62,228 bases of DNA from Desulfurococcus sp. (GTDB lineage Archaea > Thermoproteota > Thermoprotei_A > Sulfolobales > Desulfurococcaceae): positions 1 to 62,228 of the forward strand of contig JAPNUX010000002.1 of NCBI GenBank assembly GCA_026626905.1. The letters run 5' to 3'. Below, piece after piece: positions 1-62,228 of this stretch (position 1 is its first letter; every line of letters starts with the position of its first letter). Both the position numbers and the translations under genes were made by a program. The notes under the pieces were generated by a model. The model worked only from the letters and a program-made list of their open reading frames with translations, was not told the DNA's origin and searched no databases.

Positions 1-1177
1 AGTTAAAGCAACCAGCGGCTTTGTAAAGCATGTCAAAGAGACTTACGCTGTACTACTGTCTCGTCCATGGTGGACTTATGGTGCTGAAATGGGAGTTAAT
101 GAGCATGGAGTAGTAATGGGTAACGTAGCGGTTTTCACTAGGGAACCCTATAAGGATAGCGGCTTGCTTGGAATGGATATACTTAGATTAACTCTCGAGA
201 GAAGCCGTAGCGCTAGAGAGGCCTTAGAAGTAGTAATTGAGTTAACTGAGAGTCCCGGACAGGGTGGAAACTATAGCTATGAGAAGCCTTTTAGATACCA
301 CAACTCCTACCTGATAGTGGACTCTAGTGAAGCATGGATTATTGAGTCTGCCGGTGAGTTCTGGGCTGCTAAAAGAGTAAGCGATGTATACTCCGCTTCC
401 AACGCGTTAACGATCAGCGATGACTAGGATCTATCCCCCCGGAGCTAGTAAAGCATGGAGTAGAAAAATACAATTGCAGTAAGGAGGGCTTCAACTTTTC
501 AATAATGTTATAGTGATAGACTCTACACCTGGCTTGCCCGTGGAAGAGAGAGAAGAAGGTTCACGTACACGAAGCTCTTAGAGAAGAAGGGGGAACTCAC
601 AGTAGAGGACTTCATGAGTATATTGAGAAGTCATAGCAGGGAACCCTACCATCCAGCACGAGGATCCACGAGGGATATATGCATGCATTACGGAGGTCTC
701 CTGCGGCCCTCTCATACTGCTGCATCAATGATCGTGGCATTGAAACCCGGCTGTAAACCATTAATCCTAGCATCTATTTCACCGTACCCATGTCTCTCAG
801 CGTATAAGCCCATACCCTTCGGCTTTAATCCTCCCGTAAGCTTCAAGGAGACGAGTAACAAGTATAATCCTGAAAACTACTGGTGGGTGCATAGAAGGCT
901 TAAATCACTCCTGCAGTCATGCTATTACAGCCAGGTAGTACGAGAGTATATTAATGGAGTACGAGGGATCGAGGAAGAATATTTGAAGCCGTTGATACTA
1001 GAGTATAGTGAGGGAAAATGCGTAGAAGACGAATCATACAGTATTCTAGAAAGCATGATAGAAGCTGAAAACAAGCTACTAACAAAGGCTTCTAAAGCTA
1101 TTAGCGGGAAGTATTGCTGGAGGCATCCATTCCACACGCTTATACTCAAGAAGTCTGATGGGAAAGCAGGCTTCTAG
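1..1177 (+). pseudogene. C69/secernin-type dipeptidase, 5'-truncated by the window and broken by two frameshifts
   Basis: Three consecutive pieces of one protein read in alternating frames. From position 2 frame 2 reads a peptidase-like segment up to ALTISDD and a stop at 425-427. Frame 1 takes over near 424 (LGSIPPELVKHGVEKYN) and stops at 511-513. Frame 2 resumes near 506 (YSDRLYTWLARGRE) and continues to 1177. The order and the motifs (N-E-H-G-V near residue 32, R-DICMH-GG, a TAASM segment) fit Ntn-hydrolase peptidases of family C69/secernin, which cleave dipeptides or related amides after autoprocessing at an N-terminal Cys or Thr. The N-terminus with the nucleophile lies outside the window. 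The intervening bases keep coding character, so the breaks are recent or are sequencing errors. The open frame starting at 614 is not an independent gene. Confidence 0.7.
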
Positions 1178-1283
1178 CTGGAATACTCTCACGCCGGCTG
1201 ATGTCTCCACACGGCTGCTTTCAACTAGTAGAGCAACCTTAATAATTACTCAGCATTAGACTTTGTTTTAAGGGGAGTCTAGC

Positions 1284-3506
1284 GTGAAGTTCCATGGTAA
1301 TGCAGTTACATTAATATTGATTGCAGCTCTCCTTACCTCCTCGCTCGTAATAGCACCGTCGTCCCTAACACCTGCATCAGCTAGTGGAGTAGGAGGTAGA
1401 GTTAAATTCGCTGAGAAAGTCGTCTTGTTAAGCATAGATGCTGCCCGCATAGATTATACCATGAAGCTTGCAGAGGAGGGACTGCTACCCGGATTCAAGA
1501 AGGTTATGGAGAATGTTGTTGTAGCAGCAGGCATGATTGTAAGCTTCCCCTCTGAGACATCAGTATCACATGCAGTTATATCTACAGGTGCTCCACCAGG
1601 TACAACCGGTATTACAGGCAATAATATTCACTTGCCGGGTACAGCAGTCAACAAGGTGGTATCCGGGTTCGATGGAAGCAATCTTCAAGCTGAACCACTA
1701 TGGGCTACTCTCGAACGTCAAGGCTTAAAGGCAGTTGTAGCTGCATTTCCTCAAAGTACTCCATCATACTGGGCTAGTAGAGTTAACACTTCAATACTAT
1801 TCAATCCCTATGATAGCTTCATACCAGTATCCTACTCCACGCTGTACACAAGCAACTCCAGCGTGAAGGCTGCCAGAGTAGTTAACTTCAAGGAAGCGGT
1901 GAACTGGAGTGGCGTCAGCGATGTACTCGGTGGAGTAAGCCTTGCACTTGAAGCGGAAATACCTATGGGCGACGACAAGTGGTATCTGTATCTAGCCGAT
2001 ATCAATGGTGACGGGTACCCTGATAAAGTAGCTATTGTGCCATTAGAGAAAGATCTACGTAAAGCTGTAGCTGTACTTGGCGAGGGCGAGTGGAGTAAGC
2101 CTGTAAATACAACCATAACTGTGGGAAGCGTAAAGTATATTGTGGCTCCACTGTTTAAAGCATTGAACTTGAGTCTCGAGAACTTCAGATTGTATAGAAG
2201 CCTCATGAGGCCGTTCAACGGCAGCTGGTTCAACAACTACGAGCTAGCATGGAAGGTCTGGAATAACGTGGTCGTGAAAACCGGGATGATCACGGATGGA
2301 GATTGGTTCGGCCTTGTAAACGAGTGGTTTGATCCAGAGACATACATGGAGACAGTTCACTACACTAACGAGTTCTTCAAGGAGTTCACGCTATACCTGC
2401 TGAAGAATACGGAGTGGGATTTACTAATGAGCTACACCCCTATAGTAGACAATGTCTACCATCAATTCCTAGGCCTAGTTGACCCTAGCATGCCCTACTA
2501 CGATGAAAGCAAGGCTAGCTTATACTGGAGCTATATAGTAAGAGCCCACCAGTGGGCAGATGAGATCCTGAAGGCAATACTTGAAAACGTCGACCTCAGT
2601 AAAACCGTGGTGGTAGTAGTCTCAGATCACGGGCAGTGGCCGGTTAAAAAGCTGGTTAACATTAACAGTATACTGTATAATGCAGGATTGATAAGCGTTG
2701 ATGAAAAAGGCAATATACTCTGGAGTGCCGTGAAAGCATACTACACAGGTTCAAACCAGATCTTCGTGAACTTGAAGGATAGAGAAGAAAATAGGGTCGT
2801 AGGGCAGTCGGAGTACGAGGATGTTGTCAGAAAAGTAATGTCTGCTCTGGCGAGTATTAGAGACCCGGAAACCGGGGAACCAGTATTCGGGTTAATCATG
2901 AGGAGAGAGGAGGCAAGGATACTAGGACTCTACGGTGACCGCGTAGGCGACGTGGTGTTCAGCCTGAGACCAGGCTATTCTGCCTCTACAAGCCTTGTAA
3001 TCAATAAGAGTAGTGGTGAAGGCATAATATTCTCGCCTGCTATTCCACTTAAAACTATAACTGGAACACATGCAGACTTACCATTCTACCCTCAACTACT
3101 CGCAGTATTTAGTGCGATAGGATCCTCCATTACTCCTGGACGCTTAGGCTATATAAGCTCGACGAGTATAGCCCCAACGATAGCATATATCCTAGGGATT
3201 GCACCACCCCTTAATGCTACAGGCATTGTTCTCCCTATAGTAGGGCCAAGGCTAGTGACTACAACTACTACAGAAGTATTTACTGAGACGGCAACAAAAA
3301 CTTTAGTGGAGACTAGAGTATCGACTACTACGTTAACTTCAACGAATACTGTAAAGGTAACCGAGGTTAGAACCGAAACCTTAATGGAGACTGAAACCAC
3401 GACGCTAACTGTTAAAACTATTGATACTAGCTCGCTTATACTAGTAGTTGTGCTAGCACTAGTAGTCGGGGCTATTCTAGGAGGACTGCTATTAAGGAAA
3501 CGCTAA
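1284..3506 (+). CDS. Cell-surface type I phosphodiesterase / alkaline phosphatase superfamily protein
   Basis: 740 aa with a GTG start after AGGGGAG. Residues about 7-34 form a Sec signal peptide. The catalytic domain carries the superfamily pattern: LLSIDAARIDY (metal Asp), FPSETSVSH with the probable Ser/Thr nucleophile, STGAPPGTTGITGN, VVVVVSDHGQ (metal Asp-His) near residue 450, and ITGTHAD (metal His) near residue 595. After it come about 50 residues made mostly of T/V/E (residues 655-710), a typical O-glycosylated stalk, then a C-terminal membrane helix (715-735) ending LLLRKR. The enzyme is therefore predicted to sit outside the cell, tethered near the S-layer, hydrolysing phosphodiesters, nucleotides or phosphonates; the substrate is not evident. 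The gene is monocistronic, with a T-run downstream at 3527-3533. Confidence 0.8.
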   Translation: MKFHGNAVTLILIAALLTSSLVIAPSSLTPASASGVGGRVKFAEKVVLLSIDAARIDYTMKLAEEGLLPGFKKVMENVVVAAGMIVSFPSETSVSHAVISTGAPPGTTGITGNNIHLPGTAVNKVVSGFDGSNLQAEPLWATLERQGLKAVVAAFPQSTPSYWASRVNTSILFNPYDSFIPVSYSTLYTSNSSVKAARVVNFKEAVNWSGVSDVLGGVSLALEAEIPMGDDKWYLYLADINGDGYPDKVAIVPLEKDLRKAVAVLGEGEWSKPVNTTITVGSVKYIVAPLFKALNLSLENFRLYRSLMRPFNGSWFNNYELAWKVWNNVVVKTGMITDGDWFGLVNEWFDPETYMETVHYTNEFFKEFTLYLLKNTEWDLLMSYTPIVDNVYHQFLGLVDPSMPYYDESKASLYWSYIVRAHQWADEILKAILENVDLSKTVVVVVSDHGQWPVKKLVNINSILYNAGLISVDEKGNILWSAVKAYYTGSNQIFVNLKDREENRVVGQSEYEDVVRKVMSALASIRDPETGEPVFGLIMRREEARILGLYGDRVGDVVFSLRPGYSASTSLVINKSSGEGIIFSPAIPLKTITGTHADLPFYPQLLAVFSAIGSSITPGRLGYISSTSIAPTIAYILGIAPPLNATGIVLPIVGPRLVTTTTTEVFTETATKTLVETRVSTTTLTSTNTVKVTEVRTETLMETETTTLTVKTIDTSSLILVVVLALVVGAILGGLLLRKR

Positions 3507-3526
3507 TCCTATTATTCTATTCCAGC

Positions 3527-3533
3527 TTTTTTT
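3527..3533 (+). terminator. Oligo-T terminator after the phosphodiesterase gene
   Basis: A run of seven T residues 20 bp after the stop codon, followed by the promoter region of the next transcription unit. Archaeal RNA polymerase terminates intrinsically at such T-runs without needing a hairpin. Confidence 0.5.
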
Positions 3534-3603
3534 ACTCACGTTAACTTTCTAGTTTCATGTGGTTAAATGACTGTAGTCTCTTAGATTATGCTTGGTGGAT
3601 GAG

Positions 3604-4755
3604 TTGAGTAAGGCTACCAGTGGAGGAGACTTGGTCTCAGTGCTAACTAAGGAGAAGAAGATAAGGATAGTGCCCGATACGTCGCTCGACTCTCTGATTG
3701 CTGCAAGCATTCTCTTGAAGACTCTTAGAGAGCATAATAAGTCGCCTAGGGTTTCCCTGGATCCCAAGTTGCTCCTAGATGACAGGGATGAACCATCAAT
3801 TCTCTTGAATCTACCGCCTGTCAGCGGGAGCAGGCAGGTCTCGCTAGTTTTTACGGGGGAGAGCTCTATTACAGGTATTATTGCCAGCTTGCTCGACGAC
3901 TTATTTGTGATCGAGTGGTGGGATAAAGTACTAGCTATAATTGCTGGCTTATACAGGAATCTATACGTCTTTAGGGAAGGTAAGTTCAAGGGTGTTGAAG
4001 ACAGGATTCTAAGAGAGCTGATTAGCAGTAAAAAGCTTGTAGAAGTCCCGTCAATGCTGAGGGCGTGGGGAGTTGATAGACTAGGGTTAGCGCGCTCGCT
4101 TAAAAGAACTCTTATTCCATTCATGCCTGGCTTAACAGGTAATATTGAACCCATAAAAGAGATCACCCAGAGGATCTTCAAGAGGAATCCCGAGGAGCTC
4201 AGGGTGCTTGATGCCTCCAACGAGAAGGAGATGATACTGCTACTTGAGTTTCTGCGAGAGCTGGCTAGAGTCCTAAACGTGAATGTAGGAGAGCTTTCAA
4301 ACAAGCTGCTAGGCGACTTCATAGTATCCAGCGAGGTCTTCGAGGGTTTAAAGCTACAGTTAAGTGAAGCTATGGGAGCCCTCTTAGTCTTCAACAGCTT
4401 AGAGAAACGCAACCCACTATATGTTATCGGGGTCAGTGTTGATTCAAGCTTAATACCCTCCATGCTTACAGTCTACGAAGAACACATTGAGGAAGCATCT
4501 AGCTTGCTCGGAATAACAATACCGAAGTGGCTGGCTGATAGAAGCGAGTATATTGATGTAGAAGAGTTCTTCGAGAGACCGGGGATAGTTGCAGATATCC
4601 TAGGTAATCTTAACGCTCTACCACAGGGAAGGCCCGTTCTAATACTACATGAAGGAGTAAAGGTGACAGAGCTGAGAGAGCTCTTGAGAATCGGTGTTAA
4701 ACCAGAAGATGCTTACGCTAGGTGCGATGAGGTGCAGTTATGCGTAGTAAAGTAG
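3604..4755 (+). CDS. DHH-family phosphoesterase (RecJ/GAN-like), divergent
   Basis: About 383 aa. The start is placed at TTG 3604 because GGTGG (3594-3598) lies five bases upstream; a TTG at 3592 would add four residues but has no ribosome binding site. The N-terminal segment IRIVPDTSLDSLIAASIL matches the beginning of DHH domains (motif-I Asp), and the C-terminal third (VIGVSVDSSLIPSML onward) looks like a DHHA1 substrate-binding region. The expected DHH triad itself is not visible, so catalysis may be lost. Position upstream of a Pcc1-like gene and rps3ae matches the archaeal recJ-like/COG2892/rps3ae neighbourhood. Its ORF overlaps the next gene by 16 bp, indicating translational coupling. 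A single-strand nuclease or replication (CMG-associated) role is inferred from the family only. Confidence 0.6.
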   Translation: MSKATSGGDLVSVLTKEKKIRIVPDTSLDSLIAASILLKTLREHNKSPRVSLDPKLLLDDRDEPSILLNLPPVSGSRQVSLVFTGESSITGIIASLLDDLFVIEWWDKVLAIIAGLYRNLYVFREGKFKGVEDRILRELISSKKLVEVPSMLRAWGVDRLGLARSLKRTLIPFMPGLTGNIEPIKEITQRIFKRNPEELRVLDASNEKEMILLLEFLRELARVLNVNVGELSNKLLGDFIVSSEVFEGLKLQLSEAMGALLVFNSLEKRNPLYVIGVSVDSSLIPSMLTVYEEHIEEASSLLGITIPKWLADRSEYIDVEEFFERPGIVADILGNLNALPQGRPVLILHEGVKVTELRELLRIGVKPEDAYARCDEVQLCVVK

Positions 4756-5018
4756 AAGACCGGCATTCCTGCATAGCATGCTTAACTATTAGCGGTCCTC
4801 GAGAGTTCGTTGAAGCAGTATACTCCTCACTACACCCAGATAACCTGGAGGCTGGAGAGGAGATCAGGATCTCGGAGACTATCAGCAGCAACCTGTACAA
4901 GGTTGAAGTAAGCGTCAAGGGTGGACTCTCCAGTGCCTTTAAAACAGCACGCTCTACAATCAGCGAGATACTAAACCTGCTGGCAATGCTTGAATCTGTA
5001 ATTGAGGGGACTGCCTGA
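4740..5018 (+). CDS. pcc2: Pcc1 paralogue, KEOPS subunit Pcc2 type
   Basis: 92 aa with an ATG start inside the 3' end of the DHH gene. The pattern of short beta strands followed by VYSSLHPDN, then ISSNLYKVEVSVKGGLSSAFKTA and a final long helix ending LLAMLESV is that of the Pcc1/CTAG fold. Archaeal KEOPS (Kae1-Bud32-Cgi121-Pcc1), which makes t6A37 in ANN-decoding tRNAs, was shown to include a Pcc1 paralogue, Pcc2, as a fifth core subunit. A second Pcc1-like gene lies at 16555-16863, so the window holds both. Assignment of this one as Pcc2 rests on its neighbours (DHH gene and rps3ae), where the COG2892 family normally sits, while the other copy sits in the exosome cluster where canonical Pcc1 is found. 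Confidence 0.7.
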   Translation: MRSKVEDRHSCIACLTISGPREFVEAVYSSLHPDNLEAGEEIRISETISSNLYKVEVSVKGGLSSAFKTARSTISEILNLLAMLESVIEGTA

Positions 5019-5020
5019 GA

Positions 5021-5030
5021 ATTTAAATAT
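5021..5030 (+). promoter_or_regulatory. TATA box for rps3ae
   Basis: The ATTTAAATAT element begins right after the pcc2 stop. It is 50 bp before the rps3ae ATG, leaving a predicted leader of about 25-30 nt. It suggests that rps3ae can be transcribed separately from the DHH-pcc2 pair. Confidence 0.5.
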
Positions 5031-5080
5031 CCCTTTAAGGCATTACTCCGCCTGATTTAGATGGTTAGAGGCTGACTAAA

Positions 5081-5710
5081 ATGTCTTCAGGGCGTAGAGC
5101 TGTAGTGAGAGATAAATGGAAGCTTAAGAAGTGGTATGATGTAGTAGTCCCACAATCACTCGGCGGCATAGTAGTAGCTACAACCCCCGCCGACACCCCT
5201 GAGAAACTGATCGGGAGAGTTGTTGAGACAACACTCTACGATATAACCGGTGATATAACACAAGTCCACGTTAAATTATACTTCCAGGTCACGAGTGTGG
5301 AAGGGAACAAGGCTTTAACAAGGTTTAAAGGACACGAGCTAGCGAGAGACTACATTAAGAGCCTAGTGAGAAGGAAGAGCAGCAAGATCCAGGGGATAGT
5401 TGACGTGACAACCAAGGATGGATACAAGCTACGTGTAACTATAATAGCGCTGACAAGTTATAGGTGCAAGACAACCCAGAAGAAGGCTATCAGAAAGATT
5501 ATGAGGGAGTACATACTCAAGAAGGCGAGCGAGCTGACACTAGACGAATTCCTCCAGGAGATACTAAGCTACAAGATCTCGAGTGAGATAGCTGAGCTAG
5601 CGAGAAAAATATACCCGATTAGAAGAGTTGAAGTATATAAGTCGAAGCTGCTAGCAGCGCCGCCAGTATCCGTGGAGCCTAAGCCTGCTGCTACACCACA
5701 GCTAGGCTGA
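5081..5710 (+). CDS. rps3ae: 30S ribosomal protein S3Ae
   Basis: 209 aa, normal length for archaeal S3Ae. Typical features are the basic N-terminus with DKWKLKKWYDVVVP, the segment GRVVETTLYDITGDITQVHVK (read in overlapping parts), RFKGHELARDYIKSLVRR and the helical C-terminus ending in a short Pro/Ala-rich tail. It binds the small subunit near the platform and mRNA exit. The start ATG follows a short A/T-rich spacer. Confidence is high because the whole protein aligns by eye with the family. Confidence 0.95.
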   Translation: MSSGRRAVVRDKWKLKKWYDVVVPQSLGGIVVATTPADTPEKLIGRVVETTLYDITGDITQVHVKLYFQVTSVEGNKALTRFKGHELARDYIKSLVRRKSSKIQGIVDVTTKDGYKLRVTIIALTSYRCKTTQKKAIRKIMREYILKKASELTLDEFLQEILSYKISSEIAELARKIYPIRRVEVYKSKLLAAPPVSVEPKPAATPQLG

Positions 5711-5885
5711 AAGCCTCACGCCCGCTCCTCGGGTAGCTGGGTTTTTCCATAAGCATGAAGACTATTTGAATCGGGTAGTCTGGTTCTACAGTTAGTAGTA
5801 GATTTACTTGAATACTACTATTTGATAGTTTAGCGTTAAGTATATTTTATCGAGCAGCAGGAACATACTAGCTGAGGGAGGATTT

Positions 5886-7148
5886 TTGAAGGCAGTTATA
5901 CTAGCTGCTGGAAACGGTGTTAGACTGAAGCCTGTGACCGAGACTCGCCCCAAACCCTTAGTCCCAGTCCTCTGTAAACCCCTACTACTCTGGCATCTAG
6001 AGAGACTCGCCTCAGTTAGAGAGATAGATGAAGTTGTAATCGTTGTTGGATACATGGATACCGCTATTAGAACCCTAGTTGAAAGCTACAAGCATCCATT
6101 CAAAGTAAGGTTTGTTAAGCAGGAGAAGCCCTTAGGTACTGGAGACGCTGTTATAAAGGGGATTGAAGGCTTGGATCACGATGAGGATGTAGTTATAGTA
6201 TACTCCGACATCTACTCCTCTGTAAACGTAATACCAGAGATCGCCAGAATTGAAGGAAGTGTTCTCGTCGCCGCCGAGGTAAGCGATCCAGAGAAATACG
6301 GTGTTATAGTCGAGGAGAATGGGTTCCTGAAGACCATAGTGGAAAAACCGCTTCAACCACCATCACGGTTAGTTAATAGCGGCATATACAAGTTGAAGGT
6401 GAGAGATATCGTGGAGAACAGTGATATACAGCCCAGCCCGCGAGGCGAGCTAGAGTTCACTGATATCGTAAATAACATGAGTCGAAGAGGTATTAGAGTG
6501 AGAGTAGCCAAGCTACCCGAGTCAACTTGGATAGATGTCGGCAGGCCATGGCACATTATTGAAGCTAACAAGATGGCTCTAAAGGAATTAAAAGGAAGGA
6601 TCATAAAGGGATCAATCGTGGAGCCTGTATACATTACTGGAGATGTATACATAGGGGAGGATGCGGTAGTAAAACCCTTCACGATAATAGAGGGGCCGGC
6701 ATACATTGATAGAAACGTTGAACTAGGCCCGAGTGCTAGGATAAGACCTTGGACCGTAGTCTGCAGCGGCTCGAAGATAGGATTCAGTGTTGAAGTCAAG
6801 GAGAGCGTGATACTAGAGAACGTAAAAGCAAAACACCTCGCCTACATAGGAGACAGCATTATATGCGAGGAGGTTAACATAGCTGCTGGGACAATCATAG
6901 CTAACCTTAGATTTGATAGAGCTACAATTAAAATGAACATAGAGAACCACATCGAGGACACGGGTAGAGTTAAAATGGGAGCTGTAATAGGGGCCCGTGC
7001 ATCAATAGGAGTCAACGTATCGATCTCACCAGGCGTTAAGATTGGAAGTGGCGCCTGGATCATGCCGGGTACAGTAGTCTACAGGGATGTTGAATCTAAC
7101 ACCATATACTATGGTAGCGGGGAGAGTAGGAATAAAAGCCGGGATTAA
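5886..7148 (+). CDS. Bifunctional sugar-1-phosphate nucleotidylyltransferase / acetyltransferase (GlmU-like)
   Basis: 420 aa. A TTG start follows GGGAGG (5876-5881). The N-terminal nucleotidyltransferase domain begins MKAVILAAGNGVRLKPVTE and contains RPKPLVPV, the signature loop for binding an NTP and a sugar phosphate; YSDIYSS supplies the metal Asp. From about residue 245 the chain is a left-handed beta-helix of hexapeptide repeats (VYITGDVYIGEDAVVKP and later VIGARASIGVNVSI), as in archaeal GlmU/ST0452-type enzymes that acetylate GlcN-1-P and make UDP-GlcNAc or dTDP-glucose. This is the likely source of activated sugars for N-glycans of the S-layer and of the extracellular proteins in this window. 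The exact sugar cannot be read from sequence. Confidence 0.85.
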   Translation: MKAVILAAGNGVRLKPVTETRPKPLVPVLCKPLLLWHLERLASVREIDEVVIVVGYMDTAIRTLVESYKHPFKVRFVKQEKPLGTGDAVIKGIEGLDHDEDVVIVYSDIYSSVNVIPEIARIEGSVLVAAEVSDPEKYGVIVEENGFLKTIVEKPLQPPSRLVNSGIYKLKVRDIVENSDIQPSPRGELEFTDIVNNMSRRGIRVRVAKLPESTWIDVGRPWHIIEANKMALKELKGRIIKGSIVEPVYITGDVYIGEDAVVKPFTIIEGPAYIDRNVELGPSARIRPWTVVCSGSKIGFSVEVKESVILENVKAKHLAYIGDSIICEEVNIAAGTIIANLRFDRATIKMNIENHIEDTGRVKMGAVIGARASIGVNVSISPGVKIGSGAWIMPGTVVYRDVESNTIYYGSGESRNKSRD

Positions 7149-7174
7149 TTAGATTAAAGTGTAGTGGAGGAGAG

Positions 7175-7576
7175 ATGACGAGAACATACAGAATAGAGGA
7201 TTTCAAAGAGAAGTACCCGAATCTAGCTAGAGAGATACTTGACGGTGAAGGCGAAGGAGACTTGAAGATAATCTTTGATGCAAGCTACATTGACCCGTGG
7301 AAGGGGTATCTACCTTCAGCAATAGACTACATAAGACGCTGTAAAACTGTAGAGGAAGCCCTAGAAGTCCTCGACTACCTTGTTAAACACGAAGAGCTGA
7401 GCGTAGAAGAGGGAGTAAGGCTTAGGAGAATTCTAGAAGAGAAAGGGTTAGAATACTTCGGGAGGAGAAAAGAGGACGACTACTACTACAAGGAGGCTAG
7501 GAAGTTCTGGAGGACACTGAATAGACTCCTCAGGGGTAATGCAGGCCTGGAAGCACGCGTCGAGGAGAAGGATTAA
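7175..7576 (+). CDS. DUF2095 family protein
   Basis: 133 aa, ATG start after GGAGGAGA and 26 bp behind the GlmU-like gene, so probably in one operon. It is acidic and almost wholly helical, with the conserved core DPWKGYLPSAIDYIRRCKT, EALEVLDYL and SVEEGVRLRRILEEKGLEYFG, followed by a charged YYYKEARKFW segment. The family is restricted to archaea and its function is unknown. No signal peptide or membrane helix is seen. The C-terminus ends against the convergent YchF gene, 67 bp away. Confidence 0.7.
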   Translation: MTRTYRIEDFKEKYPNLAREILDGEGEGDLKIIFDASYIDPWKGYLPSAIDYIRRCKTVEEALEVLDYLVKHEELSVEEGVRLRRILEEKGLEYFGRRKEDDYYYKEARKFWRTLNRLLRGNAGLEARVEEKD

Positions 7577-7643
7577 ACTAGCCTGGAGTCCTTGGCTGGC
7601 GGGATATCCTGGAGCATAAAGTAGCTCTCAAATAAGTTAGATT

Positions 7644-8897
7644 CTAGCCTGCATTCTCAGAGTGGGCTCTGGGTTTAGACTTAGCTGCTACAATTTTCAC
7701 TACATCTCCATCTCCCAGGATGTGGTTTTCCCCAATTCTCCTCTTACTCCTTGCATCTATAGCGTAGAGGAAGCTCTCGCCGAGCTCTGTGTGCACCATG
7801 TAAGCTAGTTTTCTAGCAGTAATACCCTTGGGGACTAAGTATGCGTCTGGAAGCACGTTTCCATAGTGATCAGTATACTTGTTCTCGTCTTCAACAGGGT
7901 ATACTACGATAAACCCGAGCTTCCTGAAGACAGCTGTGTTAAGAAGCTCTTGAACACCTGTTGAACCGTAGCGCTTGAGGACGTTATTCTCTACAAGTCG
8001 TAGTGCCTTCAATTGCTCGCTTGTTAGCTTTGATCCATCTTTAACTGTGAAGGATGAGTCCCCTGGAAGGTACTCGATTACCCCGCTAGAAGCAGCCTTT
8101 CTTAGAATGTACTCTCCTAGCGCGCTCACAGGTACAACATTCTCCTCACCAAACCTCTTTTTAAGCTCCCCTACGTATTCGAAGGCTACTGGTATGTCTA
8201 CTTTATTAGCTGCTATGATGATCGGCTTACTAACTTCTCTCAGCTTAACTGCGAAGTCCTCTACATCTCTTGTACTCCACGCTTTAGGCGGCTTATCCTC
8301 AAGCCCCGCCCTCTTTACAGCTTCAGCTACGTGATGCCTTCCAATGCTCAGCCCAGAGAGGTTCTGAGCTATTAAGTCCAAGGGGGCTTGAGCTGAGAGA
8401 AGAGATCTAGAGATCTTAGACTCCCATACACGTATAACCGTGTTCTTGAACCACTCATTTATCTCGTTGACTATGCTCTCAGCTTCCTCAACCGGATTCT
8501 GGGTTCCAGGGGGCTGGGGATTACCCTCTAGATCAGTTGAGCCGGATGCATCTACAACATGTATTAGCACGTCAGCCTGCCTTAAGTCATCCATAAACTT
8601 GTTACCGAGCCCTCTTCCCTTGCTTGCTCCTGGTATGAGGCCAGCTACATCTATTATTTTAACAGGAATGAATCTGTTACCAGCGATACAGAAGCCTGAA
8701 CGCGGGTTGCACGCTGGCAGCCCTAAGTCGACGTGGGCGCAGCGGACTCTCACATATCCTACACCGATATTAGGCTCTATAGTTGTGAAAGGGTGGTCTG
8801 CAATCTTAACTGGTATCATTGTTAGAGCTGCAAAGAGAGTTGACTTGCCGACATTAGTCTTACCTACAATACCTACCAGGATCTCTGGTGGCGGCAT
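7644..8897 (-). CDS. ychF: Obg/YchF-family GTPase (OLA1/YchF-like) with TGS domain
   Basis: 417 aa, archaeal YchF length. The N-terminal G domain shows G1 GIVGKTNVGKST, the switch region with FTTIEPN, G3 DVAGLIPGASKGRGLGN and G4 ANKVD near residue 232. A helical insertion follows, and the last 90 residues (AYLVPKGITARKLAYMVHTELGE, then GDGDVVKIVA) are a TGS domain. YchF proteins bind ribosomes and hydrolyse ATP or GTP, acting in translation and stress control. The gene is transcribed towards DUF2095 and divergently from rpl15e across a 114-bp spacer. Confidence 0.93.
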   Translation of the reverse strand: MPPPEILVGIVGKTNVGKSTLFAALTMIPVKIADHPFTTIEPNIGVGYVRVRCAHVDLGLPACNPRSGFCIAGNRFIPVKIIDVAGLIPGASKGRGLGNKFMDDLRQADVLIHVVDASGSTDLEGNPQPPGTQNPVEEAESIVNEINEWFKNTVIRVWESKISRSLLSAQAPLDLIAQNLSGLSIGRHHVAEAVKRAGLEDKPPKAWSTRDVEDFAVKLREVSKPIIIAANKVDIPVAFEYVGELKKRFGEENVVPVSALGEYILRKAASSGVIEYLPGDSSFTVKDGSKLTSEQLKALRLVENNVLKRYGSTGVQELLNTAVFRKLGFIVVYPVEDENKYTDHYGNVLPDAYLVPKGITARKLAYMVHTELGESFLYAIDARSKRRIGENHILGDGDVVKIVAAKSKPRAHSENAG

Positions 8898-8934
8898 CTG
8901 GCTTCAACCCTATACACGATACTAGCTGAATGGA

Positions 8935-8944
8935 AATATTTATA
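8935..8944 (+). promoter_or_regulatory. TATA box for the rpl15e-rnp operon
   Basis: ATATTTATAA preceded by purines (TGGAA, BRE-like), 68-77 bp upstream of the rpl15e start. It lies in the divergent spacer between ychF and rpl15e and is oriented for the plus-strand ribosomal/RNase P gene cluster. Confidence 0.55.
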
Positions 8945-9011
8945 ATCAGCAGTTGCTATTTGAGGGCACCAGTGCTGGCAACGCATGCGCCACTAGTAGT
9001 GGTGTTTGATT

Positions 9012-9683
9012 ATGAGTAGAAGCATGTACCACTATATAGCTGAGGCCTGGAGGAAGGCTTGGAGTGGAGAGGATAGAGAGCTTAGAGACCTCTTAAGAGA
9101 GAAGTTAGTAGAGTGGAGGAGAGAGCCATCTGTAGTTAGAGTGGAGAAGCCTTCAAGACTAGATAGAGCGAGATCCCTAGGGTATAAGGCTAAGGTAGGC
9201 TTCGTCATAGCGAGAGTTAGAATTAGAAAAGGAGGTTTGAACAGGCCTAGACCTGATAGTGGTAGAAGACCTAAGAGAATGGGTGTCTACGGCTACTCTC
9301 CAGCTAAGAGCGCAAGGCTTATAGCTGAGGAGAGAGCGGCTAGAAAATTCCCCGGCCTCGAAGTCCTCAACAGCTACTATGTTGCCGAGGATGGAAGATA
9401 CATTTGGTATGAAGTAATACTAGTAGACCCCCACCACCCATCAATCTGCAACGATCCTGATGTAGGCTGGATATGTGAGCCTCAGCATAGAGGTAGAGTG
9501 TTCAGAGGGCTTACAAGCGCAGGCAAGAAGATGAGAGGATTGAGAAAGAGCCGTGGACTTAAAGGCACGGTTAAATACAAGTGGAAGCGTAAGCAGAAGG
9601 AGAGAGAGCTGAAGAAGCGCCACGAAGCCAGTAGAGGAGCCCGCGAGCCATGGCAGGTAGTAGAGAGAAAGCAGGAGGAGTAG
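9012..9683 (+). CDS. rpl15e: 50S ribosomal protein L15e
   Basis: 223 aa, strongly basic. The start is placed at ATG 9012 ([13 protein letters not shown]), which matches the family N-terminus and lies seven bases after GGTG (9001-9004); a TTG at 9006 has no usable spacing. Diagnostic segments are [36 protein letters not shown] and [18 protein letters not shown]. It is the first gene of a run that continues through RNase P genes. The last 34 bp overlap the next frame. Confidence 0.95.
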
Positions 9684-10138
9684 CACCACATGTTGTTGAG
9701 CTCTCAGCATTCTGCCATGCAACAGAGGATTGCGGGAGGGTACGCTCCTCTATACTGAATCTTCTACCCCCGAGTCTACGCGATGGGGTTATACTCACTG
9801 AGGAAACAACTACAGGATACTATGGGAACAGGATAACAGTTTTTAGAGCGAGAATACTAGAGCAGTGCGAGGAGGTTTTACGTTATATTTCATCGATAAT
9901 GGATGAAACCAGCAAGTCTATTCTAAGAGTTTCAATACACTTACGCTTCGACCAAAAAGCAAGAAGGTTAACGTTGAGGTTCAGCAAGCAAGATGCCTTC
10001 ATGGGTAAAGCGAGACTACTAGACTCCGATGATGTAGTTAAAATAGTAGTCCACTTCAAGGGAGTTAGAGATACTGGAAGACTACTCGAGTACCTGGAGG
10101 AACTAGGCGTGGCTTCAAGCCCCTCGAAGTCTCCTTAA
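9650..10138 (+). CDS. COG1325-type RNA-binding protein (predicted exosome-associated)
   Basis: 162 aa, beginning within the end of rpl15e. The core [32 protein letters not shown] and the C-terminal [23 protein letters not shown] are typical of the archaeal COG1325/DUF54 family, a small alpha/beta RNA-binding domain with an L5-like fold. The family has been predicted to act with the exosome or RNase P because it is always found in this gene neighbourhood. Overlap with rpl15e and close spacing to rnp3 (33 bp) argue for one transcript. The N-terminal 10 residues are poorly conserved, so a slightly later start is possible. Confidence 0.8.
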
Positions 10139-10170
10139 CAACACGGGTTGAAATATACGAGGGTGGTTTA

Positions 10171-10782
10171 GTGTTCATCGATGTAAATGTTGCCAAGTGT
10201 AACGAGCAGATTTTAAGAGTAGCTGAGAGGCTTGGATACAGCTACTTAGCGTGTAGTAGCATGCATAACGGCTTCACGGGGAGAGTTAAAGCAGTAGGGA
10301 GGGTAGTAGTTAAGGCTGAAAGTGTCAGTGAACTCAAGAGGGTACTTGCAGGAGACCTTCAAGGCTACGTTTCAATAGTGCCGTTAACAGTCAGCACTGC
10401 GAGATGGAGTTCTCACGATGGAAGGATAGATTCAATTATGATGACTGGTGAGAACTTAGAGCTATTCGATAAGAAGCAGTTTAGAACCATGAAGATCTAT
10501 AGGAAGCCGCTTGAAGTATCCATGAGGGATCTTACTTCTCTCAGTGGGAGTGAAGGCGGTAGATTCTATAGGAGGCTGAATCTAGCTGTTAGAATGGGCG
10601 TGCAACTAGTAGTAGGCTCCGGAGCTGAGGACTGGTGGGATCTTCTCCATCCTCGTGTAATAGTAAGCTTCCTTAAAGTAGCCTACGATATACCGGAAAC
10701 CAAGGCTTTAATGTCCATTACAGCCACGCCAGCCCAGATCATGGCTTCCAAGACTACTATCCGCAATAATACTGTTCGGTAG
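10171..10782 (+). CDS. rnp3: Ribonuclease P protein component 3 (Rpp30)
   Basis: 203 aa. A GTG start four bases after GGTGG and TTTA. Family features: FIDVNVAKCNEQ at the N-terminus, the PHP/TIM-barrel-like pattern with IVPLTVSTARWSSHDGRID, and the closing segment WDLLHPRVIVSFLKVAYDIPETKALMS (in parts). Rpp30 pairs with Pop5 and activates the catalytic domain of RNase P RNA for tRNA 5' maturation. The partner gene rnp2 follows directly, as in many archaea. Confidence 0.88.
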   Translation: MFIDVNVAKCNEQILRVAERLGYSYLACSSMHNGFTGRVKAVGRVVVKAESVSELKRVLAGDLQGYVSIVPLTVSTARWSSHDGRIDSIMMTGENLELFDKKQFRTMKIYRKPLEVSMRDLTSLSGSEGGRFYRRLNLAVRMGVQLVVGSGAEDWWDLLHPRVIVSFLKVAYDIPETKALMSITATPAQIMASKTTIRNNTVR

Positions 10783-10888
10783 AGCCATCGAGGTATTTAA
10801 TATACTAGTCTCTTACATGATTAATGATGGCTCCATAAATCTCTATCCGCTAATATTGATTCTAGTTAATACAGGTGGACTGGACTCC

Positions 10889-11350
10889 ATGGACACTCTA
10901 GAAGGACTAGTAATTGCAGTGCTCGCCTTATCCCTCTTCTCGCTAGTCTTAGCTATTAAAGCGTACAGGAAGGCCGGCAGCGTGCTGAAAGCCAGCCGCG
11001 CGCTTGCTGAGGCTGAGAGAGAGGGGAAGCCTATTAAATTGAGGAAACGCTATATAGCCTTCACGCTGTCATGTAGTAAGCCTGTTAGTAGGAGAGCCTT
11101 CGAGAAAACTTTCACTGAAGTCTTCGCTAGGTACTTCGGTGAAAGCACTCTCAGCAAGGCTTCACCCCAGCTAATCTTATTCTTGGAGGAAGAGCAGAGA
11201 GGAATAGTAAGAGTTAGCCATCTCTACCGAGATCACGCTGTAGCAGTACTAGGCTTGCTCAAATCGATCGGTGATGCAAAATGCATTGTGATACCGTTAA
11301 GGACTTGTGGAACACTAAAGAAGTGTAGAGAAGCCGTTGAAGCCGGGTGA
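10889..11350 (+). CDS. rnp2: Ribonuclease P protein component 2 (Pop5) with N-terminal membrane helix
   Basis: 153 aa from ATG 10889, chosen because GGTGG (10874-10878) precedes it and because a TATA-like TATTTAATAT at 10794-10803 would place transcription start close to the alternative ATG 10817. The Pop5 domain covers residues about 45-150 (LRKRYIAFTLSCSKPVSRRAFEK in parts, VRVSHLYRDHAVAVLGLL, IPLRTCGTLKKC). Before it is an unusual extension: residues 6-24 (LVIAVLALSLFSLVLAIKA) form a convincing membrane helix followed by a basic, charged linker. Standard Pop5 has no such segment. It could tether RNase P to the membrane; this is inference. Confidence 0.8.
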   Translation: MDTLEGLVIAVLALSLFSLVLAIKAYRKAGSVLKASRALAEAEREGKPIKLRKRYIAFTLSCSKPVSRRAFEKTFTEVFARYFGESTLSKASPQLILFLEEEQRGIVRVSHLYRDHAVAVLGLLKSIGDAKCIVIPLRTCGTLKKCREAVEAG

Positions 11351-11373
11351 TACAGCTAGCAACCGTAGTGAGG

Positions 11374-11458
11374 TGCGGGGGGTGGGATTTGAACCCACGC
11401 AGGCCTACGCCAGCGGATCTTAAGTCCGCCCCCTTTGGCCAAGCTCGGGCACCCCCGC
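11374..11458 (-). tRNA. tRNA-Leu(TAA)
   Basis: Reading the minus strand: acceptor GCGGGGG pairs with CCCCCGC, the anticodon stem is GCGGA/TCCGC around loop CTTAAGA (anticodon TAA at about 11417-11419), a long class II variable arm follows, and the T arm is GTGGG-TTCAAAT-CCCAC. No CCA is encoded. There is no intron. The discriminator is A, as expected for Leu. Confidence 0.93.
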
Positions 11459-11490
11459 ATTCGTATCAAATCATACTTGGATCAGGGCAT

Positions 11491-11500
11491 TAAATTTTTA
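11491..11500 (-). promoter_or_regulatory. TATA box for tRNA-Leu
   Basis: On the minus strand TAAAAATTTA, 33-42 bp before the mature tRNA 5' end, the normal distance for an archaeal RNA-gene promoter with a short leader. Confidence 0.45.
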
Positions 11501-11760
11501 CTCCTGGTTTAAGACCACGGGTCTAGATTAACAATATATTCATTCTTGTAGGGTTAGTGCACTCTAGCTGTAGCGGGCTTCGAGCCTGCAGTTAAAGTCA
11601 GATCGTCGCGAAGCAATCACAGGTCATTCTGGAGCGGCTTCATCATCAAGGTCTTAGTGATTACTAGACTCCCTTAATTAATGTGCCTGCATCTTTCTCA
11701 AGGTTAAAAATGCCTGGCTGCATTAAGGAGATGCTAGGAACTGGAGAGTGGTGTAGAAGC

Positions 11761-12504
11761 ATGGGTTTCTCCATGGCTGCAGCGTATGATAGGGCGATAA
11801 CAATATTCTCGCCTGACGGGAGAATATACCAGGTAGAATATGCGTTCGAGGCTGTAAGGAGAGGGTGGACTACTATAGGCTTGAGAACTAAGAGTGCTGC
11901 GATCGTAGCAGCCGAGAAGAGGAAGATCACATCGCTTGTAGATGAAAAGACTGTCCAGAAGATCTTCAAGGTGGATGACCACATAGGAGCCAGCTACGCT
12001 GGGATGGCTGGTGATGGAAGAATCCTTGTAAGTTATGCTATAAGCCAGGCACTACTACATAGATTCTACTATGATGAGCCGGCACCTGTGGAGTACATTA
12101 CGAAGCTGGTATGTGATTTCAAGCAGGCTTACACTCAGCATGCTGGTGTAAGACCTTTCGGAGTTGCAATGATCTTCGCTGGAGTAGATGACGGGGGGAC
12201 ACAGCTCTATATGACTGAGCCTAGTGGCAGGTATCTCAGCTACTATGCTACAGCAATAGGAGAGAAGAGTAATGTAGTACTTGAATTCCTCGAGAAGAAC
12301 TACTCGTACAATCTTGACACCCGTGAATCCCTGAAGCTTGCCGTCCAGACTCTAGCAGGAATAGTTGAGGCTAGACCCTACGAGAGCTACATGGAGATCG
12401 GGTATGTCGACGTTGAATCTAAACAATTCAAGATACTCTCGGAGAAAGATATTAGGATGCTCATAGAGGAGCTCGAAAAAGAAGGCAAATTAAAGAGCCA
12501 GTAG
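11761..12504 (+). CDS. psmA: Proteasome alpha subunit
   Basis: About 247 aa from ATG 11761, which has GGTG (11751-11754) upstream and gives the family N-terminus MGFSMAAAYDRAITIFSPDGR; ATG 11773 is also possible, while the frame open back to 11683 is not coding in character. The N-terminal helix H0 forms the 20S gate. Further signatures are QVEYAFEAVRRG, AGMAGDGRILV and RPFGVAMIFAGVD. Its C-terminal residues bind nothing catalytic; the ring docks PAN or Cdc48. The partner beta genes are elsewhere in the window (44077 and 56759). Confidence 0.95.
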   Translation: MGFSMAAAYDRAITIFSPDGRIYQVEYAFEAVRRGWTTIGLRTKSAAIVAAEKRKITSLVDEKTVQKIFKVDDHIGASYAGMAGDGRILVSYAISQALLHRFYYDEPAPVEYITKLVCDFKQAYTQHAGVRPFGVAMIFAGVDDGGTQLYMTEPSGRYLSYYATAIGEKSNVVLEFLEKNYSYNLDTRESLKLAVQTLAGIVEARPYESYMEIGYVDVESKQFKILSEKDIRMLIEELEKEGKLKSQ

Positions 12505-12546
12505 GAAACTTACCGCTTACATTTACTCATAGGGGGATTTTAAACC

Positions 12547-13242
12547 GTGAAAGATAAACTTGTCATCGCACGCTACGAGTCTAAAGGGCATAGATTCGAG
12601 GTCCTCGTGGATCCAGAGCTAGCCCTCAAGATTAAGGAGGGGAAGCAGGTTAACATTGACGATGTGCTTGCAGGAGACTTCGTCTACAAAGATGTAAGAA
12701 AAGGGTTGAAGGCATCCCCGGAATCCATGAGAGAAGTCTTTGGAACAGATGACCCTAGAGTAGTCGCCCTAGAAGTCATAAAGCATGGTGAGCTGCAGTT
12801 AACAGCTGAGCAGAGAAGAAGGATTATAGAAGAGAAGAAGATGCAGGTACTCAACCTGATCGCTAGAAACGCTATTGACCCTAAAACAAAGCTTCCAATC
12901 CCAGTGAAGAGATTGGAGCTAGCCATGGAGCAGGCTAGAGTATCCATAGATCCATACAAGCCTGCTGAACAACAGTTAGAGCACGTGGTCTCCCAGCTAG
13001 CTAGAGTAATACCAATAAAGATCGCGAAGGCCTATGTAGCTGTGAGAATACCTGGAGAGTACGCTTCTAGAGCATTCAGGCAGCTTCAATCCATTGGAGT
13101 CGTGAAGAAGACTCAGTGGCGTGAGGATGGCAGCCTGTACGCTGAGATAGAGATACCTGCAGGACTGCAACAGGAGCTGATAGATAAAGTTAACGCTTTA
13201 AGTAAGGGTAGTGGTGAAGTCAAGATACTAAGCGTCGGGTGA
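12547..13242 (+). CDS. sbds: Ribosome assembly factor SBDS/Sdo1
   Basis: 231 aa, GTG start. The N-terminal FYSH domain begins KLVIARYESKGHRFEVLVDPE, followed by the three-helix linker domain (LTAEQRRRIIEEKKMQVLNL, NAIDPKTKLPIPVKRLELAM in parts) and a C-terminal ferredoxin-like domain. In archaea SBDS binds 50S subunits and, with EF-2-like GTPases, is implicated in release of aIF6. Its place directly after psmA and before rrp4 is conserved across archaea. Confidence 0.95.
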   Translation: MKDKLVIARYESKGHRFEVLVDPELALKIKEGKQVNIDDVLAGDFVYKDVRKGLKASPESMREVFGTDDPRVVALEVIKHGELQLTAEQRRRIIEEKKMQVLNLIARNAIDPKTKLPIPVKRLELAMEQARVSIDPYKPAEQQLEHVVSQLARVIPIKIAKAYVAVRIPGEYASRAFRQLQSIGVVKKTQWREDGSLYAEIEIPAGLQQELIDKVNALSKGSGEVKILSVG

Positions 13243-13251
13243 ATAGTTTTA

Positions 13252-13416
13252 ATGCTTCAAGCAGTAATATCAACAATTAGAGAAGCATGGGTAAGAGTAG
13301 CCGTGTTTTCTTCAAGCTTAATGATAACTCTACTACTGCTGGTAAGTGAAGTAGTCGCACAGCTCTGCTTAACAGGATTAAAGCCTCTTCACACTAAATA
13401 CACTTATGGGATTTAA
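13252..13416 (+). CDS. Small hydrophobic ORF in the exosome operon (54 aa, unrecognised)
   Basis: ATG 13252 to TAA 13416, nine bases after the sbds stop. The product has a polar N-terminus (MLQAVISTIREAW) and a single hydrophobic stretch at residues 15-38 (VRVAVFSSSLMITLLLLVSE), then a short basic tail. It fills nearly all of the otherwise unexplained spacer between sbds and rrp4 and ends 13 bp before the preferred rrp4 start. No homologue is recognised. There is no clear Shine-Dalgarno sequence (GTGAATAG only), so this may be a real small membrane protein or chance. Confidence 0.35.
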   Translation: MLQAVISTIREAWVRVAVFSSSLMITLLLLVSEVVAQLCLTGLKPLHTKYTYGI

Positions 13417-13429
13417 ATGGTGGTTTCCA

Positions 13430-14137
13430 TTGAAGATCCTAGTAGCTGATAGACAGCTAGTGCGGCCCGGCGACTGCCTCGCCATACTTAATGAAAGCGT
13501 TAGCGAGTTAAAGAGGTATCCCGAGAAGCACGTATATGTGATCGGTAATAAAGTGATAAGCGATGTCCTCGGCATAGTCTACGTTGAAAACGAGGATTTA
13601 AACGTGATACCTCTTGAAGGCGTATATTACCCTAGAAAAGATGACCTAGTCATTGGAGTTATAAGCGGGATAGGCGTGACAGCATGGAGTGTTGATATAA
13701 GAGCCCCCTACAAGGCTGTTCTCCCAGGACAGGATGTCGTAGAGGGGTTCAATCCTATAATCCACAACTTAAAGAACTATCTAGATATAGGCGACTACGT
13801 TCTAGCTAAAATAGCCGTATTCGATAGAACGAGAGACCCTGTTTTAACCACTAGGGGGAAAGGTTTAGGGAAGATCACAGAGGGTGTTGTCGTTGAGGTT
13901 AAACCAAGCAAGGTAGCACGTTTAATTGGGAGGAGGGGTAGCATGTATAATATTCTCACCTCTACAACAGGTTGTGATATAACAATAGCTCAGAATGGTT
14001 ATGTATGGTTGAAGTGTAAGGATGAATACACTACTAAGGTTTTAATAGACACGATAAAGCTTATTGAGTTAAAGGCGCATATACGTGGTCTCACCGAGGA
14101 GGTGCGGTCTACTCTAGAGTCTAAGTTGAGGGGGTAG
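13430..14137 (+). CDS. rrp4: Exosome subunit Rrp4
   Basis: About 235 aa from TTG 13430, placed six bases after GGTGG (13419-13423); an in-frame ATG at 13406 lacks a ribosome binding site and would add WWFP-rich residues not typical of the family. Segments seen: LVRPGDCLA at the N-terminal domain, an S1 domain (about residues 60-140, with [14 protein letters not shown]), and a KH domain beginning [20 protein letters not shown]. Rrp4 sits on the cap of the archaeal exosome and binds poly(A)-rich RNA. Its stop is one base before the rrp41 start. Confidence 0.92.
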
Positions 14138-14138
14138 T

Positions 14139-14870
14139 ATGAGCGGTAAGCCAGTACTAATTAGAGAGGATGGTTTAAGAATTGATGGGAGGAGACCAGA
14201 CGAGCTCCGCCCCATAAGAATAGCGATCGGAGTGTTAAGAAACGCTAATGGAAGTGCTCTCGTCGAGTACGGTGGTACAAAGGCTTTAGCAGCCGTTTAT
14301 GGTCCACGGGAGGCTTTACCCAAGCATATAAGCCTACCTGATAGAGCAGTACTGAGAGTAAGATACCATATGGCTCCATTCTCAACAACCGAGCGTAAGT
14401 CACCAGCGCCAACTAGAAGGGAGATAGAGCTATCTAAGGTTATACGTGAAGCCCTTGAATCCCTTGTATTTACATCCCAGTTCCCGAGGGCCAGCATAGA
14501 TGTATTCATAGAGATACTGCAGGCTGATGGAGGCACGAGGACAGCCGGGCTAACAGCAGCGTCACTCGCTCTAGCCGATGCAGGGATACCAATGAAGGAT
14601 CTAGCGATAGGTGTCGCAGTGGGTAAGGTTAACGGCGTGCTAGTCTTAGATATCAACGAGGTAGAAGACGAGTACGGGGAGGCTGATCTACCAGTGGGTA
14701 TAGCTCCCAACTTAGGTGAAATAGTATTATTCCAGCTGAATGGTGTTTTAACGAGAGATGAACTTAAGCAGGCTTTGGATATGGCTTTCAAAGGAGTAGA
14801 GGAAATATACAAGGTTGCCAAGGAGGCTATTTCCAGCAGGTATTTAAAGATGCTTGAAGCAGTAAGCTGA
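14139..14870 (+). CDS. rrp41: Exosome catalytic subunit Rrp41
   Basis: 243 aa, RNase PH fold. Signatures: [44 protein letters not shown]-like [20 protein letters not shown], and the catalytic [19 protein letters not shown], ending with the metal-binding DLPVG (Asp about 187 in [11 protein letters not shown]). Phosphorolytic 3'-5' degradation and polyadenylation take place in the Rrp41-Rrp42 hexamer. It is translationally coupled to rrp4 (one-base gap). Confidence 0.96.
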
Positions 14871-14889
14871 ACACTCCATGGTGGTTTAA

Positions 14890-15750
14890 ATGAGTGTCAC
14901 ACCAAGCAGGGAACCCCTATTACCGCGGTCGCAGGTTGAAAACATACTGAGATCCCTGAGGAAGGGTGAGAGAGTAGATGGGAGAGGGTTAAGCGACTAC
15001 AGGCGGATAGATGTAATATTAAACCCAATACCTAAGGCTTCAGGTAGCTCCCTGGTAAGACTCGGCGGCACCCAAGTACTAGTAGGCGTTAAACTAGAGC
15101 TGGGAGAACCCTTCGAGGACCGGCCGAACGAGGGAGTCCTCCAGGTGCACGCGGAGTTTGTTCCACTAGCATCATCATCCTTCGAGCCCGGGCCTCCGGA
15201 CGAGAACTCGATTGAAGTAGCTAGAGTAATCGATAGATCCCTAAGAGAACCGAAGGCTGTGAAACTAGAAGATCTAGTCTTAGAGGCAGGGAGAACAGTG
15301 TGGGTTATCTTCAACGATATATACCTGCTAGATCATCAAGGCAATATTATTGATGCAAGCATGCTGGCATCTATGCTGGCCTTAGCATCTGCTAGAATAC
15401 CTAAAGCTATCAAAACTGAAGACGGCTACCGAGTTGACTATAATGAGACAACTGGTAAGCTACCAGTAAACACTCTTGTTGCAACAGTAACAATGGGGAT
15501 CTATGGTGACACCGTGGTAGTAGACCCCTTACTAGAAGAGGAGGCTGTCCTTGACTCGTTCATCACAATAGCTGTAGATGAAGCTGGAAGGATCTGTGGG
15601 ATACAGAAGAGGGGTTTAACTGGTTTATCGAGGAGGGTTCTCGAGAATGCTGTAGATACAGCGGTATCCAAGGGTAGGGAGCTCATAGATTTAATGAGGA
15701 AAGTATTAAATAACCCTGAGGAATACATGAAGCCATTAGCATTCGAGTAG
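14890..15750 (+). CDS. rrp42: Exosome subunit Rrp42
   Basis: 286 aa, second RNase PH-type subunit, non-catalytic by family. Segments: LRKGERVDGRGLSDYRRIDV, GSSLVRLGGTQVLVGVKLEL, ALASARIPKAIKTE, and the C-terminal helix EYMKPLAFE. Rrp42 forms the ring with Rrp41 and helps to hold RNA. It starts 19 bp after rrp41 behind GGTGG. Confidence 0.95.
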   Translation: MSVTPSREPLLPRSQVENILRSLRKGERVDGRGLSDYRRIDVILNPIPKASGSSLVRLGGTQVLVGVKLELGEPFEDRPNEGVLQVHAEFVPLASSSFEPGPPDENSIEVARVIDRSLREPKAVKLEDLVLEAGRTVWVIFNDIYLLDHQGNIIDASMLASMLALASARIPKAIKTEDGYRVDYNETTGKLPVNTLVATVTMGIYGDTVVVDPLLEEEAVLDSFITIAVDEAGRICGIQKRGLTGLSRRVLENAVDTAVSKGRELIDLMRKVLNNPEEYMKPLAFE

Positions 15751-15762
15751 GGTGGTGCTTAA

Positions 15763-16023
15763 ATGGGTAGAACAAAGATTGTAGGTATTGCGGGAAGATA
15801 TGGAACTCGGTATGGTTCAACACTCAGGAAGAAAGTACGTGATATACTAGAGAAGAGGTATGCTGATCACACGTGCCCGTTCTGCGGGCATTCAGGCAGA
15901 GTTGTAAGAGTATCAACCGGTGTATGGATGTGTAAGAAGTGTGGTGCTAAATGGGCTGGAGGAGCATACCTACCGAAAACTGAGGCCGCGAAACTATTCC
16001 CAAGTGTTATTGTAAGGGAGTAA
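15763..16023 (+). CDS. rpl37ae: 50S ribosomal protein L37Ae
   Basis: 86 aa, zinc ribbon with CPFCGH and CKKCGAKWAGGAY. The N-terminus GRTKIVGIAGRYGTRYG is typical. It starts 12 bp after rrp42 behind GGTGG and belongs to the same cluster. Confidence 0.95.
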   Translation: MGRTKIVGIAGRYGTRYGSTLRKKVRDILEKRYADHTCPFCGHSGRVVRVSTGVWMCKKCGAKWAGGAYLPKTEAAKLFPSVIVRE

Positions 16024-16028
16024 CATTC

Positions 16029-16562
16029 TTGCTACTAATATCGACATCCCATAGGCCATCCCAGAGGACTAGGTCTTTTACTAAGGATCTCGCTTCACTA
16101 ATACCGTACTCTGCAAGGATTACACGGGGTAAAATGAGGCTCAGCGATCTCGCTGCAGAAGCCTATCGGCGTGGCCTCCAGTATATTCTAATCGTATGTG
16201 AGAGCCGTGGAAACCCCTCACAGCTATTAGTCTACAGGATTGAAGCATCTACAGGATTGTTCCAGGTGAGTAGGTATGCAGTCATCAAGTTAAAGGGAGT
16301 AAGGCTCTCCAGGGAGAATCCCTTGTCGACTAGAGTGTATAATCCTAGAAGCATTGGTATTGATTATGAGAATTGCACGACCGACTTATGTTTTACTCTA
16401 GCAGACCTACTACTAGCTATATTCTTTAAGGTGCTCGGGAACCAGCCTGACGTTAAAGTCGTTTTAGAGGATGGTGAGGCTGTTACTATGAGATTCTATA
16501 GTTCTGTAAACCGTCAAGTCGGCCCTTTAATCAAGGTTAGAGAGGTGACTGTATATAAGTAA
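16029..16562 (+). CDS. Brix-domain rRNA maturation protein (Imp4-like)
   Basis: 177 aa. TTG start five bases after the rpl37ae stop. The N-terminus LLISTSHRPSQRTRSFTKDLASLIP and ARITRGKMRLSDLAAEA are typical of archaeal Brix proteins, single-domain relatives of Imp4/Brx1 that assist rRNA folding in ribosome assembly. The last nine bases overlap the proposed pcc1 start. Confidence 0.88.
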   Translation: MLLISTSHRPSQRTRSFTKDLASLIPYSARITRGKMRLSDLAAEAYRRGLQYILIVCESRGNPSQLLVYRIEASTGLFQVSRYAVIKLKGVRLSRENPLSTRVYNPRSIGIDYENCTTDLCFTLADLLLAIFFKVLGNQPDVKVVLEDGEAVTMRFYSSVNRQVGPLIKVREVTVYK

Positions 16563-16863
16563 GCGTATTGAAGTCGAGTACACTCTAGCAGTAGAAAGTA
16601 GTATTGGTGAAACAGTAGCCTCCTCCATTAAGCCTGAACTAAGCGAGATCCCAGGAAACTGTAGCAGCGAGATAGTAATTGAGGAGAAAGCGCTAAAGCT
16701 TAAACTAGCATGCGATAACGCCAGTGACCTAAAAGCCTTAAATAACAGCTTCACCAATATGATACTCATGCTAGTAGAGCTACTGGAGGTGCTTAAGGTT
16801 GAGCGAGAAGAGTCTTCCACCAGAGATCCAGCAGATGCTAGTCCAGTATCAAACCCTCCGTGA
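16555..16863 (+). CDS. pcc1: KEOPS subunit Pcc1, predicted ATA start
   Basis: 102 aa reading ISKRIEVEYTLAVESSIG at its N-terminus. No ATG, GTG or TTG occurs in frame before position 16758, which is two thirds through the domain, and an in-frame stop lies at 16546. A strong Shine-Dalgarno GAGGTGA (16542-16548) is spaced six bases from ATA 16555, so ATA is the likely initiator. The protein has the Pcc1 layout: strand, KPELSEIP loop, strand pair (SEIVIEEKALKLKLAC), and a long helix LKALNNSFTNMILMLVELLE. Pcc1 dimerises and carries Kae1 in the t6A-forming KEOPS complex. The C-terminus overlaps pfdB by 65 bp, longer than usual. Confidence 0.72.
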   Translation: MSKRIEVEYTLAVESSIGETVASSIKPELSEIPGNCSSEIVIEEKALKLKLACDNASDLKALNNSFTNMILMLVELLEVLKVEREESSTRDPADASPVSNPP

Positions 16864-17167
16864 ACACCAGGTTAGAATAGATGCAGAGTTAAAGCTTGTT
16901 GAAGCAGAGTTAAGCGACATAGAGAGCATTCTGGATACACTGAAAAACACGAGCGATGACGTTGAGCTTTACAAGGCACTCGGCCACGTGATCATAAAGA
17001 AGAGTAAGGCTGAAGTAGTAAAAGAACTTGAGGATAGAAAAGAGCTCTTAATAGTGAAGAGAGATAAGTACCGTAAGCAACTAGACTTCGTTAACAAGCA
17101 GGTCAGCGAGCTCGAAGCTAAGATAAAGGAGGCTTTAAGTAAGCATGGCCTCACAGCCAGCCGGTAG
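16799..17167 (+). CDS. pfdB: Prefoldin beta subunit
   Basis: 122 aa. TTG start nine bases after GGAGGTG (16783-16789). The protein has two long coiled-coil helices (about residues 8-50 and 70-115) joined by a short beta hairpin near VIIKKSKAEVVKEL, typical of PfdB. Prefoldin holds unfolded chains for the thermosome. It is embedded between pcc1 and DUF3194, overlapping both. Confidence 0.9.
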   Translation: MSEKSLPPEIQQMLVQYQTLREHQVRIDAELKLVEAELSDIESILDTLKNTSDDVELYKALGHVIIKKSKAEVVKELEDRKELLIVKRDKYRKQLDFVNKQVSELEAKIKEALSKHGLTASR

Positions 17168-17456
17168 ACAGCTGGGTAGAATACGTCTTAATGAAGTAAG
17201 CCTGGATGTAATGGAGAGCATAGTATTAAGACTAGATAACGAGGTATTCGAGTACATTTCATCGAAGCTCCCGAAAGGATCCAACGTGAATACTGTTATC
17301 AGTATAGAGCTTGAAGGAGACCACTTAAACCTAAAGCTGGATCTAGAGGCGTCAGGCCCGTTCGGCGACCTATACGATTACGAGCAGATACTACAGGATG
17401 CAATCAATCATGCTAGGGTAGTTTTCGAGAAGCTGATTGAGAAGTACCGATCCTAG
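17145..17456 (+). CDS. DUF3194 family protein
   Basis: 103 aa, overlaps pfdB by 23 bp. Conserved parts are LDVMESIVLRLDNEVFEYI, the strand pair NTVISIELEGDHLNLKLDLEA (in parts) and the terminal helix DAINHARVVFEKLIEKY. The family is archaeal, of unknown function, and almost always follows prefoldin beta. It is the last gene of the cluster that began with psmA. Confidence 0.8.
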   Translation: MASQPAGRQLGRIRLNEVSLDVMESIVLRLDNEVFEYISSKLPKGSNVNTVISIELEGDHLNLKLDLEASGPFGDLYDYEQILQDAINHARVVFEKLIEKYRS

Positions 17457-17504
17457 ATGTTTAATTAGTGTAATCAAGCCTCCATGAACCGCAATGATAC
17501 TCAA

Positions 17505-17514
17505 GTTTTATAAC
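17505..17514 (+). promoter_or_regulatory. TATA box for the EF-2 gene
   Basis: GTTTTATAAC with an upstream purine/CAA context, 45-54 bp before the EF-2 ATG, which is itself preceded by GAGGTGGTG. Confidence 0.55.
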
Positions 17515-17558
17515 AGCATATTCTTGATCGAGAATGCTAGGTGTAGAGGTGGTGTTTA

Positions 17559-19769
17559 ATGGTTAGATACAAGCAGACAGCTGAAGTGTTAAGGCTCATG
17601 AAGAACGTTGAGCAGATTAGGAATATAGGTATAACCGCTCACGTAGACCACGGTAAGACAACTCTATCCGACTCTCTGTTAAGTGCTGCAGGACTACTCT
17701 CCGAGAAGGTGGCTGGTCAAGCACTAGCCCTCGACTACCTTGATGTAGAGCAGAAGAGGCAGATGACTGTTAAAGCAGCTAACGTTAGCCTCTACCACGA
17801 GTACAAGGGTAAACCATACCTTGTAAACCTGATAGATACGCCGGGACACGTGGACTTCCAGTCGAAGACTATCAGAGCCCTTCGCGTTATAGATGGAGCA
17901 ATAGTAGTAGTAGACGCTGTGGAAGGTGTTATGACTCAGACAGAAATGTATCTACGTGTAGCTTTAGAGGAGAGGGTTCGCCCAATACTCTTCATAAACA
18001 AGATTGATAGGTTAATTAAGGAGCTACGGCTCTCACCAAGCGAGATACAACAAAGACTAGTTCAGATAGTTAAGGATATCAATACGCTTATAGCTAACTA
18101 CGCGGACAAGGAGTTCCAGAAGACATGGCTACTAGACCCCATGAAGGGCCAGGTAGCATTTGGTTCGGCGAGAGACCGCTGGGGTCTCACAATACCCCTG
18201 GTACAGCAGAAGGGGATTAAATTCTCCGATATAATTGATACCTACAATAGAGGCAAGGATGCTATTGCAGAGCTACAGAAGGTCGCGCCTCTTCACGAGG
18301 CAATACTCGACATGGTAGTTAAGTACGTGCCTAACCCAAGGGAGGCTCAGAGATACAGGATCCAGAAGATATGGCATGGAGACCTCAACCATGAAGTAGC
18401 AAAGTACATGATTGAAGCTGACCCGAATGGCCCGCTAGTAATGCTTGTAAACGATATTAGAGTTGACCCGCACGCCGGCTTAGTTGCCACTGGGAGAATA
18501 TACTCGGGTACTCTTAGAGCTGGGGATGAAGTATGGCTGGTTAATGCTAGATCCCCTCAGAGGGTTCTCCAAGTAAGCTTGTACATGGGGCCCTACAGAG
18601 AGCTGGCTGATGAGATCGCAGCAGGCAACATAGCTGCAGCACTAGGCTTAGATAAAGCGAGGTCAGGTGAAACCGTTGTCTCGCTAAAGTACAAGGATTC
18701 CATGACGCCATTCGAGAGGCTGAGAATGATCACGGAGTCTGTTGTCACAGTAGCAATAGAACCAAAGAACCCGCAGCAGCTGACTAAGCTCATTGACTCA
18801 CTATACAAGCTACACCTAGAGGATCCAAGCTTAATCGTTAAGATTAACGAAGAGACAGGCGAGTACCTCCTCAGCGGTGTCGGCACGCTACACATTGAGA
18901 TCGCGCTCACCCTACTAAAAGATCTCTACGGGCTGGACGTCGTGGCTTCACCACCCGTCATAGTGTACAGGGAGACCATAAGAGAAGCTAGCAGAATATT
19001 CGAGGGTAAGTCACCTAACAAGCATAACAGGTTCTATATTAGCGTCTCACCACTAAACGAGGAAACCATTAGATTAATGAGTGAAGGCATAGTCACCGAG
19101 GACATGGATGCACGCGAGAGAGCAAAGATCCTGAGGGATCAAGCAGGCTGGGATGCTGATGAAGCAAGAAGAATTATGGCTATTGATGAAAACCTCAACA
19201 TCCTGATTGATCTAACCACTGGTGTACAGTACCTGAGGGAGGTTAGAGATACAGTAATCCAGGGCTTCAGGCTAGCGATGAGGGAGGGCCCGCTGGCAAT
19301 GGAGCCAGTACGCGGTGTTAAAGTAATACTCCACGATGCAGTAATACACGAGGACCCGGCGCACAGGGGTCCAGCTCAGATATTCCCAGCTGTAAGAAAC
19401 GCTATATTCGTAGGCTTCCTGACAGCTAGGCCAACAATACTTGAGCCAATACTAAAGCTGGATATAAGAACCCCAGTTGAATACATAGGTAATGTTTCAA
19501 CAGTAATCACTAAGAAGAGAGGAAAACTCATAGAGGTCCAGCAGATGGAGGCAGGGGCGAGAATAGTAGCTGAGATACCAGTCTCAGAGTCCTTCGATAT
19601 AGCTGACATGCTGAGGAATGTAACAGCTGGTAAAGCGATATGGGGTCAGGACTTTAGCAGGTGGGCTCCAGTACCTGAAAGCATGCTAGCTGATCTAATA
19701 GCGAAGATTAGGACTAGGAAAGGATTAAAGCCTGAGCCACCGAAACCCGAGGACTTCATGTCGCCGTAA
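17559..19769 (+). CDS. fusA: Translation elongation factor 2
   Basis: 736 aa, full length. G domain: [15 protein letters not shown] (G1), the switch I region with [20 protein letters not shown] (G3), NKIDR (G4). Domains II-V follow. The diphthamide-modified His is expected at about residue 602 in [13 protein letters not shown]-2 catalyses ribosomal translocation. It is monocistronic with its own promoter. Confidence 0.97.
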
Positions 19770-19820
19770 AACACCGTGCTAGCTTAATCTAGATGCAGCT
19801 ATTTTCTCGAGGACTAAATG

Positions 19821-19830
19821 GTTTATTAAT
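19821..19830 (+). promoter_or_regulatory. TATA box for tRNA-Asn
   Basis: GTTTATTAAT, 30-39 bp upstream of the tRNA 5' end and in its orientation. Confidence 0.5.
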
Positions 19831-19859
19831 CCCCCTACCTCCTCTATTGAATTCATGGA

Positions 19860-19964
19860 GCCGGGGTAGCTCAGCTTGGTAGAGCGCCGGGCTGTTAACC
19901 GCTTAAAGGATAGAAGCCTGGTGCGGAAACCCGGTGGTCCGGGGTTCGAGTCCCCGCCCCGGCG
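19860..19964 (+). tRNA. tRNA-Asn(GTT) with a 31-nt intron
   Basis: Acceptor GCCGGGG pairs with CCCCGGC, D arm TAGCTCAGCTTGGTAGAGC, anticodon stem CCGGG/CCCGG, loop CTGTTAA with anticodon GTT at 19894-19896, T arm CGGGG-TTCGAGT-CCCCG, discriminator G. The mature molecule is 74 nt after removal of the intron. CCA is not encoded. Asn(GTT) decodes AAY and is a substrate of the t6A-forming KEOPS complex, whose Pcc1-type subunits are encoded in this window. Confidence 0.92.
19898..19928 (+). other. Archaeal tRNA intron (position 37/38)
   Basis: Removal of these 31 nt restores a normal anticodon loop. Because AAC-C sequence is repeated at both ends, the cut can be shifted by a few bases without changing the mature tRNA. 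A relaxed bulge-helix-bulge can be drawn: 19892-19895 (CTGT) pairs with 19923-19926 (GCGG) through two G-U pairs, flanked by TAA and AAA bulges, as expected for the archaeal splicing endonuclease. Confidence 0.75.
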
Positions 19965-19969
19965 TTCCA

Positions 19970-21241
19970 CTACACTACTATCTCGCTGCCTACACTAGGA
20001 GTATATACGTTTATATCGCTATCCAGTTTTTCGATTATGGTGTTCTTTAAGCTTTCAGCCTCCTCTGGTTCCCCATGGACTATTACAATGTTCCCTACTA
20101 CACTCTTATACTTGGATAGTATTCTCAGAAGCCCTTCCCGCCCAGCGTGACTCGAGAAGTCCAGCCATTCAACCCTAGCCTCAATTCTCCCAGTGTTGAG
20201 CTCAGGGATTTCTCCAGCCTCCAGTATTTTATGCCCGTTACTGCTGGGGGCTTGATAGCTGACTAGTACTATCGAGTTACGCGGGTTCTGATAGAGCTTC
20301 TTAAAGTAGTAGAGGCTGGGGCCACCCTTCAGCATTCCAGCTGAAGCTATTATCACGCAGGGAGTGTTCACGATTCTCTTTCTATCCTTGAAGCTTGCCA
20401 CGAAGTTCACGGTCTCATATGTCTTCTTGAATGCTACTGGATCCCTCAGGAACCTTGCATGTCTAAGGTATACGTCGGTGACATCTTTAACCATCCCATC
20501 TACGTATACTTCAACGTACGGTGCCTTGTGAGCTATTATGGATGCGATCTCCTGGCTACGCCCTACGCTAAAAGCTGGTATAAGCACAGTACCCTTTTTA
20601 TCAAGGGTTTCCTCGATTATCTCAATCAGCTTCTCTTCGACAGCATAGCGTGGTGGATGGCTTCTACCCCCGTACGTTGACTCTATTATTATTGTATCAA
20701 CCCTTGTATCCAGTATTTCAGCGCCTCCGAGAGTCCATGTATCTACGTCGTTTACATCCCCGGTGTACATTAATCTACGTCCACTACTAGTTTCAAGGTA
20801 AGTCATGCTACTACCTATTATGTGCCCTGCACTAGAGAAGACTAGCTTAAATCCCTCCTCCTCATAGCTCTCCCCGTAGTCGAGGAACACTGTGTTATTG
20901 TATAGGTTTTCAAACTCCCTCATATCGTACTCTATTACAGCTGCATTCAGTTTCAGGAAGTCCATAGTTAGCAGTCTAGCGACATCGAGTGTCGGCCTGG
21001 TTGAAAAAGCCTTAGGCCTCCCAGTTATGTAGAGGTATGGTGCTGCAGCCGTGTGATCAAGATGTGCGTGCGATAATACGAGTGCTGTGATCTCAGCAGG
21101 CCTTACGTGGAGTGGAAGTCTAGGCATATCTTTCTCGTCAAGGTTTATTCCGTAGTCTAGGAGGAATTTTTGCTGGCCGTCCTCGACGAGGAAGGCGGCT
21201 CTACCGACTTCTCCTCCACCACCAAGAACCCTGATCTTCAA
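19970..21241 (-). CDS. Beta-CASP metallo-beta-lactamase ribonuclease (aCPSF2 type, no KH domains)
   Basis: 423 aa. TTG start six to seven bases after GGTGG. The MBL core shows LSHAHLDHTAA (zinc motif 2), YTGDVNDVDT, and ESTYGGRSH; the beta-CASP insertion is marked by IPAFSVGRSQEI and later ASAGMLKGGP, with the final His motifs in WLDFSSHAGREGL and VIVHGEPEEA. Without N-terminal KH domains it corresponds to archaeal aCPSF2/RNase J-like enzymes, which act as endo- and/or 5'-3' exoribonucleases. It converges on tRNA-Asn, ending six bases after the tRNA. The KH-bearing relative aCPSF1 is at 44822. Confidence 0.9.
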   Translation of the reverse strand: MKIRVLGGGGEVGRAAFLVEDGQQKFLLDYGINLDEKDMPRLPLHVRPAEITALVLSHAHLDHTAAAPYLYITGRPKAFSTRPTLDVARLLTMDFLKLNAAVIEYDMREFENLYNNTVFLDYGESYEEEGFKLVFSSAGHIIGSSMTYLETSSGRRLMYTGDVNDVDTWTLGGAEILDTRVDTIIIESTYGGRSHPPRYAVEEKLIEIIEETLDKKGTVLIPAFSVGRSQEIASIIAHKAPYVEVYVDGMVKDVTDVYLRHARFLRDPVAFKKTYETVNFVASFKDRKRIVNTPCVIIASAGMLKGGPSLYYFKKLYQNPRNSIVLVSYQAPSSNGHKILEAGEIPELNTGRIEARVEWLDFSSHAGREGLLRILSKYKSVVGNIVIVHGEPEEAESLKNTIIEKLDSDINVYTPSVGSEIVV

Positions 21242-21364
21242 TATTCACCACCATACTTGACGACCAGATCACGCTGTGGAAACCCTAATTAAACGGATGC
21301 TTAATTCTAAGCACCTAGATACCACGATTCAAAACAGGGATTTTAATAGCTTGGGTGCCTAGAG

Positions 21365-21724
21365 ATGTTTGCATCGAACCCACGTGAATTGAAGAGGCTT
21401 CTCAAGAGGATGGGAGTAGAGGTTGAAGAACTAGAGGATGCCAGGCAGGTTGAGATAGTCTTAAAGGATAAGAGGATAGTATTAAGGAATCCTCAAATAC
21501 TAGTATTTAAGGCTGGAGGGCAAGTCTTCTACCAGGTTACAGGTGCACAGGAGGTAGTCGAGGAAGCCGGAAAGCCAGCTGAGCCTCTAGCAACAGAAAT
21601 CCCTGAAGATGATATTAGATTCGTAATGGAGCAGACAGGCGCATCATACGAGAAGGCTAGGGAGGCACTAGTCAAGAGTCGAGGCGACATACTACAAGCT
21701 ATCATGATGCTTAAAGGCGAGTGA
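21365..21724 (+). CDS. nac: Nascent polypeptide-associated complex protein
   Basis: 119 aa. An N-terminal basic helix (NPRELKRLLKRMG) that contacts the ribosome, the NAC beta-barrel core (VEIVLKDKRIVLRNPQILVFKAGG in parts), and a C-terminal UBA domain (DDIRFVMEQTGASYEKAREAL). In archaea NAC is a homodimer binding chains at the tunnel exit. A TATA-like ATTTTAATAG at 21339-21348 implies a nearly leaderless mRNA. Confidence 0.93.
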   Translation: MFASNPRELKRLLKRMGVEVEELEDARQVEIVLKDKRIVLRNPQILVFKAGGQVFYQVTGAQEVVEEAGKPAEPLATEIPEDDIRFVMEQTGASYEKAREALVKSRGDILQAIMMLKGE

Positions 21725-21736
21725 GGTAGCCCTACA

Positions 21737-24355
21737 ATGCAGGATACCAGCAGAATTCAACTTGAAGTAAGCACCAGTTTAAGAGACATCTACAAAGCTC
21801 TCAGTAAGCCACACTACCTTTTAGGAGTATACTATGATGGGAAGCTGGGGAAAGCAGTCCTCGAATTCCTTAGCGAGAGCGGAGATAAGCTCATAAAGAT
21901 AGCGGACCCCACAGGCCATAAGCCATACCTCCTCACTGATGCAGGCGTAAAGAACCCGAGCATCCTAGAGGAAGTACTCAAAGATGAAGCTGTTGACCAC
22001 GTAGAGGAGGTATTTAAAGTCAACCCTTTAACCATGGAGAGCATTAGAGTCACTAAAATTGTGACAAAGGATCCACTAGCAGTGAGAAAGCTGAGAAACA
22101 AGATTACTGGTAAGGCATCAGCTTGGGAGGCGAAGATAAAGTACCATAACAACTACATATTCGATAATCAGTTGATACCTGGAATGAGGTATGTTCTAGA
22201 AAACAATGGACAGCAGTACAGACTTGTACTGGTTAAACCCGAGATACCCCTACCTCTCAAGCAAGCCGTCACCGAGTTATTCAGGGGGGAGCCTCGTGAA
22301 ACAATTGAGCTGGCTGAAGAATACCTCGTGCTCTTCGAGGAGGCTCCCCCCAGAGCGCTGAGAGCAGCACTAGATATAGAAGTCTACACTCCGTTTAAAG
22401 GTAGGGTGCCAAACCCCCATCAAGGCGAGTACCCTATCATAAGCGTGGCCATCTCAGCTAGCAACGGCTTCAGAAAAGTATACCTGCTGGAGAGGAACTT
22501 TAAACACGACTTCGACTACATGTCCGACGAGTACCCTGCTGATGTAGAAGTCGAGATATACGACTCCGAGAAAGCATTAATCCTAGAGGTTCTTGACGCA
22601 TTATCCAGGTACCCAGTTGTACTCACATATAACGGCGATAAATTCGACCTGCTATACATTTACTCTAGAGCTATAAGGCTAGGTATACCAGGATACCTTG
22701 TACCAATATCCATAGGAGAAGACATGATTAGACTTAAGAACAGCATCCACCTGGACTTGTATAAATTCTTCTCGAATAACGCGGTGAAGAACTATGCTTT
22801 TGGAGGCCGCTACAGAGAGGAGAAGCTTGATGCTGTATCCTCAGCGCTGCTAGGTGTATCTAAGATAGGCTTCGAGGAGGCTATCAGCGATGTCTCAGCT
22901 TCACTACTCGTAGCATACAACGTGAGGGATGCTGATATAACACTCCAGCTGACACTATTTGATAACGAGCTTGTGTGGAGACTAATGGTGCTTCTCAGCC
23001 GTGTATCAAAGACGAGTATCGAGGATGTGTGTAGAAGGCGGATCTCAAACTGGATTCAAAACCAGTTCTTCTGGGAGCATAGAAGGCTAGGATACTTGAT
23101 ACCTAACAACGAGGATATACTTAGGTACGCTGGTAAAGCAGGTACTAAAGCTGTAATCGAAGGCAAGAAGTACGCTGGCGCACTAGTCATCGAGCCTCCT
23201 AGAGGAGTATTCTTCAATGTTGCTGTATTCGATATAGCCTCACTATACCCTAGCATAATTAAAAAGTACAATTTAAGTTATGAGACCGTTGATACATCGT
23301 GGTGTAAGTCAACAATCGATATTGTAGATGAGACAGGCAGGAAGCTTCACTCAGTCTGCACTGATAAGCCCGGGCTGACGGCTCAGATAATAGGGATACT
23401 CAGGGATTTCAGGGTTGGAGTCTACAAGAAGAGAGCTAAGGATAAATCACTTCCAAGAGAAGTGCTAACATGGTATGACGTTGTTCAACGAGCCATAAAA
23501 GTATTCATTAACGCCAGCTACGGCGTCTTCGGTGACAGCAGGTTCCCCTTGTTCTCGCCGGCTGTAGCTGAAAGTGTTACAGCCATGGGCAGGAAGTCCC
23601 TGATGACAATAGTGCTCAAGGCAGCAGAGCTAGGTATTAAACCCCTCTACGGGGATACAGATTCAATCTTCGTATGGAATCCTACGAGAAGCCAGGTTGA
23701 GGCTCTCCAGAAGTGGATTCTAGAGAACCTTGGGCTTGAAATCGAGCTAGATAAAGAATTTACATATGTTGTTTTCACAGGATTGAAGAAGAATTATTTA
23801 GGCCGAGGTAAGAGCGGCGAGGTGGAAATAAAGGGGCTGGTAGCGAAGAAGAGGAATACACCTGAATTTCTCAAGGAGTTCTTCCAGGAGATGCTAGATA
23901 AAATGAGAGAGATTGATACACCAGAGAGATTCATGGAGTTCGTTGAATGGCTTGAACACGCGCTGGAAGAATACTACACGAAGCTTAAGCGTAAGGAGAT
24001 ACCATTGGATCAACTAGCAATTAAGGTAGCTTTAACGAAACCACCATCAACCTATACTAAGACTAAGCCTCCCCACGTAAGGGCTGCAATGCAGCTCGCT
24101 AACTACGGTATTAGTGTAGCAGAAGGCGATGTGATAACATTCATTAAAGTTAAAGGTAAGGAAGGGTATAAGGCGATACAACTGGCTAGACTGCACGAAG
24201 TAGACCCAGATAAGTACATTGAACTATTGAAGAGCAGCTTAGAGCAGCTGCTTACAGCACTATCAATAAAATGGGAGGATGTAGTTGGGGGAGGGCTCAA
24301 TAGAGAGATGCGCGTAGCCAGCGGGAGAAAGCCTCCTAGCTACGGCGAGGTCTAA
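21737..24355 (+). CDS. polB1: Family B DNA polymerase, PolB1 type
   Basis: 872 aa. The 3'-5' exonuclease domain begins at ALDIEVYTPFKG (Exo I, about residue 212) with TYNGDKFDLLY (Exo II). Polymerase motifs: FDIASLYPSIIKKYNLSYET (A), VFINASYGVFGDSR (B), YGDTDSIF (C), and KKNYLGR. The NLSYETVD continuation of motif A and the KKRNTPEF region are those of crenarchaeal PolB1, the main replicative polymerase. It is 12 bp after nac. The window has a second family B enzyme, PolB3, at 37746. Confidence 0.93.
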   Translation: MQDTSRIQLEVSTSLRDIYKALSKPHYLLGVYYDGKLGKAVLEFLSESGDKLIKIADPTGHKPYLLTDAGVKNPSILEEVLKDEAVDHVEEVFKVNPLTMESIRVTKIVTKDPLAVRKLRNKITGKASAWEAKIKYHNNYIFDNQLIPGMRYVLENNGQQYRLVLVKPEIPLPLKQAVTELFRGEPRETIELAEEYLVLFEEAPPRALRAALDIEVYTPFKGRVPNPHQGEYPIISVAISASNGFRKVYLLERNFKHDFDYMSDEYPADVEVEIYDSEKALILEVLDALSRYPVVLTYNGDKFDLLYIYSRAIRLGIPGYLVPISIGEDMIRLKNSIHLDLYKFFSNNAVKNYAFGGRYREEKLDAVSSALLGVSKIGFEEAISDVSASLLVAYNVRDADITLQLTLFDNELVWRLMVLLSRVSKTSIEDVCRRRISNWIQNQFFWEHRRLGYLIPNNEDILRYAGKAGTKAVIEGKKYAGALVIEPPRGVFFNVAVFDIASLYPSIIKKYNLSYETVDTSWCKSTIDIVDETGRKLHSVCTDKPGLTAQIIGILRDFRVGVYKKRAKDKSLPREVLTWYDVVQRAIKVFINASYGVFGDSRFPLFSPAVAESVTAMGRKSLMTIVLKAAELGIKPLYGDTDSIFVWNPTRSQVEALQKWILENLGLEIELDKEFTYVVFTGLKKNYLGRGKSGEVEIKGLVAKKRNTPEFLKEFFQEMLDKMREIDTPERFMEFVEWLEHALEEYYTKLKRKEIPLDQLAIKVALTKPPSTYTKTKPPHVRAAMQLANYGISVAEGDVITFIKVKGKEGYKAIQLARLHEVDPDKYIELLKSSLEQLLTALSIKWEDVVGGGLNREMRVASGRKPPSYGEV

Positions 24356-24360
24356 GTAAA

Positions 24361-25560
24361 ATGAGGCATGCAGCCGCTTTAACCTTAACTGTAACAGTGG
24401 TCCTGCTCCTAGTATCTATGGTACTCCACATGCCCACCGAAGTTCAATCCACGCTCTTCGGTAGAAGGCTACTTGAAGCAGGTTCAATCATATACTGCGA
24501 TGTATACAGCCAGCTCCACGACACCCTAGTTGAATCGTATAGTAAACCCCCGTGGAGAGTGATCGCGGATTTAAAGCCTACCCAGCCTCCTCTAGCTTGG
24601 ATTACAGTGCTCCTGGCTACAGCTTTAAGCAGGTTTTTAGCGTCAAGTGCCAGCGACTTTCTTGTCTACTTCTATCTAATTTACTCGGCTATCTCAACTG
24701 CCGCTGTATCCTACGGTATCTACAGGCTTGTGAGGGCTCGCAGCATATACTTGTATCCTGTCTACGCTACTACCCTATTAGTCTACGGAGTATACAGCTA
24801 TGATTCCCTCGCACTCCCCCTCATAGCTGAAGCAGTAGTTAGTATTAGGGAGGGTGAGGTTAAGCGGGCACTATTCTACTCGACACTTTCATTCACAACG
24901 AGCTTCTACTCTATAGTTGTCCTGGGGCTACTAGTATATCTCCTACTGAGAGATCCTAACTTAGATGAATCCATTTACACTGGGATGCTCTACGGATTGA
25001 TACCATTACTCCTAGTTCTCGCAGTGGATCCAAGCTACATTAAACGCGTTGTGAGCAGTGTAATTCAAGCTGGCTTTAATAACGGTCTCCTCCAAGTGCT
25101 TACACCATGGCTTTCAGTTGAAGCAGCCTATGGGTTGAACATGGGTTTATGGATACTGCTGCTTCTCACCTTATACGCTGTTAGTCCTTCTTTAAACGAG
25201 AGAGAACGTCTCACCATGTACATACCTGTAGTAATGCTACTACTTTACTCGCTGCACCCGCAGCCTGTACCTCAGACACTCCTCTTGATACTACCACTGA
25301 TTCCAACTCTATTTGTTAGGAGAGATGCACGGCTGTTACTGACTGTGGAGTTCTTGAATGCATTGATAATAATACTCTGGTTTAAAGCCGGCGTGATAGC
25401 TGAAGCCTTAAGGAGCATTGGGCTGGATGCATCGCCTAATCCATTATCGCTTGAGAACCCTATTCAATGGATATCTATAACCAGGGACTCCATGCTAGCT
25501 GTGTACGCTCTCCAAGCACTAAAAGAGGTTATGGAAGCTGACGCCGGGGGCGGGATTTGA
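24361..25560 (+). CDS. Polytopic membrane protein, unrecognised
   Basis: 399 aa, starting five bases after polB1. Roughly nine to ten hydrophobic helices alternate with short loops (for example LTLTVTVVLLLVSMV, PLLLVLAVDP, VVMLLLYSLH). The first extracytoplasmic loop includes YCDVYSQ and a KPPWRV segment, somewhat reminiscent of GT-C glycosyltransferases, but no diagnostic DE/DD motif is clear. Its last six codons and stop (to 25560) run into the 3' end of the oppositely oriented tRNA-Ser gene. Function unknown; a lipid-linked sugar or transport role would be a guess. Confidence 0.6.
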   Translation: MRHAAALTLTVTVVLLLVSMVLHMPTEVQSTLFGRRLLEAGSIIYCDVYSQLHDTLVESYSKPPWRVIADLKPTQPPLAWITVLLATALSRFLASSASDFLVYFYLIYSAISTAAVSYGIYRLVRARSIYLYPVYATTLLVYGVYSYDSLALPLIAEAVVSIREGEVKRALFYSTLSFTTSFYSIVVLGLLVYLLLRDPNLDESIYTGMLYGLIPLLLVLAVDPSYIKRVVSSVIQAGFNNGLLQVLTPWLSVEAAYGLNMGLWILLLLTLYAVSPSLNERERLTMYIPVVMLLLYSLHPQPVPQTLLLILPLIPTLFVRRDARLLLTVEFLNALIIILWFKAGVIAEALRSIGLDASPNPLSLENPIQWISITRDSMLAVYALQALKEVMEADAGGGI

Positions 25561-25625
25561 ACCCGCGCGGGGAACCCCCCACCGGCTTAGCAGGCCGGCG
25601 CCCTACCAGGCTAGGCGACCCCGGC
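25542..25625 (-). tRNA. tRNA-Ser(GCT)
   Basis: Minus strand: acceptor GCCGGGG/CCCCGGC, D arm GCCTAGCCTGGTAGGGC, anticodon stem GCCGG.../...CCGG around CTGCTAA (anticodon GCT), long variable arm TGGGGGGTTCCCCGC, T arm GCGGG-TTCAAAT-CCCGC, discriminator G as for serine. No intron. Overlaps the 3' end of the convergent membrane-protein gene by 19 bp. Confidence 0.93.
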
Positions 25626-25650
25626 TTCTGAGTGAGTGGATAAGGTTTGA

Positions 25651-25660
25651 GACTTAATAA
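25651..25660 (-). promoter_or_regulatory. TATA box for tRNA-Ser
   Basis: Minus-strand TTATTAAGTC, 26-35 bp upstream of the tRNA 5' end. Confidence 0.45.
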
Positions 25661-25695
25661 CTCTTTCCAGCTGAGTAATTCTTGTTGACCCCAGC

Positions 25696-27147
25696 TTGGT
25701 GATAAGTGGAGTGGTAAAAGGTAGAAGCATTCTAAGGGAGGTGCTGATAGCCGTAGTAATAGGTATGGCTGCATTTACAGTCTTCGCTTTAAGCGCCCTT
25801 CAATTCCAAGAGTTAGAGTCTTCGAGGAATGGGAGGGGATACGTGTCTGATGAGGTATGGTATGTGGGCTCTGCAAGAATACTCCTTGTCAAGGTTTTCG
25901 GCTTAGAGCCCCGGATGGCTAGTGGAAGCTACGGATACACAGTTATATACGAGGGCAACTTGGATCTCGAGCTACTTAAGGATACTGCAGCTGCATATGG
26001 ACTTGAACTTCGAAGCGATTACTCTAAGCTTAAAGCCTTCTATGTATACGGTGATAGAGAAAATGTTCTACGCTTTATGAGCGAGATCCAGGGCTCTGTA
26101 AAAGTGGTTGACGCTATACCAGGATGGATGCTACCTGACAACGAGGGTATTAATAGATACCTTAACCTCGAGCACCCGCCTCTAGGTAAGTACCTGATAG
26201 CTCTCTCAATCTATGCTTTAGGGGATGAACCATTCACGTGGCGAATTCCATTAATTCTCGCAGGGTCTCTAACCGTGGTACTAGTATACCTCTCTGTGAG
26301 AAAGCTCTCAGGGAGCACTCTTATAGCCTTAACCTCAGCAGTACTGCTTGTAGCTGAACCCTTATCCAGAGTAATGTTCTCTCTAGCCTTACTCGACGGA
26401 TTTGTAGCTTTTACTTCAATGCTTTCATTCTACCTCGCAGTACATGGAAGGTACAAGGGGGCACTGTTAGCAGGGATTCTAGGCGGGTTGTTCAAGCTCT
26501 CAGGACTCTTCTCTCTAATACCATTAGCACTAATATACCTGAGGCAGTGGGCTAGGAGGAATCCCTCCACCCTGTTTCTAGCATATAACCTGCTTGCACT
26601 AGCATTCACAGCCCTAGTACTCTACCTAGCCCTGCTTACTCTCATATCTCTACCATTAATAAGCTATCTCGGCACAGTTAGATGGATTAGAGACTCCCTG
26701 CTAAACCCCTTGAAGTGGCATACAAGTGTTAAGTGCATGGGGGCTGGATGCCCTGTTAGCTCATCCCCATGGGACTGGTTTCTTGGAGCTAATGCATTCC
26801 CCGTGTACTTGAATCCAGACGTCTACGCTGAAGGATTCACTCCATTCTGGTCCACTGTGTTCATCTCTATATTAGTGTTTGCCCCCCTCGCCTTCAGGGA
26901 TAAGAAGCACGGGTTGCTCTGGCTATACCTGCTGGGCTCGTGGAGCGGCTATGTTCTCCTATGGCTGGCGGGAGGGAGAACACAGTACAGCTTCTATAGT
27001 ATTCAGCTAGCTCCATTCGTATACATGTACCTAGTCTACACTGTCACTTATGTTGTGAATAAGGCTAACATCTCCTACTTGATAAGCTTGTACAGGCTTG
27101 CTGAATCCAGGCTAAAGGGAGTTGTCATCAGGGTTCTAACAAGCTGA
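25696..27147 (+). CDS. GT-C/PMT-like membrane glycosyltransferase
   Basis: 483 aa. A first membrane helix (about residues 15-35) is followed by an extracytoplasmic segment with DEVWYVGSARILL, the acidic motif of PMT/ArnT-type GT-C enzymes. A second loop contains NLEHPPLGKYLIALSI, very close to the EHPPLGK motif of protein O-mannosyltransferase-like families (GT39). About ten helices follow. Such enzymes move a sugar from a polyprenyl-phosphate donor to protein or lipid on the outer face. The start is uncertain: TTG 25696, GTG 25699 and GTG 25711 are all possible and none has a strong Shine-Dalgarno sequence. Confidence 0.75.
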   Translation: MVISGVVKGRSILREVLIAVVIGMAAFTVFALSALQFQELESSRNGRGYVSDEVWYVGSARILLVKVFGLEPRMASGSYGYTVIYEGNLDLELLKDTAAAYGLELRSDYSKLKAFYVYGDRENVLRFMSEIQGSVKVVDAIPGWMLPDNEGINRYLNLEHPPLGKYLIALSIYALGDEPFTWRIPLILAGSLTVVLVYLSVRKLSGSTLIALTSAVLLVAEPLSRVMFSLALLDGFVAFTSMLSFYLAVHGRYKGALLAGILGGLFKLSGLFSLIPLALIYLRQWARRNPSTLFLAYNLLALAFTALVLYLALLTLISLPLISYLGTVRWIRDSLLNPLKWHTSVKCMGAGCPVSSSPWDWFLGANAFPVYLNPDVYAEGFTPFWSTVFISILVFAPLAFRDKKHGLLWLYLLGSWSGYVLLWLAGGRTQYSFYSIQLAPFVYMYLVYTVTYVVNKANISYLISLYRLAESRLKGVVIRVLTS

Positions 27148-27253
27148 ACTATAGGTGACGGGTAGCCGAAAACATCATATTTAGTTAGCAGCATGGTTTA
27201 ACCAAGGGCTTTTAATCTTTTCTCCAGTGCCATGAAACCCACAGGGTTTAGAG

Positions 27254-27430
27254 ATGGCTGGCGTAATACCTAGAATGAAGTTGATAACAGTTAAGATGCC
27301 TGAATTCTACATTGAAGGAATAGATGAGCTGGTGAGAATGGGGAGGTATAGTAGTAGAAGTGAGGTTATCAGGATTGCAGTCAGGGATCTATTGAAGAAG
27401 GAGCTCTGGCTTAAGAGAGCTGAAACGTGA
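27254..27430 (+). CDS. Ribbon-helix-helix (CopG/NikR-type) DNA-binding protein
   Basis: 58 aa, ATG start. The sequence has one beta strand ([10 protein letters not shown]), helix A ([14 protein letters not shown]) and helix B ([17 protein letters not shown]), the complete RHH fold; the [14 protein letters not shown] signature is characteristic. RHH dimers bind operators with the paired strand. A TATA-like CTTTTAATC lies at about 27210. The target is unknown; the neighbours are an O-mannosyltransferase-like gene and a convergent ASCH gene. Confidence 0.8.
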
Positions 27431-27467
27431 ACCCAAGGCGCCTGGATGAATACAGGTGGCTTGAATA

Positions 27468-27926
27468 CTACCAGCGTCTTCTAGATGCGTCAACTGCTTT
27501 ATTGAGTAGTAACTCAACAACCGGGTCGAAGGGATCCAGTTCCCTCATGCTCATAGGTGGATTAAAATCAGGGAATATTCTTCTTATAGTGCGTAGTGGA
27601 ATAGGCTGCTTGTACATTAATGGGTTAACAACTTCTATCGCCATCGCGGTCTTCGAGCCGCTAATATACCGGTAGTCGCCTGCCAGCACTCCAGTATACT
27701 CTAAGGCTTCAAGCCTCCTCCAAATGTACTCCGGGGGTCCCTTAATTACATCTCCAGCTGTGAACTCACCCATAATAGCCTTAACCCTTCCTGTCACGTA
27801 GAGTACTATTCTATCTCCTCTCTCCACGTACCTGCCTAGAAATCTTCTAAGCTCGAATCTCTTGCTCCCTGTGAATATTCTGTAAGCATACACAGGCTTT
27901 ATACTGAAAATGAACACCCTCAACAC
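27468..27926 (-). CDS. ASCH/PUA-like domain protein
   Basis: 152 aa. The N-terminus FIFSIKPVYAYRIFTGSKRFELRRF matches the ASCH signature in which a Lys-Pro pair and an ELRR motif line the RNA- or nucleotide-binding cleft, followed by GDRIVLYVTGRVKAIMGEFTAG, the second conserved strand pair. ASCH proteins are PUA relatives and have been linked to RNA binding, coactivator roles and, in some bacteria, N4-acetylcytidine hydrolysis. The start TTG at 27926 could be shortened; the gene converges on the RHH gene with a 37-bp gap. Confidence 0.72.
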   Translation of the reverse strand: MLRVFIFSIKPVYAYRIFTGSKRFELRRFLGRYVERGDRIVLYVTGRVKAIMGEFTAGDVIKGPPEYIWRRLEALEYTGVLAGDYRYISGSKTAMAIEVVNPLMYKQPIPLRTIRRIFPDFNPPMSMRELDPFDPVVELLLNKAVDASRRRW

Positions 27927-28120
27927 AGGGCACCCTAAGTTAATACCGACTACATGAACTCTATTTAGCAGCCTTTAACCACAGCCATCTCCACCCTTCT
28001 CTATTAATCTTCACTTGTAGATGGCTTTTATTCAAGCTTATTCCCGCAGGCTCTCTCACCACGGGAATTAATGACCCCTGTAAACCCTTCGATCCACTGT
28101 AGATGGTGAGACTGAGTGTA

Positions 28121-28134
28121 AAGCTTATAAGCTT
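28121..28134 (+). promoter_or_regulatory. Palindromic TATA region upstream of trmI
   Basis: AAGCTTATAAGCTT is a perfect 14-bp palindrome with TTATAA at its centre, 77-90 bp upstream of the trmI start. It reads as a TATA box on both strands and could be an operator. The 280 bp between the ASCH gene and trmI hold nothing else certain; see the finding on a possible C/D RNA at 28147-28208. Confidence 0.45.
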
Positions 28135-28210
28135 GAAACGAGAACTGGAGTTGATGAGATGAAGCTTTGGATTTAAAAGAGATGTTGAAAGCTGGTATTT
28201 CTGAGCTGTG

Positions 28211-29029
28211 ATGAGTGACGCCAGAGCTGAAAGGTATCAGTCTATGAGCGGCATTATACGTGAAGGCGACTCAGTCTTAGTAGTACTAGATGAGAAGAGG
28301 AGGTTTATAGCTAGGGTTAGAAGAGACGGTATTCTAGGCACTGATAAGGGTTTCGTGAAGCTGGGAGACCTCATTGGGAAACCCTACGGGGTTATAGTTA
28401 AAACCTCACAGGGTTTCAAAGCCTTGATCCTTAAGCCGTTGCCCCACGATTACTCCACGCTTCTTCATCGTGCAACCCAGATCATATACCCCAAGGACGC
28501 TGGCTTAATGATCCATCTCTCTGGGATTGGACCCGGCTCGAAGATAGGGGAGGCTGGTGTCGGCTCAGGAGCTCTCACAATAGTGCTAGCCAATAGTATA
28601 GGTGACACCGGGATCCTCTACGGCTTTGATATCTCAGAGAAGAACTTAGAGGTAGCTAAAGGCAACCTGGAGAAGGCTGGACTTCTTGAGAGAGTAAGGC
28701 TCTTGAAGCATGATATAAGAGAGCCTGTTAGCCTTCCAGTAGACCTTGATTCATTCTTCCTTGATATACCAGACCCCTGGAATGCCCTACGCGTGGTCGC
28801 AGGGTTAGTTAGAGCTGGGGGAACACTCCTAGTTTACTCTCCAACTATTAACCAGGTTGAGAAGACAGTTGTGGAGTTGAAGAAGAATCCATGCTTCGCT
28901 GACATTCACTCCTATGAAGTACTACTTAGAGAATACAAAGTTGAAGAAGGAGCTGTTAGACCGTTTACTAGGATGATAGGGCATACAGGCTACGTGGTTT
29001 TCGCTAGAAGAGTCTGGTGTACCAGCTGA
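28211..29029 (+). CDS. trmI: tRNA (adenine-N1)-methyltransferase TrmI
   Basis: About 272 aa (GTG 28208 directly precedes ATG 28211). The N-terminal beta domain (REGDSVLVVLDEKRRFIARV) is followed by the linker PHDYSTLLHRATQIIYPKDA and a Rossmann domain with SAM motif EAGVGSGALTIVLA and SFFLDIPDPWNAL. Archaeal TrmI methylates A57 and A58 of tRNA T-loops, a heat-stabilising modification. The segment PYGVIVKTSQGFKALILKPL is also typical. Confidence 0.92.
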   Translation: MSDARAERYQSMSGIIREGDSVLVVLDEKRRFIARVRRDGILGTDKGFVKLGDLIGKPYGVIVKTSQGFKALILKPLPHDYSTLLHRATQIIYPKDAGLMIHLSGIGPGSKIGEAGVGSGALTIVLANSIGDTGILYGFDISEKNLEVAKGNLEKAGLLERVRLLKHDIREPVSLPVDLDSFFLDIPDPWNALRVVAGLVRAGGTLLVYSPTINQVEKTVVELKKNPCFADIHSYEVLLREYKVEEGAVRPFTRMIGHTGYVVFARRVWCTS

Positions 29030-29090
29030 ATCCTAGAGTTGACTGCTGAATAAGGATTTTAGAGGCGTGGATGGCTGGACTTGCAGGCTA

Positions 29091-29570
29091 CTATAAGTGT
29101 CTTCCTTTCACGTAGAGGTAGACTACGTGAGTTAAGCCGTGGTCATCTCTAACTTCAATTGTCTTCTCAGGCCTCCAGCCAGGTATCCTGAACTCGTGGC
29201 TGACTACTCGGGCTCCATCTCTCAGCTCTCTTTCAAGCTTAGGGCGGAGTGCTTCATTCACGGAGGTTAGCAGGAAGAGAGTTACAATTGATGCTTCACT
29301 TAAATCAGCTTCAAAGAAGTCTCCTTGTATAACTATAGCTCTCCCGCTGACACCCTCCTCATTTATTCTTCTAATGGCTTCTTTAACTCTCTCTGCATCT
29401 CTCTCAATACCTACAGCCTTCTTAACATTGAACTCTTTTACTGCTACTATGAGGATTCTTCCATCACCACATCCTAGATCGTATACTACATCGTTTTCAC
29501 TTGCCCCGGCAAGTTTGAGCATTTCTCTAACAACAGGGTAGGGAGTGGGGACAAAGGGTACAAAATACAT
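29091..29570 (-). CDS. Class I SAM-dependent methyltransferase
   Basis: 159 aa. SAM motif VVYDLGCGDGRILIVAVKEF and acidic post-motif VGIERDAE are clear, then IVIQGDFFEADL and VTLFLLTSVNEALRPKLERELRDG. Small single-domain enzymes of this type include protein lysine methyltransferases in Crenarchaeota, such as aKMT4-like enzymes with the YDLGCGDGR loop, but the substrate cannot be fixed here. It follows the 29929-29591 gene by 20 bp on the same strand. Confidence 0.75.
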   Translation of the reverse strand: MYFVPFVPTPYPVVREMLKLAGASENDVVYDLGCGDGRILIVAVKEFNVKKAVGIERDAERVKEAIRRINEEGVSGRAIVIQGDFFEADLSEASIVTLFLLTSVNEALRPKLERELRDGARVVSHEFRIPGWRPEKTIEVRDDHGLTHVVYLYVKGRHL

Positions 29571-29590
29571 TATGATGCACCCAGCTGGCT

Positions 29591-29929
29591 TTAAGCTTCC
29601 TCGAATTGGAGTTCAACGCCGAGCTCTCTTAGCTTATCACTCATTTTCCTGACTGCTTCCTCCTCGTCTGGCTCAAGCCTCTCGTTTAAAGGTAGCTGTG
29701 AGAGAAGCCACTGGACTCTTCCATCGTCGAGCTCAGCGAGTATCTGGGGCAGCCAGCTCATGCCTAATTCATCTTTATCTCCGTGTTCAACCAGGTACAC
29801 GTAGTCTTCGTTTCTAACTTCTACCTCTGCGTTAATTTTTCTCCCGAGGGTTTCCGCTAGCTTCATCCAGAGCTTATGGTAGGGGTGGTGTTCAGCAGTC
29901 ACGAGAACAATCTTTTTTACTTTAACCAT
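29591..29929 (-). CDS. Conserved hypothetical protein, unrecognised
   Basis: 112 aa from ATG 29929 (GGTGG is spaced six bases upstream; TTG 29935 has none). The protein has a strand MVKVKKIVLVTAEHH, an HPYHKLWMKLAETLG helix, EVEVRNEDYVYLVEHGD, the pair LGMSWLPQILAEL, and an acidic C-terminus. The alternation of strand-helix-strand could be a thioredoxin-like or flavodoxin-like half-fold, but there is no Cys pair. Probably co-transcribed with the methyltransferase downstream. Confidence 0.55.
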   Translation of the reverse strand: MVKVKKIVLVTAEHHPYHKLWMKLAETLGRKINAEVEVRNEDYVYLVEHGDKDELGMSWLPQILAELDDGRVQWLLSQLPLNERLEPDEEEAVRKMSDKLRELGVELQFEEA

Positions 29930-30056
29930 GCTCAACCACCTATCTTTACATCCCTTTCCTTATGATTTAGTGAGATTAAATATAGCCACCACGAGGATCA
30001 AGGATAGACTTATTAATGATTGCGGCTATTTTCTAGAATACTGGGGTGGGAGTATT

Positions 30057-30560
30057 TTGAGTAAACCGTGGATCCTCGTGGATCCATTGAGATGTACAGG
30101 CTGCAGGCTATGCGAGATCGCTTGTAGCCTCACGCATGAAGGCAGTATATGGCCGTCTGCATCGAGAATACAGGTTTACGAGCCTTACCCGGGAGCTCCT
30201 GTACCAGTTACATGTGTTCAATGCGAGGACTACCCTTGTGTTCAATCATGCCCATTTAACGCTTTAAAGATCGATGAGAAAACCGGGGCTGTCATAGTCA
30301 TACCAGAGAACTGTACTCTATGCGGGGCATGCGTCAACGCCTGCCCGCTAGAGATACCTAGAATAATACCTGGTAAGAACTACGTGTTAATCTGCGACCT
30401 CTGTGGTGGAGAGCCAGCTTGCGTTAAAGCATGCAGTGAAGCAGGGTATAACGCTCTAACACTAATTGAGAAGCCGGAGGGATCAGTCAAAGTATTCCTG
30501 AAAGACCCCTACGAGACATCCAAGGAGATATACGAGAGGATCATACTAGGGGTGAGATAA
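30057..30560 (+). CDS. Four-cluster ferredoxin subunit, partner of AOR
   Basis: 167 aa from TTG 30057, chosen because GGTGGG (30045-30050) precedes it and a TATA-like TTAAATATA is at 29975-29983; the frame open back to 29928 is not protein-like. Sixteen cysteines form four [4Fe-4S] sites: CTGCRLCEIAC, CVQCEDYPCVQSC, CTLCGACVNAC and CDLCGGEPACVKAC, the pattern of DmsB/HycB/CooF-like electron-transfer subunits. It ends directly against the AOR start (no gap) and should pass electrons between AOR and ferredoxin or a membrane complex. Confidence 0.88.
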   Translation: MSKPWILVDPLRCTGCRLCEIACSLTHEGSIWPSASRIQVYEPYPGAPVPVTCVQCEDYPCVQSCPFNALKIDEKTGAVIVIPENCTLCGACVNACPLEIPRIIPGKNYVLICDLCGGEPACVKACSEAGYNALTLIEKPEGSVKVFLKDPYETSKEIYERIILGVR

Positions 30561-32402
30561 GTGAATGGATTCTGGGGCAGGTTCCTCGAGGTAGATTTAT
30601 CGAGCAGCAAGTGGCGTGTAGTAGAGTTCGAGGATAGAGTATTCAGGAGGTTCCTTGGAGGTAGAGGGTTTGCAGTATACTACCTAGCTAAACACTATGG
30701 TGAGAAGTGGTCTAGCCTAGACCCGCTATCCCCTGAGAACCCATTAATAATTGCTACAGGGCCTCTCACAGGATACTATCCTGGAGTTAAGATGACTATC
30801 AGCGGTAAGTCACCGCAGTCTAATGGAGTTGTTGGATCCACTGTTTCAAGCGAGGTTGCAGTAGAGCTTAAATCCGCCGGGTACGATGGCTTAATAGTCA
30901 AAGGAGCAAGCGATAAACCAGTATACCTGTATATCGAGGATAATAGAGTTGAAGTCAGAGACGCCGGGGAGCTATGGGGGCTTACAGGTAGAGTACTAGT
31001 GGAGAAGCTGGCAGAGATAGCTAGAAGAGAGCATAAGCTTAAGAGGCCGCCCGCAAGCCTCTACATTGGCCCGGCAGGCGAGAACAAGGTTAGAACAGCC
31101 GTGGTATTATCGAAGATAACACATGCCTCAGGATACGGGGGTTACGGGGCTGTCATGGGTAGTAAGAAGTTGAAAGCCATAGTAGTAAAGGGTAACGGGC
31201 CCCTCCCGCCGATAGCAGACTCGAATAGATTCCTCGAGCTTCATAGAAAGCTAGTGGAGATCTACAGTAGGAATATAGACTTCAGGCGGTGGGGTACAAC
31301 CTCAGGCACATGGTATACTGGTAATGTAACGTCGAGCATGCCTATAAGAAACTGGCAGGAGGAGTACCATGAGAGACTTGAATTCTCGCATGCCTGGCTT
31401 GAGAAGAAGCTGTGGGTTAAGAACCCGTGGAGTGAGTATGGCTGTCCTCTAGCATGCATGAAGCTGAGTAGAGTGACGGAGAGTGGTAGAAGATACATAA
31501 CTGATGGCCCCGACTACGAGATGGCAGCATACATGGGTGGAGACCTAGGAGTCCTAACACCAGAGGGGGCAACAAGGCTCTCAGCTGTCGCCGATGAACT
31601 AGGACTCTGCGGCATACAGACAGGGAATGTAGTTGGATTCGCATTAGAGTTGCTTCAACGAGGTATACTAACCAAAGAAGACTTCGGCTACGAGGTTAAC
31701 TGGGGTGACGTCAATGCTCTCGAAAGACTGCTAAACGATATAGCCTGCAGAAGAGGGATAGGCGATATCCTCGCTGAGGGAACCTATAGGGCTGCATTAA
31801 AGCTAATGGAATTAAAGGGTAGAAAGGATCTACTTAAATATGCTGTTCAATCCAAGGGGATAGCTATCGGAGCCCACGGGATTAGAAGTGGAAAAGACTA
31901 CCCTCAGCCAATAGCATATGCTGCTTCAGTGCAGGGAGGAGACCATACAAGCGTGGCAGGAGTACCCGTGAAGTCAAGGTCCTCGGAGGCCTGGTCAGCG
32001 GTAATTGATAGTGCTGTTGTATGCATGTTCCTAACGTTCCATGATAACGCTGATACAATTCTACTAGACTATCTAAACGCTGTTACAGGCTGGGGGCTGG
32101 ATATCAACGGCCTCTACGATATAGGAAGAAGGATACTAACACTTCAAAGACTACTGCTACTAGCCGGTGGACCTGATGTCAAGTGGACTCCAGGCGTTGA
32201 CGATGAGAACCCAGAGAGATTCTATGAGCCCCTCCCCTCAGGGCCATATAAGGGTAAGGCTGCAGAGAGGAGTACTGTGAAAACCATGCTAGCCCAGTAC
32301 TTCAGTGAACTAGGATGGGATGAAAGAGGCATCCCTAAGCCTGAAACCCTAGATAGCCTGGAGCTCTCAGAGTTTAAGGGTCTCCTCGAGCTGGTTAGGT
32401 GA
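30561..32402 (+). CDS. aor: Aldehyde:ferredoxin oxidoreductase family, tungsten enzyme
   Basis: 613 aa, GTG start, normal AOR length. N-terminal pterin-binding domain: LGGRGFAVYYLAKHY, LIIATGPLTGYYPGVKMT and GGYGAVMGSKKLKAI (in parts). AOR enzymes oxidise aldehydes to acids using a W-bis-pyranopterin and a nearby [4Fe-4S] cluster. Three probable cluster cysteines are seen, C295 and C299 (GCPLAC) and C488 (VVCMF), but the usual first Cys of the CxxCxxxC motif is Glu292 here. Ferredoxin-like and MoaD genes flank it, forming one operon. The natural substrate is unknown; amino acid-derived aldehydes are typical for peptide-fermenting Desulfurococcales. Confidence 0.88.
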   Translation: MNGFWGRFLEVDLSSSKWRVVEFEDRVFRRFLGGRGFAVYYLAKHYGEKWSSLDPLSPENPLIIATGPLTGYYPGVKMTISGKSPQSNGVVGSTVSSEVAVELKSAGYDGLIVKGASDKPVYLYIEDNRVEVRDAGELWGLTGRVLVEKLAEIARREHKLKRPPASLYIGPAGENKVRTAVVLSKITHASGYGGYGAVMGSKKLKAIVVKGNGPLPPIADSNRFLELHRKLVEIYSRNIDFRRWGTTSGTWYTGNVTSSMPIRNWQEEYHERLEFSHAWLEKKLWVKNPWSEYGCPLACMKLSRVTESGRRYITDGPDYEMAAYMGGDLGVLTPEGATRLSAVADELGLCGIQTGNVVGFALELLQRGILTKEDFGYEVNWGDVNALERLLNDIACRRGIGDILAEGTYRAALKLMELKGRKDLLKYAVQSKGIAIGAHGIRSGKDYPQPIAYAASVQGGDHTSVAGVPVKSRSSEAWSAVIDSAVVCMFLTFHDNADTILLDYLNAVTGWGLDINGLYDIGRRILTLQRLLLLAGGPDVKWTPGVDDENPERFYEPLPSGPYKGKAAERSTVKTMLAQYFSELGWDERGIPKPETLDSLELSEFKGLLELVR

Positions 32403-32635
32403 ATCTAGTGCCACGCATAGTAGCCGAAGTAGTTGGCGGAGACTGTAGAGTAATAATTGAAAGCAGTGGATGTGTGAAAGTAGAGTCTCTTCTAGAGGAA
32501 ATAGCCTCTAAATGCGACTTGAAACCCGAGTACAATATTCTCCTAGCTGTAAGCCAGGGTAGAACACTGGGTGGAAACGAGGATATATGCAGGGATATGG
32601 AAGTTGAGATCGTGAAGGCGTTGAAAGGTGGGTAG
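32399..32635 (+). CDS. moaD: MoaD/ThiS-like sulfur carrier
   Basis: 78 aa. GTG start overlaps the AOR stop (GTGA), so it is translationally coupled. It has a beta-grasp pattern (IVAEVVGGDCRVIIES, LLEEIASKC, YNILLAVSQGRTL) and ends in Lys-Gly-Gly, the C-terminal diglycine needed for adenylation and thiocarboxylate formation. Its placement implies a dedicated dithiolene sulfur supply for the tungsten cofactor of the upstream AOR. Confidence 0.82.
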   Translation: MNLVPRIVAEVVGGDCRVIIESSGCVKVESLLEEIASKCDLKPEYNILLAVSQGRTLGGNEDICRDMEVEIVKALKGG

Positions 32636-32704
32636 GATTAGTAGTCCATTCAATATTAATATTTTACTATCTCTGTGAGACAAATAGAGTCTAATGCTAG
32701 ACCT

Positions 32705-32992
32705 TTAGGCTAGCGTTGTTTTCTCCTTTCTCTCCTCCTCTGGGCGAACCTTGATTATACCTAAGTGTACTGCACACGAGATACAGTAGCACTTGGTGAC
32801 AGGGTATTTCTGTATAATCGCCCCCTTCTTCTCGAGCTCCATGGCTAGTTGCGGTGGTACAGGACTGTACATTCTAGTCACGCATACCGCCTTATCTGAC
32901 GGCACGAGCCTGCCGCAGTTATCGCACTGAATATACTCTACCTTACCCTTAGACCCTTTTCTCCTCCCTCTACTCTCCCTCTTTTTAGGCAT
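32705..32992 (-). CDS. rps26e: 30S ribosomal protein S26e
   Basis: 95 aa from ATG 32992 (MPKKRESRGRRKG), seven bases after GGTG; the upstream ATG 32998 has almost no spacing. Zinc ligands are CDNCGR and CYCISC. The SDKAVCVTRMYSPVP segment is characteristic. S26e lies near the mRNA exit channel. Its short 3' spacer holds no other gene. Confidence 0.93.
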   Translation of the reverse strand: MPKKRESRGRRKGSKGKVEYIQCDNCGRLVPSDKAVCVTRMYSPVPPQLAMELEKKGAIIQKYPVTKCYCISCAVHLGIIKVRPEEERKEKTTLA

Positions 32993-33191
32993 AATCATGC
33001 ACCACTCAATACTTAGGTTAAACCTGCTAGATAAACCACAGATACATATCCATTAATAAACTTAATTCTGTATTCAACACGACCCTGTTCAGCTAGAGTG
33101 TGTTTTATAGCTCTAATAGTACCCTGGGGTTCGAGAATACTTCTAGCTACACTCGCTTTAAACTATCAGGGGAGCGTTTAGACTAGTTAAG

Positions 33192-33201
33192 CTATAATAT
33201 A
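33192..33201 (+). promoter_or_regulatory. TATA box for threonine synthase
   Basis: CTATAATATA within the 260-bp divergent spacer between rps26e and thrC, 53-62 bp before the preferred thrC start. The rest of the spacer holds no gene that I can support. Confidence 0.5.
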
Positions 33202-33253
33202 CACTTAGGGAGAGTACTAGACCCACGTGCCTGGGGTTCCAGGGGTGAGTAGC

Positions 33254-34309
33254 GTGAAGTGGGTGTGCCCTAAATGCGGGTTTGAAGCTGATGCGTTCAG
33301 CGTATACTACTGGAAGTGCCCTAGATGCGGGATGCCACTAGATATCTCGCATGAGTTTAAGCTGGTGAAACATGAATCAGGAAGGGTGTGGGAGAGGTAT
33401 CATGGCTTAATACCCTTGAAGCCCGAGAAGACTAGAGGAGAGGGGGATACTCCTCTAGTCGCCGAGAAGATTGAGGGCTCTACCCTACTCTTCAAGCTTG
33501 AATACCTCAACCCCAGCGGGAGCTTCAAGGATAGGGGTTCAGCTCTAGCCTTATACTATGCTTACTTAATGGGGTTCAAGAGGGCTGTAGAGGATACTAG
33601 CGGGAACACCGGTATAGCTGTAGCCCTCTACTCTAATCTATACGGCTTGAAAGCTAGAATCTACATGCCTCGAGCAGCCCCTGAAGGAAAGAAGAGAGTT
33701 CTAAGAATGCTTGGAGCAGAAGTAATCGAGGCTCCATCAAGGGATGATGCTGCCAGGATGGTTCTAAGGGAGACAGAAGGCTCAAGCTTCTATGTTGCTC
33801 ACACCTGGAGCTACTTCTATATTCTCGGAGCGTCGACTATAGCATGGGAGGTCCTTGAGGAGGATACACCAGACTACGTTATATCCCCGGTGGGCTCTGG
33901 TGGATTATTCCTCGGCTTAGTGAAAGGCTTCGAGAAAGCTGTGGAGGCAGGATGGCTGACTAGAATACCCCACTTCATAGCTGTTCAAGGCTACAGCGTT
34001 CAACCCGTATACAGGGCTCTCACAGGGGAAGTAGCGCAAGGCGAGGAGTCGACGCTAGCTGACGGTATAATGGTCCCTAATCCCCCGAGACTCCAGGAGA
34101 TAGCTGATGTCATCCGTAAGTACAAGGGTAGCATAGTATTAGTTGGCAACAGCGAGATCGAGAAAGCTTGGAGGGAGCTCTGGGAGATGGGTTTCACTGT
34201 AGAGCCTACATCTGCAGCAGCCTACGCTGCATTCCAGAAGGTTAAAAGCATGCTTGCAGGCAAGAAGACCTTAATAGTGCTAACAGGCTCAGGGCTTAAA
34301 ACCATCTAG
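33254..34309 (+). CDS. thrC: Threonine synthase (PLP-dependent)
   Basis: 351 aa from GTG 33254, which has GGGGTGA six bases upstream; GTG 33227 would add nine residues without a ribosome binding site. An N-terminal zinc ribbon (C5, C8, C22, C25) precedes the fold-type II PLP domain with the Schiff-base lysine K92 in SGSFKDRGSAL, the phosphate loop VGSGGLFLGL, and DTSGNTGIAVALYSN. It converts O-phosphohomoserine to threonine. It converges on the SRP RNA gene. Confidence 0.92.
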   Translation: MKWVCPKCGFEADAFSVYYWKCPRCGMPLDISHEFKLVKHESGRVWERYHGLIPLKPEKTRGEGDTPLVAEKIEGSTLLFKLEYLNPSGSFKDRGSALALYYAYLMGFKRAVEDTSGNTGIAVALYSNLYGLKARIYMPRAAPEGKKRVLRMLGAEVIEAPSRDDAARMVLRETEGSSFYVAHTWSYFYILGASTIAWEVLEEDTPDYVISPVGSGGLFLGLVKGFEKAVEAGWLTRIPHFIAVQGYSVQPVYRALTGEVAQGEESTLADGIMVPNPPRLQEIADVIRKYKGSIVLVGNSEIEKAWRELWEMGFTVEPTSAAAYAAFQKVKSMLAGKKTLIVLTGSGLKTI

Positions 34310-34316
34310 CGAGAAC

Positions 34317-34609
34317 GGCCGCGGGCACAGCTCTACTGCATCCACCGAGGAAGCCGGCCAGAGCCTTATCCGCGCTGGCTCAGCCCCGTTGACCCATGAA
34401 CGCCGGCGTCCAGGGTTAGGTTGCTCCCTTCCGGGCCTGGCCAGGTTCCCCCAGCTAAGGCGGTTCACCCCCTCCCTCCAGAGGGGGCTCCGCCTCCGCC
34501 GGCCCCATGGGGCGGGGTTCACGGCCTCACGCGGGGGGTGGCCGGCTCCTGGTGGATGCAGTAGTTTTCTGGCCTGGCTTAAGCCAGGCCCTCCCTGCGC
34601 CCGCGGCAT
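34317..34609 (-). ncRNA. ffs: Signal recognition particle 7S RNA
   Basis: A GC-rich block of about 290 bp with no believable ORF. On the minus strand it contains CAGGCCCGGAAGGGAGCAACC-like sequence (revcomp of 34420-34441), the invariant SRP54-binding helix 8 with the GNAR-type loop, and its 5' (GCCGCGGGCGC) and 3' (GCCCGCGGC) ends pair as helix 1, typical of archaeal 7S RNA. SRP RNA with SRP19 and SRP54 targets signal-peptide proteins such as those at 1284, 58029 and 62080. Ends are approximate to a few bases. The ORFs across it are artefacts of GC richness. Confidence 0.93.
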
Positions 34610-34630
34610 GCTTTCCTATCGTCTAGCGGG

Positions 34631-34640
34631 TTATTATTTC
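34631..34640 (-). promoter_or_regulatory. TATA box for SRP RNA
   Basis: Minus-strand GAAATAATAA ending 22 bp before the predicted RNA 5' end. Confidence 0.5.
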
Positions 34641-34643
34641 TTC

Positions 34644-35711
34644 TCAAGGATGGAGTATTAGTAGGAGGATTAGTATGAGTGTTACCAGGCTGATGGTGTC
34701 GGCTACGCTTTTATGCTTATCCCCTAGTATCTCCTTGAGGAATTTACCGCCGTCTGTGATGAAAAGCGGGGCAGCGTTTACTAGAGCTATACTGTAGTTC
34801 ACGATATAGTTCCATGAGAGGAATCTGTATACTGCTTCAGTTAGAGGGGCTCCGAGAAAAGCTATTAACTCTGTTCTCAAGGCGGGTGCAAGATACACTC
34901 CTATTCTAGTATCGTTTAATCCTATGGGGATGCTGAGGTTCACTATCCTGCCCTCTCTTAAAACGCTTACATAGAGTACTGTCGGCTTAGCTAACTTCTC
35001 TACTCTAGGTATATCCTTGATGCTCTTAACTAGTGTCCCATTAACCTCTACTATTATATCGTAAGCCTGTAGCCTGCCGTCAGCCGGGCTCCCAGGCTTT
35101 ACATCAGTGATCATTAAGCCAACCGGTAGCGTGATAGCTGAGAGAAGTAGTAGTGAAGTAAGTGCTAGAGCAAGATTACCTGCAATACCAGCTGATAGCA
35201 CACCGAGCCTCCTCGAGATCCCAGCCTGCTTGAATGCATCTTCATCTATCTCAACGTATGCAAGAGGGATTACCAGGGCTAGAATGAATCCATAGGATTT
35301 AATGTTAATACCGTTCCTCAAGGCGAGCTGCGCGTGGAGGAACTCGTGGAGAGAGGTAGCTAAGCCTACACTTATAATAAAGTATAAGATGTCTACTCCT
35401 ACAACGTTCACCCCCGGCACTAGAAGAGTGACACCGCTCTCACCAGTTGATATCTTACTAGCTATTGAAGCAATGATCGAGGCGTAGAAGAATACTAGGG
35501 AGGCTGCGAAAGCTAGGATCACCAGGATATTGTAGATGCTGCTTCTCTTGGAGAGCCTGCTCTCAACCTTCAAGCTCTTCTTCACATTTAAAATAACATA
35601 GCCTGTTACCTCTACACCACTATACCTCCCCTGGAGTACCCGCCTGTAGAGCAGGTTAACAACTACCCAGAAGACGGTTACCGAGAGTATTACAGTAGTC
35701 ATCCAATCCAT
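34644..35711 (-). CDS. Site-2 protease (M50) with PDZ domain
   Basis: 355 aa from ATG 35711 (the frame is open to a TTG at 35720). Multi-pass membrane protein. The zinc motif is LHEFLHA (H122, E123, H126) in a helix, and the second conserved motif appears as FITDGGKFL near residue 325, giving the third ligand Asp. Between them is a PDZ domain (VKPGSPADGRLQAYDIIVEV, residues about 195-260), as in RseP/S2P group enzymes. Its role is intramembrane cleavage, often in regulation or turnover of signal peptides. Substrates are not identifiable. The gene is divergent to the nucleotidyltransferase. Confidence 0.88.
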   Translation of the reverse strand: MDWMTTVILSVTVFWVVVNLLYRRVLQGRYSGVEVTGYVILNVKKSLKVESRLSKRSSIYNILVILAFAASLVFFYASIIASIASKISTGESGVTLLVPGVNVVGVDILYFIISVGLATSLHEFLHAQLALRNGINIKSYGFILALVIPLAYVEIDEDAFKQAGISRRLGVLSAGIAGNLALALTSLLLLSAITLPVGLMITDVKPGSPADGRLQAYDIIVEVNGTLVKSIKDIPRVEKLAKPTVLYVSVLREGRIVNLSIPIGLNDTRIGVYLAPALRTELIAFLGAPLTEAVYRFLSWNYIVNYSIALVNAAPLFITDGGKFLKEILGDKHKSVADTISLVTLILILLLILHP

Positions 35712-35867
35712 GGCGATCAATCCCTGGTATTCAATCCACGTGACTACGGATTCTCTAAGTCCTCTTTAAGTGAAGATGAAAGCTTGAAGTCTTAAATTAG
35801 GGTGTAAAGCGATAAATCACCTGCAGGGGTCTTCGAGAAGCCTGGAGGTTAATCAGGTGCTGGATTA

Positions 35868-36581
35868 TTGAGAAGGATGCAGCCGGGTTCAACATCAGAA
35901 TTTAAAGAGGTAGTCTACACTAGTGAGCATTGGAGTCTTCTCGGAAGGCTTAGAGAGAGGGCTTTAAGACTACTCAGCTTCTTCAATGAGAAGGGAGTTA
36001 ACGCTTACGTCCATGGAAGCATAGCGAGAGGAGATGTCTGGAAGGGTAGCGATATAGACTTGTTTATACCTGAACCCATCCCCAGCTATCTCGTTGAGAT
36101 AATACTCGAGGAAAAGGGGATTAAACCCTACGCTCGCTTCATAGTTATGGCTACACCTGTTAACACTCCTAAAGCCTACATAGTACTGGATAGCGAGGAA
36201 AAAGAGACTGTTAGCTTCCCGCTCCTCAAGCTTAAACCAAGAGAGTACGAGTTCTACAGGTTTGGGGGGATGCTGGATTACAAAGGGCTGGCTGAGGGTT
36301 TAAGGGTTCCAGGAGTAAACAAAGCATTGGTACTCATAGATCCTACTCCAAGAGGACACGTGGAGGTCACGGTCAGAGGATTCGAGGAGTATGTTGCGAG
36401 AAAGCTGGACGTAAGTATTGAGACCGTACTGGAGAGAGTGAGAGTTCTAACCAGGAGGAGTATTATAGGGAGGACAGGAGTCTTCCTTAAACACCAGCTC
36501 GCACCCGAAGAGTCCTTTGAAAACGCTTTAGAAGAGTTATCCCGGAGAAACGTCTTCCTGAGGAGGATGCTCTCGGAATAA
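35868..36581 (+). CDS. Nucleotidyltransferase-domain protein (pol beta superfamily)
   Basis: 237 aa. TTG start eight bases after GGTG; ATG 35877 is the alternative. The catalytic signature HGSIARGDVWKGSDIDLFI (G50, S51, D62, D64) is complete for the pol beta fold, with a third acidic strand expected in VMATPVNTPKAYIVLD. An extended C-terminal helical region (YEFYRFGGMLDYKGL, then a long helix VARKLDVSIETVLERV) is typical of a family of archaeal predicted nucleotidyltransferases of unknown substrate. Its 3' end overlaps the convergent pelota gene by 45 bp. Confidence 0.75.
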   Translation: MRRMQPGSTSEFKEVVYTSEHWSLLGRLRERALRLLSFFNEKGVNAYVHGSIARGDVWKGSDIDLFIPEPIPSYLVEIILEEKGIKPYARFIVMATPVNTPKAYIVLDSEEKETVSFPLLKLKPREYEFYRFGGMLDYKGLAEGLRVPGVNKALVLIDPTPRGHVEVTVRGFEEYVARKLDVSIETVLERVRVLTRRSIIGRTGVFLKHQLAPEESFENALEELSRRNVFLRRMLSE

Positions 36582-37628
36582 CCTGTATCTGAGGAGAGCG
36601 ATAATACCTCCAAACCCCTCGATTTCAGCTCCCACATCACTTCTACTGGAGACAACTACGACTTCCCCTCTACTTTTTCTAATCCTCTCGAGCGCTTCAT
36701 ATACACGTTCACGCTTCTCTTCATTCTCTTCTCGTAGTAGCTCGTGGGTTAAGGCTGCTTTAGATACAGCGCCGTAGAGAGCAGCCTCGTATACATCGTC
36801 TAAACCGTAGGCTACTAGCTCGGGGCTTGAGATTAAGAGCCTCTTGAATTCCTCGAGGATCCCCCTTGCCTTCACAATACTCAGCTCCCCCATAATCCTC
36901 CTTGCTACATCTCTCCTCAGAAGCTCGCTTACCCCGTGGCATCCTCCTGTTGAAGTAGAATCCACGTATACTGGGATGCCTGCTCTACTAGCTTTTACAG
37001 CTTCTGCAACCCTATTCTTGAAGTCGCCTGGCCCCGCTACTATAACTGCATTAATGTTTTCTCTCTCTAGAACACCGGCTACTATGGATTCAAGTGATTC
37101 AATGTAATTCTTGATTAACTCATCGTATTCAACTCTATAGGATTTCCCGGGGATGTTAGACCTCAACTCATCATAGTATTTAACACCTTGCTCTGTGAGC
37201 ACGGCGACACATGCTTCATCGTAGTCTACTGTAACCAGGAGAATTCTTCTCTTCTTCACGCTATCCTTCAGGAAGCTCAAGCTCTGTTCATCCCAGGCTT
37301 CTCTTACTAGTACTACCTGGTCGCCTGGATGCACATTGATCGTGTGGTAGTGTCCTTTAATCCCGTACTCCTCTGGGCCATCAACTACTATGCCTCTAAT
37401 TCTAAGCCTGTCAGTAAACTCCTGGAATTCTACTGCTTCAACCTGTAACCCCAGCGTCATAGGTATTCTCCTGCTGCTACCTCCTTCACCAGCTTTAACC
37501 TCTCTGGTTGTCTTAGCGTATACTATATCACCCTGCTTCAACAGCATGAATAGAGCCCAGAGGTCATCCTGGTCTTCTACGAGGACTCTGATAACCCCGC
37601 TTCTCAAGTCTTCTTCAAGTATCCTCAT
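36537..37628 (-). CDS. pelA: Pelota (aPelota), ribosome rescue factor
   Basis: 363 aa from ATG 37628 (MRILEEDLRSG, the family N-terminus), five bases after GGTGA; GTG 37643 would add only five residues. Three domains: N-terminal Sm-like domain, central eRF1-like domain with LLVTVDYDEACVAVL and VIVAGPGDFKN, and C-terminal domain with ALYGAVSKAALTHELL. aPelota with aEF1A recognises stalled ribosomes and empty A sites. Unlike eRF1 it lacks GGQ. It sits among other RNA-surveillance genes. Confidence 0.93.
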   Translation of the reverse strand: MRILEEDLRSGVIRVLVEDQDDLWALFMLLKQGDIVYAKTTREVKAGEGGSSRRIPMTLGLQVEAVEFQEFTDRLRIRGIVVDGPEEYGIKGHYHTINVHPGDQVVLVREAWDEQSLSFLKDSVKKRRILLVTVDYDEACVAVLTEQGVKYYDELRSNIPGKSYRVEYDELIKNYIESLESIVAGVLERENINAVIVAGPGDFKNRVAEAVKASRAGIPVYVDSTSTGGCHGVSELLRRDVARRIMGELSIVKARGILEEFKRLLISSPELVAYGLDDVYEAALYGAVSKAALTHELLREENEEKRERVYEALERIRKSRGEVVVVSSRSDVGAEIEGFGGIIALLRYRLFREHPPQEDVSPG

Positions 37629-37745
37629 GTTGTTCACCTTCACGTAGTGCTATGGAGCTTATTCTCCACGGGTTTAGAGTCTTAAAAGACGGTATTAATA
37701 TAGTGGGTTACCAGGGTATTCTAATGGGGGCTAGAGTGAATACTC

Positions 37746-40142
37746 ATGGAGATCGAATTCTACCTTCTAGATGCAACCTATGAGATTGTGGGCCGGGAGC
37801 CCCACGTAATACTCTGGGGTGTAACTAGAAGTGGTGAGAGAATAGTTTTAAGGGACCGGAGGTTCCGCCCATACTTCTACATTATATTGAGGGAGGATGC
37901 TGACACCGACACCATAGCTAGAAGAATTAAAGCGCTGAGTGAAGCGGGATCCCCGATAATAGATGTAAGACCTGTTGAGAAGAAGTTCTTCGGGAGAAGG
38001 GTTAAAGCGTTAAGGGTTACAACAGTTATACCTGAATCCGTGAGGAGATACAGGGATATCGTGAGAACTATTAGCGGAGTGGAGGAAGTCCTAGAAGCAG
38101 ATATAAGGTTCAGCATGAGGTATATCCTCGACCACATGCTGGAGCCCTGTGGATGGCATACTGCGGAGGTGGTGGAAGCCCCTGTCCCACCAGGTTATAG
38201 AGTCGCCAGGGCATTCGAGGTCACAGGCTCTATAAAACCAGTTGGTGATGTAAGACCACCCTCCGATCTCCGCGTGCTGGCATTCGACATCGAGGTGTTC
38301 ACTGAGTCAGGCTCCCCGCATCCTGAGAGAGACCCGGTTATAGTGATAGGAGTGAAAACTAGTAGCGGTGAGAGAAAACAGTTCACGGCTGAAGGCATGG
38401 ATGATAGAGGAGTAATCTCAGGTTTTGCAGGCTACATCCTGGAGTACGATCCGGACGTGATAGTAGGATATAATAGTAATAGATTCGACTGGCAGTACCT
38501 GCTGGAGCGATCGAAAACCCTGGGCTTGAAGCTAGATGTTGGTCGAAGAGTCAACGGGCAGCCTTCTACAAGCACGTACGGCCATGTATCTATTCCAGGC
38601 AGGCTTAACGTTGACCTGCTAGACTATGCTGAAGGCATACCTGAAGTAAAGTTGAAGAGCCTTGACGTAGTAGCAGACTACCTCGGTGTAATGAAGAGAA
38701 GTGAGAGAGTACTCATAGACTACACTGATATCCCAAAGTACTGGAGGGATCCAGGTAAGAGAAGCCTGCTCCTCAAGTACAACATGGATGATGTTGAATC
38801 CACAATGGGGTTAGCCGAGAAGTTCCTCCCCTTTGCTATGCAGCTCTCCAGTATTACAGGGTTACCCTTGGATCAAGTTGGAGCTGCAAGCGTCGGCAAC
38901 AGGCTTGAATGGTTCCTTATGAGGGAGGCCTTCGAGAAGAATGAGCTGATACCGAATAGAGTGGAGAAGGAGGCTGAACCCTATAAGGGGGCTGTAGTAC
39001 TCCAGCCATTAACAGGGATCCATGAGAATATCGCAGTACTGGACTTTACAAGCATGTACCCCAGTATTATGATAAAGTATAATATAGGGCCTGACACCAT
39101 AGTGGAAGATGAATGCAATGAGAGAGAGCATAACATTGCACCTGAGGTAGGACACTGTTTTAGAAGAGAGCCGCCAGGCTTCCTCAAAGACGTCCTTCAA
39201 GCACTACTATCGCTTAGAAGACAAATAAGAGCTGAAATGAAGAAGTATGCTCCCGACTCACCAGAATACAAGCTACTGGATGAAAGGCAGAAAGCTATTA
39301 AAGTACTAGCTAACGCTGCGTACGGATACATGGGATGGATTGCAGCTAGATGGTACTGCAGGAAGTGTGCTGAAGCTGTGACAGCCTGGGGGCGTAGAAC
39401 GATCCTGAGTGCAATAGACTACGCGAGAAAAATAGGGTTAAAAGTGATATACGGTGACACAGACTCTCTTTTCGTAGAGAACAACCCGGATAAAATAAGC
39501 AGGCTGGTAGAATTCGTTGAGAAGGAACTAGGCTTCGAGATAAAAGTTGACAAGGTGTACAGGAGAGTATTCTTCACTGAAGCCAAGAAGAGGTATGCTG
39601 GGCTACTAGAAGATGGACGCGTAGATATAGTAGGATTTGAGGCAGTGCGAGGAGACTGGGCTGAGATAGCTAAGGATGTTCAAGAGGAGGTCACAGAGAT
39701 CCTCCTCAGCGAGAAGAATGTAGATAAAGCCATAGAGTACGTTAGAAGGATTATAGCAGATTTAAACCAGGGTAAAATACCTCTCGAGAAACTAATCGTG
39801 TGGAAGACTCTCACAAGGCCGCTAGAAGAGTACAAGGTTGAAGCACCACATGTAAACGCTGCGAGAAAGCTTAAAGGAATGGGTATGCGGGTTGAAGTAG
39901 GAGATAAAGTAGGATATATTGTAGTTAAGGGTTCAGGGAAGATCTCTGAGAGAGCTGAACCCTACATTCTAGTCAAGGATCCGAGAAGCGTGGATTCAGC
40001 CTACTACGTGGAACACCAGGTTATTCCAGCAGCGCTAAGAATCCTCGGCTACTTTGGTGTGACAGAGGATACATTAAAGAAGGCTGCAAGCACAGCTGGC
40101 AGGAGAAGCCTCTTCGACTACAGTAGAGGGAAGTCTAGTTGA
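37746..40142 (+). CDS. polB3: Family B DNA polymerase, PolB3 type
   Basis: 798 aa. N-terminal domain MEIEFYLLDATYEIVGREPH is typical of PolB3/Pol delta-like archaeal enzymes (uracil-sensing pocket). The exonuclease begins VLAFDIEVFTE (Exo I) with GYNSNRFDWQYL (Exo II) and YNMDDVESTMGLA (Exo III). Polymerase motifs: LDFTSMYPSIMIKYNIGPD (A), KVLANAAYGYMGW (B), YGDTDSLFVE (C). It differs clearly from PolB1 at 21737 and is a replicative or repair polymerase. Confidence 0.93.
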   Translation: MEIEFYLLDATYEIVGREPHVILWGVTRSGERIVLRDRRFRPYFYIILREDADTDTIARRIKALSEAGSPIIDVRPVEKKFFGRRVKALRVTTVIPESVRRYRDIVRTISGVEEVLEADIRFSMRYILDHMLEPCGWHTAEVVEAPVPPGYRVARAFEVTGSIKPVGDVRPPSDLRVLAFDIEVFTESGSPHPERDPVIVIGVKTSSGERKQFTAEGMDDRGVISGFAGYILEYDPDVIVGYNSNRFDWQYLLERSKTLGLKLDVGRRVNGQPSTSTYGHVSIPGRLNVDLLDYAEGIPEVKLKSLDVVADYLGVMKRSERVLIDYTDIPKYWRDPGKRSLLLKYNMDDVESTMGLAEKFLPFAMQLSSITGLPLDQVGAASVGNRLEWFLMREAFEKNELIPNRVEKEAEPYKGAVVLQPLTGIHENIAVLDFTSMYPSIMIKYNIGPDTIVEDECNEREHNIAPEVGHCFRREPPGFLKDVLQALLSLRRQIRAEMKKYAPDSPEYKLLDERQKAIKVLANAAYGYMGWIAARWYCRKCAEAVTAWGRRTILSAIDYARKIGLKVIYGDTDSLFVENNPDKISRLVEFVEKELGFEIKVDKVYRRVFFTEAKKRYAGLLEDGRVDIVGFEAVRGDWAEIAKDVQEEVTEILLSEKNVDKAIEYVRRIIADLNQGKIPLEKLIVWKTLTRPLEEYKVEAPHVNAARKLKGMGMRVEVGDKVGYIVVKGSGKISERAEPYILVKDPRSVDSAYYVEHQVIPAALRILGYFGVTEDTLKKAASTAGRRSLFDYSRGKSS

Positions 40143-40250
40143 TTAAAGGTAGATTTATAAGGATACTCTAAGTTTAAAGAAGAGGTAGAATTAAACGTTA
40201 CTAAGCTACCAGTAGCTTGAACTGGAGTACTCGAGTCATGGGTGGTATAG

Positions 40251-40478
40251 TTGAGTGAGACAGCTCACAAGATACTCGAGGAGAGTATTGGAAAACTAGT
40301 CTTAATTAAAACTAAGGATAACACGGCGCTCAGAGGAAGGCTTAGAAGCTTCGACCAGCACTTAAATGTAGTGTTAGATGACACTGATGAAATACACAGT
40401 GATGGATCAACAAGAAAGCTTGGAACAGTTGTAGTTAGAGGCGATACCGTAGTACTTGTATCACCGTTAAACGAGTAG
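40251..40478 (+). CDS. lsm: Sm-like archaeal protein (Lsm)
   Basis: 75 aa, one Sm domain with LVLIKTKDNTALRGRLRSFD (Sm1) and LGTVVVRGDTVVLVSP (Sm2, the IRG-type RGD(T) motif). TTG start follows GGTGG. Lsm heptamers bind U-rich RNA and tRNA precursors. The linkage with L37e, 15 bp downstream, is conserved in archaea. Confidence 0.92.
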   Translation: MSETAHKILEESIGKLVLIKTKDNTALRGRLRSFDQHLNVVLDDTDEIHSDGSTRKLGTVVVRGDTVVLVSPLNE

Positions 40479-40493
40479 GAAGGGGTGTGCTAG

Positions 40494-40682
40494 ATGGTTA
40501 AAGGTACAACCAGTATGGGTAAGCATGGGAGAAGCAAGACTCATATAAGATGCAGGAGATGCGGGCGCCACAGCTTCAATGTAGCGAAAGGGTATTGTGC
40601 AGCATGCGGCTTCGGCAGGAGTAAGAGGATTAGGAGGTATAAGTGGGCTAACAAGAAGGTTAATAGGATTCGAGTAGTTTAA
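40494..40682 (+). CDS. rpl37e: 50S ribosomal protein L37e
   Basis: 62 aa, basic, with zinc ligands [10 protein letters not shown] and [11 protein letters not shown]. It is the second gene of the lsm-rpl37e pair and ends with KVNRIRVV. Confidence 0.95.
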
Positions 40683-40772
40683 CCCGGAGGCAGCAGGCTT
40701 AATACCTGTGATTTAGATAGAATAATTACCTCTCTTAACACATAAGTTTTACTTAAGAGTGGTGTCAGCACT

Positions 40773-41999
40773 ATGGCTAAGTACCTTGTTAAAGCCAGGA
40801 TAGAAATCGACGGAGTTGTCGATAAGCATGACATTATAGGAGCAATCTTCGGGCAGACAGAAGGGATCCTTGGTAACGAGTTTGACTTGAGAATTCTCCA
40901 GGATAGAGGTCGCGTCGGGAGAATAGTAGTAAATACTAGGGTTCAAGGGAACAAGACCGTGGGAGAAATACAGATACCCAGCAACCTGGATAGAGTTGAG
41001 ACAGCACTACTCGCCGCATTAATTGAAACTGTCGATAAAGTAGGACCTTACGATTCAAGTATAACAGTAGTGGATATCATTGATCTTAGAGTGGAGAGAA
41101 TAAAGAAGGTGATTGAGAGAGCTGTAGAAATACTTAGAAAGTGGAGTAAAGAGAAGACTCCTGATGTCAAGGAACTAATTAAAACTATACAGGAGTACAT
41201 GAAGACCCCTGAACCAATATCATACGGCCCCGAGGAGCTTCCAGCCGGACCAGACGTGGATAAAGCGGAGGAGGTAATAGTTGTCGAAGGACGAGCCGAC
41301 GTAATAAACCTACTACGCTACGGCTACACGAACGTTATAGCTCTAGGAGGAGCTAGAAGAGTCCCTGAAACCCTAAAAAGCCTAGCTGAATCCAAAAAGA
41401 TAACTCTCTTCGTCGACGGAGACCACGGCGGGGACTTAATACTAAGGGAAGTTCTAAGAAACATGAAGGTCGACTATGTAGCGCGGGCGCCGAGCGAGCG
41501 GGAGGTCGAGGAACTCAGCTCACGGGAGGTTGAGGAGGCTCTCTCCAGGAAGGTAGATGTATTCCAGTACCTAGAGGAGCAGCTCAAGCAAGGGGTTCGG
41601 GAAGCCCAGTTCCTCATGCAAGTGCAGAGAAGGCTTCACAAGATGCCGGAGGAGGCTGTTAAACCCCCTGAGAAACTGGTATCTGAGCAGACGGAGACTC
41701 TAACACTACCATCAAGCCTTATTAAGGACGTTAAGGAGCTCCATGGAACACTAGAAGCCAAGTTATACTCGAGCAGCTGGAATCTCATTAAGCAGGTGCA
41801 GGTGAGGGATCTAGTCGCCGAGATACAGGGGGTTGAGCCTGGGGGAGTATACGCTGTAGTATTCGATGGTATAATAACTCAGAGGCTGATAGATGTTGCA
41901 GCCGAGAAGCAGGTTAAAGTGCTGGTAGGTGCTAGACTAGGGAAAGCCATGTACAAGCCGCCTGAGCTTCTTGTCCTAACCTTCAATGAACTCCTATGA
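40773..41999 (+). CDS. dnaG: DnaG-like primase (archaeal DnaG)
   Basis: 408 aa. N-terminal region (KYLVKARIEIDGVVDKHDIIGAIFG in parts) is specific to archaeal DnaG, with the Toprim domain at EEVIVVEGRADVINLLRYGY and LFVDGDHGGDLILREVL (acidic DxD-type metal site), and a C-terminal helical domain. Archaeal DnaG makes short primers in vitro and is also reported in exosome preparations through Rrp4/Csl4, giving a link to the exosome cluster at 13-16 kb. A TATA-like AGTTTTACTTAAG element lies at 40743-40755. Confidence 0.93.
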   Translation: MAKYLVKARIEIDGVVDKHDIIGAIFGQTEGILGNEFDLRILQDRGRVGRIVVNTRVQGNKTVGEIQIPSNLDRVETALLAALIETVDKVGPYDSSITVVDIIDLRVERIKKVIERAVEILRKWSKEKTPDVKELIKTIQEYMKTPEPISYGPEELPAGPDVDKAEEVIVVEGRADVINLLRYGYTNVIALGGARRVPETLKSLAESKKITLFVDGDHGGDLILREVLRNMKVDYVARAPSEREVEELSSREVEEALSRKVDVFQYLEEQLKQGVREAQFLMQVQRRLHKMPEEAVKPPEKLVSEQTETLTLPSSLIKDVKELHGTLEAKLYSSSWNLIKQVQVRDLVAEIQGVEPGGVYAVVFDGIITQRLIDVAAEKQVKVLVGARLGKAMYKPPELLVLTFNELL

Positions 42000-42187
42000 T
42001 CATTACGCTTCCAGGAATAGCTCCCCGGGGCCTTCTTTTTAAAGCTATCGCACGCTATGCGTGAAGACCCAGCTACTCAACCCTCTGCCAGCTGGATTAT
42101 CCACGTGTTCTTGTAAGACAAGATATTTAAAATCGGGTAGAGGAGATTAGGAAACAGCTTGTAGCATGAATTAAAAGGCTGGATTGC

Positions 42188-42895
42188 ATGGTGGGAGTCT
42201 TGCCGCTGAGTAAAGGAGATTTCGTGCTAGTCGAGTACACTGTTAGAGTTAAAGAGTCGAATACACTGGTAGACACAACAGATGCAGAGCTAGCTAAGAA
42301 GGAGAATATCTATGAAGCAGACAAGCTGTACGGGCCCACGCTAATAATACTTGGAAGAGGCTGGCTGAACGAGCATGTAGAGGAGGAGGTACTCAAATAC
42401 GATGTTGGAAGCGAGATTGAAGTAGAGCTACCGCCTGAGAAGGCCTTCGGGGAGAGATCACCAGATAAAGTCAGAGTTTACAGTTTAAGAGAGTTCCAGA
42501 GAAGAGGCTATAATCCTAGTGTAGGTGATGTAGTGGAGGTGGAAGGAGCCCGCGGAATAGTGAAAAGCGTGAGTGGCGGTAGAGTCACAGTAGACTTTAA
42601 TCACCCATTAGCCGGTAAAACCCTTGTATACAAGGTGAAAATAGTAGGGAAGATAGAGGATCTCGTTGAGAAGGCTAGAGCTCTCTCCTCGAGATACCTT
42701 AAGATACCGCTCAGTGAAGTAGAAGTATCTATAAGCGAAAGTGAGGGAAAGATGACTATCTCAATACCAGGCAAGTATCTATCGAAGAGGGATCTAGGCT
42801 ACTCTAAGATAGCGCTTGCTGCCGAGATACTCGACTTGTTCAAGGATAAAGTATCCTCTCTGGTATTCCAGGAGGTAATCACTAGAAGCCAGTAG
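42188..42895 (+). CDS. FKBP-type peptidyl-prolyl cis-trans isomerase (SlyD-like)
   Basis: 235 aa. FKBP core at the N-terminus (KGDFVLVEYTVRVKE, GRGWLNEHVEEEVLKYDVG, PPEKAFGERSPDKV) with the IF (insert-in-flap) domain region (VGDVVEVEGARGIVKSVSGG) and GKTLVYKVKIVGKI. Length is that of the long archaeal FKBPs, with a C-terminal mixed domain. It catalyses proline isomerisation and acts as a chaperone. TTG 42200, with GGTGGG just upstream, is an alternative start. A TATA-like ATATTTAAAATC at 42122-42132 precedes it. Confidence 0.88.
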   Translation: MVGVLPLSKGDFVLVEYTVRVKESNTLVDTTDAELAKKENIYEADKLYGPTLIILGRGWLNEHVEEEVLKYDVGSEIEVELPPEKAFGERSPDKVRVYSLREFQRRGYNPSVGDVVEVEGARGIVKSVSGGRVTVDFNHPLAGKTLVYKVKIVGKIEDLVEKARALSSRYLKIPLSEVEVSISESEGKMTISIPGKYLSKRDLGYSKIALAAEILDLFKDKVSSLVFQEVITRSQ

Positions 42896-42935
42896 CCGGG
42901 TCCCGTTGGGTAGCAGCGAGAGCTAGAGTCTTTCT

Positions 42936-43994
42936 TTAATCGATTACACCTGTATCCCTGGCTACCTTGTATGCTGCTTCGCTTGTCAGACCCGTTTCCC
43001 CTAGAATAGTGTATCTCTCGGGTCTAATGGAGTGCGCTATTGTTAGAGCTTTGACTACCTCCTCCGGCGTGAACCCTAGTTCTCTAGCAGTTGTCGGCAA
43101 GCCTATCTTCTTCATAATGTTTCTCACAAGCCTCCATCTCGGATCCCCGTATATGTAGAGCATTATTATTGTTCCAAGCGCCACCTGCTCGCCGTGAAGC
43201 GCTCTACCCGGCGCGATTAAATCGAGTGCATGGCTGAATAAGTGCTCGCTACCGCTGGCAGGTCTACTCGAGCCTGCTATACACATTGAGACACCGCTAC
43301 TCACAAGCGCCTCTACGAGTATTCTTATACCCTCCTCAGACCCTCTTGCGATTAATTCATGGTATTTTATGACATGCCTCGCGCTCATCAATGCTAGCTG
43401 AGCAGCGTATTCACCATAATACTCGCCTTTCAACATGTGTGCTAGACGCCAATCTTTAACTGCTACAAGCTTGCCGAGCAGGTCTCCTACACCTGAGAGT
43501 ATGAGTCTCCTCGGAGCCTTGGATATTATCTCGGTGTCAGCTATTATTGCGTAGGGAGTCTTCGTGTATATGCTTGTCGGTCTAGCAAGCCCTTTAAGGC
43601 TTGCAAAGGGGCTTGCTATCCCATCATGGCTTGGCGCTAAAGGCACGCTTATAACATGAGCGCCTGTTTTTAATCCAATGTACTTAGCTAAGTCTATTAC
43701 GCGTCCACCACCGACACCTACCACTATGCCTACTTTTTTCTCTACAGCTTCGTAGGCTAGCTTCTCAGCTGTGGATACTGAGGCATCACTAGCAAACCAT
43801 GTTACAACACTGTTATCTCGGCTTAGCATCTCCTCAACAATCCTGCCTCCAGCCTTATAGGTGTTCTCGCCTGTCACAATACCTATCTGGCCAGGTACCC
43901 TGGGTATCCCGGAGACCACGTCGTGAATCCTCTTGATTGCACCAGGACCTATGAGCACTTTGCTTGGTAGCGTTATCTCGTGGATACTATTCAA
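42936..43994 (-). CDS. egsA: Glycerol-1-phosphate dehydrogenase [NAD(P)+]
   Basis: 352 aa, TTG start after GGGGG. Iron-alcohol-dehydrogenase fold: dinucleotide motif VGVGGGRVIDLAKYIG, PLAPSHDGIASPFA with the metal Asp, SEHLFSHALD and LHGEQVALGTI with the two metal His. The enzyme forms sn-glycerol-1-phosphate, the first committed step of archaeal membrane lipid synthesis, and establishes the archaeal stereochemistry. Convergent with the FKBP gene. Confidence 0.95.
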   Translation of the reverse strand: MNSIHEITLPSKVLIGPGAIKRIHDVVSGIPRVPGQIGIVTGENTYKAGGRIVEEMLSRDNSVVTWFASDASVSTAEKLAYEAVEKKVGIVVGVGGGRVIDLAKYIGLKTGAHVISVPLAPSHDGIASPFASLKGLARPTSIYTKTPYAIIADTEIISKAPRRLILSGVGDLLGKLVAVKDWRLAHMLKGEYYGEYAAQLALMSARHVIKYHELIARGSEEGIRILVEALVSSGVSMCIAGSSRPASGSEHLFSHALDLIAPGRALHGEQVALGTIIMLYIYGDPRWRLVRNIMKKIGLPTTARELGFTPEEVVKALTIAHSIRPERYTILGETGLTSEAAYKVARDTGVID

Positions 43995-44076
43995 GGCTAC
44001 AACCCCCTGCTATATGGTTATCTTTATAATGCTGAAAGCCTTAATATCTCGATAGTCTTAGAGGGTGGTTCTCTCA

Positions 44077-44703
44077 ATGGAGAAGAGGACTGGGACAACT
44101 ACGGTGGGACTAGTCACCAGGGATCACGTGGTGCTAGCAGCTGATAAGAGAGCTACAGCAGGACCCATGGTCTACCATAAAGCCGTCAAGAAGATCCTGA
44201 AGATAACGGATTACGCTGCACTAACAATCTCAGGGCTTGTAGCTGACGCCCAGTACATTGCTGAAATGGCCAGGATTACTGCTGAACGATATAAGCTGGA
44301 GGTAGGGAAGCCTATGCCTATAAGCTCTCTATCCTCATGGCTATCTCTAGTGCTTTCAGCATACTTGAGGTACTCGCCCTTCATAGTCCAGCTACTGTTA
44401 GGTGGAAGGGATCACACTGGTGTTAGCCTCTACTACATGGATCTCTACGGCAGCTTATCCCGCGAGAAGTACATGGCTACTGGAAGCGGCTCGCCGGTAG
44501 CATTCGGCGTGCTCGAGCAAGGGTATAGAGAGGATTTAAGCCTTAGTGAAGCTAGAGAGCTGGCTTTCAAGGCTGTTGCCGCTGCAGTGATGAGAGATGG
44601 ATTTAGTGGCGAGGGAGTTGACCTGGTTGTAATAGGCCCTGAAGGCTACCTGGAGGAGACAATTCCATTTAAGAGGATCTCGGAGGAGACCCGTGTAATC
44701 TAG
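44077..44703 (+). CDS. psmB: Proteasome beta subunit, catalytic type
   Basis: 208 aa from ATG 44077, eight bases after GGTGG; a GTG at 44065 is disfavoured. A six-residue propeptide (MEKRTG) is followed by TTTVGLVTRDHVVLAADKRAT, giving the N-terminal nucleophile Thr, Asp17 and the downstream Lys33. The pattern SGSGSPVAFGVLE and DGFSGEGVDLVV completes the active-site surroundings (Ser129/Asp166 type). This is the active beta subunit; compare the divergent copy at 56759-56151. The adjacent aCPSF1 gene is a conserved neighbour. Confidence 0.95.
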   Translation: MEKRTGTTTVGLVTRDHVVLAADKRATAGPMVYHKAVKKILKITDYAALTISGLVADAQYIAEMARITAERYKLEVGKPMPISSLSSWLSLVLSAYLRYSPFIVQLLLGGRDHTGVSLYYMDLYGSLSREKYMATGSGSPVAFGVLEQGYREDLSLSEARELAFKAVAAAVMRDGFSGEGVDLVVIGPEGYLEETIPFKRISEETRVI

Positions 44704-44821
44704 CCGCTTCCATTCAAGGTAAAGAGTTATAAACCCTTATGCACTGTTTCACTTGATCAGCACTAGCTTGAATACGCATCGTAAACATCTTCTAAGAGAG
44801 CTTAACGCGAAGTGATGTCTT

Positions 44822-46765
44822 TTGAAGCTAGATAGAATAGTGCTTGAGAAGAACAAGCTTGAACTGCTGAAAAGCATAGTTGAAGAAATACCAGCAGAGC
44901 TTGAACTATCAAACATAGAGTTCGAGGGCCCCTTCATAGTCATATACGTGAAAAACAGGAACGCTATAGAGAAGCACCTCGACCTAGCTCAGAATATCGC
45001 TAGGAAAGTACGGAAGAGGATAGTAATCAGGGTTTCACCTGAGAACCGCCTCCCGCCTGAGGAAGCTAAGAGTATTCTACTCGAGCTAGCCCCTAAGGAT
45101 GCAGGAATAGACCCTAAAGGCATATACTTCGATGACACTTCAGGCGAGATGTGGGTTAAAGTCGAGAAGCCAGGCTATCTTGTCGGCAGAGGAAGCATAA
45201 TGAGGCATTTAATCCTAGCTAAGACAGGGTGGCGCGTGATCCCCCAGAGGTCGTCTCCACTGGAGTCGAAAACCCTCTACGAGGTTCTCAGCAACGTGTT
45301 AAAGCAGAGCAGCTATAGGGTTGAATTCCTGAGGAGGCTAGGGGAGAGAATACACAGGGATGTAATATTCAAGAGCAACTACGTGAGAGTGACAGGGCTG
45401 GGAGGATTCCGCGAGGTAGGAAGATCAGCAATACTCGTGGAAACCAGGGAGAGCAAGCTACTGCTAGACCTGGGGATTAACGCTGGTGCAATTGATGATC
45501 CCACTAGAGCATACCCGCTGCTGGAATTAGACTCTTTTAGATTAGAGGAGCTTGACGGTATTATAGTATCGCACGCACATCTAGATCACGTCGGACTCGT
45601 CCCGCTACTATACAAGTACGGGTACCGTGGCCCGGTCTATGCTACGAAGCCTACAAGAGAGTTGATGATAGTAATGTTGAAGGATCTCGTAGAGGTCTCT
45701 AGAAGGTCGGGTAAGTACGTGCCGTTCTCCGAGAAGGATATCTCCACGCTGATACTGCACACGATAACAGTAGACTACGATGAAGTGACAGATGTCGCCC
45801 CTGACGTAAAGCTCACAATGTATAACGCAGGCCACATTCTTGGGTCAGCAATAATCCACCTGCACATAGGAATGGGGCTCTACAACATCGTGTATACAGG
45901 GGACTTCAAGTACTCGGATACAAGACTCCTTAATAAGGCTAACGCTGAGTTCCCACGAGTTGAAACCCTCATAATGGAGGGGACTTACGGGGCAACACTT
46001 CAGGAGAGCAGGAGTCAAGCGGAAGAACAGCTGACTAGTATTGTCAAGAGGACTGCTGAGAGAGGTGGCGTTGTATTAATCCCTGTGTTCGCTGTGGGTA
46101 GAGGGCAGGAGATAATACTAGTACTCAATGAGGCTATTAAGACAGGTAAGATACCTAAGCTGAACATATACGTGGAGGGCCTTGTCAACGAGGTGACAGC
46201 AATACACATGCAGTACCCTGAATACCTGAATAAATCGCTGAGGGATGCAATATACAATGGCGAGAACCCCTTTACCTCTGAGTGGGTGAAGCCAATTGAG
46301 TCTGGTACAGCTAGACCGGATATAGTGGAGGATAGACCGTCAGTTATAATAGCGACCAGCGGCATGCTCACGGGAGGCCCTGCAGTCGACTACTTGAAGC
46401 TGCTTGCAGGCGATAAGAGAAACTCCCTCATCTTCGTAGGCTACCAGGCTGAGGGAACCCTCGGCAGGAAGATTAAAGATGGCTCGAGGAGTGTAACCAT
46501 GGTCACCGAGAACAAAGTTGAAGTACTACATGTAGAGCTAGAAGTCTACAGTATAGAAGGATTCAGCGGCCACAGCGATCAACGCGAGCTCCTAGACTAC
46601 GCTAGAAGCGTGGAGCCTAGACCTAGGAGAATAATATTAAACCACGGGGAGCCCAATGCTCTCAACGCTCTCTCAACACTCTTAAAAGCTGATAAAGAAC
46701 TAAGGAGTAAGGGTAGGCCTGAGATACTAGTCCCCAATATACTTGATGCAATCAACCTCCTCTAG
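44822..46765 (+). CDS. aCPSF1, KH-domain beta-CASP ribonuclease
   Basis: 647 aa, TTG start. Residues 1-160 contain two KH-like domains (KRIVIRVSPENRLPPEEA, then GDFYFDDT-like GIYFDDTSGEMWVKVEKPG). The MBL core shows GGFREVGRSAILVET, IIVSHAHLDHVGLVPLL, VYTGDFKYSDTRLL and METYGATL-like MEGTYGATL; the beta-CASP part shows IPVFAVGRGQEIIL, IIATSGMLTGGP and a final SGHSDQREL. aCPSF1 is the general archaeal transcription-termination factor, cleaving RNA after U-tracts. Its neighbourhood with psmB is conserved. Confidence 0.95.
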   Translation: MKLDRIVLEKNKLELLKSIVEEIPAELELSNIEFEGPFIVIYVKNRNAIEKHLDLAQNIARKVRKRIVIRVSPENRLPPEEAKSILLELAPKDAGIDPKGIYFDDTSGEMWVKVEKPGYLVGRGSIMRHLILAKTGWRVIPQRSSPLESKTLYEVLSNVLKQSSYRVEFLRRLGERIHRDVIFKSNYVRVTGLGGFREVGRSAILVETRESKLLLDLGINAGAIDDPTRAYPLLELDSFRLEELDGIIVSHAHLDHVGLVPLLYKYGYRGPVYATKPTRELMIVMLKDLVEVSRRSGKYVPFSEKDISTLILHTITVDYDEVTDVAPDVKLTMYNAGHILGSAIIHLHIGMGLYNIVYTGDFKYSDTRLLNKANAEFPRVETLIMEGTYGATLQESRSQAEEQLTSIVKRTAERGGVVLIPVFAVGRGQEIILVLNEAIKTGKIPKLNIYVEGLVNEVTAIHMQYPEYLNKSLRDAIYNGENPFTSEWVKPIESGTARPDIVEDRPSVIIATSGMLTGGPAVDYLKLLAGDKRNSLIFVGYQAEGTLGRKIKDGSRSVTMVTENKVEVLHVELEVYSIEGFSGHSDQRELLDYARSVEPRPRRIILNHGEPNALNALSTLLKADKELRSKGRPEILVPNILDAINLL

Positions 46766-46786
46766 AAATACAGAGAGGATGTCGCT

Positions 46787-47314
46787 GTGAAGAGAGTTTT
46801 ATTCCCTGGGAGATTCCAGCCGTTCCATAAGGGGCATTTAACAGCCGTCAAGAAGCTTCTAGAGGAGTTCGACGAAGTAGTAGTATTAATTGGGAGTGCT
46901 CAGGAGGGATTCACCTGCAGGAACCCGTTTACTGCTGGAGAACGAGTCGAAATGATCACTCGTTTATTCAAGGAGGAGTCTATCTTCGATAAGTCATGGC
47001 TTATACCAGTACCCGACCTGCACATGCCTATGGCCTGGACTACACACGTCCTCTCAATAGTCCCGAGAATTGATAGTGTAGCGTCAGGAAACCCCCATAT
47101 ACTCTACTTGTTCAAGTGGCTCGGATTAAACACTATTAGAGTCCAGCTAGTAGAGCCCGAGAGGTATAGAGGAGAGTACATTAGGAGGCTTATAGCTGAA
47201 GGATCCAGTGAGTGGAGGCTACTAGTACCTGAAGCTATAGCCGGGTTCATCGAGGAGATCGGGGGAGTAGAGAGGATAAGAGAGGTGTGTAGGAGTGAGC
47301 ATACTAGAGGTTGA
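46787..47314 (+). CDS. nadM: Nicotinamide-nucleotide adenylyltransferase
   Basis: 175 aa, GTG start after GAGAGG. The N-terminus RVLFPGRFQPFHKGHLTAVKKLL has the (H/T)xGH nucleotidyl-transfer motif. IGSAQEGFTCRNPFTAGERVEM and the C-terminal RRLIAEGSSEWRLLVP (part of the ISSTxxR-like region) fit archaeal NadM, which makes NAD from NMN and ATP. Overlaps rtcA by 20 bp and follows aCPSF1 by 21 bp. Confidence 0.93.
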   Translation: MKRVLFPGRFQPFHKGHLTAVKKLLEEFDEVVVLIGSAQEGFTCRNPFTAGERVEMITRLFKEESIFDKSWLIPVPDLHMPMAWTTHVLSIVPRIDSVASGNPHILYLFKWLGLNTIRVQLVEPERYRGEYIRRLIAEGSSEWRLLVPEAIAGFIEEIGGVERIREVCRSEHTRG

Positions 47315-48368
47315 TGGAAGTATAGGTGAAGGAGGAGGACAGGTTTTAAGATACGCTCTAGCACTATCCTCTCTAACACTTAGGCCTGTGAGAATATACA
47401 ATATTAGAGCTAAAAGAGATAATCCAGGGCTACGCCCCCAGCATTTAACAGCTGTAGAAGCTCTTAGAGAGCTGACAAGAGCTGAAGTAGAGAATGCTAG
47501 GGTTGGAAGCACTGAGATAGTCTTCAAGCCCAGGTATAGGGGTAGCAGTATCTCAGAGATTGATGTTGGAACAGCTGGAAGCATCACTCTAGTACTACAG
47601 GCAATACTACCTGTACTAGCTTTCACTAAGGGATCCTCGAGGATCAGGCTTAAAGGAGGAACAAACGTACCGTGGAGCCCGCCCGTAGACTACTTCCAGC
47701 ACGTCTTCCTCTATAACATAAAGCACGTGGGTGTTGAAGCCGGCATTAAAGTAATCAGAAGAGGACACTACCCGCGTGGCGGCGGAGTAGTCGACGTAGA
47801 GGTTAAAGGATTATCAGACTACCTGAAACCCCTCCAGATCGTTAAGAGAGGACGTTTGAGAAGATTCTTCATACACAGCTACTGTGTTAAGCTACCACAA
47901 CATGTTGCTGAAAGACAGTTGAAAGCTGCGAGAGATGTTCTCTCAAAAGTATTCAGGGAGGATGTAGAGGAGAATCTTGAATTCTACCCGCCTGAAAAGG
48001 ATCCCCATTTAGGGCCTGGTAGCGGTATCCTAGTATACGCTGAAGCCGACCCAGGGGTTAGAATCGGCAGTGACTCTCTAGGTGAGAAGGGGAAGCCTGC
48101 TGAGAGGGTTGGAGAGGAGGCTGTATTAAAGCTTATAGAGGAACTAGAGTCTGGAATGGCGTTCGACAGGCATATGGGCGACATGCTCATCCCATACATG
48201 TTCCTAGCTAGAGGGGTCAGTAGGATCGGGGTTTCAAGAATAACACTGCATCTTCTAACAGCAATCGAGGTCAGCAGGCTCTTCTTCCCTGAAGCTGAAG
48301 TCAAGGTTGAAGGAGAGCTAGATAAACCTGGATTCATAACGGTACGCGGCGTGGGATTCCAGCCGTAG
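47295..48368 (+). CDS. rtcA: RNA 3'-terminal phosphate cyclase
   Basis: 357 aa, GTG start overlapping nadM. Segments: LEVDGSIGEGGGQVLRYALALSSL, RDNPGLRPQHLTAVEALREL, VGTAGSITLVLQAILPVL, and the adenylated histidine region AFDRHMGDMLIPYMFLA. RtcA converts RNA 3'-phosphate to a 2',3'-cyclic phosphate using ATP and can also act on DNA 5' ends. It belongs to the RNA-processing theme of the window. Confidence 0.94.
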   Translation: MSILEVDGSIGEGGGQVLRYALALSSLTLRPVRIYNIRAKRDNPGLRPQHLTAVEALRELTRAEVENARVGSTEIVFKPRYRGSSISEIDVGTAGSITLVLQAILPVLAFTKGSSRIRLKGGTNVPWSPPVDYFQHVFLYNIKHVGVEAGIKVIRRGHYPRGGGVVDVEVKGLSDYLKPLQIVKRGRLRRFFIHSYCVKLPQHVAERQLKAARDVLSKVFREDVEENLEFYPPEKDPHLGPGSGILVYAEADPGVRIGSDSLGEKGKPAERVGEEAVLKLIEELESGMAFDRHMGDMLIPYMFLARGVSRIGVSRITLHLLTAIEVSRLFFPEAEVKVEGELDKPGFITVRGVGFQP

Positions 48369-48380
48369 AAGCTAGTAGAG

Positions 48381-49385
48381 TTATCCTATCTTTACACGTG
48401 AAGTGAAAGCCTCGTAAAGCTTCTTCTTCAACAAGTCTAGGTTTAATCCTAGGAGAGCTGAGATCAATATAGGCTTTAACCCAGTCCTGGATTCAATGAA
48501 GCCTACAGCACTCTCTAAGATTTCCCTCGGTGTTGAATCAATCTTGTTAACCACTAGCATGGCAGGCTTATCTCCCAGAATCTCCTTAACCATGCTGTAT
48601 ACTCTAAGCTGCTCCTCTAGAGAGTAGTAGAATGAGGGGTTTACATCGAAAACAAATAAGAGGTGGTCTGCGAGGTGTTTTACAGCTAGTATAGCCCGCT
48701 TCTCAATGATATTCTTCTCTTCGATCCTAGAGTCCAGTAGTCCTGGCGAGTCAATTAAGACTATTCTACCGTAGTCTACCTCCACGTGTCCTACTATCAG
48801 GCTACGGGTTGTAAAGGGGTAGGCTCCAATCTCAGGTTTCGCCCTGGTAAGCTTGGAGAGTAGAGTTGACTTACCGACCTGTGGCATTCCAGCTATAACC
48901 ACCCTGTAGTCTCCTGAGACATCCGGCATTCTCGACACTTCACTCACATACTTTTTCACTAGAGATACTGTTCTCGCCTTCCTCTTGTACAAGGAGAGAA
49001 GCCTCCCAAGCCCGCTTCTAAAAACAGCCACGTGGTCTGCTTGTGGATCATTGAGCTTACTCTCGTAGTCTCTACATAGATCCCGTGCTACCCTTGAAAG
49101 CTTTCTGAATCCACGCGCGGTAACCGATGGATCCTCACCCACGTAGACTCTATACAGCTCTCTGAAGAACTCGTGCATCCCGCTGACAGCTTCCGAGGCC
49201 TTTACAATATTCTCGAGCTCACCTACTACAATTGTACACGCAATGTCGAGCTTCCTTGAAAGCAGCTTGCTAGTGGCCTTCCCCTTAATCTCTCTTAACC
49301 TTGAATCCACATACTCTAATAGCTCCTCGTAGCTTCTAATGTAGACCCCCGTGAAAACACTAGGCTTCAAGTCCCTGTGCATCAT
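48381..49385 (-). CDS. Nog1-like Obg-family GTPase
   Basis: 334 aa. The first 160 residues are helical and correspond to the Nog1 N-terminal domain. G1 is GMPQVGKSTLLSKLT (the Obg consensus Asn before VGKS is Gln here), the switch shows YPFTTRSLIVG, G3 is IDSPGLLD, and G4 is VVNKID near residue 280. Nog1 in eukaryotes works in 60S assembly; archaeal homologues are presumed to act in ribosome assembly. No C-terminal extension is present beyond the G domain. Convergent with rtcA (12 bp gap). Confidence 0.85.
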   Translation of the reverse strand: MMHRDLKPSVFTGVYIRSYEELLEYVDSRLREIKGKATSKLLSRKLDIACTIVVGELENIVKASEAVSGMHEFFRELYRVYVGEDPSVTARGFRKLSRVARDLCRDYESKLNDPQADHVAVFRSGLGRLLSLYKRKARTVSLVKKYVSEVSRMPDVSGDYRVVIAGMPQVGKSTLLSKLTRAKPEIGAYPFTTRSLIVGHVEVDYGRIVLIDSPGLLDSRIEEKNIIEKRAILAVKHLADHLLFVFDVNPSFYYSLEEQLRVYSMVKEILGDKPAMLVVNKIDSTPREILESAVGFIESRTGLKPILISALLGLNLDLLKKKLYEAFTSRVKIG

Positions 49386-49444
49386 AGATTACCCGGTTTG
49401 ACAGTGTTAACAACAGGTTTCCTCGCTGTATCCTACTGGTGAGC

Positions 49445-50329
49445 TTAGCTCTTCAAGGCTTTGAATACAGCTGTATAACCGGCTGACACCTGGTGGAATT
49501 TATCCTTGTAGGCTTCGAGCAGCATGCTTTCTGCTCTAAGCCCAGTACAGTGTCCTGCATGGACCTCCTCTACACTCATCTCCCTCAGCATGCCTGTAAC
49601 TTCACGTATCACTTCAAGCCTTGCTGAATGCAAGTGGAAGCCTCCCATAACAGCTTTAACATTCTCCTTCAGGGTTCTCGAGGCGTGCAAGGTAATATTG
49701 GTTATCCCGGAGTGACCGCAGCCACTTAAAACTACAAGCCCGTACCCCTCTATACTGATAGCTAAACCTGTATCATCTCTAAGCTTGTGTGGAACTAGCT
49801 CTCCATCCTCGATAGTATAAGCTCCTGGTAGCCCTGGAGCTAGATCTTCTCTTTCTCTTACTACTTCACCCAGATAGTATACTCCTGGTGCTACTTCCAT
49901 GGGGCTACGTGTTAGAATGAAGTATGCTCCAGCCTCCTCAGCTTTACTCTTACTCCAGCCGGGCCCGATATCAAGTTCTACTCTCTCACTTCCAATGTAT
50001 ATCGATGGCTTGAAGATGTCTGGGTGGGCTATAACAGGTGTTCTACGCCCGATGCTCTGTAAAACCTTGATCAAGCCCCCCGTGTGATCATAGTGGTTGT
50101 GGGAGAGTACAATTACATCTACACTGGATAAATCCACTCCCAGTAGCCTGGCATTATGAATTACAGTATCAGCATGCTGGCCGACATCAAAGAGTACTCT
50201 ATAAACCCTGCCGTCACCGGCTACAGCCTCCACTAGAACAGATAACCCGTGCTCTCCGAGGAAGTACCGCCTGCTAGCTCTATCCTCAACCAGGAATACT
50301 ACTCGAGCCTCAATAATGCTTTGGGGCAT
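49445..50329 (-). CDS. MBL-fold metallohydrolase (COG1237-like)
   Basis: 294 aa. ATG 50329 is preferred (GAGGTG upstream); a TTG precedes it. The zinc motif VIVLSHNHYDHTGGLIKVL is present, with later metal His in SGCGHSGITN and GGFHLHSARL and a final HAGHCTGL. This pattern (HxHxDH with SGCGH and GGFHL) is that of MBL proteins related to the dihydropterin-type synthase of methanopterin biosynthesis; the organism's substrate is not known. Divergent from the LEA14-like gene. Confidence 0.8.
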   Translation of the reverse strand: MPQSIIEARVVFLVEDRASRRYFLGEHGLSVLVEAVAGDGRVYRVLFDVGQHADTVIHNARLLGVDLSSVDVIVLSHNHYDHTGGLIKVLQSIGRRTPVIAHPDIFKPSIYIGSERVELDIGPGWSKSKAEEAGAYFILTRSPMEVAPGVYYLGEVVREREDLAPGLPGAYTIEDGELVPHKLRDDTGLAISIEGYGLVVLSGCGHSGITNITLHASRTLKENVKAVMGGFHLHSARLEVIREVTGMLREMSVEEVHAGHCTGLRAESMLLEAYKDKFHQVSAGYTAVFKALKS

Positions 50330-50478
50330 CAAGTAGACACCTCATCACATATGATCAATTAGCCTTCATAAATCACTATTGTTGAATGATTAGCACAGTT
50401 ACCACGCCTTAAGAGCTATCCTAGTCTAGTAGAGAATTTACAAGGCTAAGACCATATTTTTACCTGATGGTGGTTTAG

Positions 50479-50988
50479 ATGGCTAAGAAGATTATCGTAA
50501 TTATAGTGCTACTGCTAGTATTATCCGGCTTTGGCTACAGCTTATATGGAATGTATACAACTGCCAAGAGTATAAATGCTAAGGTGGAAGTAGCTAGCGT
50601 TAAGCTTAAGGGCTTTAATCCCCCGTTCAAGCCTCTACCTGATGCAGCCGTTATAACTTTTAGAATACTGGTCAACAATACCTCAAGCCATACACTGAAG
50701 GTTGAGAAAATAGTATACAATGTATACGTTGAGGGCGTGTTCCTCGGCAACGGCTACAAGGAGGGTATCTTCATCCCAGCTAACTCGACGACACCAGTCT
50801 ACTTAGATCTCGAGGTGAAAGATAGAGATGCATTAGCTTTACTAGCAGAGCTAGCCTCTAAGAGAGATACTAGTATAAGCTACCAGGTGAAAGCTACTGC
50901 TACAATCCCAGTAGAGTTCTACGGCCTCGTGAAAGTATTCAGCTTAAGCATTCCTCTCGAGATCTCTGGCGTGCTTCAAGTAGAGTAG
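50479..50988 (+). CDS. Membrane-anchored LEA14/WHy-domain-like protein
   Basis: 169 aa. ATG after GGTGGTTTAG. An N-terminal membrane anchor (residues 4-26, IIVIIVLLLVLSGFGYSLYG) is followed by a beta-sandwich of about 130 residues: VKLKGFNPPF, ITFRILVNNTSSHTLKVEKI, YVEGVFLGNGY, TTPVYLDLEVKD. The pattern of a conserved NN(T)S loop after a strand fits LEA14-like WHy domains. The function is unknown, likely extracytoplasmic. A TATA-like CATATTTTTAC at 50451-50461 precedes it. Confidence 0.68.
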   Translation: MAKKIIVIIVLLLVLSGFGYSLYGMYTTAKSINAKVEVASVKLKGFNPPFKPLPDAAVITFRILVNNTSSHTLKVEKIVYNVYVEGVFLGNGYKEGIFIPANSTTPVYLDLEVKDRDALALLAELASKRDTSISYQVKATATIPVEFYGLVKVFSLSIPLEISGVLQVE

Positions 50989-51052
50989 ATAGAGTAAATA
51001 CACTCGAGGTAATATTATTCACAGGGATTGCGGGGAGTAAGGTGCTGTTTAA

Positions 51053-54000
51053 GTGGCTGGTGGAGAAAGTGTAGAGGATATTTTAAGCAGGCTTAAAGAG
51101 TGCTCTGGGAGCAGAAACTTTAGGGTTAAAGCAGCTAGCATAATTGAAAGTATAGCCTTAAAGCTTGGTTTACCAGTAGAGGGCTCCGAGTATACTTTAA
51201 TATCTAGTACTAGAGTTGACTCTCCCTTCACCCACATCATAGTGGTGTACGAGGCTACAGAAGAACTCTCAGGAGACCTTAACACTGCAGAGGCTGTTGA
51301 AAGGATTGCAGAGCGTATTCTAAGGAATACTGGAGTTAAAGAGCATGAGAGACCTCTACTAGTTATTCTAGGCAGTAGAGTAGTGTTCGCTAGATACGAC
51401 TCTAAGAGTAAGCGCTGGGTGCTTAAAGGACCCTACGACCTCGGAAGACGCTCCCTCCTAATGCTTCTCACAGCTCTTAGAAGCCTCAAGGGGAGAAGGC
51501 TGTCAGTAGATGAATTACTCGAAGACTTTGGGTCTACAAGCCCTCTCACCAAGCGTGCTGTAAGAGTACTCTACGAGAAGCTCACAGAGTCGAATAACCA
51601 GGAGACTAGAGGACTCCTCGAGCACTGGAGGAAAACGTCTCCTCAAGCTAATATCCTACGTGCATCCAGGGGTCTCGAGGAGCTAAGGGATCTCTACGGT
51701 ATAGAGGGTAGAGTAGACTATGAAGCCCTCTTACTCTCAGTCTACACCTACTACGCTTTCCTCATGAAACTGCTAGCAGCAAGCGTAGCATATCCTTACG
51801 GTACAGGTAGGTACCTGGAGTCATATGTGGATGTGCTTGAAGAAGCCTACGCGAGCGGGTTAAACACCTTCAAGAAGCTCTTAATGGAGCTTGAGAGCGG
51901 AGTGTTATTCAAGAGCATCCTGAACATAGCAAACTACAGTGGAGACAGCTTCACCTCATGGTATCTCGAGGAGCTTGATGAAGAACTCGCTGAAGTATTA
52001 ATCACTATAGCTAGGAGGCTCTCTGAGTATGAGCCTGCAGCCATGGTACTAGATTTAGAGTACCCGAGAGACTTGTTGAAGGAGTTGTACCAGAACCTTG
52101 TGCCAAGAGAGGTTAGACGTAGTTTAGGTGAATACTATACTCCAGACTGGCTAGCCGATCTTGTTTTAAGCGAAGCAGGAATAACAGTTGAGAATTTTGA
52201 GAAGCTGGCTGAAGAGAGAGGAGACCCGCTGGCACCATTGAATCTGAGGATCCTGGATCCAGCATGTGGCTCCGGCACCTTCCTGATCCTGGCAGTGAAG
52301 AAGCTTAGAGAATACGCTGAGAAGCAGGGTTTAGAGGACCACTTAGCCGGCTACCTACCAAGGAGTGTTGTAGGCTTTGATTTAAACCCGCTTGCAGTGC
52401 TAGCAGCTAGAACAAACTACCTGCTTGTAGTAGCCGACCTCCTGCCATTTCAAGAACCCTTTGAAATACCAGTGTACTTAGCAGATCCTTTGAGTGTTGA
52501 AGTTAAAGTAGACTCATCTAGAGGTGTATATGTGGTTAGAACACTGCTAGGAGAGCTAGTACTACCAGTTAAAGCTGGGGATAAAGAGTTCTTGAGGAAG
52601 CTAGTTAATGCTGTAGCTGAATGCATGAGAGTAGAATGCAGGGTAGAAGAGTTCAAGGAGGTAGCTGAAAGGGGATTCAATCTCAGTGAAAACGAGGTAC
52701 AGCTGGTAGCAGGCTTCTACAGCTTTCTCTTAAAGCTTGAAGACAGTGAAAGAGACTCCATGCTGAGAAGTATACTAGCTCTCCTCGCTGCGGGCTCCTA
52801 TAAGGGATTCGACTATGTTATCGGTAATCCACCATGGGTGAACTGGGAGAAGCTGCCTTTAGAGTATAGGAGGAGCTCGAAGACCCTGTGGGAGAGCTAC
52901 GGGCTATTGAAGTCGTCAGGTAGAGCAAGGCTTGGTAGAGTTAAGAGAGATATCTCCATGCTATTTCTAGCGAGAAGCCTAGACTCGTATGTAAGGGAGA
53001 AAGGGGTACTGGCATTCCTAGTACCCTTCTCAGTCTTTAAGTCTCAGGCTGGAGCCGGCTTGAGGGGGTTCCTGGCGAGTAGAGGTAGGATCCTGAGGAT
53101 CCATGACCTCGTCGAGCTCACCCCCTTCGAGAATGCAGTCAACATGACCTCTCTAATCGTAGTGGAGAAGGAGGGGGAGACTAGGTTTCCAGTGCCATGC
53201 GTGCTGTGGCGTAGTTCAAGGAGAATAAGGAGAGATGCAAGCCTGGAGGAGGCTGTAGAAGCTTGCAGGAGGCTTAGTGTAGCTGTCATCCCAGTGAGCA
53301 GAAGGGATCCTGGGAGCCCCTGGATGGAGGTATCCTGGAGAGCCTACAGAACGTTGAAGAAGATTACTGGTTCAACCCCATGGTATAAAGCTTATGAAGG
53401 CGTGAATACAGCCCTCAACCAAGTCTACTGGATTAAAGTACTCTCAGAGGTATCAAGCAACCTCCTGATCGTCACGAATCCACCACTACCCGGCCAGAAG
53501 AAGAAGGTTAAACAGGTAGAGCAGGTAGTAGAGAGAGACCTAGTCTACCCGCTGGTTAGAGGTAGAAGTATTAGGAGATGGCTTGTAGAGAGGATGAGCG
53601 AGTGGATCATCATCCCCCACGACCCGGTATCAGGGAAGCCTATACCTGAAGACGTATTGAAAGCCGAGTACCCTAGAACCTACGAGTACCTCGCTAGCTT
53701 CAAGGAGGAATTGGAGGATAGATCCATTCACAAGCTTTGGGGTAGAGGAAAGCCATTCTACACTCTCTACGATATAGGAGGCTACACGTTCAAACCCTAC
53801 AAGGTTGCCTGGAAGTATATTGCCGGGGGAGTCTCAGGTAAAGCTAGGTTCTCGGCAGCCGTCCTAGAGCCTGTAAGCGACCAGTATGTAGGGGTGAAAA
53901 CCGTTATCCCTAATGAGAAGCTAGTTATAGTTCCACTAGAGGATAGAAGCGAAGCCTACTACCTTGCAGGAATCCTTAACTCCTCACCTATAATACTGCT

Positions 54001-54265
54001 CGTATCATCCTACGCTCTAGGAACAGCAATCTCAACACACATCCTAGAGTACATTAGAGTACCAAAGTATGATCCAGGCGACCCACTACACCGGAAGCTA
54101 AGCATGCTATCAGAAGAGGCGCACAAGGTAGCTAGACTAATCCACGGGAAGGATAGAGCAAACCTGAAGAACAAGCTCAAGAGAATTGAAGCTGAAATAG
54201 ATAGCATTACTGCCCAGCTCTACAATATAACAGAAAAAGAACTTAGAGACATTATCTCCCTTTAA
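51053..54265 (+). CDS. Type IIG-like (Eco57I-class) adenine-specific DNA methyltransferase
   Basis: 1070 aa. GTG start about eight bases after GGTG. The N-terminal 180 residues could be a degenerate nuclease domain: VDSPFTHIIVVYEAT resembles the D-x(n)-ExK core but has E-A-T rather than ExK. A helical segment leads to the N6-adenine methyltransferase domain: SLGEYYTPDWLADLVL, motif I DPACGSGTFL from D402, and motif IV NPPWVNW from N592. The C-terminal 400 residues (VRGRSIRRWLVERM, then LAGILNSSPIILLVSSYAL) are a target-recognition region as in Eco57I/TaqI-type enzymes. It probably protects DNA against the nuclease at 54913, or is a cut-and-methylate enzyme with a weakened nuclease. Codon use resembles its neighbours. 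Confidence 0.82.
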   Translation: MAGGESVEDILSRLKECSGSRNFRVKAASIIESIALKLGLPVEGSEYTLISSTRVDSPFTHIIVVYEATEELSGDLNTAEAVERIAERILRNTGVKEHERPLLVILGSRVVFARYDSKSKRWVLKGPYDLGRRSLLMLLTALRSLKGRRLSVDELLEDFGSTSPLTKRAVRVLYEKLTESNNQETRGLLEHWRKTSPQANILRASRGLEELRDLYGIEGRVDYEALLLSVYTYYAFLMKLLAASVAYPYGTGRYLESYVDVLEEAYASGLNTFKKLLMELESGVLFKSILNIANYSGDSFTSWYLEELDEELAEVLITIARRLSEYEPAAMVLDLEYPRDLLKELYQNLVPREVRRSLGEYYTPDWLADLVLSEAGITVENFEKLAEERGDPLAPLNLRILDPACGSGTFLILAVKKLREYAEKQGLEDHLAGYLPRSVVGFDLNPLAVLAARTNYLLVVADLLPFQEPFEIPVYLADPLSVEVKVDSSRGVYVVRTLLGELVLPVKAGDKEFLRKLVNAVAECMRVECRVEEFKEVAERGFNLSENEVQLVAGFYSFLLKLEDSERDSMLRSILALLAAGSYKGFDYVIGNPPWVNWEKLPLEYRRSSKTLWESYGLLKSSGRARLGRVKRDISMLFLARSLDSYVREKGVLAFLVPFSVFKSQAGAGLRGFLASRGRILRIHDLVELTPFENAVNMTSLIVVEKEGETRFPVPCVLWRSSRRIRRDASLEEAVEACRRLSVAVIPVSRRDPGSPWMEVSWRAYRTLKKITGSTPWYKAYEGVNTALNQVYWIKVLSEVSSNLLIVTNPPLPGQKKKVKQVEQVVERDLVYPLVRGRSIRRWLVERMSEWIIIPHDPVSGKPIPEDVLKAEYPRTYEYLASFKEELEDRSIHKLWGRGKPFYTLYDIGGYTFKPYKVAWKYIAGGVSGKARFSAAVLEPVSDQYVGVKTVIPNEKLVIVPLEDRSEAYYLAGILNSSPIILLVSSYALGTAISTHILEYIRVPKYDPGDPLHRKLSMLSEEAHKVARLIHGKDRANLKNKLKRIEAEIDSITAQLYNITEKELRDIISL

Positions 54266-54333
54266 GTCTTCTCTGATTGCTTCTAGTCGTTAATTTTCAT
54301 TGAGCCTATTGAAGATCAACCATTAAATAGTGT

Positions 54334-54483
54334 TTGAATAAGCTAAGATACCAGGAGAAGCTGAAGACCCAATACAACCTAGAAGAAGTGAAAAAGAAGA
54401 ATGTGAGAGAACTCAACATGCTACTCAGCGAGAATCCAATCATGATATCATACATTGAGGTATTCGAGAAGATAAACCACTAG
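54334..54483 (+). CDS. Short ORF, possible gene remnant (49 aa)
   Basis: TTG 54334 to TAG 54483, reading MNKLRYQEKLKTQYNLEE at the start and YIEVFEKINH at the end. The middle is charged and helical. A TATA-like CATTAAATAG lies at 54321-54330 just upstream. It could be a genuine small protein, or the residue of a larger one; nothing in it is recognised. Low confidence because there is no Shine-Dalgarno sequence. Confidence 0.25.
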   Translation: MNKLRYQEKLKTQYNLEEVKKKNVRELNMLLSENPIMISYIEVFEKINH

Positions 54484-54508
54484 TCTCTTCCTCTATTAAT
54501 TCAAATTC

Positions 54509-54530
54509 GAATTCGATTCAAATCGAATTC
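54509..54530. repeat. 22-bp palindrome GAATTCGATT-CA-AATCGAATTC
   Basis: Perfect 10-bp inverted arms around a 2-bp centre. It is flanked by two direct copies of AATTCAAATT at 54498-54507 and 54526-54535, the second overlapping the right arm. Could be an operator, a recombinase site or a terminus of a lost element. Confidence 0.6.
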
Positions 54531-54538
54531 AAATTTCA

Positions 54539-54584
54539 GCCCGTGGAGATTCTATTTTAGCCCGTGTTCTACGGGCAAGCCCGT
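54539..54584. repeat. GCCCGT triplicate with hairpin
   Basis: GCCCGT occurs at 54539-54544, 54560-54565 and 54579-54584. The middle copy pairs with ACGGGC at 54571-54576 to give a 6-bp stem and 5-nt loop, and the third copy could compete for the same ACGGGC. Confidence 0.5.
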
Positions 54585-54912
54585 TAAAGTTGCATGAGTT
54601 TCTTTTGCAACCAGAAGGAGCTTGTAAAGTAAAGATGAGCTGAGAATAAGATTAGGGTAGGGTTTCCTTAGAGTGTATTCTTCACTACCCCTGTTATCTC
54701 TTTTCACTCCTCAACACTACATTACTGCAGTGATCCCGAGTCGCCTATCAATATGCTCCTTTCTTATCTTTGACTTACTATCACCATCATCTTCCTCAAT
54801 ACTTCTTAATCCATGGGATGTTGGCTATATCTGGGGCATTCAAGGGCATGCAGTAATCGTTGAAGTAAAGTGTTAAAAATTATATTATAGCGTATAGCAC
54901 TCTACGAGTTTA

Positions 54913-55497
54913 GTGGTAGATATAGAGAATTCGGGTAGACTTAAAGAGTTATTGAAAGCCCTCTCTGAAGACTATGCTAATGGCAAGTTCACTCCAATCC
55001 TAGAAGCCGATGTAGTCGGCTACCTCTACTACCTGTGGATTTCCAAGTTCGATAATGCAAGCAAGGTTCACCTGAATACACGCATCTGCGGTCTAGTAGG
55101 TAAGAGAAGAAAGTTCGACTTTGTAGCCGGCGATGTAAAAAGTGGGGAGCTCTTAAAACTCAGTAATGAGGAGTTCCCGTGCGTAGATAAGCCCTGGCTC
55201 GTCATCGAAGTTAAATCATTCCTCAATGGCTTCAAGGGCTCACAGCTCAAAAAACGCTACCGTTATGTTGAAGGCGACCTTCGAAAACTAGCAAAGTTAG
55301 GAGAAACATCGAATGAGAGGTACATCCTGTTCTTCGATGAACGTAACTACCTTGAAAGAATAGATAAGAAAAGAAGATCTTCGAGAATAAATAGCATCGT
55401 AGAGCTCCGTAATAAACTAGACTCTAATATTAAGATAATTCACGTGAAGACGAAGAAAGAGAAAGACAAGAAAGTACTCACGTGGAATTTCCTTTAG
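54913..55497 (+). CDS. PD-(D/E)XK-like nuclease, probable restriction endonuclease partner
   Basis: 194 aa, GTG start. A TATA-like AATTATATTATAG at 54878-54890 lies about 25 bp upstream, so the mRNA would be leaderless. The residues fit the PD-(D/E)XK core: E31 in LEADVVGYLYYLW, D69 in RRKFDFVAGD, and E99-V-K101 in PWLVIEVKSF, each at the end or start of a strand. The C-terminal half is rich in Lys and Arg (KKRYRYVEGDLRKLAKLG), suitable for DNA binding. No family name is certain. Position beyond the methyltransferase suggests the cutting half of a restriction-modification pair; a solitary defence nuclease is the alternative. Confidence 0.6.
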   Translation: MVDIENSGRLKELLKALSEDYANGKFTPILEADVVGYLYYLWISKFDNASKVHLNTRICGLVGKRRKFDFVAGDVKSGELLKLSNEEFPCVDKPWLVIEVKSFLNGFKGSQLKKRYRYVEGDLRKLAKLGETSNERYILFFDERNYLERIDKKRRSSRINSIVELRNKLDSNIKIIHVKTKKEKDKKVLTWNFL

Positions 55498-55665
55498 CGT
55501 GGTTCGAAGCGGAGGGAAAGGGCATCTTAGGGTTATACCCTTAAAATTTTGCAGGGCCGGCGGGTTCAGAGATTTTTAAGGGTATGTATACCAGAGAAGC
55601 CTCTGTATAAACCTTGAACAATCTCTGAGATACTCGTAAGGAATTTCAATAATATAACTCCCCTT
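55498..55665. repeat. Spacer with a 12-bp inverted repeat (55535-55546 / 55574-55585)
   Basis: ATACCCTTAAAA and TTTTAAGGGTAT are perfect inverted copies 27 bp apart. The spacer is GC-rich (GGGCCGGCGGGTT). This lies 38 bp after the nuclease stop. It could be a terminator, an operator or an element end. Nothing else is seen in the 168 bp. Confidence 0.5.
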
Positions 55666-55959
55666 CTAGATGCAGTTTTGTTCTCTTAGTGTTTTCAGGT
55701 ATTCTGGGTATGTGTGGTCTGCTTCGCTGAGTAGGTCTTCGTATCTAGCCTCACTTACTTTTAGTTCTCTGAAGCGGTTTTGCAGGAATCTAGCTACTTC
55801 TCCCCCTAAAAGTAGACAAGCCTCTGGGTATCCACTCCTATACCTGACTTCCCGGTTTAAAGCTTCAATCCTAACCATCTCCTGCCAAGAACTACTAGCT
55901 GAATCTAAGAGCAAGCCCCAAAGAGTTCCTGGAACCCCTATGAAACAAGAACTACGTTA
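55666..55959 (-). pseudogene. Probable N-terminally truncated gene remnant
   Basis: On the minus strand a coding-like frame runs from a stop just beyond 55959 to TAG at 55666. The first TTG (55914) gives 82 aa, but protein-like sequence (FIGVPGTLWGLLLDSASSS) continues upstream without any start codon. It has predicted helices (VARFLQNRFREL, YEDLLSEADHTYPEYLKTL). I recognise no family; it resembles the C-terminal half of small helical proteins common in hyperthermophilic Crenarchaeota. The lack of start codon suggests that the 5' part was lost, next to the 3' end of tRNA-Arg. Confidence 0.4.
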
Positions 55960-55981
55960 AATCTCTCTATAGGAGGGTTAA

Positions 55982-56056
55982 CGGGCCCGCCGGGATTTGA
56001 ACCCGGGTTCTCCGGCTCCGCAGGCCGGCGCCTTATCCTGGCTAGGCGACGGGCCC
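55982..56056 (-). tRNA. tRNA-Arg(GCG)
   Basis: Minus strand: acceptor GGGCCCG/CGGGCCC, D arm GCCTAGCCAGGATAAGGC, anticodon stem GCCGG/CCGG around CTGCGGA (anticodon GCG), T arm CCGGG-TTCAAAT-CCCGG, discriminator G. 75 nt, no intron. Its 3' end faces the accessory tract, the orientation expected if an integrase once used it as an attachment site. Confidence 0.93.
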
Positions 56057-56080
56057 TGAGCTTACTATCTAGGATGGGAG

Positions 56081-56090
56081 AATTATAAAC
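56081..56090 (-). promoter_or_regulatory. TATA box for tRNA-Arg
   Basis: Minus-strand GTTTATAATT, 25-34 bp before the tRNA 5' end. Confidence 0.5.
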
Positions 56091-56150
56091 GAGCGAGCTG
56101 TAGACTCCAGGATCAAGCTTTCAGCCAGTGATTCTTTCGGGTTTCGGGTT

Positions 56151-56759
56151 TTACTGGCTGGCTACCTTGAATAGTATCTCCTTGAACTTGTAGCCTTCTC
56201 TGGATATTATCGCTATATCTACTCCGTCACCTGATAGCACATCTCTCTCGATGACCGCTTTAATAGCGTTGACTGCTAGCTCCTCGGCTTCACTGAGTGT
56301 TAGGTCGGGCTTGTACCGGGGCTCTATGTATCCTAGGGCTAGCTGGGCTCCAGAGCCTAGTGCAGCATACTTTTCTTCGATTAAGCTGCCTACAGGGTCT
56401 AGTATGTAGATTGATGGAGTGTCATTATCGTATCCTCCAACTACTACTTCTGTTAGCATTGGGATTAGCTTGTAGCTGTATAGTATTACTGAGAGGAGTT
56501 TAGCTAGGCTTCTAGCCTTAATCTCCCTGCCGTGCTGTAGCTCGTAGTTCTTAGCCTCCAGCTTCAATAATCTTACAAGGAAGTTTACATCCCCCATTAA
56601 GCCAGCGAACCCTACGCCTACACGACTTGTCACCATGTGTATCTTCCTAGCGTTCCTGCTTAGAATAAAGCCGTCGTACGTTAACCTCTTCTCACTGGCT
56701 AGTACAACCCCTTCACTAGTCTTTAATCCAACTACTGTGCCTGGTAGAGCATCCACCAT
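56151..56759 (-). CDS. psmB: Proteasome beta subunit, divergent (probably non-catalytic) type
   Basis: 202 aa, ATG after GGTGG, with a minus-strand TATA (CTTTATAATC) at about 56805-56814. The fold is clear: SGDGVDIAIISREGY, DPVGSLIEEKYAALGSGAQLALG, and MGDVNFLVRLL. The N-terminal region MVDALPGTVVGLKTSEG is one residue shorter around the cleavage site than in the 44077 copy, and the usual Asp17 is Glu (LASEKR). Crenarchaeal proteasomes contain an active and an inactive beta; this copy resembles the Sulfolobus ELPATAIGLK-type subunit. Its activity is inferred to be reduced or absent. Confidence 0.88.
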   Translation of the reverse strand: MVDALPGTVVGLKTSEGVVLASEKRLTYDGFILSRNARKIHMVTSRVGVGFAGLMGDVNFLVRLLKLEAKNYELQHGREIKARSLAKLLSVILYSYKLIPMLTEVVVGGYDNDTPSIYILDPVGSLIEEKYAALGSGAQLALGYIEPRYKPDLTLSEAEELAVNAIKAVIERDVLSGDGVDIAIISREGYKFKEILFKVASQ

Positions 56760-56824
56760 TAAACCACCACTAGTTGATACTATACTAATCTAACACTCTC
56801 TAGTGGATTATAAAGTTGAGGAAG

Positions 56825-57331
56825 CTATAGGAGGCTCCTTCTGCTAGCTGAAATAATAGTGAGGCTCCCGCTCACTGATACTGTTAACCCTGCTCCTCTC
56901 GCAACCCCTTTAATCAAGGAGAGCATTTTTGATTTAATTTTATCCTCCTGGGGAAGCAGTATTATAGAGCTACCCTGCACAACTGCAACCCCTGCCTCGG
57001 ATCCCAGTAGCTCTATAATCTTCATGGCGTCTGCTCCCAGCTCTGAGAGAACTCTACCAAGCTTTACCCCTTTCTCCTCGATTACCCCTAGATCCTCTAC
57101 TGTGAGAATATCAGGGTGTATGTAGGTGAATCCTGCCTTCACTAGTAGTAGCTCGATCCACCTCTCCATTAGAGCTCTAGGAGCATAGTAGCCCATTGAC
57201 TCCACGCGGAGGGCTTCATCTAGAAGCTGTCTTATGTAGCTTGAGATACTGAGCCCTCTTCTCCTAGCGATCTCCTTGATGGCATCCACGTACTCTGCCT
57301 CTAAGTTAATCATCTTCCTATTCTTTCTCAA
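56825..57331 (-). CDS. Ribbon-helix-helix domain protein, RHH pair member B
   Basis: 168 aa from TTG 57331, which lies nine bases after GGGTGA; ATG 57313 is an alternative. Residues about 7-45 form an RHH domain (INLEAEYVDAIKEIARRRGL, SISSYIRQLLDEAL). The remaining 110 residues are a mixed alpha/beta domain ending in GLTVSVSGSLTIISASRR. The end of the upstream partner overlaps by 14 bp, so both are translated together. The RHH part suggests DNA binding. The partner domain is unrecognised. Confidence 0.6.
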   Translation of the reverse strand: MRKNRKMINLEAEYVDAIKEIARRRGLSISSYIRQLLDEALRVESMGYYAPRALMERWIELLLVKAGFTYIHPDILTVEDLGVIEEKGVKLGRVLSELGADAMKIIELLGSEAGVAVVQGSSIILLPQEDKIKSKMLSLIKGVARGAGLTVSVSGSLTIISASRRSLL

Positions 57332-57905
57332 GGAATCCTGTCACCCTTACCACTATGGTGTTCGAGCCTACTGTTAAATCAAGTATTCTAAGCTCGTAGC
57401 CTGCCGCCATAGACTTAATGACACTCTCTAGTAAGCGCATCACCCTAGGGGTTGCATTAGCCATTGAAACCACGTACTTGTAGACTCCTTCTCCTTCATC
57501 AGCTACATCCACGCTTGTCAGTGGAGCCCATATTGAGAGAGCTGTCTGGAACTCGCGTGGAGAGCTTCCTCGTTTAACTCTACTCAGCTCTCCAAACCAC
57601 CTGGCAGACCTGGAGGCTTCTTCCAGTAGCTGCCTGTATAATTCTTCCCCAGCCTCCTCGATCATTTTAACTGCAATAGTGTACGGCATGAAGACTAAGC
57701 CTAGTCTTCTAAGGTCGTCTACAGCGTCGACGAGAACAATACTCTCAAGTATAGAGGACTTATACCTCATAACTCTCAGCAGCCCACCTAAAGCTCTCTC
57801 TATAAGCACACTGTAAGGCATACCATACCTCTCGGAGACCGCGAGAGCCTCATTGATAACCTCATCAGAGAGTGGTACGAATCTCCTTCTAACTTCTCTC
57901 GACAC
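57318..57905 (-). CDS. Ribbon-helix-helix domain protein, RHH pair member A
   Basis: About 195 aa from GTG 57905 (GGGGGT precedes it by five bases; TTG 57923 is the next option). An N-terminal strand-helix-helix (RFVPLSDEVINEALAVSERYG, MPYSVLIERALGGLLRVM) resembles RHH folds. Its C-terminal domain ends in LLESVIKSMAAGYELRILDL, then VGSNTIVVRVTG, parallel to SLIKGVARGAGLTV...SLTIISAS in member B, so the two look paralogous. A minus-strand TATA (AGTTTTAAGC, about 57941-57950) drives both. Function unknown. Confidence 0.58.
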   Translation of the reverse strand: MSREVRRRFVPLSDEVINEALAVSERYGMPYSVLIERALGGLLRVMRYKSSILESIVLVDAVDDLRRLGLVFMPYTIAVKMIEEAGEELYRQLLEEASRSARWFGELSRVKRGSSPREFQTALSIWAPLTSVDVADEGEGVYKYVVSMANATPRVMRLLESVIKSMAAGYELRILDLTVGSNTIVVRVTGFLEKE

Positions 57906-57984
57906 GCTTACCCCCTTGATCAACTAGGCTGTAGCAGGCTTAAAACTATTAGAAGCCTCTCTAACCCGGCTTACACGGGGAAAA

Positions 57985-57992
57985 CTTATATA
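57985..57992 (+). promoter_or_regulatory. TATA box for the secreted subtilase
   Basis: CTTATATA preceded by GGGGAAAA (BRE-like), 37-44 bp before ATG 58029, divergent from the RHH pair. Confidence 0.6.
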
Positions 57993-58028
57993 TTCACCAC
58001 TAGTAACTTGAAGTCTGGGGTGTGTGGG

Positions 58029-61000
58029 ATGAGTATTCGTAGAGTATTAGTAGTACCCACGTTAATACTCCTCTCAATAGTAATACTATCCTACAGTTCT
58101 CCCATGGTGGAAGCAGCCAGCGTTAAAACCCCCAGTATAGCAAGTATACGAGACATCGTGAATAAGGTTGACGGAAACTACATCTCACTAGTACTAGTAG
58201 TAGATAAGTCAACCCCAGCTAGCATAGTTAACAAGCTGTATAGTAAGCTTGAGAGCACTAAATTCGAGTACTATGGTGCAGAAGTTAGTCTAGCTGCATC
58301 AAGACTTATTAGAGATAAGCTTGGAAACTACGTTGTAAAAGTATTCGGGCCCCGAGACCTAGTGTTAAGCACAGTTGAAGGTGTTAAAGGTGTAGTCCTC
58401 AGCAACGTACTCGTGAAGCCAGCATTAACTCTAATGAACACGAGAATAGATGAGAGAATAGCTGACTCAGCACCAGTTAAAGAGATACCTAAAGTTGATA
58501 CAGCATTCGTAAGGTATATAACAGGAGTGGATGCAGCTGAAGGAGTCTTCGGAGTAGATGGCAGCGGGGTAACCATAGCTATTGTTGACACGGGAGTAGA
58601 CTACGGGCACCCCAACCTTCAGGGTAAACTGATATACTGGAGTGGAGAGTACATTGACGCCTACGGCAACCTAGTCAACATTACTGAGCCACTAGTACTA
58701 GATGCTGATGAATCACAAGTTATAATACTCCAGGGCTTTACAGCTACAAATGGAGTTATAACTATTCCAGCTGGCACAGTATTCCGGGTTATAACACCAT
58801 TCCCTGTGGACATACCCATATCCTCTGACATCACGCTTAACGTTACAGGTGTAACCTCAGCGAGTGGAGTATACAGGGTGGGCTTAACATACCTAAGCCT
58901 TGTAGGCTCTTCTAAACCTGTTGTAAGATTCATTCTACTAGCAGACCCTGCCGCCCCAGGCGTTTATACTGAGCTATACGTGGATCTCGATGGAAACCGT
59001 GCTTTCACGGATCCCGTTGACATGAAGGCATCCTACTACGGTAACAGGATACTAGTATCACCCAGCCTAACTGAACCGCAATATAGTTTTGGTGTAGCCG
59101 GAGGCTTCTTCTACGATCTCGGATGGTGGTTTAGCTCGGGTAGGTTCCTGCCAGGCTGGGATCTAAATGGATGGTACATTAGTATATTCTATGATTTCCA
59201 CGGGCATGGATCAGCCTGTGCTTCAGCTGCAGCAGGAGTAGATGTAATGTACGGTGGATTACTACAGGGTATAGCACCTGGAGCTAAGGTGATTGGTGTT
59301 AAAGCCTTATGGTGGGGTAATGTTGAGCTCGGTATGCTGTGGGCTGCAGGCTTCGATGTAGACAGCTACGGCTTCCTATACTACACTGGTAGCAGGAGAG
59401 CTGATATTATAAGTAATAGCTGGGGTATCAGTAGCTTCATATATGATATCTCAGGCTTCGGCTACGACTTCACATCAATCCTCGAGAACGCTCTAGTCAC
59501 ACCAGGCTTCCTCGATCCAGGCTACCCGGGTATAATTGTAGTTCAGGCTGCAGGCAATGGTGGCGGCGGCTACGGCACAGTGACATCACCTGGCTCTGCA
59601 GCAGGCGTAATAACAGTAGGTGCATCAACATCATGGTGGCCTTACTACCTGCTGTTCGGGTACGGTGATGTAACATGGGATCAAATAATAAGCTGGTCTG
59701 CCAGAGGGCCGGCTCCAGCAGGCTACTTGAAGCCTGATGTAGTTAATGTCGGCGCATTCGGATTAACTGCTAGTGTTATAGGGTGGAATGCAGGATACAT
59801 AGGTATCTTCGGCGGGACAAGCTATGCTACCCCGCTGACTGCTGGCTCGCTAGCCCTTGTGCTTCAAGCGTTAATCAGCAGGTATGGTGAGGAGGCAAGG
59901 TATACTAGTCCATTCGAGGTTAAACAGCTGTTAATGAACACAGCAGACTACCTTAACTACCCGCCATTAGACCAGGGTGCTGGGAGAGTAAACGTTTATA
60001 GAGCTGTCGCCAGCATCCTAGCTAGCAGTGAGCCAGTAATATACTCTAGAAGCTACTATAGTGGTGTGGCAGGCAAGCTCTCAGAAACCTGGTTCTACTA
60101 CTGGAGGGACTACATACCCTTCAACATCCTACAATGGTACGGCGTGTTAGTGCTCCCGCCGCAACCCTCCATGCCTTCATCATGGAGTAGCTTAGGCTAC
60201 TACGGTGTCTACGTGCCGGATATACCGCTCGGGCTGTCAAGAGTCTTCGATCTCTCCGTGTACAATCCTACCAGTACTCCAATAACAGTAGCCTTTAAGA
60301 GCTTTAAATTCCAGGCCTCCTACAAGAAAACCTATAGCTTTAATATCACTGTACCGAAGAATCTAAGCGACTACTCATTCTACGTGATACTCGATAGAGG
60401 TGAGATACCCGGCGACATAGCCTTCATGGATGTCGAGATTAACATGCCATTCAAGTACTTTGACGCTAACAGGAACTACGTGCCTGACTACGATGCCCTG
60501 TTGTACGCCTATATATGGATTAACGATACAGATAGAAACGGCTACCCGTACAATCCGAGTGATCCACGCAATATGATACAAGCCGGTGAGCTAGCCTACG
60601 TTAACTACGGGCTGCATAGAAGCTCGTATAACAGGCTCCAGATAGCTAACCCAAGAGCATGGCTCGATAAATTCGCCTCATACTACGGTGATGTAAAACT
60701 TGTTATAAGAGGCAGGATCTGGAATGACGTGGATACAAGTAAGGGCGACTTAATTAATGCACCAGTAAACATAACAGTAACCTACTATAAGGCTGTCGAT
60801 GACCCATCAGTTAAGCTACCCAGCTTCACGTTCACAGTATACCCTGGTAGAACTATAACAGTCTACGGCCTCGTATCCACTACGTATTCAACACCTCCAA
60901 CAGTCTACCAATCCTACGTAAAAGTCATCGTTAACAATGGTGAGAGAGAATACTACGTGCCCCTCACGTATACAGTAGTAGCATCACTAACCCCCGGGAT

Positions 61001-61865
61001 TAAAACAGTATTGAACCTGTTGAGCGATACTAGCTCTATAATGCCTTCATCACACTTAAGAGGAGAGAACGATTGGGGCTGGAGGTATGAGGCTGGAGAC
61101 TGGAGGTTCTTCTATGTTAACGTGGCAAGCCCCAGTATAGCGTACATGCAGGTTGAAGCCAGGTGGAGTCTACCTAACACTTCTCTCGTAGTATACACTA
61201 TAGGTCCCAACGGATTCTTCACTGGAGTCTCCTATGGTGAATCAGTATCATGGCACAGGTATCTAGGTAGCGGCATATTCATGTGGCATGCTACAGGAGG
61301 GGTTGGAGGAAACACCTCGACTATAATATTCCCGAGTACATCGTACAGGTATATGCTCTACCCATCAAAGAAGCCTACACTAGGAGTCTACACTATAGCT
61401 GTTAGAACAGTACTATTCGATTCATCAACAAACCTAGAGAAATTCACGCTGTCAGTCTGGCCGCTCTCAGTACCTCAGAGACTACCATTAACCCCTATGC
61501 CTGCGAGTGGCAGCACGATGCTACGAGTATACTTCCCGTACCCTGTGAATAAGTCTACAGCTATAGTTGATGTATCACCATTCCCAGTATTCAGCTCACA
61601 ATACCTGAATCCAAGAACATACAGTGTGACGCCAGAGAGCTACACTGGATCCTACCCATCATTCTACATATTCACGTATACTCTAAGATGGAGTAATACT
61701 GGTACAACACTAGATAGAGTTGACATCTCAATACTCGTTGAGGTGACAGCTCCAAGCCTACCAGTATACAGGTGGAATGGTACAAGCTACGAGGCTGTCA
61801 CAGCAACATACATACTAGAGGACTGGGTTATAACAGGACTCCAGTACTCCTGGTGGTTCCCTTAA
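58029..61865 (+). CDS. Giant secreted subtilisin-family protease (S8, pyrolysin-like)
   Basis: About 1278 aa from ATG 58029, behind GGGGTGTG. Residues 1-28 are a signal peptide, followed by a propeptide-like region. Catalytic triad: D187 in IAIVDTGVDYGHP, H393 in GHGSACASAAAG, S598 in GGTSYATP, with the oxyanion Asn in VQAAGNGGGG. Between Asp and His is an insertion of about 200 residues, as in pyrolysin-type archaeal subtilases, and after the catalytic domain about 600 residues of Tyr/Ser/Thr-rich beta-structure. There is no C-terminal membrane helix, so it may be secreted or held by the S-layer. It would supply peptides for a fermentative heterotroph. Confidence 0.92.
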   Translation: MSIRRVLVVPTLILLSIVILSYSSPMVEAASVKTPSIASIRDIVNKVDGNYISLVLVVDKSTPASIVNKLYSKLESTKFEYYGAEVSLAASRLIRDKLGNYVVKVFGPRDLVLSTVEGVKGVVLSNVLVKPALTLMNTRIDERIADSAPVKEIPKVDTAFVRYITGVDAAEGVFGVDGSGVTIAIVDTGVDYGHPNLQGKLIYWSGEYIDAYGNLVNITEPLVLDADESQVIILQGFTATNGVITIPAGTVFRVITPFPVDIPISSDITLNVTGVTSASGVYRVGLTYLSLVGSSKPVVRFILLADPAAPGVYTELYVDLDGNRAFTDPVDMKASYYGNRILVSPSLTEPQYSFGVAGGFFYDLGWWFSSGRFLPGWDLNGWYISIFYDFHGHGSACASAAAGVDVMYGGLLQGIAPGAKVIGVKALWWGNVELGMLWAAGFDVDSYGFLYYTGSRRADIISNSWGISSFIYDISGFGYDFTSILENALVTPGFLDPGYPGIIVVQAAGNGGGGYGTVTSPGSAAGVITVGASTSWWPYYLLFGYGDVTWDQIISWSARGPAPAGYLKPDVVNVGAFGLTASVIGWNAGYIGIFGGTSYATPLTAGSLALVLQALISRYGEEARYTSPFEVKQLLMNTADYLNYPPLDQGAGRVNVYRAVASILASSEPVIYSRSYYSGVAGKLSETWFYYWRDYIPFNILQWYGVLVLPPQPSMPSSWSSLGYYGVYVPDIPLGLSRVFDLSVYNPTSTPITVAFKSFKFQASYKKTYSFNITVPKNLSDYSFYVILDRGEIPGDIAFMDVEINMPFKYFDANRNYVPDYDALLYAYIWINDTDRNGYPYNPSDPRNMIQAGELAYVNYGLHRSSYNRLQIANPRAWLDKFASYYGDVKLVIRGRIWNDVDTSKGDLINAPVNITVTYYKAVDDPSVKLPSFTFTVYPGRTITVYGLVSTTYSTPPTVYQSYVKVIVNNGEREYYVPLTYTVVASLTPGIKTVLNLLSDTSSIMPSSHLRGENDWGWRYEAGDWRFFYVNVASPSIAYMQVEARWSLPNTSLVVYTIGPNGFFTGVSYGESVSWHRYLGSGIFMWHATGGVGGNTSTIIFPSTSYRYMLYPSKKPTLGVYTIAVRTVLFDSSTNLEKFTLSVWPLSVPQRLPLTPMPASGSTMLRVYFPYPVNKSTAIVDVSPFPVFSSQYLNPRTYSVTPESYTGSYPSFYIFTYTLRWSNTGTTLDRVDISILVEVTAPSLPVYRWNGTSYEAVTATYILEDWVITGLQYSWWFP

Positions 61866-61883
61866 ACTAAAACACTTAATCCA

Positions 61884-61900
61884 ATATTTTTTCTTGTTTC
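61884..61900 (+). terminator. T-rich terminator after the subtilase
   Basis: ATTTTTTCTTGTTTCTT shortly after the stop, typical of archaeal poly-U termination and of aCPSF1-dependent sites. Confidence 0.55.
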
Positions 61901-61981
61901 TTCTACTACACCTATAGTTAACTCCTTTAAGCCTTACTATCCTACTTGCACAGCCAGCCTAGATCACTAGTTGAGCCTAGA

Positions 61982-62019
61982 GTATGCATTTGTATACAAG
62001 TGTATACACAGTGTATATG
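61982..62019. promoter_or_regulatory. Helically phased palindrome array (operator-like)
   Basis: GTAT recurs at 61982, 61992 and 62002 (exactly 10 bp apart) and at 62013. Two of the units are perfect palindromes, TTGTATACAA (61990-61999) and GTGTATACAC (62000-62009), and the next, TGTATATG (62012-62019), is a weaker copy. The array ends 18 bp upstream of a TATA box (62037) that serves the last gene. Confidence 0.7.
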
Positions 62020-62036
62020 CTTGTCTAAACACCCCT

Positions 62037-62044
62037 CTTATAAG
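62037..62044 (+). promoter_or_regulatory. TATA box for the terminal secreted-protein gene
   Basis: CTTATAAG, 36-43 bp before ATG 62080. The phased palindromes lie on its upstream side. Confidence 0.6.
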
Positions 62045-62079
62045 TTCACCAGGCCATTACTTTCAGCACGGTGGAGTAA

Positions 62080-62228
62080 ATGTCTAGGAGAATACTATCC
62101 ATAATACTCTCAATACTACTCATAGCACCTATGCTAGCATCTCTAACAGCATTCATCCCGGTAGCAACAGCACAAGGAATAATAAACTACGTGAAGGGAT
62201 CCCCAGGCGACGAGTATGGAGTCTACCC
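62080..62228 (+). CDS. Secreted protein, 5' part only
   Basis: ATG 62080 follows GGTGG. The first 49 residues begin with a classical signal peptide: basic SRR, hydrophobic ILSIILSILLIAPMLAS, then an A-x-A-type cleavage region (VATA-QG). What follows (IINYVKGSPGDEYGVYP) does not identify the family. Substrate-binding proteins and S-layer-associated proteins of this group begin similarly. The gene is cut off by the end of the window. Confidence 0.65.
   Translation, partial: MSRRILSIILSILLIAPMLASLTAFIPVATAQGIINYVKGSPGDEYGVY

What the first reader, a model, noticed from the sequence alone, without database searches (positions are those of the whole stretch)
51053..55980. Restriction-modification or defence island next to tRNA-Arg
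A 1070-aa adenine methyltransferase with a degenerate-looking N-terminal nuclease motif (E-A-T instead of ExK) is followed, after decayed DNA, by a stand-alone PD-(D/E)XK-like nuclease with intact E31, D69, E99, K101. The intact nuclease may replace the lost one, giving a split type IIG-derived system. It lies at the 3' side of a tRNA gene, a usual site for integrating elements.
Basis: partly seen in the sequence, partly recalled or inferred. Interest (0 to 1): 0.6.

Follow-up and report, generated by a model that had tools for sequence, protein, structure and literature searches.

The report
Archaeal restriction enzyme reduced to methyltransferase
In this heat-loving archaeon a fused DNA-cutting and DNA-marking enzyme appears to have lost its cutting part and kept its marking part; the separate nuclease gene beside it is probably an unrelated neighbour, and the enzyme's relatives point to what may be an undescribed two-gene defence system.

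Summary
ORF 51053-54265 is a full-length type IIG restriction-methylation protein (PADLOC E=2.6e-293). Its N-terminal nuclease domain is decayed, but not as described: the relatives' E-Y-K is V65-Y66-E67, so the lost residue is the catalytic Glu (E65V), and the QxxxY motif is gone too. Decay is confined to that end: 21 of 34 family-conserved residues changed, against 8/107 (methyltransferase) and 5/60 (target-recognition region). It is probably a solitary N6-adenine methyltransferase.

The downstream nuclease (54913-55497) keeps E31/D69/E99/K101, but is unrelated to the lost domain and has one clear homologue in over 600 archaeal genomes. That homologue lies in a defence island without a methyltransferase beside it; its genome has two intact IIG enzymes elsewhere. 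"Split IIG system" is weakly supported. The site beside tRNA-Arg is variable among relatives, with no att repeat and no visible integrase.

Unexpectedly, 18 of 24 archaeal relatives' loci carry a BrxL gene abutting the IIG gene, with no PglZ found nearby. BrxL-linked enzymes all carry a C-terminal domain of about 130 residues that BrxL-less archaeal ones, including the window's, lack. The window genome has no BrxL. I found no description of this pair.

The parts
51053..54265 (+). type IIG-derived protein, 1070 aa: decayed N-terminal nuclease domain, N6-adenine MTase, target-recognition region
   Evidence: PADLOC PDLC03630 REase_MTase_IIG E=2.6e-293 over residues 15-1067; Pfam Eco57I; alignment with about 120 relatives
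51053..51427 (+). decayed PD-(D/E)XK nuclease domain (residues 1-125): D56 kept, E65V, K67E, Q84R, Y88R
   Evidence: 21/34 family-conserved residues changed; predicted secondary structure in the a-b-b-b-a-b order of the PD-(D/E)XK core
52043..53212 (+). methyltransferase domain (about residues 331-720), motifs DPACGSGTF (402) and NPPW (592) intact
   Evidence: 8/107 conserved residues changed, leaving out the variable linker 461-580
53213..54262 (+). target-recognition and C-terminal helical region (residues 721-1070); ends without the C-terminal domain of about 130 aa found in BrxL-linked relatives
   Evidence: 5/60 conserved residues changed; C-terminal tail 12 aa past the anchor against 129-162 aa in BrxL-linked relatives
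54266..54912 (.). AT-rich non-coding spacer (38% GC); no recognisable remnant of BrxL or another gene
54873..54888 (+). putative TATA box about 27 nt upstream of the nuclease GTG (leaderless start inferred)
   Evidence: sequence AAAAATTATATTATAG, read; inference
54913..55497 (+). stand-alone PD-(D/E)XK-like protein, 194 aa, E31-D69-E99-K101
   Evidence: 57% identity to the G310 homologue, catalytic residues invariant; AF2 model pLDDT 77.5; Foldseek best hits include BstEII, NucC and XisH, none significant
55982..56056 (-). tRNA-Arg(GCG), 3' end facing the island
   Evidence: ARAGORN; same neighbour order in congeners

Best explanation
The large protein is a solitary N6-adenine methyltransferase. 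It descends from a fused type IIG (probably IIL-like, one-strand-modifying) restriction-methylation enzyme of a clade in which the enzyme is usually paired with a BrxL ATPase. In this lineage the restriction side has gone: the N-terminal PD-(D/E)XK domain has lost its catalytic Glu, its QxxxY motif and most conserved positions, and the C-terminal domain and the brxL gene are absent. SAM binding, catalysis and target recognition are conserved, so the protein should still methylate its motif (inferred). A long-lived solitary methyltransferase could mark the host genome, affect transcription or replication, or shield DNA from incoming enzymes of the same specificity; I cannot choose between these. 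The 194-aa PD-(D/E)XK-like protein downstream is most likely an independent defence nuclease with its own promoter, placed in the same variable site next to tRNA-Arg. Shown: homology, the pattern of decay, absence of BrxL, locus variability. Inferred: methylation, loss of cleavage, independence of the nuclease.
For: Full-length IIG match. Of 101 relatives readable at both positions, 99 have D...Ex(K/E), one DxK, one LxK; the window has VxE. Residues 1-125: 21/34 conserved positions changed, against 8/107 in the MTase (Fisher p=3e-10) and 5/60 in the TRD region (p=5e-8). In a leave-one-out table no other close relative lost more than 5 of about 30 there, while the window lost 18/31. Terminal branch for the nuclease domain 1.46 against a median of 0.16 (9x); for the MTase 0.73 against 0.31 (2.4x). 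Two other fused MTases of the same genome keep D...ExK (L196 DMDLFGRVIFEFK, L197 DMVFHGKLIVEIK). No BrxL found in the genome. The nuclease is unrelated to the lost domain and its homologue is not next to an IIG gene. Same-genus genomes carry different cargo at the same site.
Against: No methylome or expression data. The MTase branch is itself longer than in relatives, so some relaxation there cannot be excluded. The pattern rests on one sequence, with no close orthologue for a dN/dS test. The nuclease lies on the same strand within 650 bp and could be co-selected. Foldseek with the decayed domain found no significant PDB hit, so its nuclease ancestry rests on the family motif and topology.
Confidence: 0.68

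Rival explanations
1. Split type II system: the stand-alone nuclease has taken over cleavage, guided or limited by the methylation from the IIG-derived protein.
For: Same strand, 650 bp apart; nuclease catalytic residues intact; MTase conserved while its nuclease domain decayed; both genomes known to carry the nuclease also carry an IIG-family enzyme, against 25/398 phylum genomes.
Against: Not related to the lost domain; absent from every other IIG locus; its homologue in G310 is far from any IIG gene, and the two IIG enzymes there have intact nuclease domains; the spacer is non-coding and the nuclease seems to have its own promoter.
Confidence: 0.14
2. Inactive relic: the whole gene is decaying after loss of restriction and happens to be still open.
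For: MTase terminal branch 2.4 times the median; nuclease domain, C-terminal domain and BrxL already lost.
Against: 3210 nt open; 99/107 MTase and 55/60 TRD family-conserved residues kept while 62% of nuclease-domain ones changed; motifs I and IV intact.
Confidence: 0.12
3. Two-component modification-dependent arrangement: the 194-aa nuclease is a type IV-like or abortive-infection effector that senses DNA modification, and the MTase provides or avoids the modification.
For: Nuclease family found in defence islands only (this window; G310 C17 with SNF2-NOV_C helicase, Mrr-TPR and AAA genes).
Against: No modification-reading domain recognised; no family match beyond chance; only two members known.
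Confidence: 0.06

Closest known systems
Type IIG/IIL fused restriction-methylation enzymes (TkoI/TkoII of Thermococcus kodakarensis, PMC8172983; MmeI)
   Same: One polypeptide with N-terminal PD-(D/E)XK-type domain, N6-adenine MTase and target recognition
   Different: Catalytic Glu and QxxxY motif of the nuclease domain lost; C-terminus ends early
PADLOC REase_MTase_IIG family PDLC03630
   Same: Aligned over nearly the whole length, E=2.6e-293
   Different: The window is one of two relatives read whose ExK glutamate is replaced by an aliphatic residue
BREX type 1/type 4 (PglX/BrxX + BrxL + PglZ + BrxC; PMC10164562, PMC12839542)
   Same: N6-adenine MTase; close relatives are followed by BrxL (TIGR02688 above cut-off), the short form without a C-terminal Lon domain as described for type 4
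   Different: IIG enzymes carry a nuclease domain; no PglZ found within 10 kb and no BrxC/PglZ profile among the ten large neighbours tested; the window genome lacks BrxL altogether
Orphan archaeal methyltransferases (PMC10609329)
   Same: Methyltransferase without its own nuclease
   Different: Those described are mostly simple type II MTases; this one is a IIG enzyme with a dead nuclease domain

Membership tests
Type IIG restriction enzyme | Fused nuclease, MTase and recognition regions in one polypeptide | tested here: met
Type IIG restriction enzyme | Catalytic D...(E/D)x(K/E) in the nuclease domain | tested here: not met
   D56 kept but V65 for Glu; 99/101 relatives have D...Ex(K/E)
Type IIG restriction enzyme | Cuts DNA near an unmethylated recognition site | not testable with these tools
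   needs purified protein
Solitary N6-adenine methyltransferase | MTase motifs I and IV intact and under constraint | tested here: met
   DPACGSGTF, NPPW; 8/107 conserved residues changed
Solitary N6-adenine methyltransferase | No cognate nuclease | tested here: inconclusive
   own domain dead; neighbouring nuclease unrelated and not co-conserved, but cognate function not excluded
BREX | PglZ and BrxC present | tested here: not met
   No PF08665 hit within 10 kb of the IIG-BrxL locus in 15 relatives' genomes; none of the annotated window ORFs is one; PglZ and BrxC were not searched for in the rest of the window genome
BREX | BrxL | tested here: not met
   absent from G000; present beside most close relatives
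PD-(D/E)XK nuclease (194-aa ORF) | E / D / ExK residues conserved on an a-b-b-b-a-b core | tested here: met
PD-(D/E)XK nuclease (194-aa ORF) | Significant match to a known nuclease family or fold | tested here: not met
   No family or PDB match beyond chance; best Foldseek hit BstEII E=0.05
tRNA-integrated mobile element | Integrase and direct repeat of the tRNA 3' end | tested here: not met
   longest direct match 10 bp; no integrase among nearby ORFs

The most novel reading that the evidence does not exclude
The window protein is a reduced member of an undescribed two-gene archaeal defence system: a type IIG nuclease-methyltransferase with a dedicated C-terminal domain (acidic linker plus beta-rich module) that docks an abutting BrxL ATPase, working without PglZ or BrxC. 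Lineages such as this one repeatedly lose BrxL and the docking domain together; here the nuclease is lost too, leaving a stand-alone genome methyltransferase.
Probability: 0.5. Interest if true: 0.7.

Novelty: new variant of a known kind. Interest (0 to 1): 0.48.

Why it matters
It is a clear natural case of a type IIG enzyme losing restriction while modification and recognition stay under constraint, which bears on how orphan methyltransferases arise. Its relatives link a nuclease-containing restriction enzyme directly to BrxL, the BREX ATPase whose role is unsettled. If that pair is functional it gives a two-protein, heat-stable system for asking what BrxL does without the rest of BREX.

Tried and rejected
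Nuclease relatives: genome contigs, viral contigs (single sequence and alignment), phages and plasmids gave none; the genome and viral scans used short exact patterns, so distant relatives could be missed. Weak order and class hits were aminotransferases or chance. Foldseek for the nuclease (PDB, BFVD) and for the decayed domain gave nothing significant. BrxL remnant in the spacers: best tblastn E=0.13, chance. The 47-aa open stretch at 54353-54481 has no relative in the loci held. Att site: none. Base composition as a sign of separate origin: GC3 of the nuclease gene (0.49) resembles its neighbours, so uninformative.

Full report
Observation. The window lies in an archaeal genome of 1.27 Mb (8 contigs, 99.9% complete); the relatives found and the neighbouring genes point to the Thermoproteota. 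ORF 51053-54265 encodes 1070 aa with Eco57I/N6_Mtase matches and a nearly full-length match to PADLOC's type IIG family PDLC03630 (E=2.6e-293). Downstream, 54913-55497 encodes 194 aa without a significant family match. tRNA-Arg(GCG) follows at 55982-56056 on the minus strand.

The nuclease domain is dead, but the register given was wrong. Relatives share RxDAxYGxxxxE(Y/F)(K/E)xP in the N-terminal domain. The window has D56 but V65-Y66-E67 in place of E-Y-K. E at the third position is common among relatives (31 ExE, 68 ExK), so the key loss is Glu65. Of 101 relatives readable at both positions, 99 have D...Ex(K/E), one DxK and one LxK. The motif-IV glutamine (Q84R) and the tyrosine four residues on (Y88R) are lost too. 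An AlphaFold model of the domain built on 57 relatives shows helix-strand-strand-strand-helix-strand, the PD-(D/E)XK core order; Foldseek found no significant PDB hit.

Decay is confined. Among positions at least 90% conserved in the archaeal relatives, the window has changed 21/34 in residues 1-125, 8/107 in the MTase blocks (331-460 and 581-720) and 5/60 after 720 (Fisher p = 3e-10 and 5e-8). In a leave-one-out table the other close relatives lost 0-5 of about 30 in the nuclease domain, the window 18/31. Terminal branch for the nuclease domain 1.46 against a median of 0.16, for the MTase 0.73 against 0.31. So the protein has been kept as a methyltransferase long enough for its nuclease domain to erode. 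The caveat is that the MTase too runs somewhat fast, and no close orthologue exists for dN/dS. As an internal control, two other fused methyltransferases of the same genome (L196, L197) keep D...ExK.

The stand-alone nuclease. E31, D69, E99 and K101 are invariant with the one clear homologue (G310, L069:10007-10615, 57% identity). The model (pLDDT 77.5, pTM 0.79, two-sequence alignment) has the expected element order. Foldseek's best PDB hits include BstEII, NucC and XisH, all at E > 0.05. It is not related to the IIG N-terminal domain (hhalign 0.1%). Searches of 197 order, 229 class and 398 phylum genomes (overlapping sets), plus phage, plasmid, viral and genome collections, gave only G310 as a true relative. 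In G310 it lies in a defence island (SNF2-NOV_C helicase, Mrr-TPR protein, AAA ATPase) without an MTase beside it; that genome's two IIG enzymes are on other contigs with intact EYK. No other IIG locus held encodes it. The split-system idea is therefore weakly supported; I leave it 14% because both nuclease-bearing genomes carry IIG-family enzymes.

Locus. In both same-genus genomes PSMB, tRNA-Arg and the GTPase gene keep their order, but the interval between tRNA and GTPase holds a 265-aa ORF (G030) or what looks like a toxin-antitoxin pair (G020, my reading of the sequences) instead of the window's genes. It is a variable site. There is no direct repeat of the tRNA 3' end over 10 bp and no integrase among nearby ORFs, so an integrated element is not shown.

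What the relatives revealed. Neighbourhood clustering showed a gene directly downstream of the IIG gene in most archaeal relatives; it is BrxL (TIGR02688 at 505-597 bits against a cut-off of 329; PF13337; PADLOC BrxL). Counting distinct archaeal loci with DNA downstream, 18 of 24 have BrxL abutting or overlapping the IIG frame, one has it in fragments (L210), five lack it (L006, L010, L150, L076, L083). No PglZ profile hit lies near any of 15 such loci, and ten large flanking ORFs matched no BrxC or PglZ model. BrxL-linked enzymes have 129-162 residues after a C-terminal anchor (16 of 16, plus the frame-split L078); BrxL-less archaeal ones, including the window, have 12-35. The extra segment is an acidic linker plus a probably beta-rich module (fold not predicted). 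In the MTase tree the BrxL-less members (L006, L010, L150, L173, window) sit beside BrxL-bearing ones, suggesting repeated joint loss. Because segment and gene are adjacent, single deletions could explain each joint loss without a functional link. Papers I searched restrict BrxL to BREX types 1 and 4 (PMC10164562, PMC12839542); searches for a IIG-BrxL pair found none, within an open-access library only.

Verdict. A solitary-methyltransferase derivative of a type IIG enzyme, next to an unrelated orphan PD-(D/E)XK-like gene at a variable tRNA-adjacent site. Moderately interesting in itself; the IIG-BrxL arrangement of its relatives is the more novel lead.

Noticed in passing
L203-L209, L211-L216, L072-L074, L077, L078 (e.g. 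L213:9641-14801): IIG REase-MTase gene immediately followed by a short BrxL ATPase gene in diverse archaea, without PglZ nearby: a possible undescribed two-gene defence system.
   Followed up: partly
C-termini of the IIG relatives, e.g. L073:9205-9624, L072:4859-5287: An acidic linker plus a module of roughly 100 aa is present in every BrxL-linked IIG enzyme and absent from BrxL-less archaeal ones; candidate BrxL docking domain.
   Followed up: partly
L077:9558-11495: BrxL reading frame of 646 aa with a C-terminal extension (HDRWVLS...) that looks like the HKD/PLD nuclease version reported for some BREX BrxL proteins.
   Followed up: no
L210:13498-13770 and 19081-19425: BrxL fragments about 5 kb apart downstream of an intact-looking IIG gene that lacks the C-terminal domain: interrupted BrxL.
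   Followed up: no
L069:8282-9205, L072:92-958, L215:13108-13950: A protein of about 300 aa found beside the orphan nuclease's homologue also occurs beside some IIG-BrxL loci; no Pfam match.
   Followed up: partly
L078:5962-9680: IIG reading frame split into three overlapping frames beside an intact BrxL: frameshifts or assembly errors.
   Followed up: no
L106:5839-9198: The only other relative with the ExK Glu replaced by an aliphatic residue (LYK): perhaps an independent nuclease-dead case.
   Followed up: no
window:49445-50988: The metallo-beta-lactamase-fold ORF and the LEA_2-domain ORF between the GTPase gene and the IIG gene had no match at this locus in the two same-genus genomes, so they also seem to belong to the variable segment.
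   Followed up: partly
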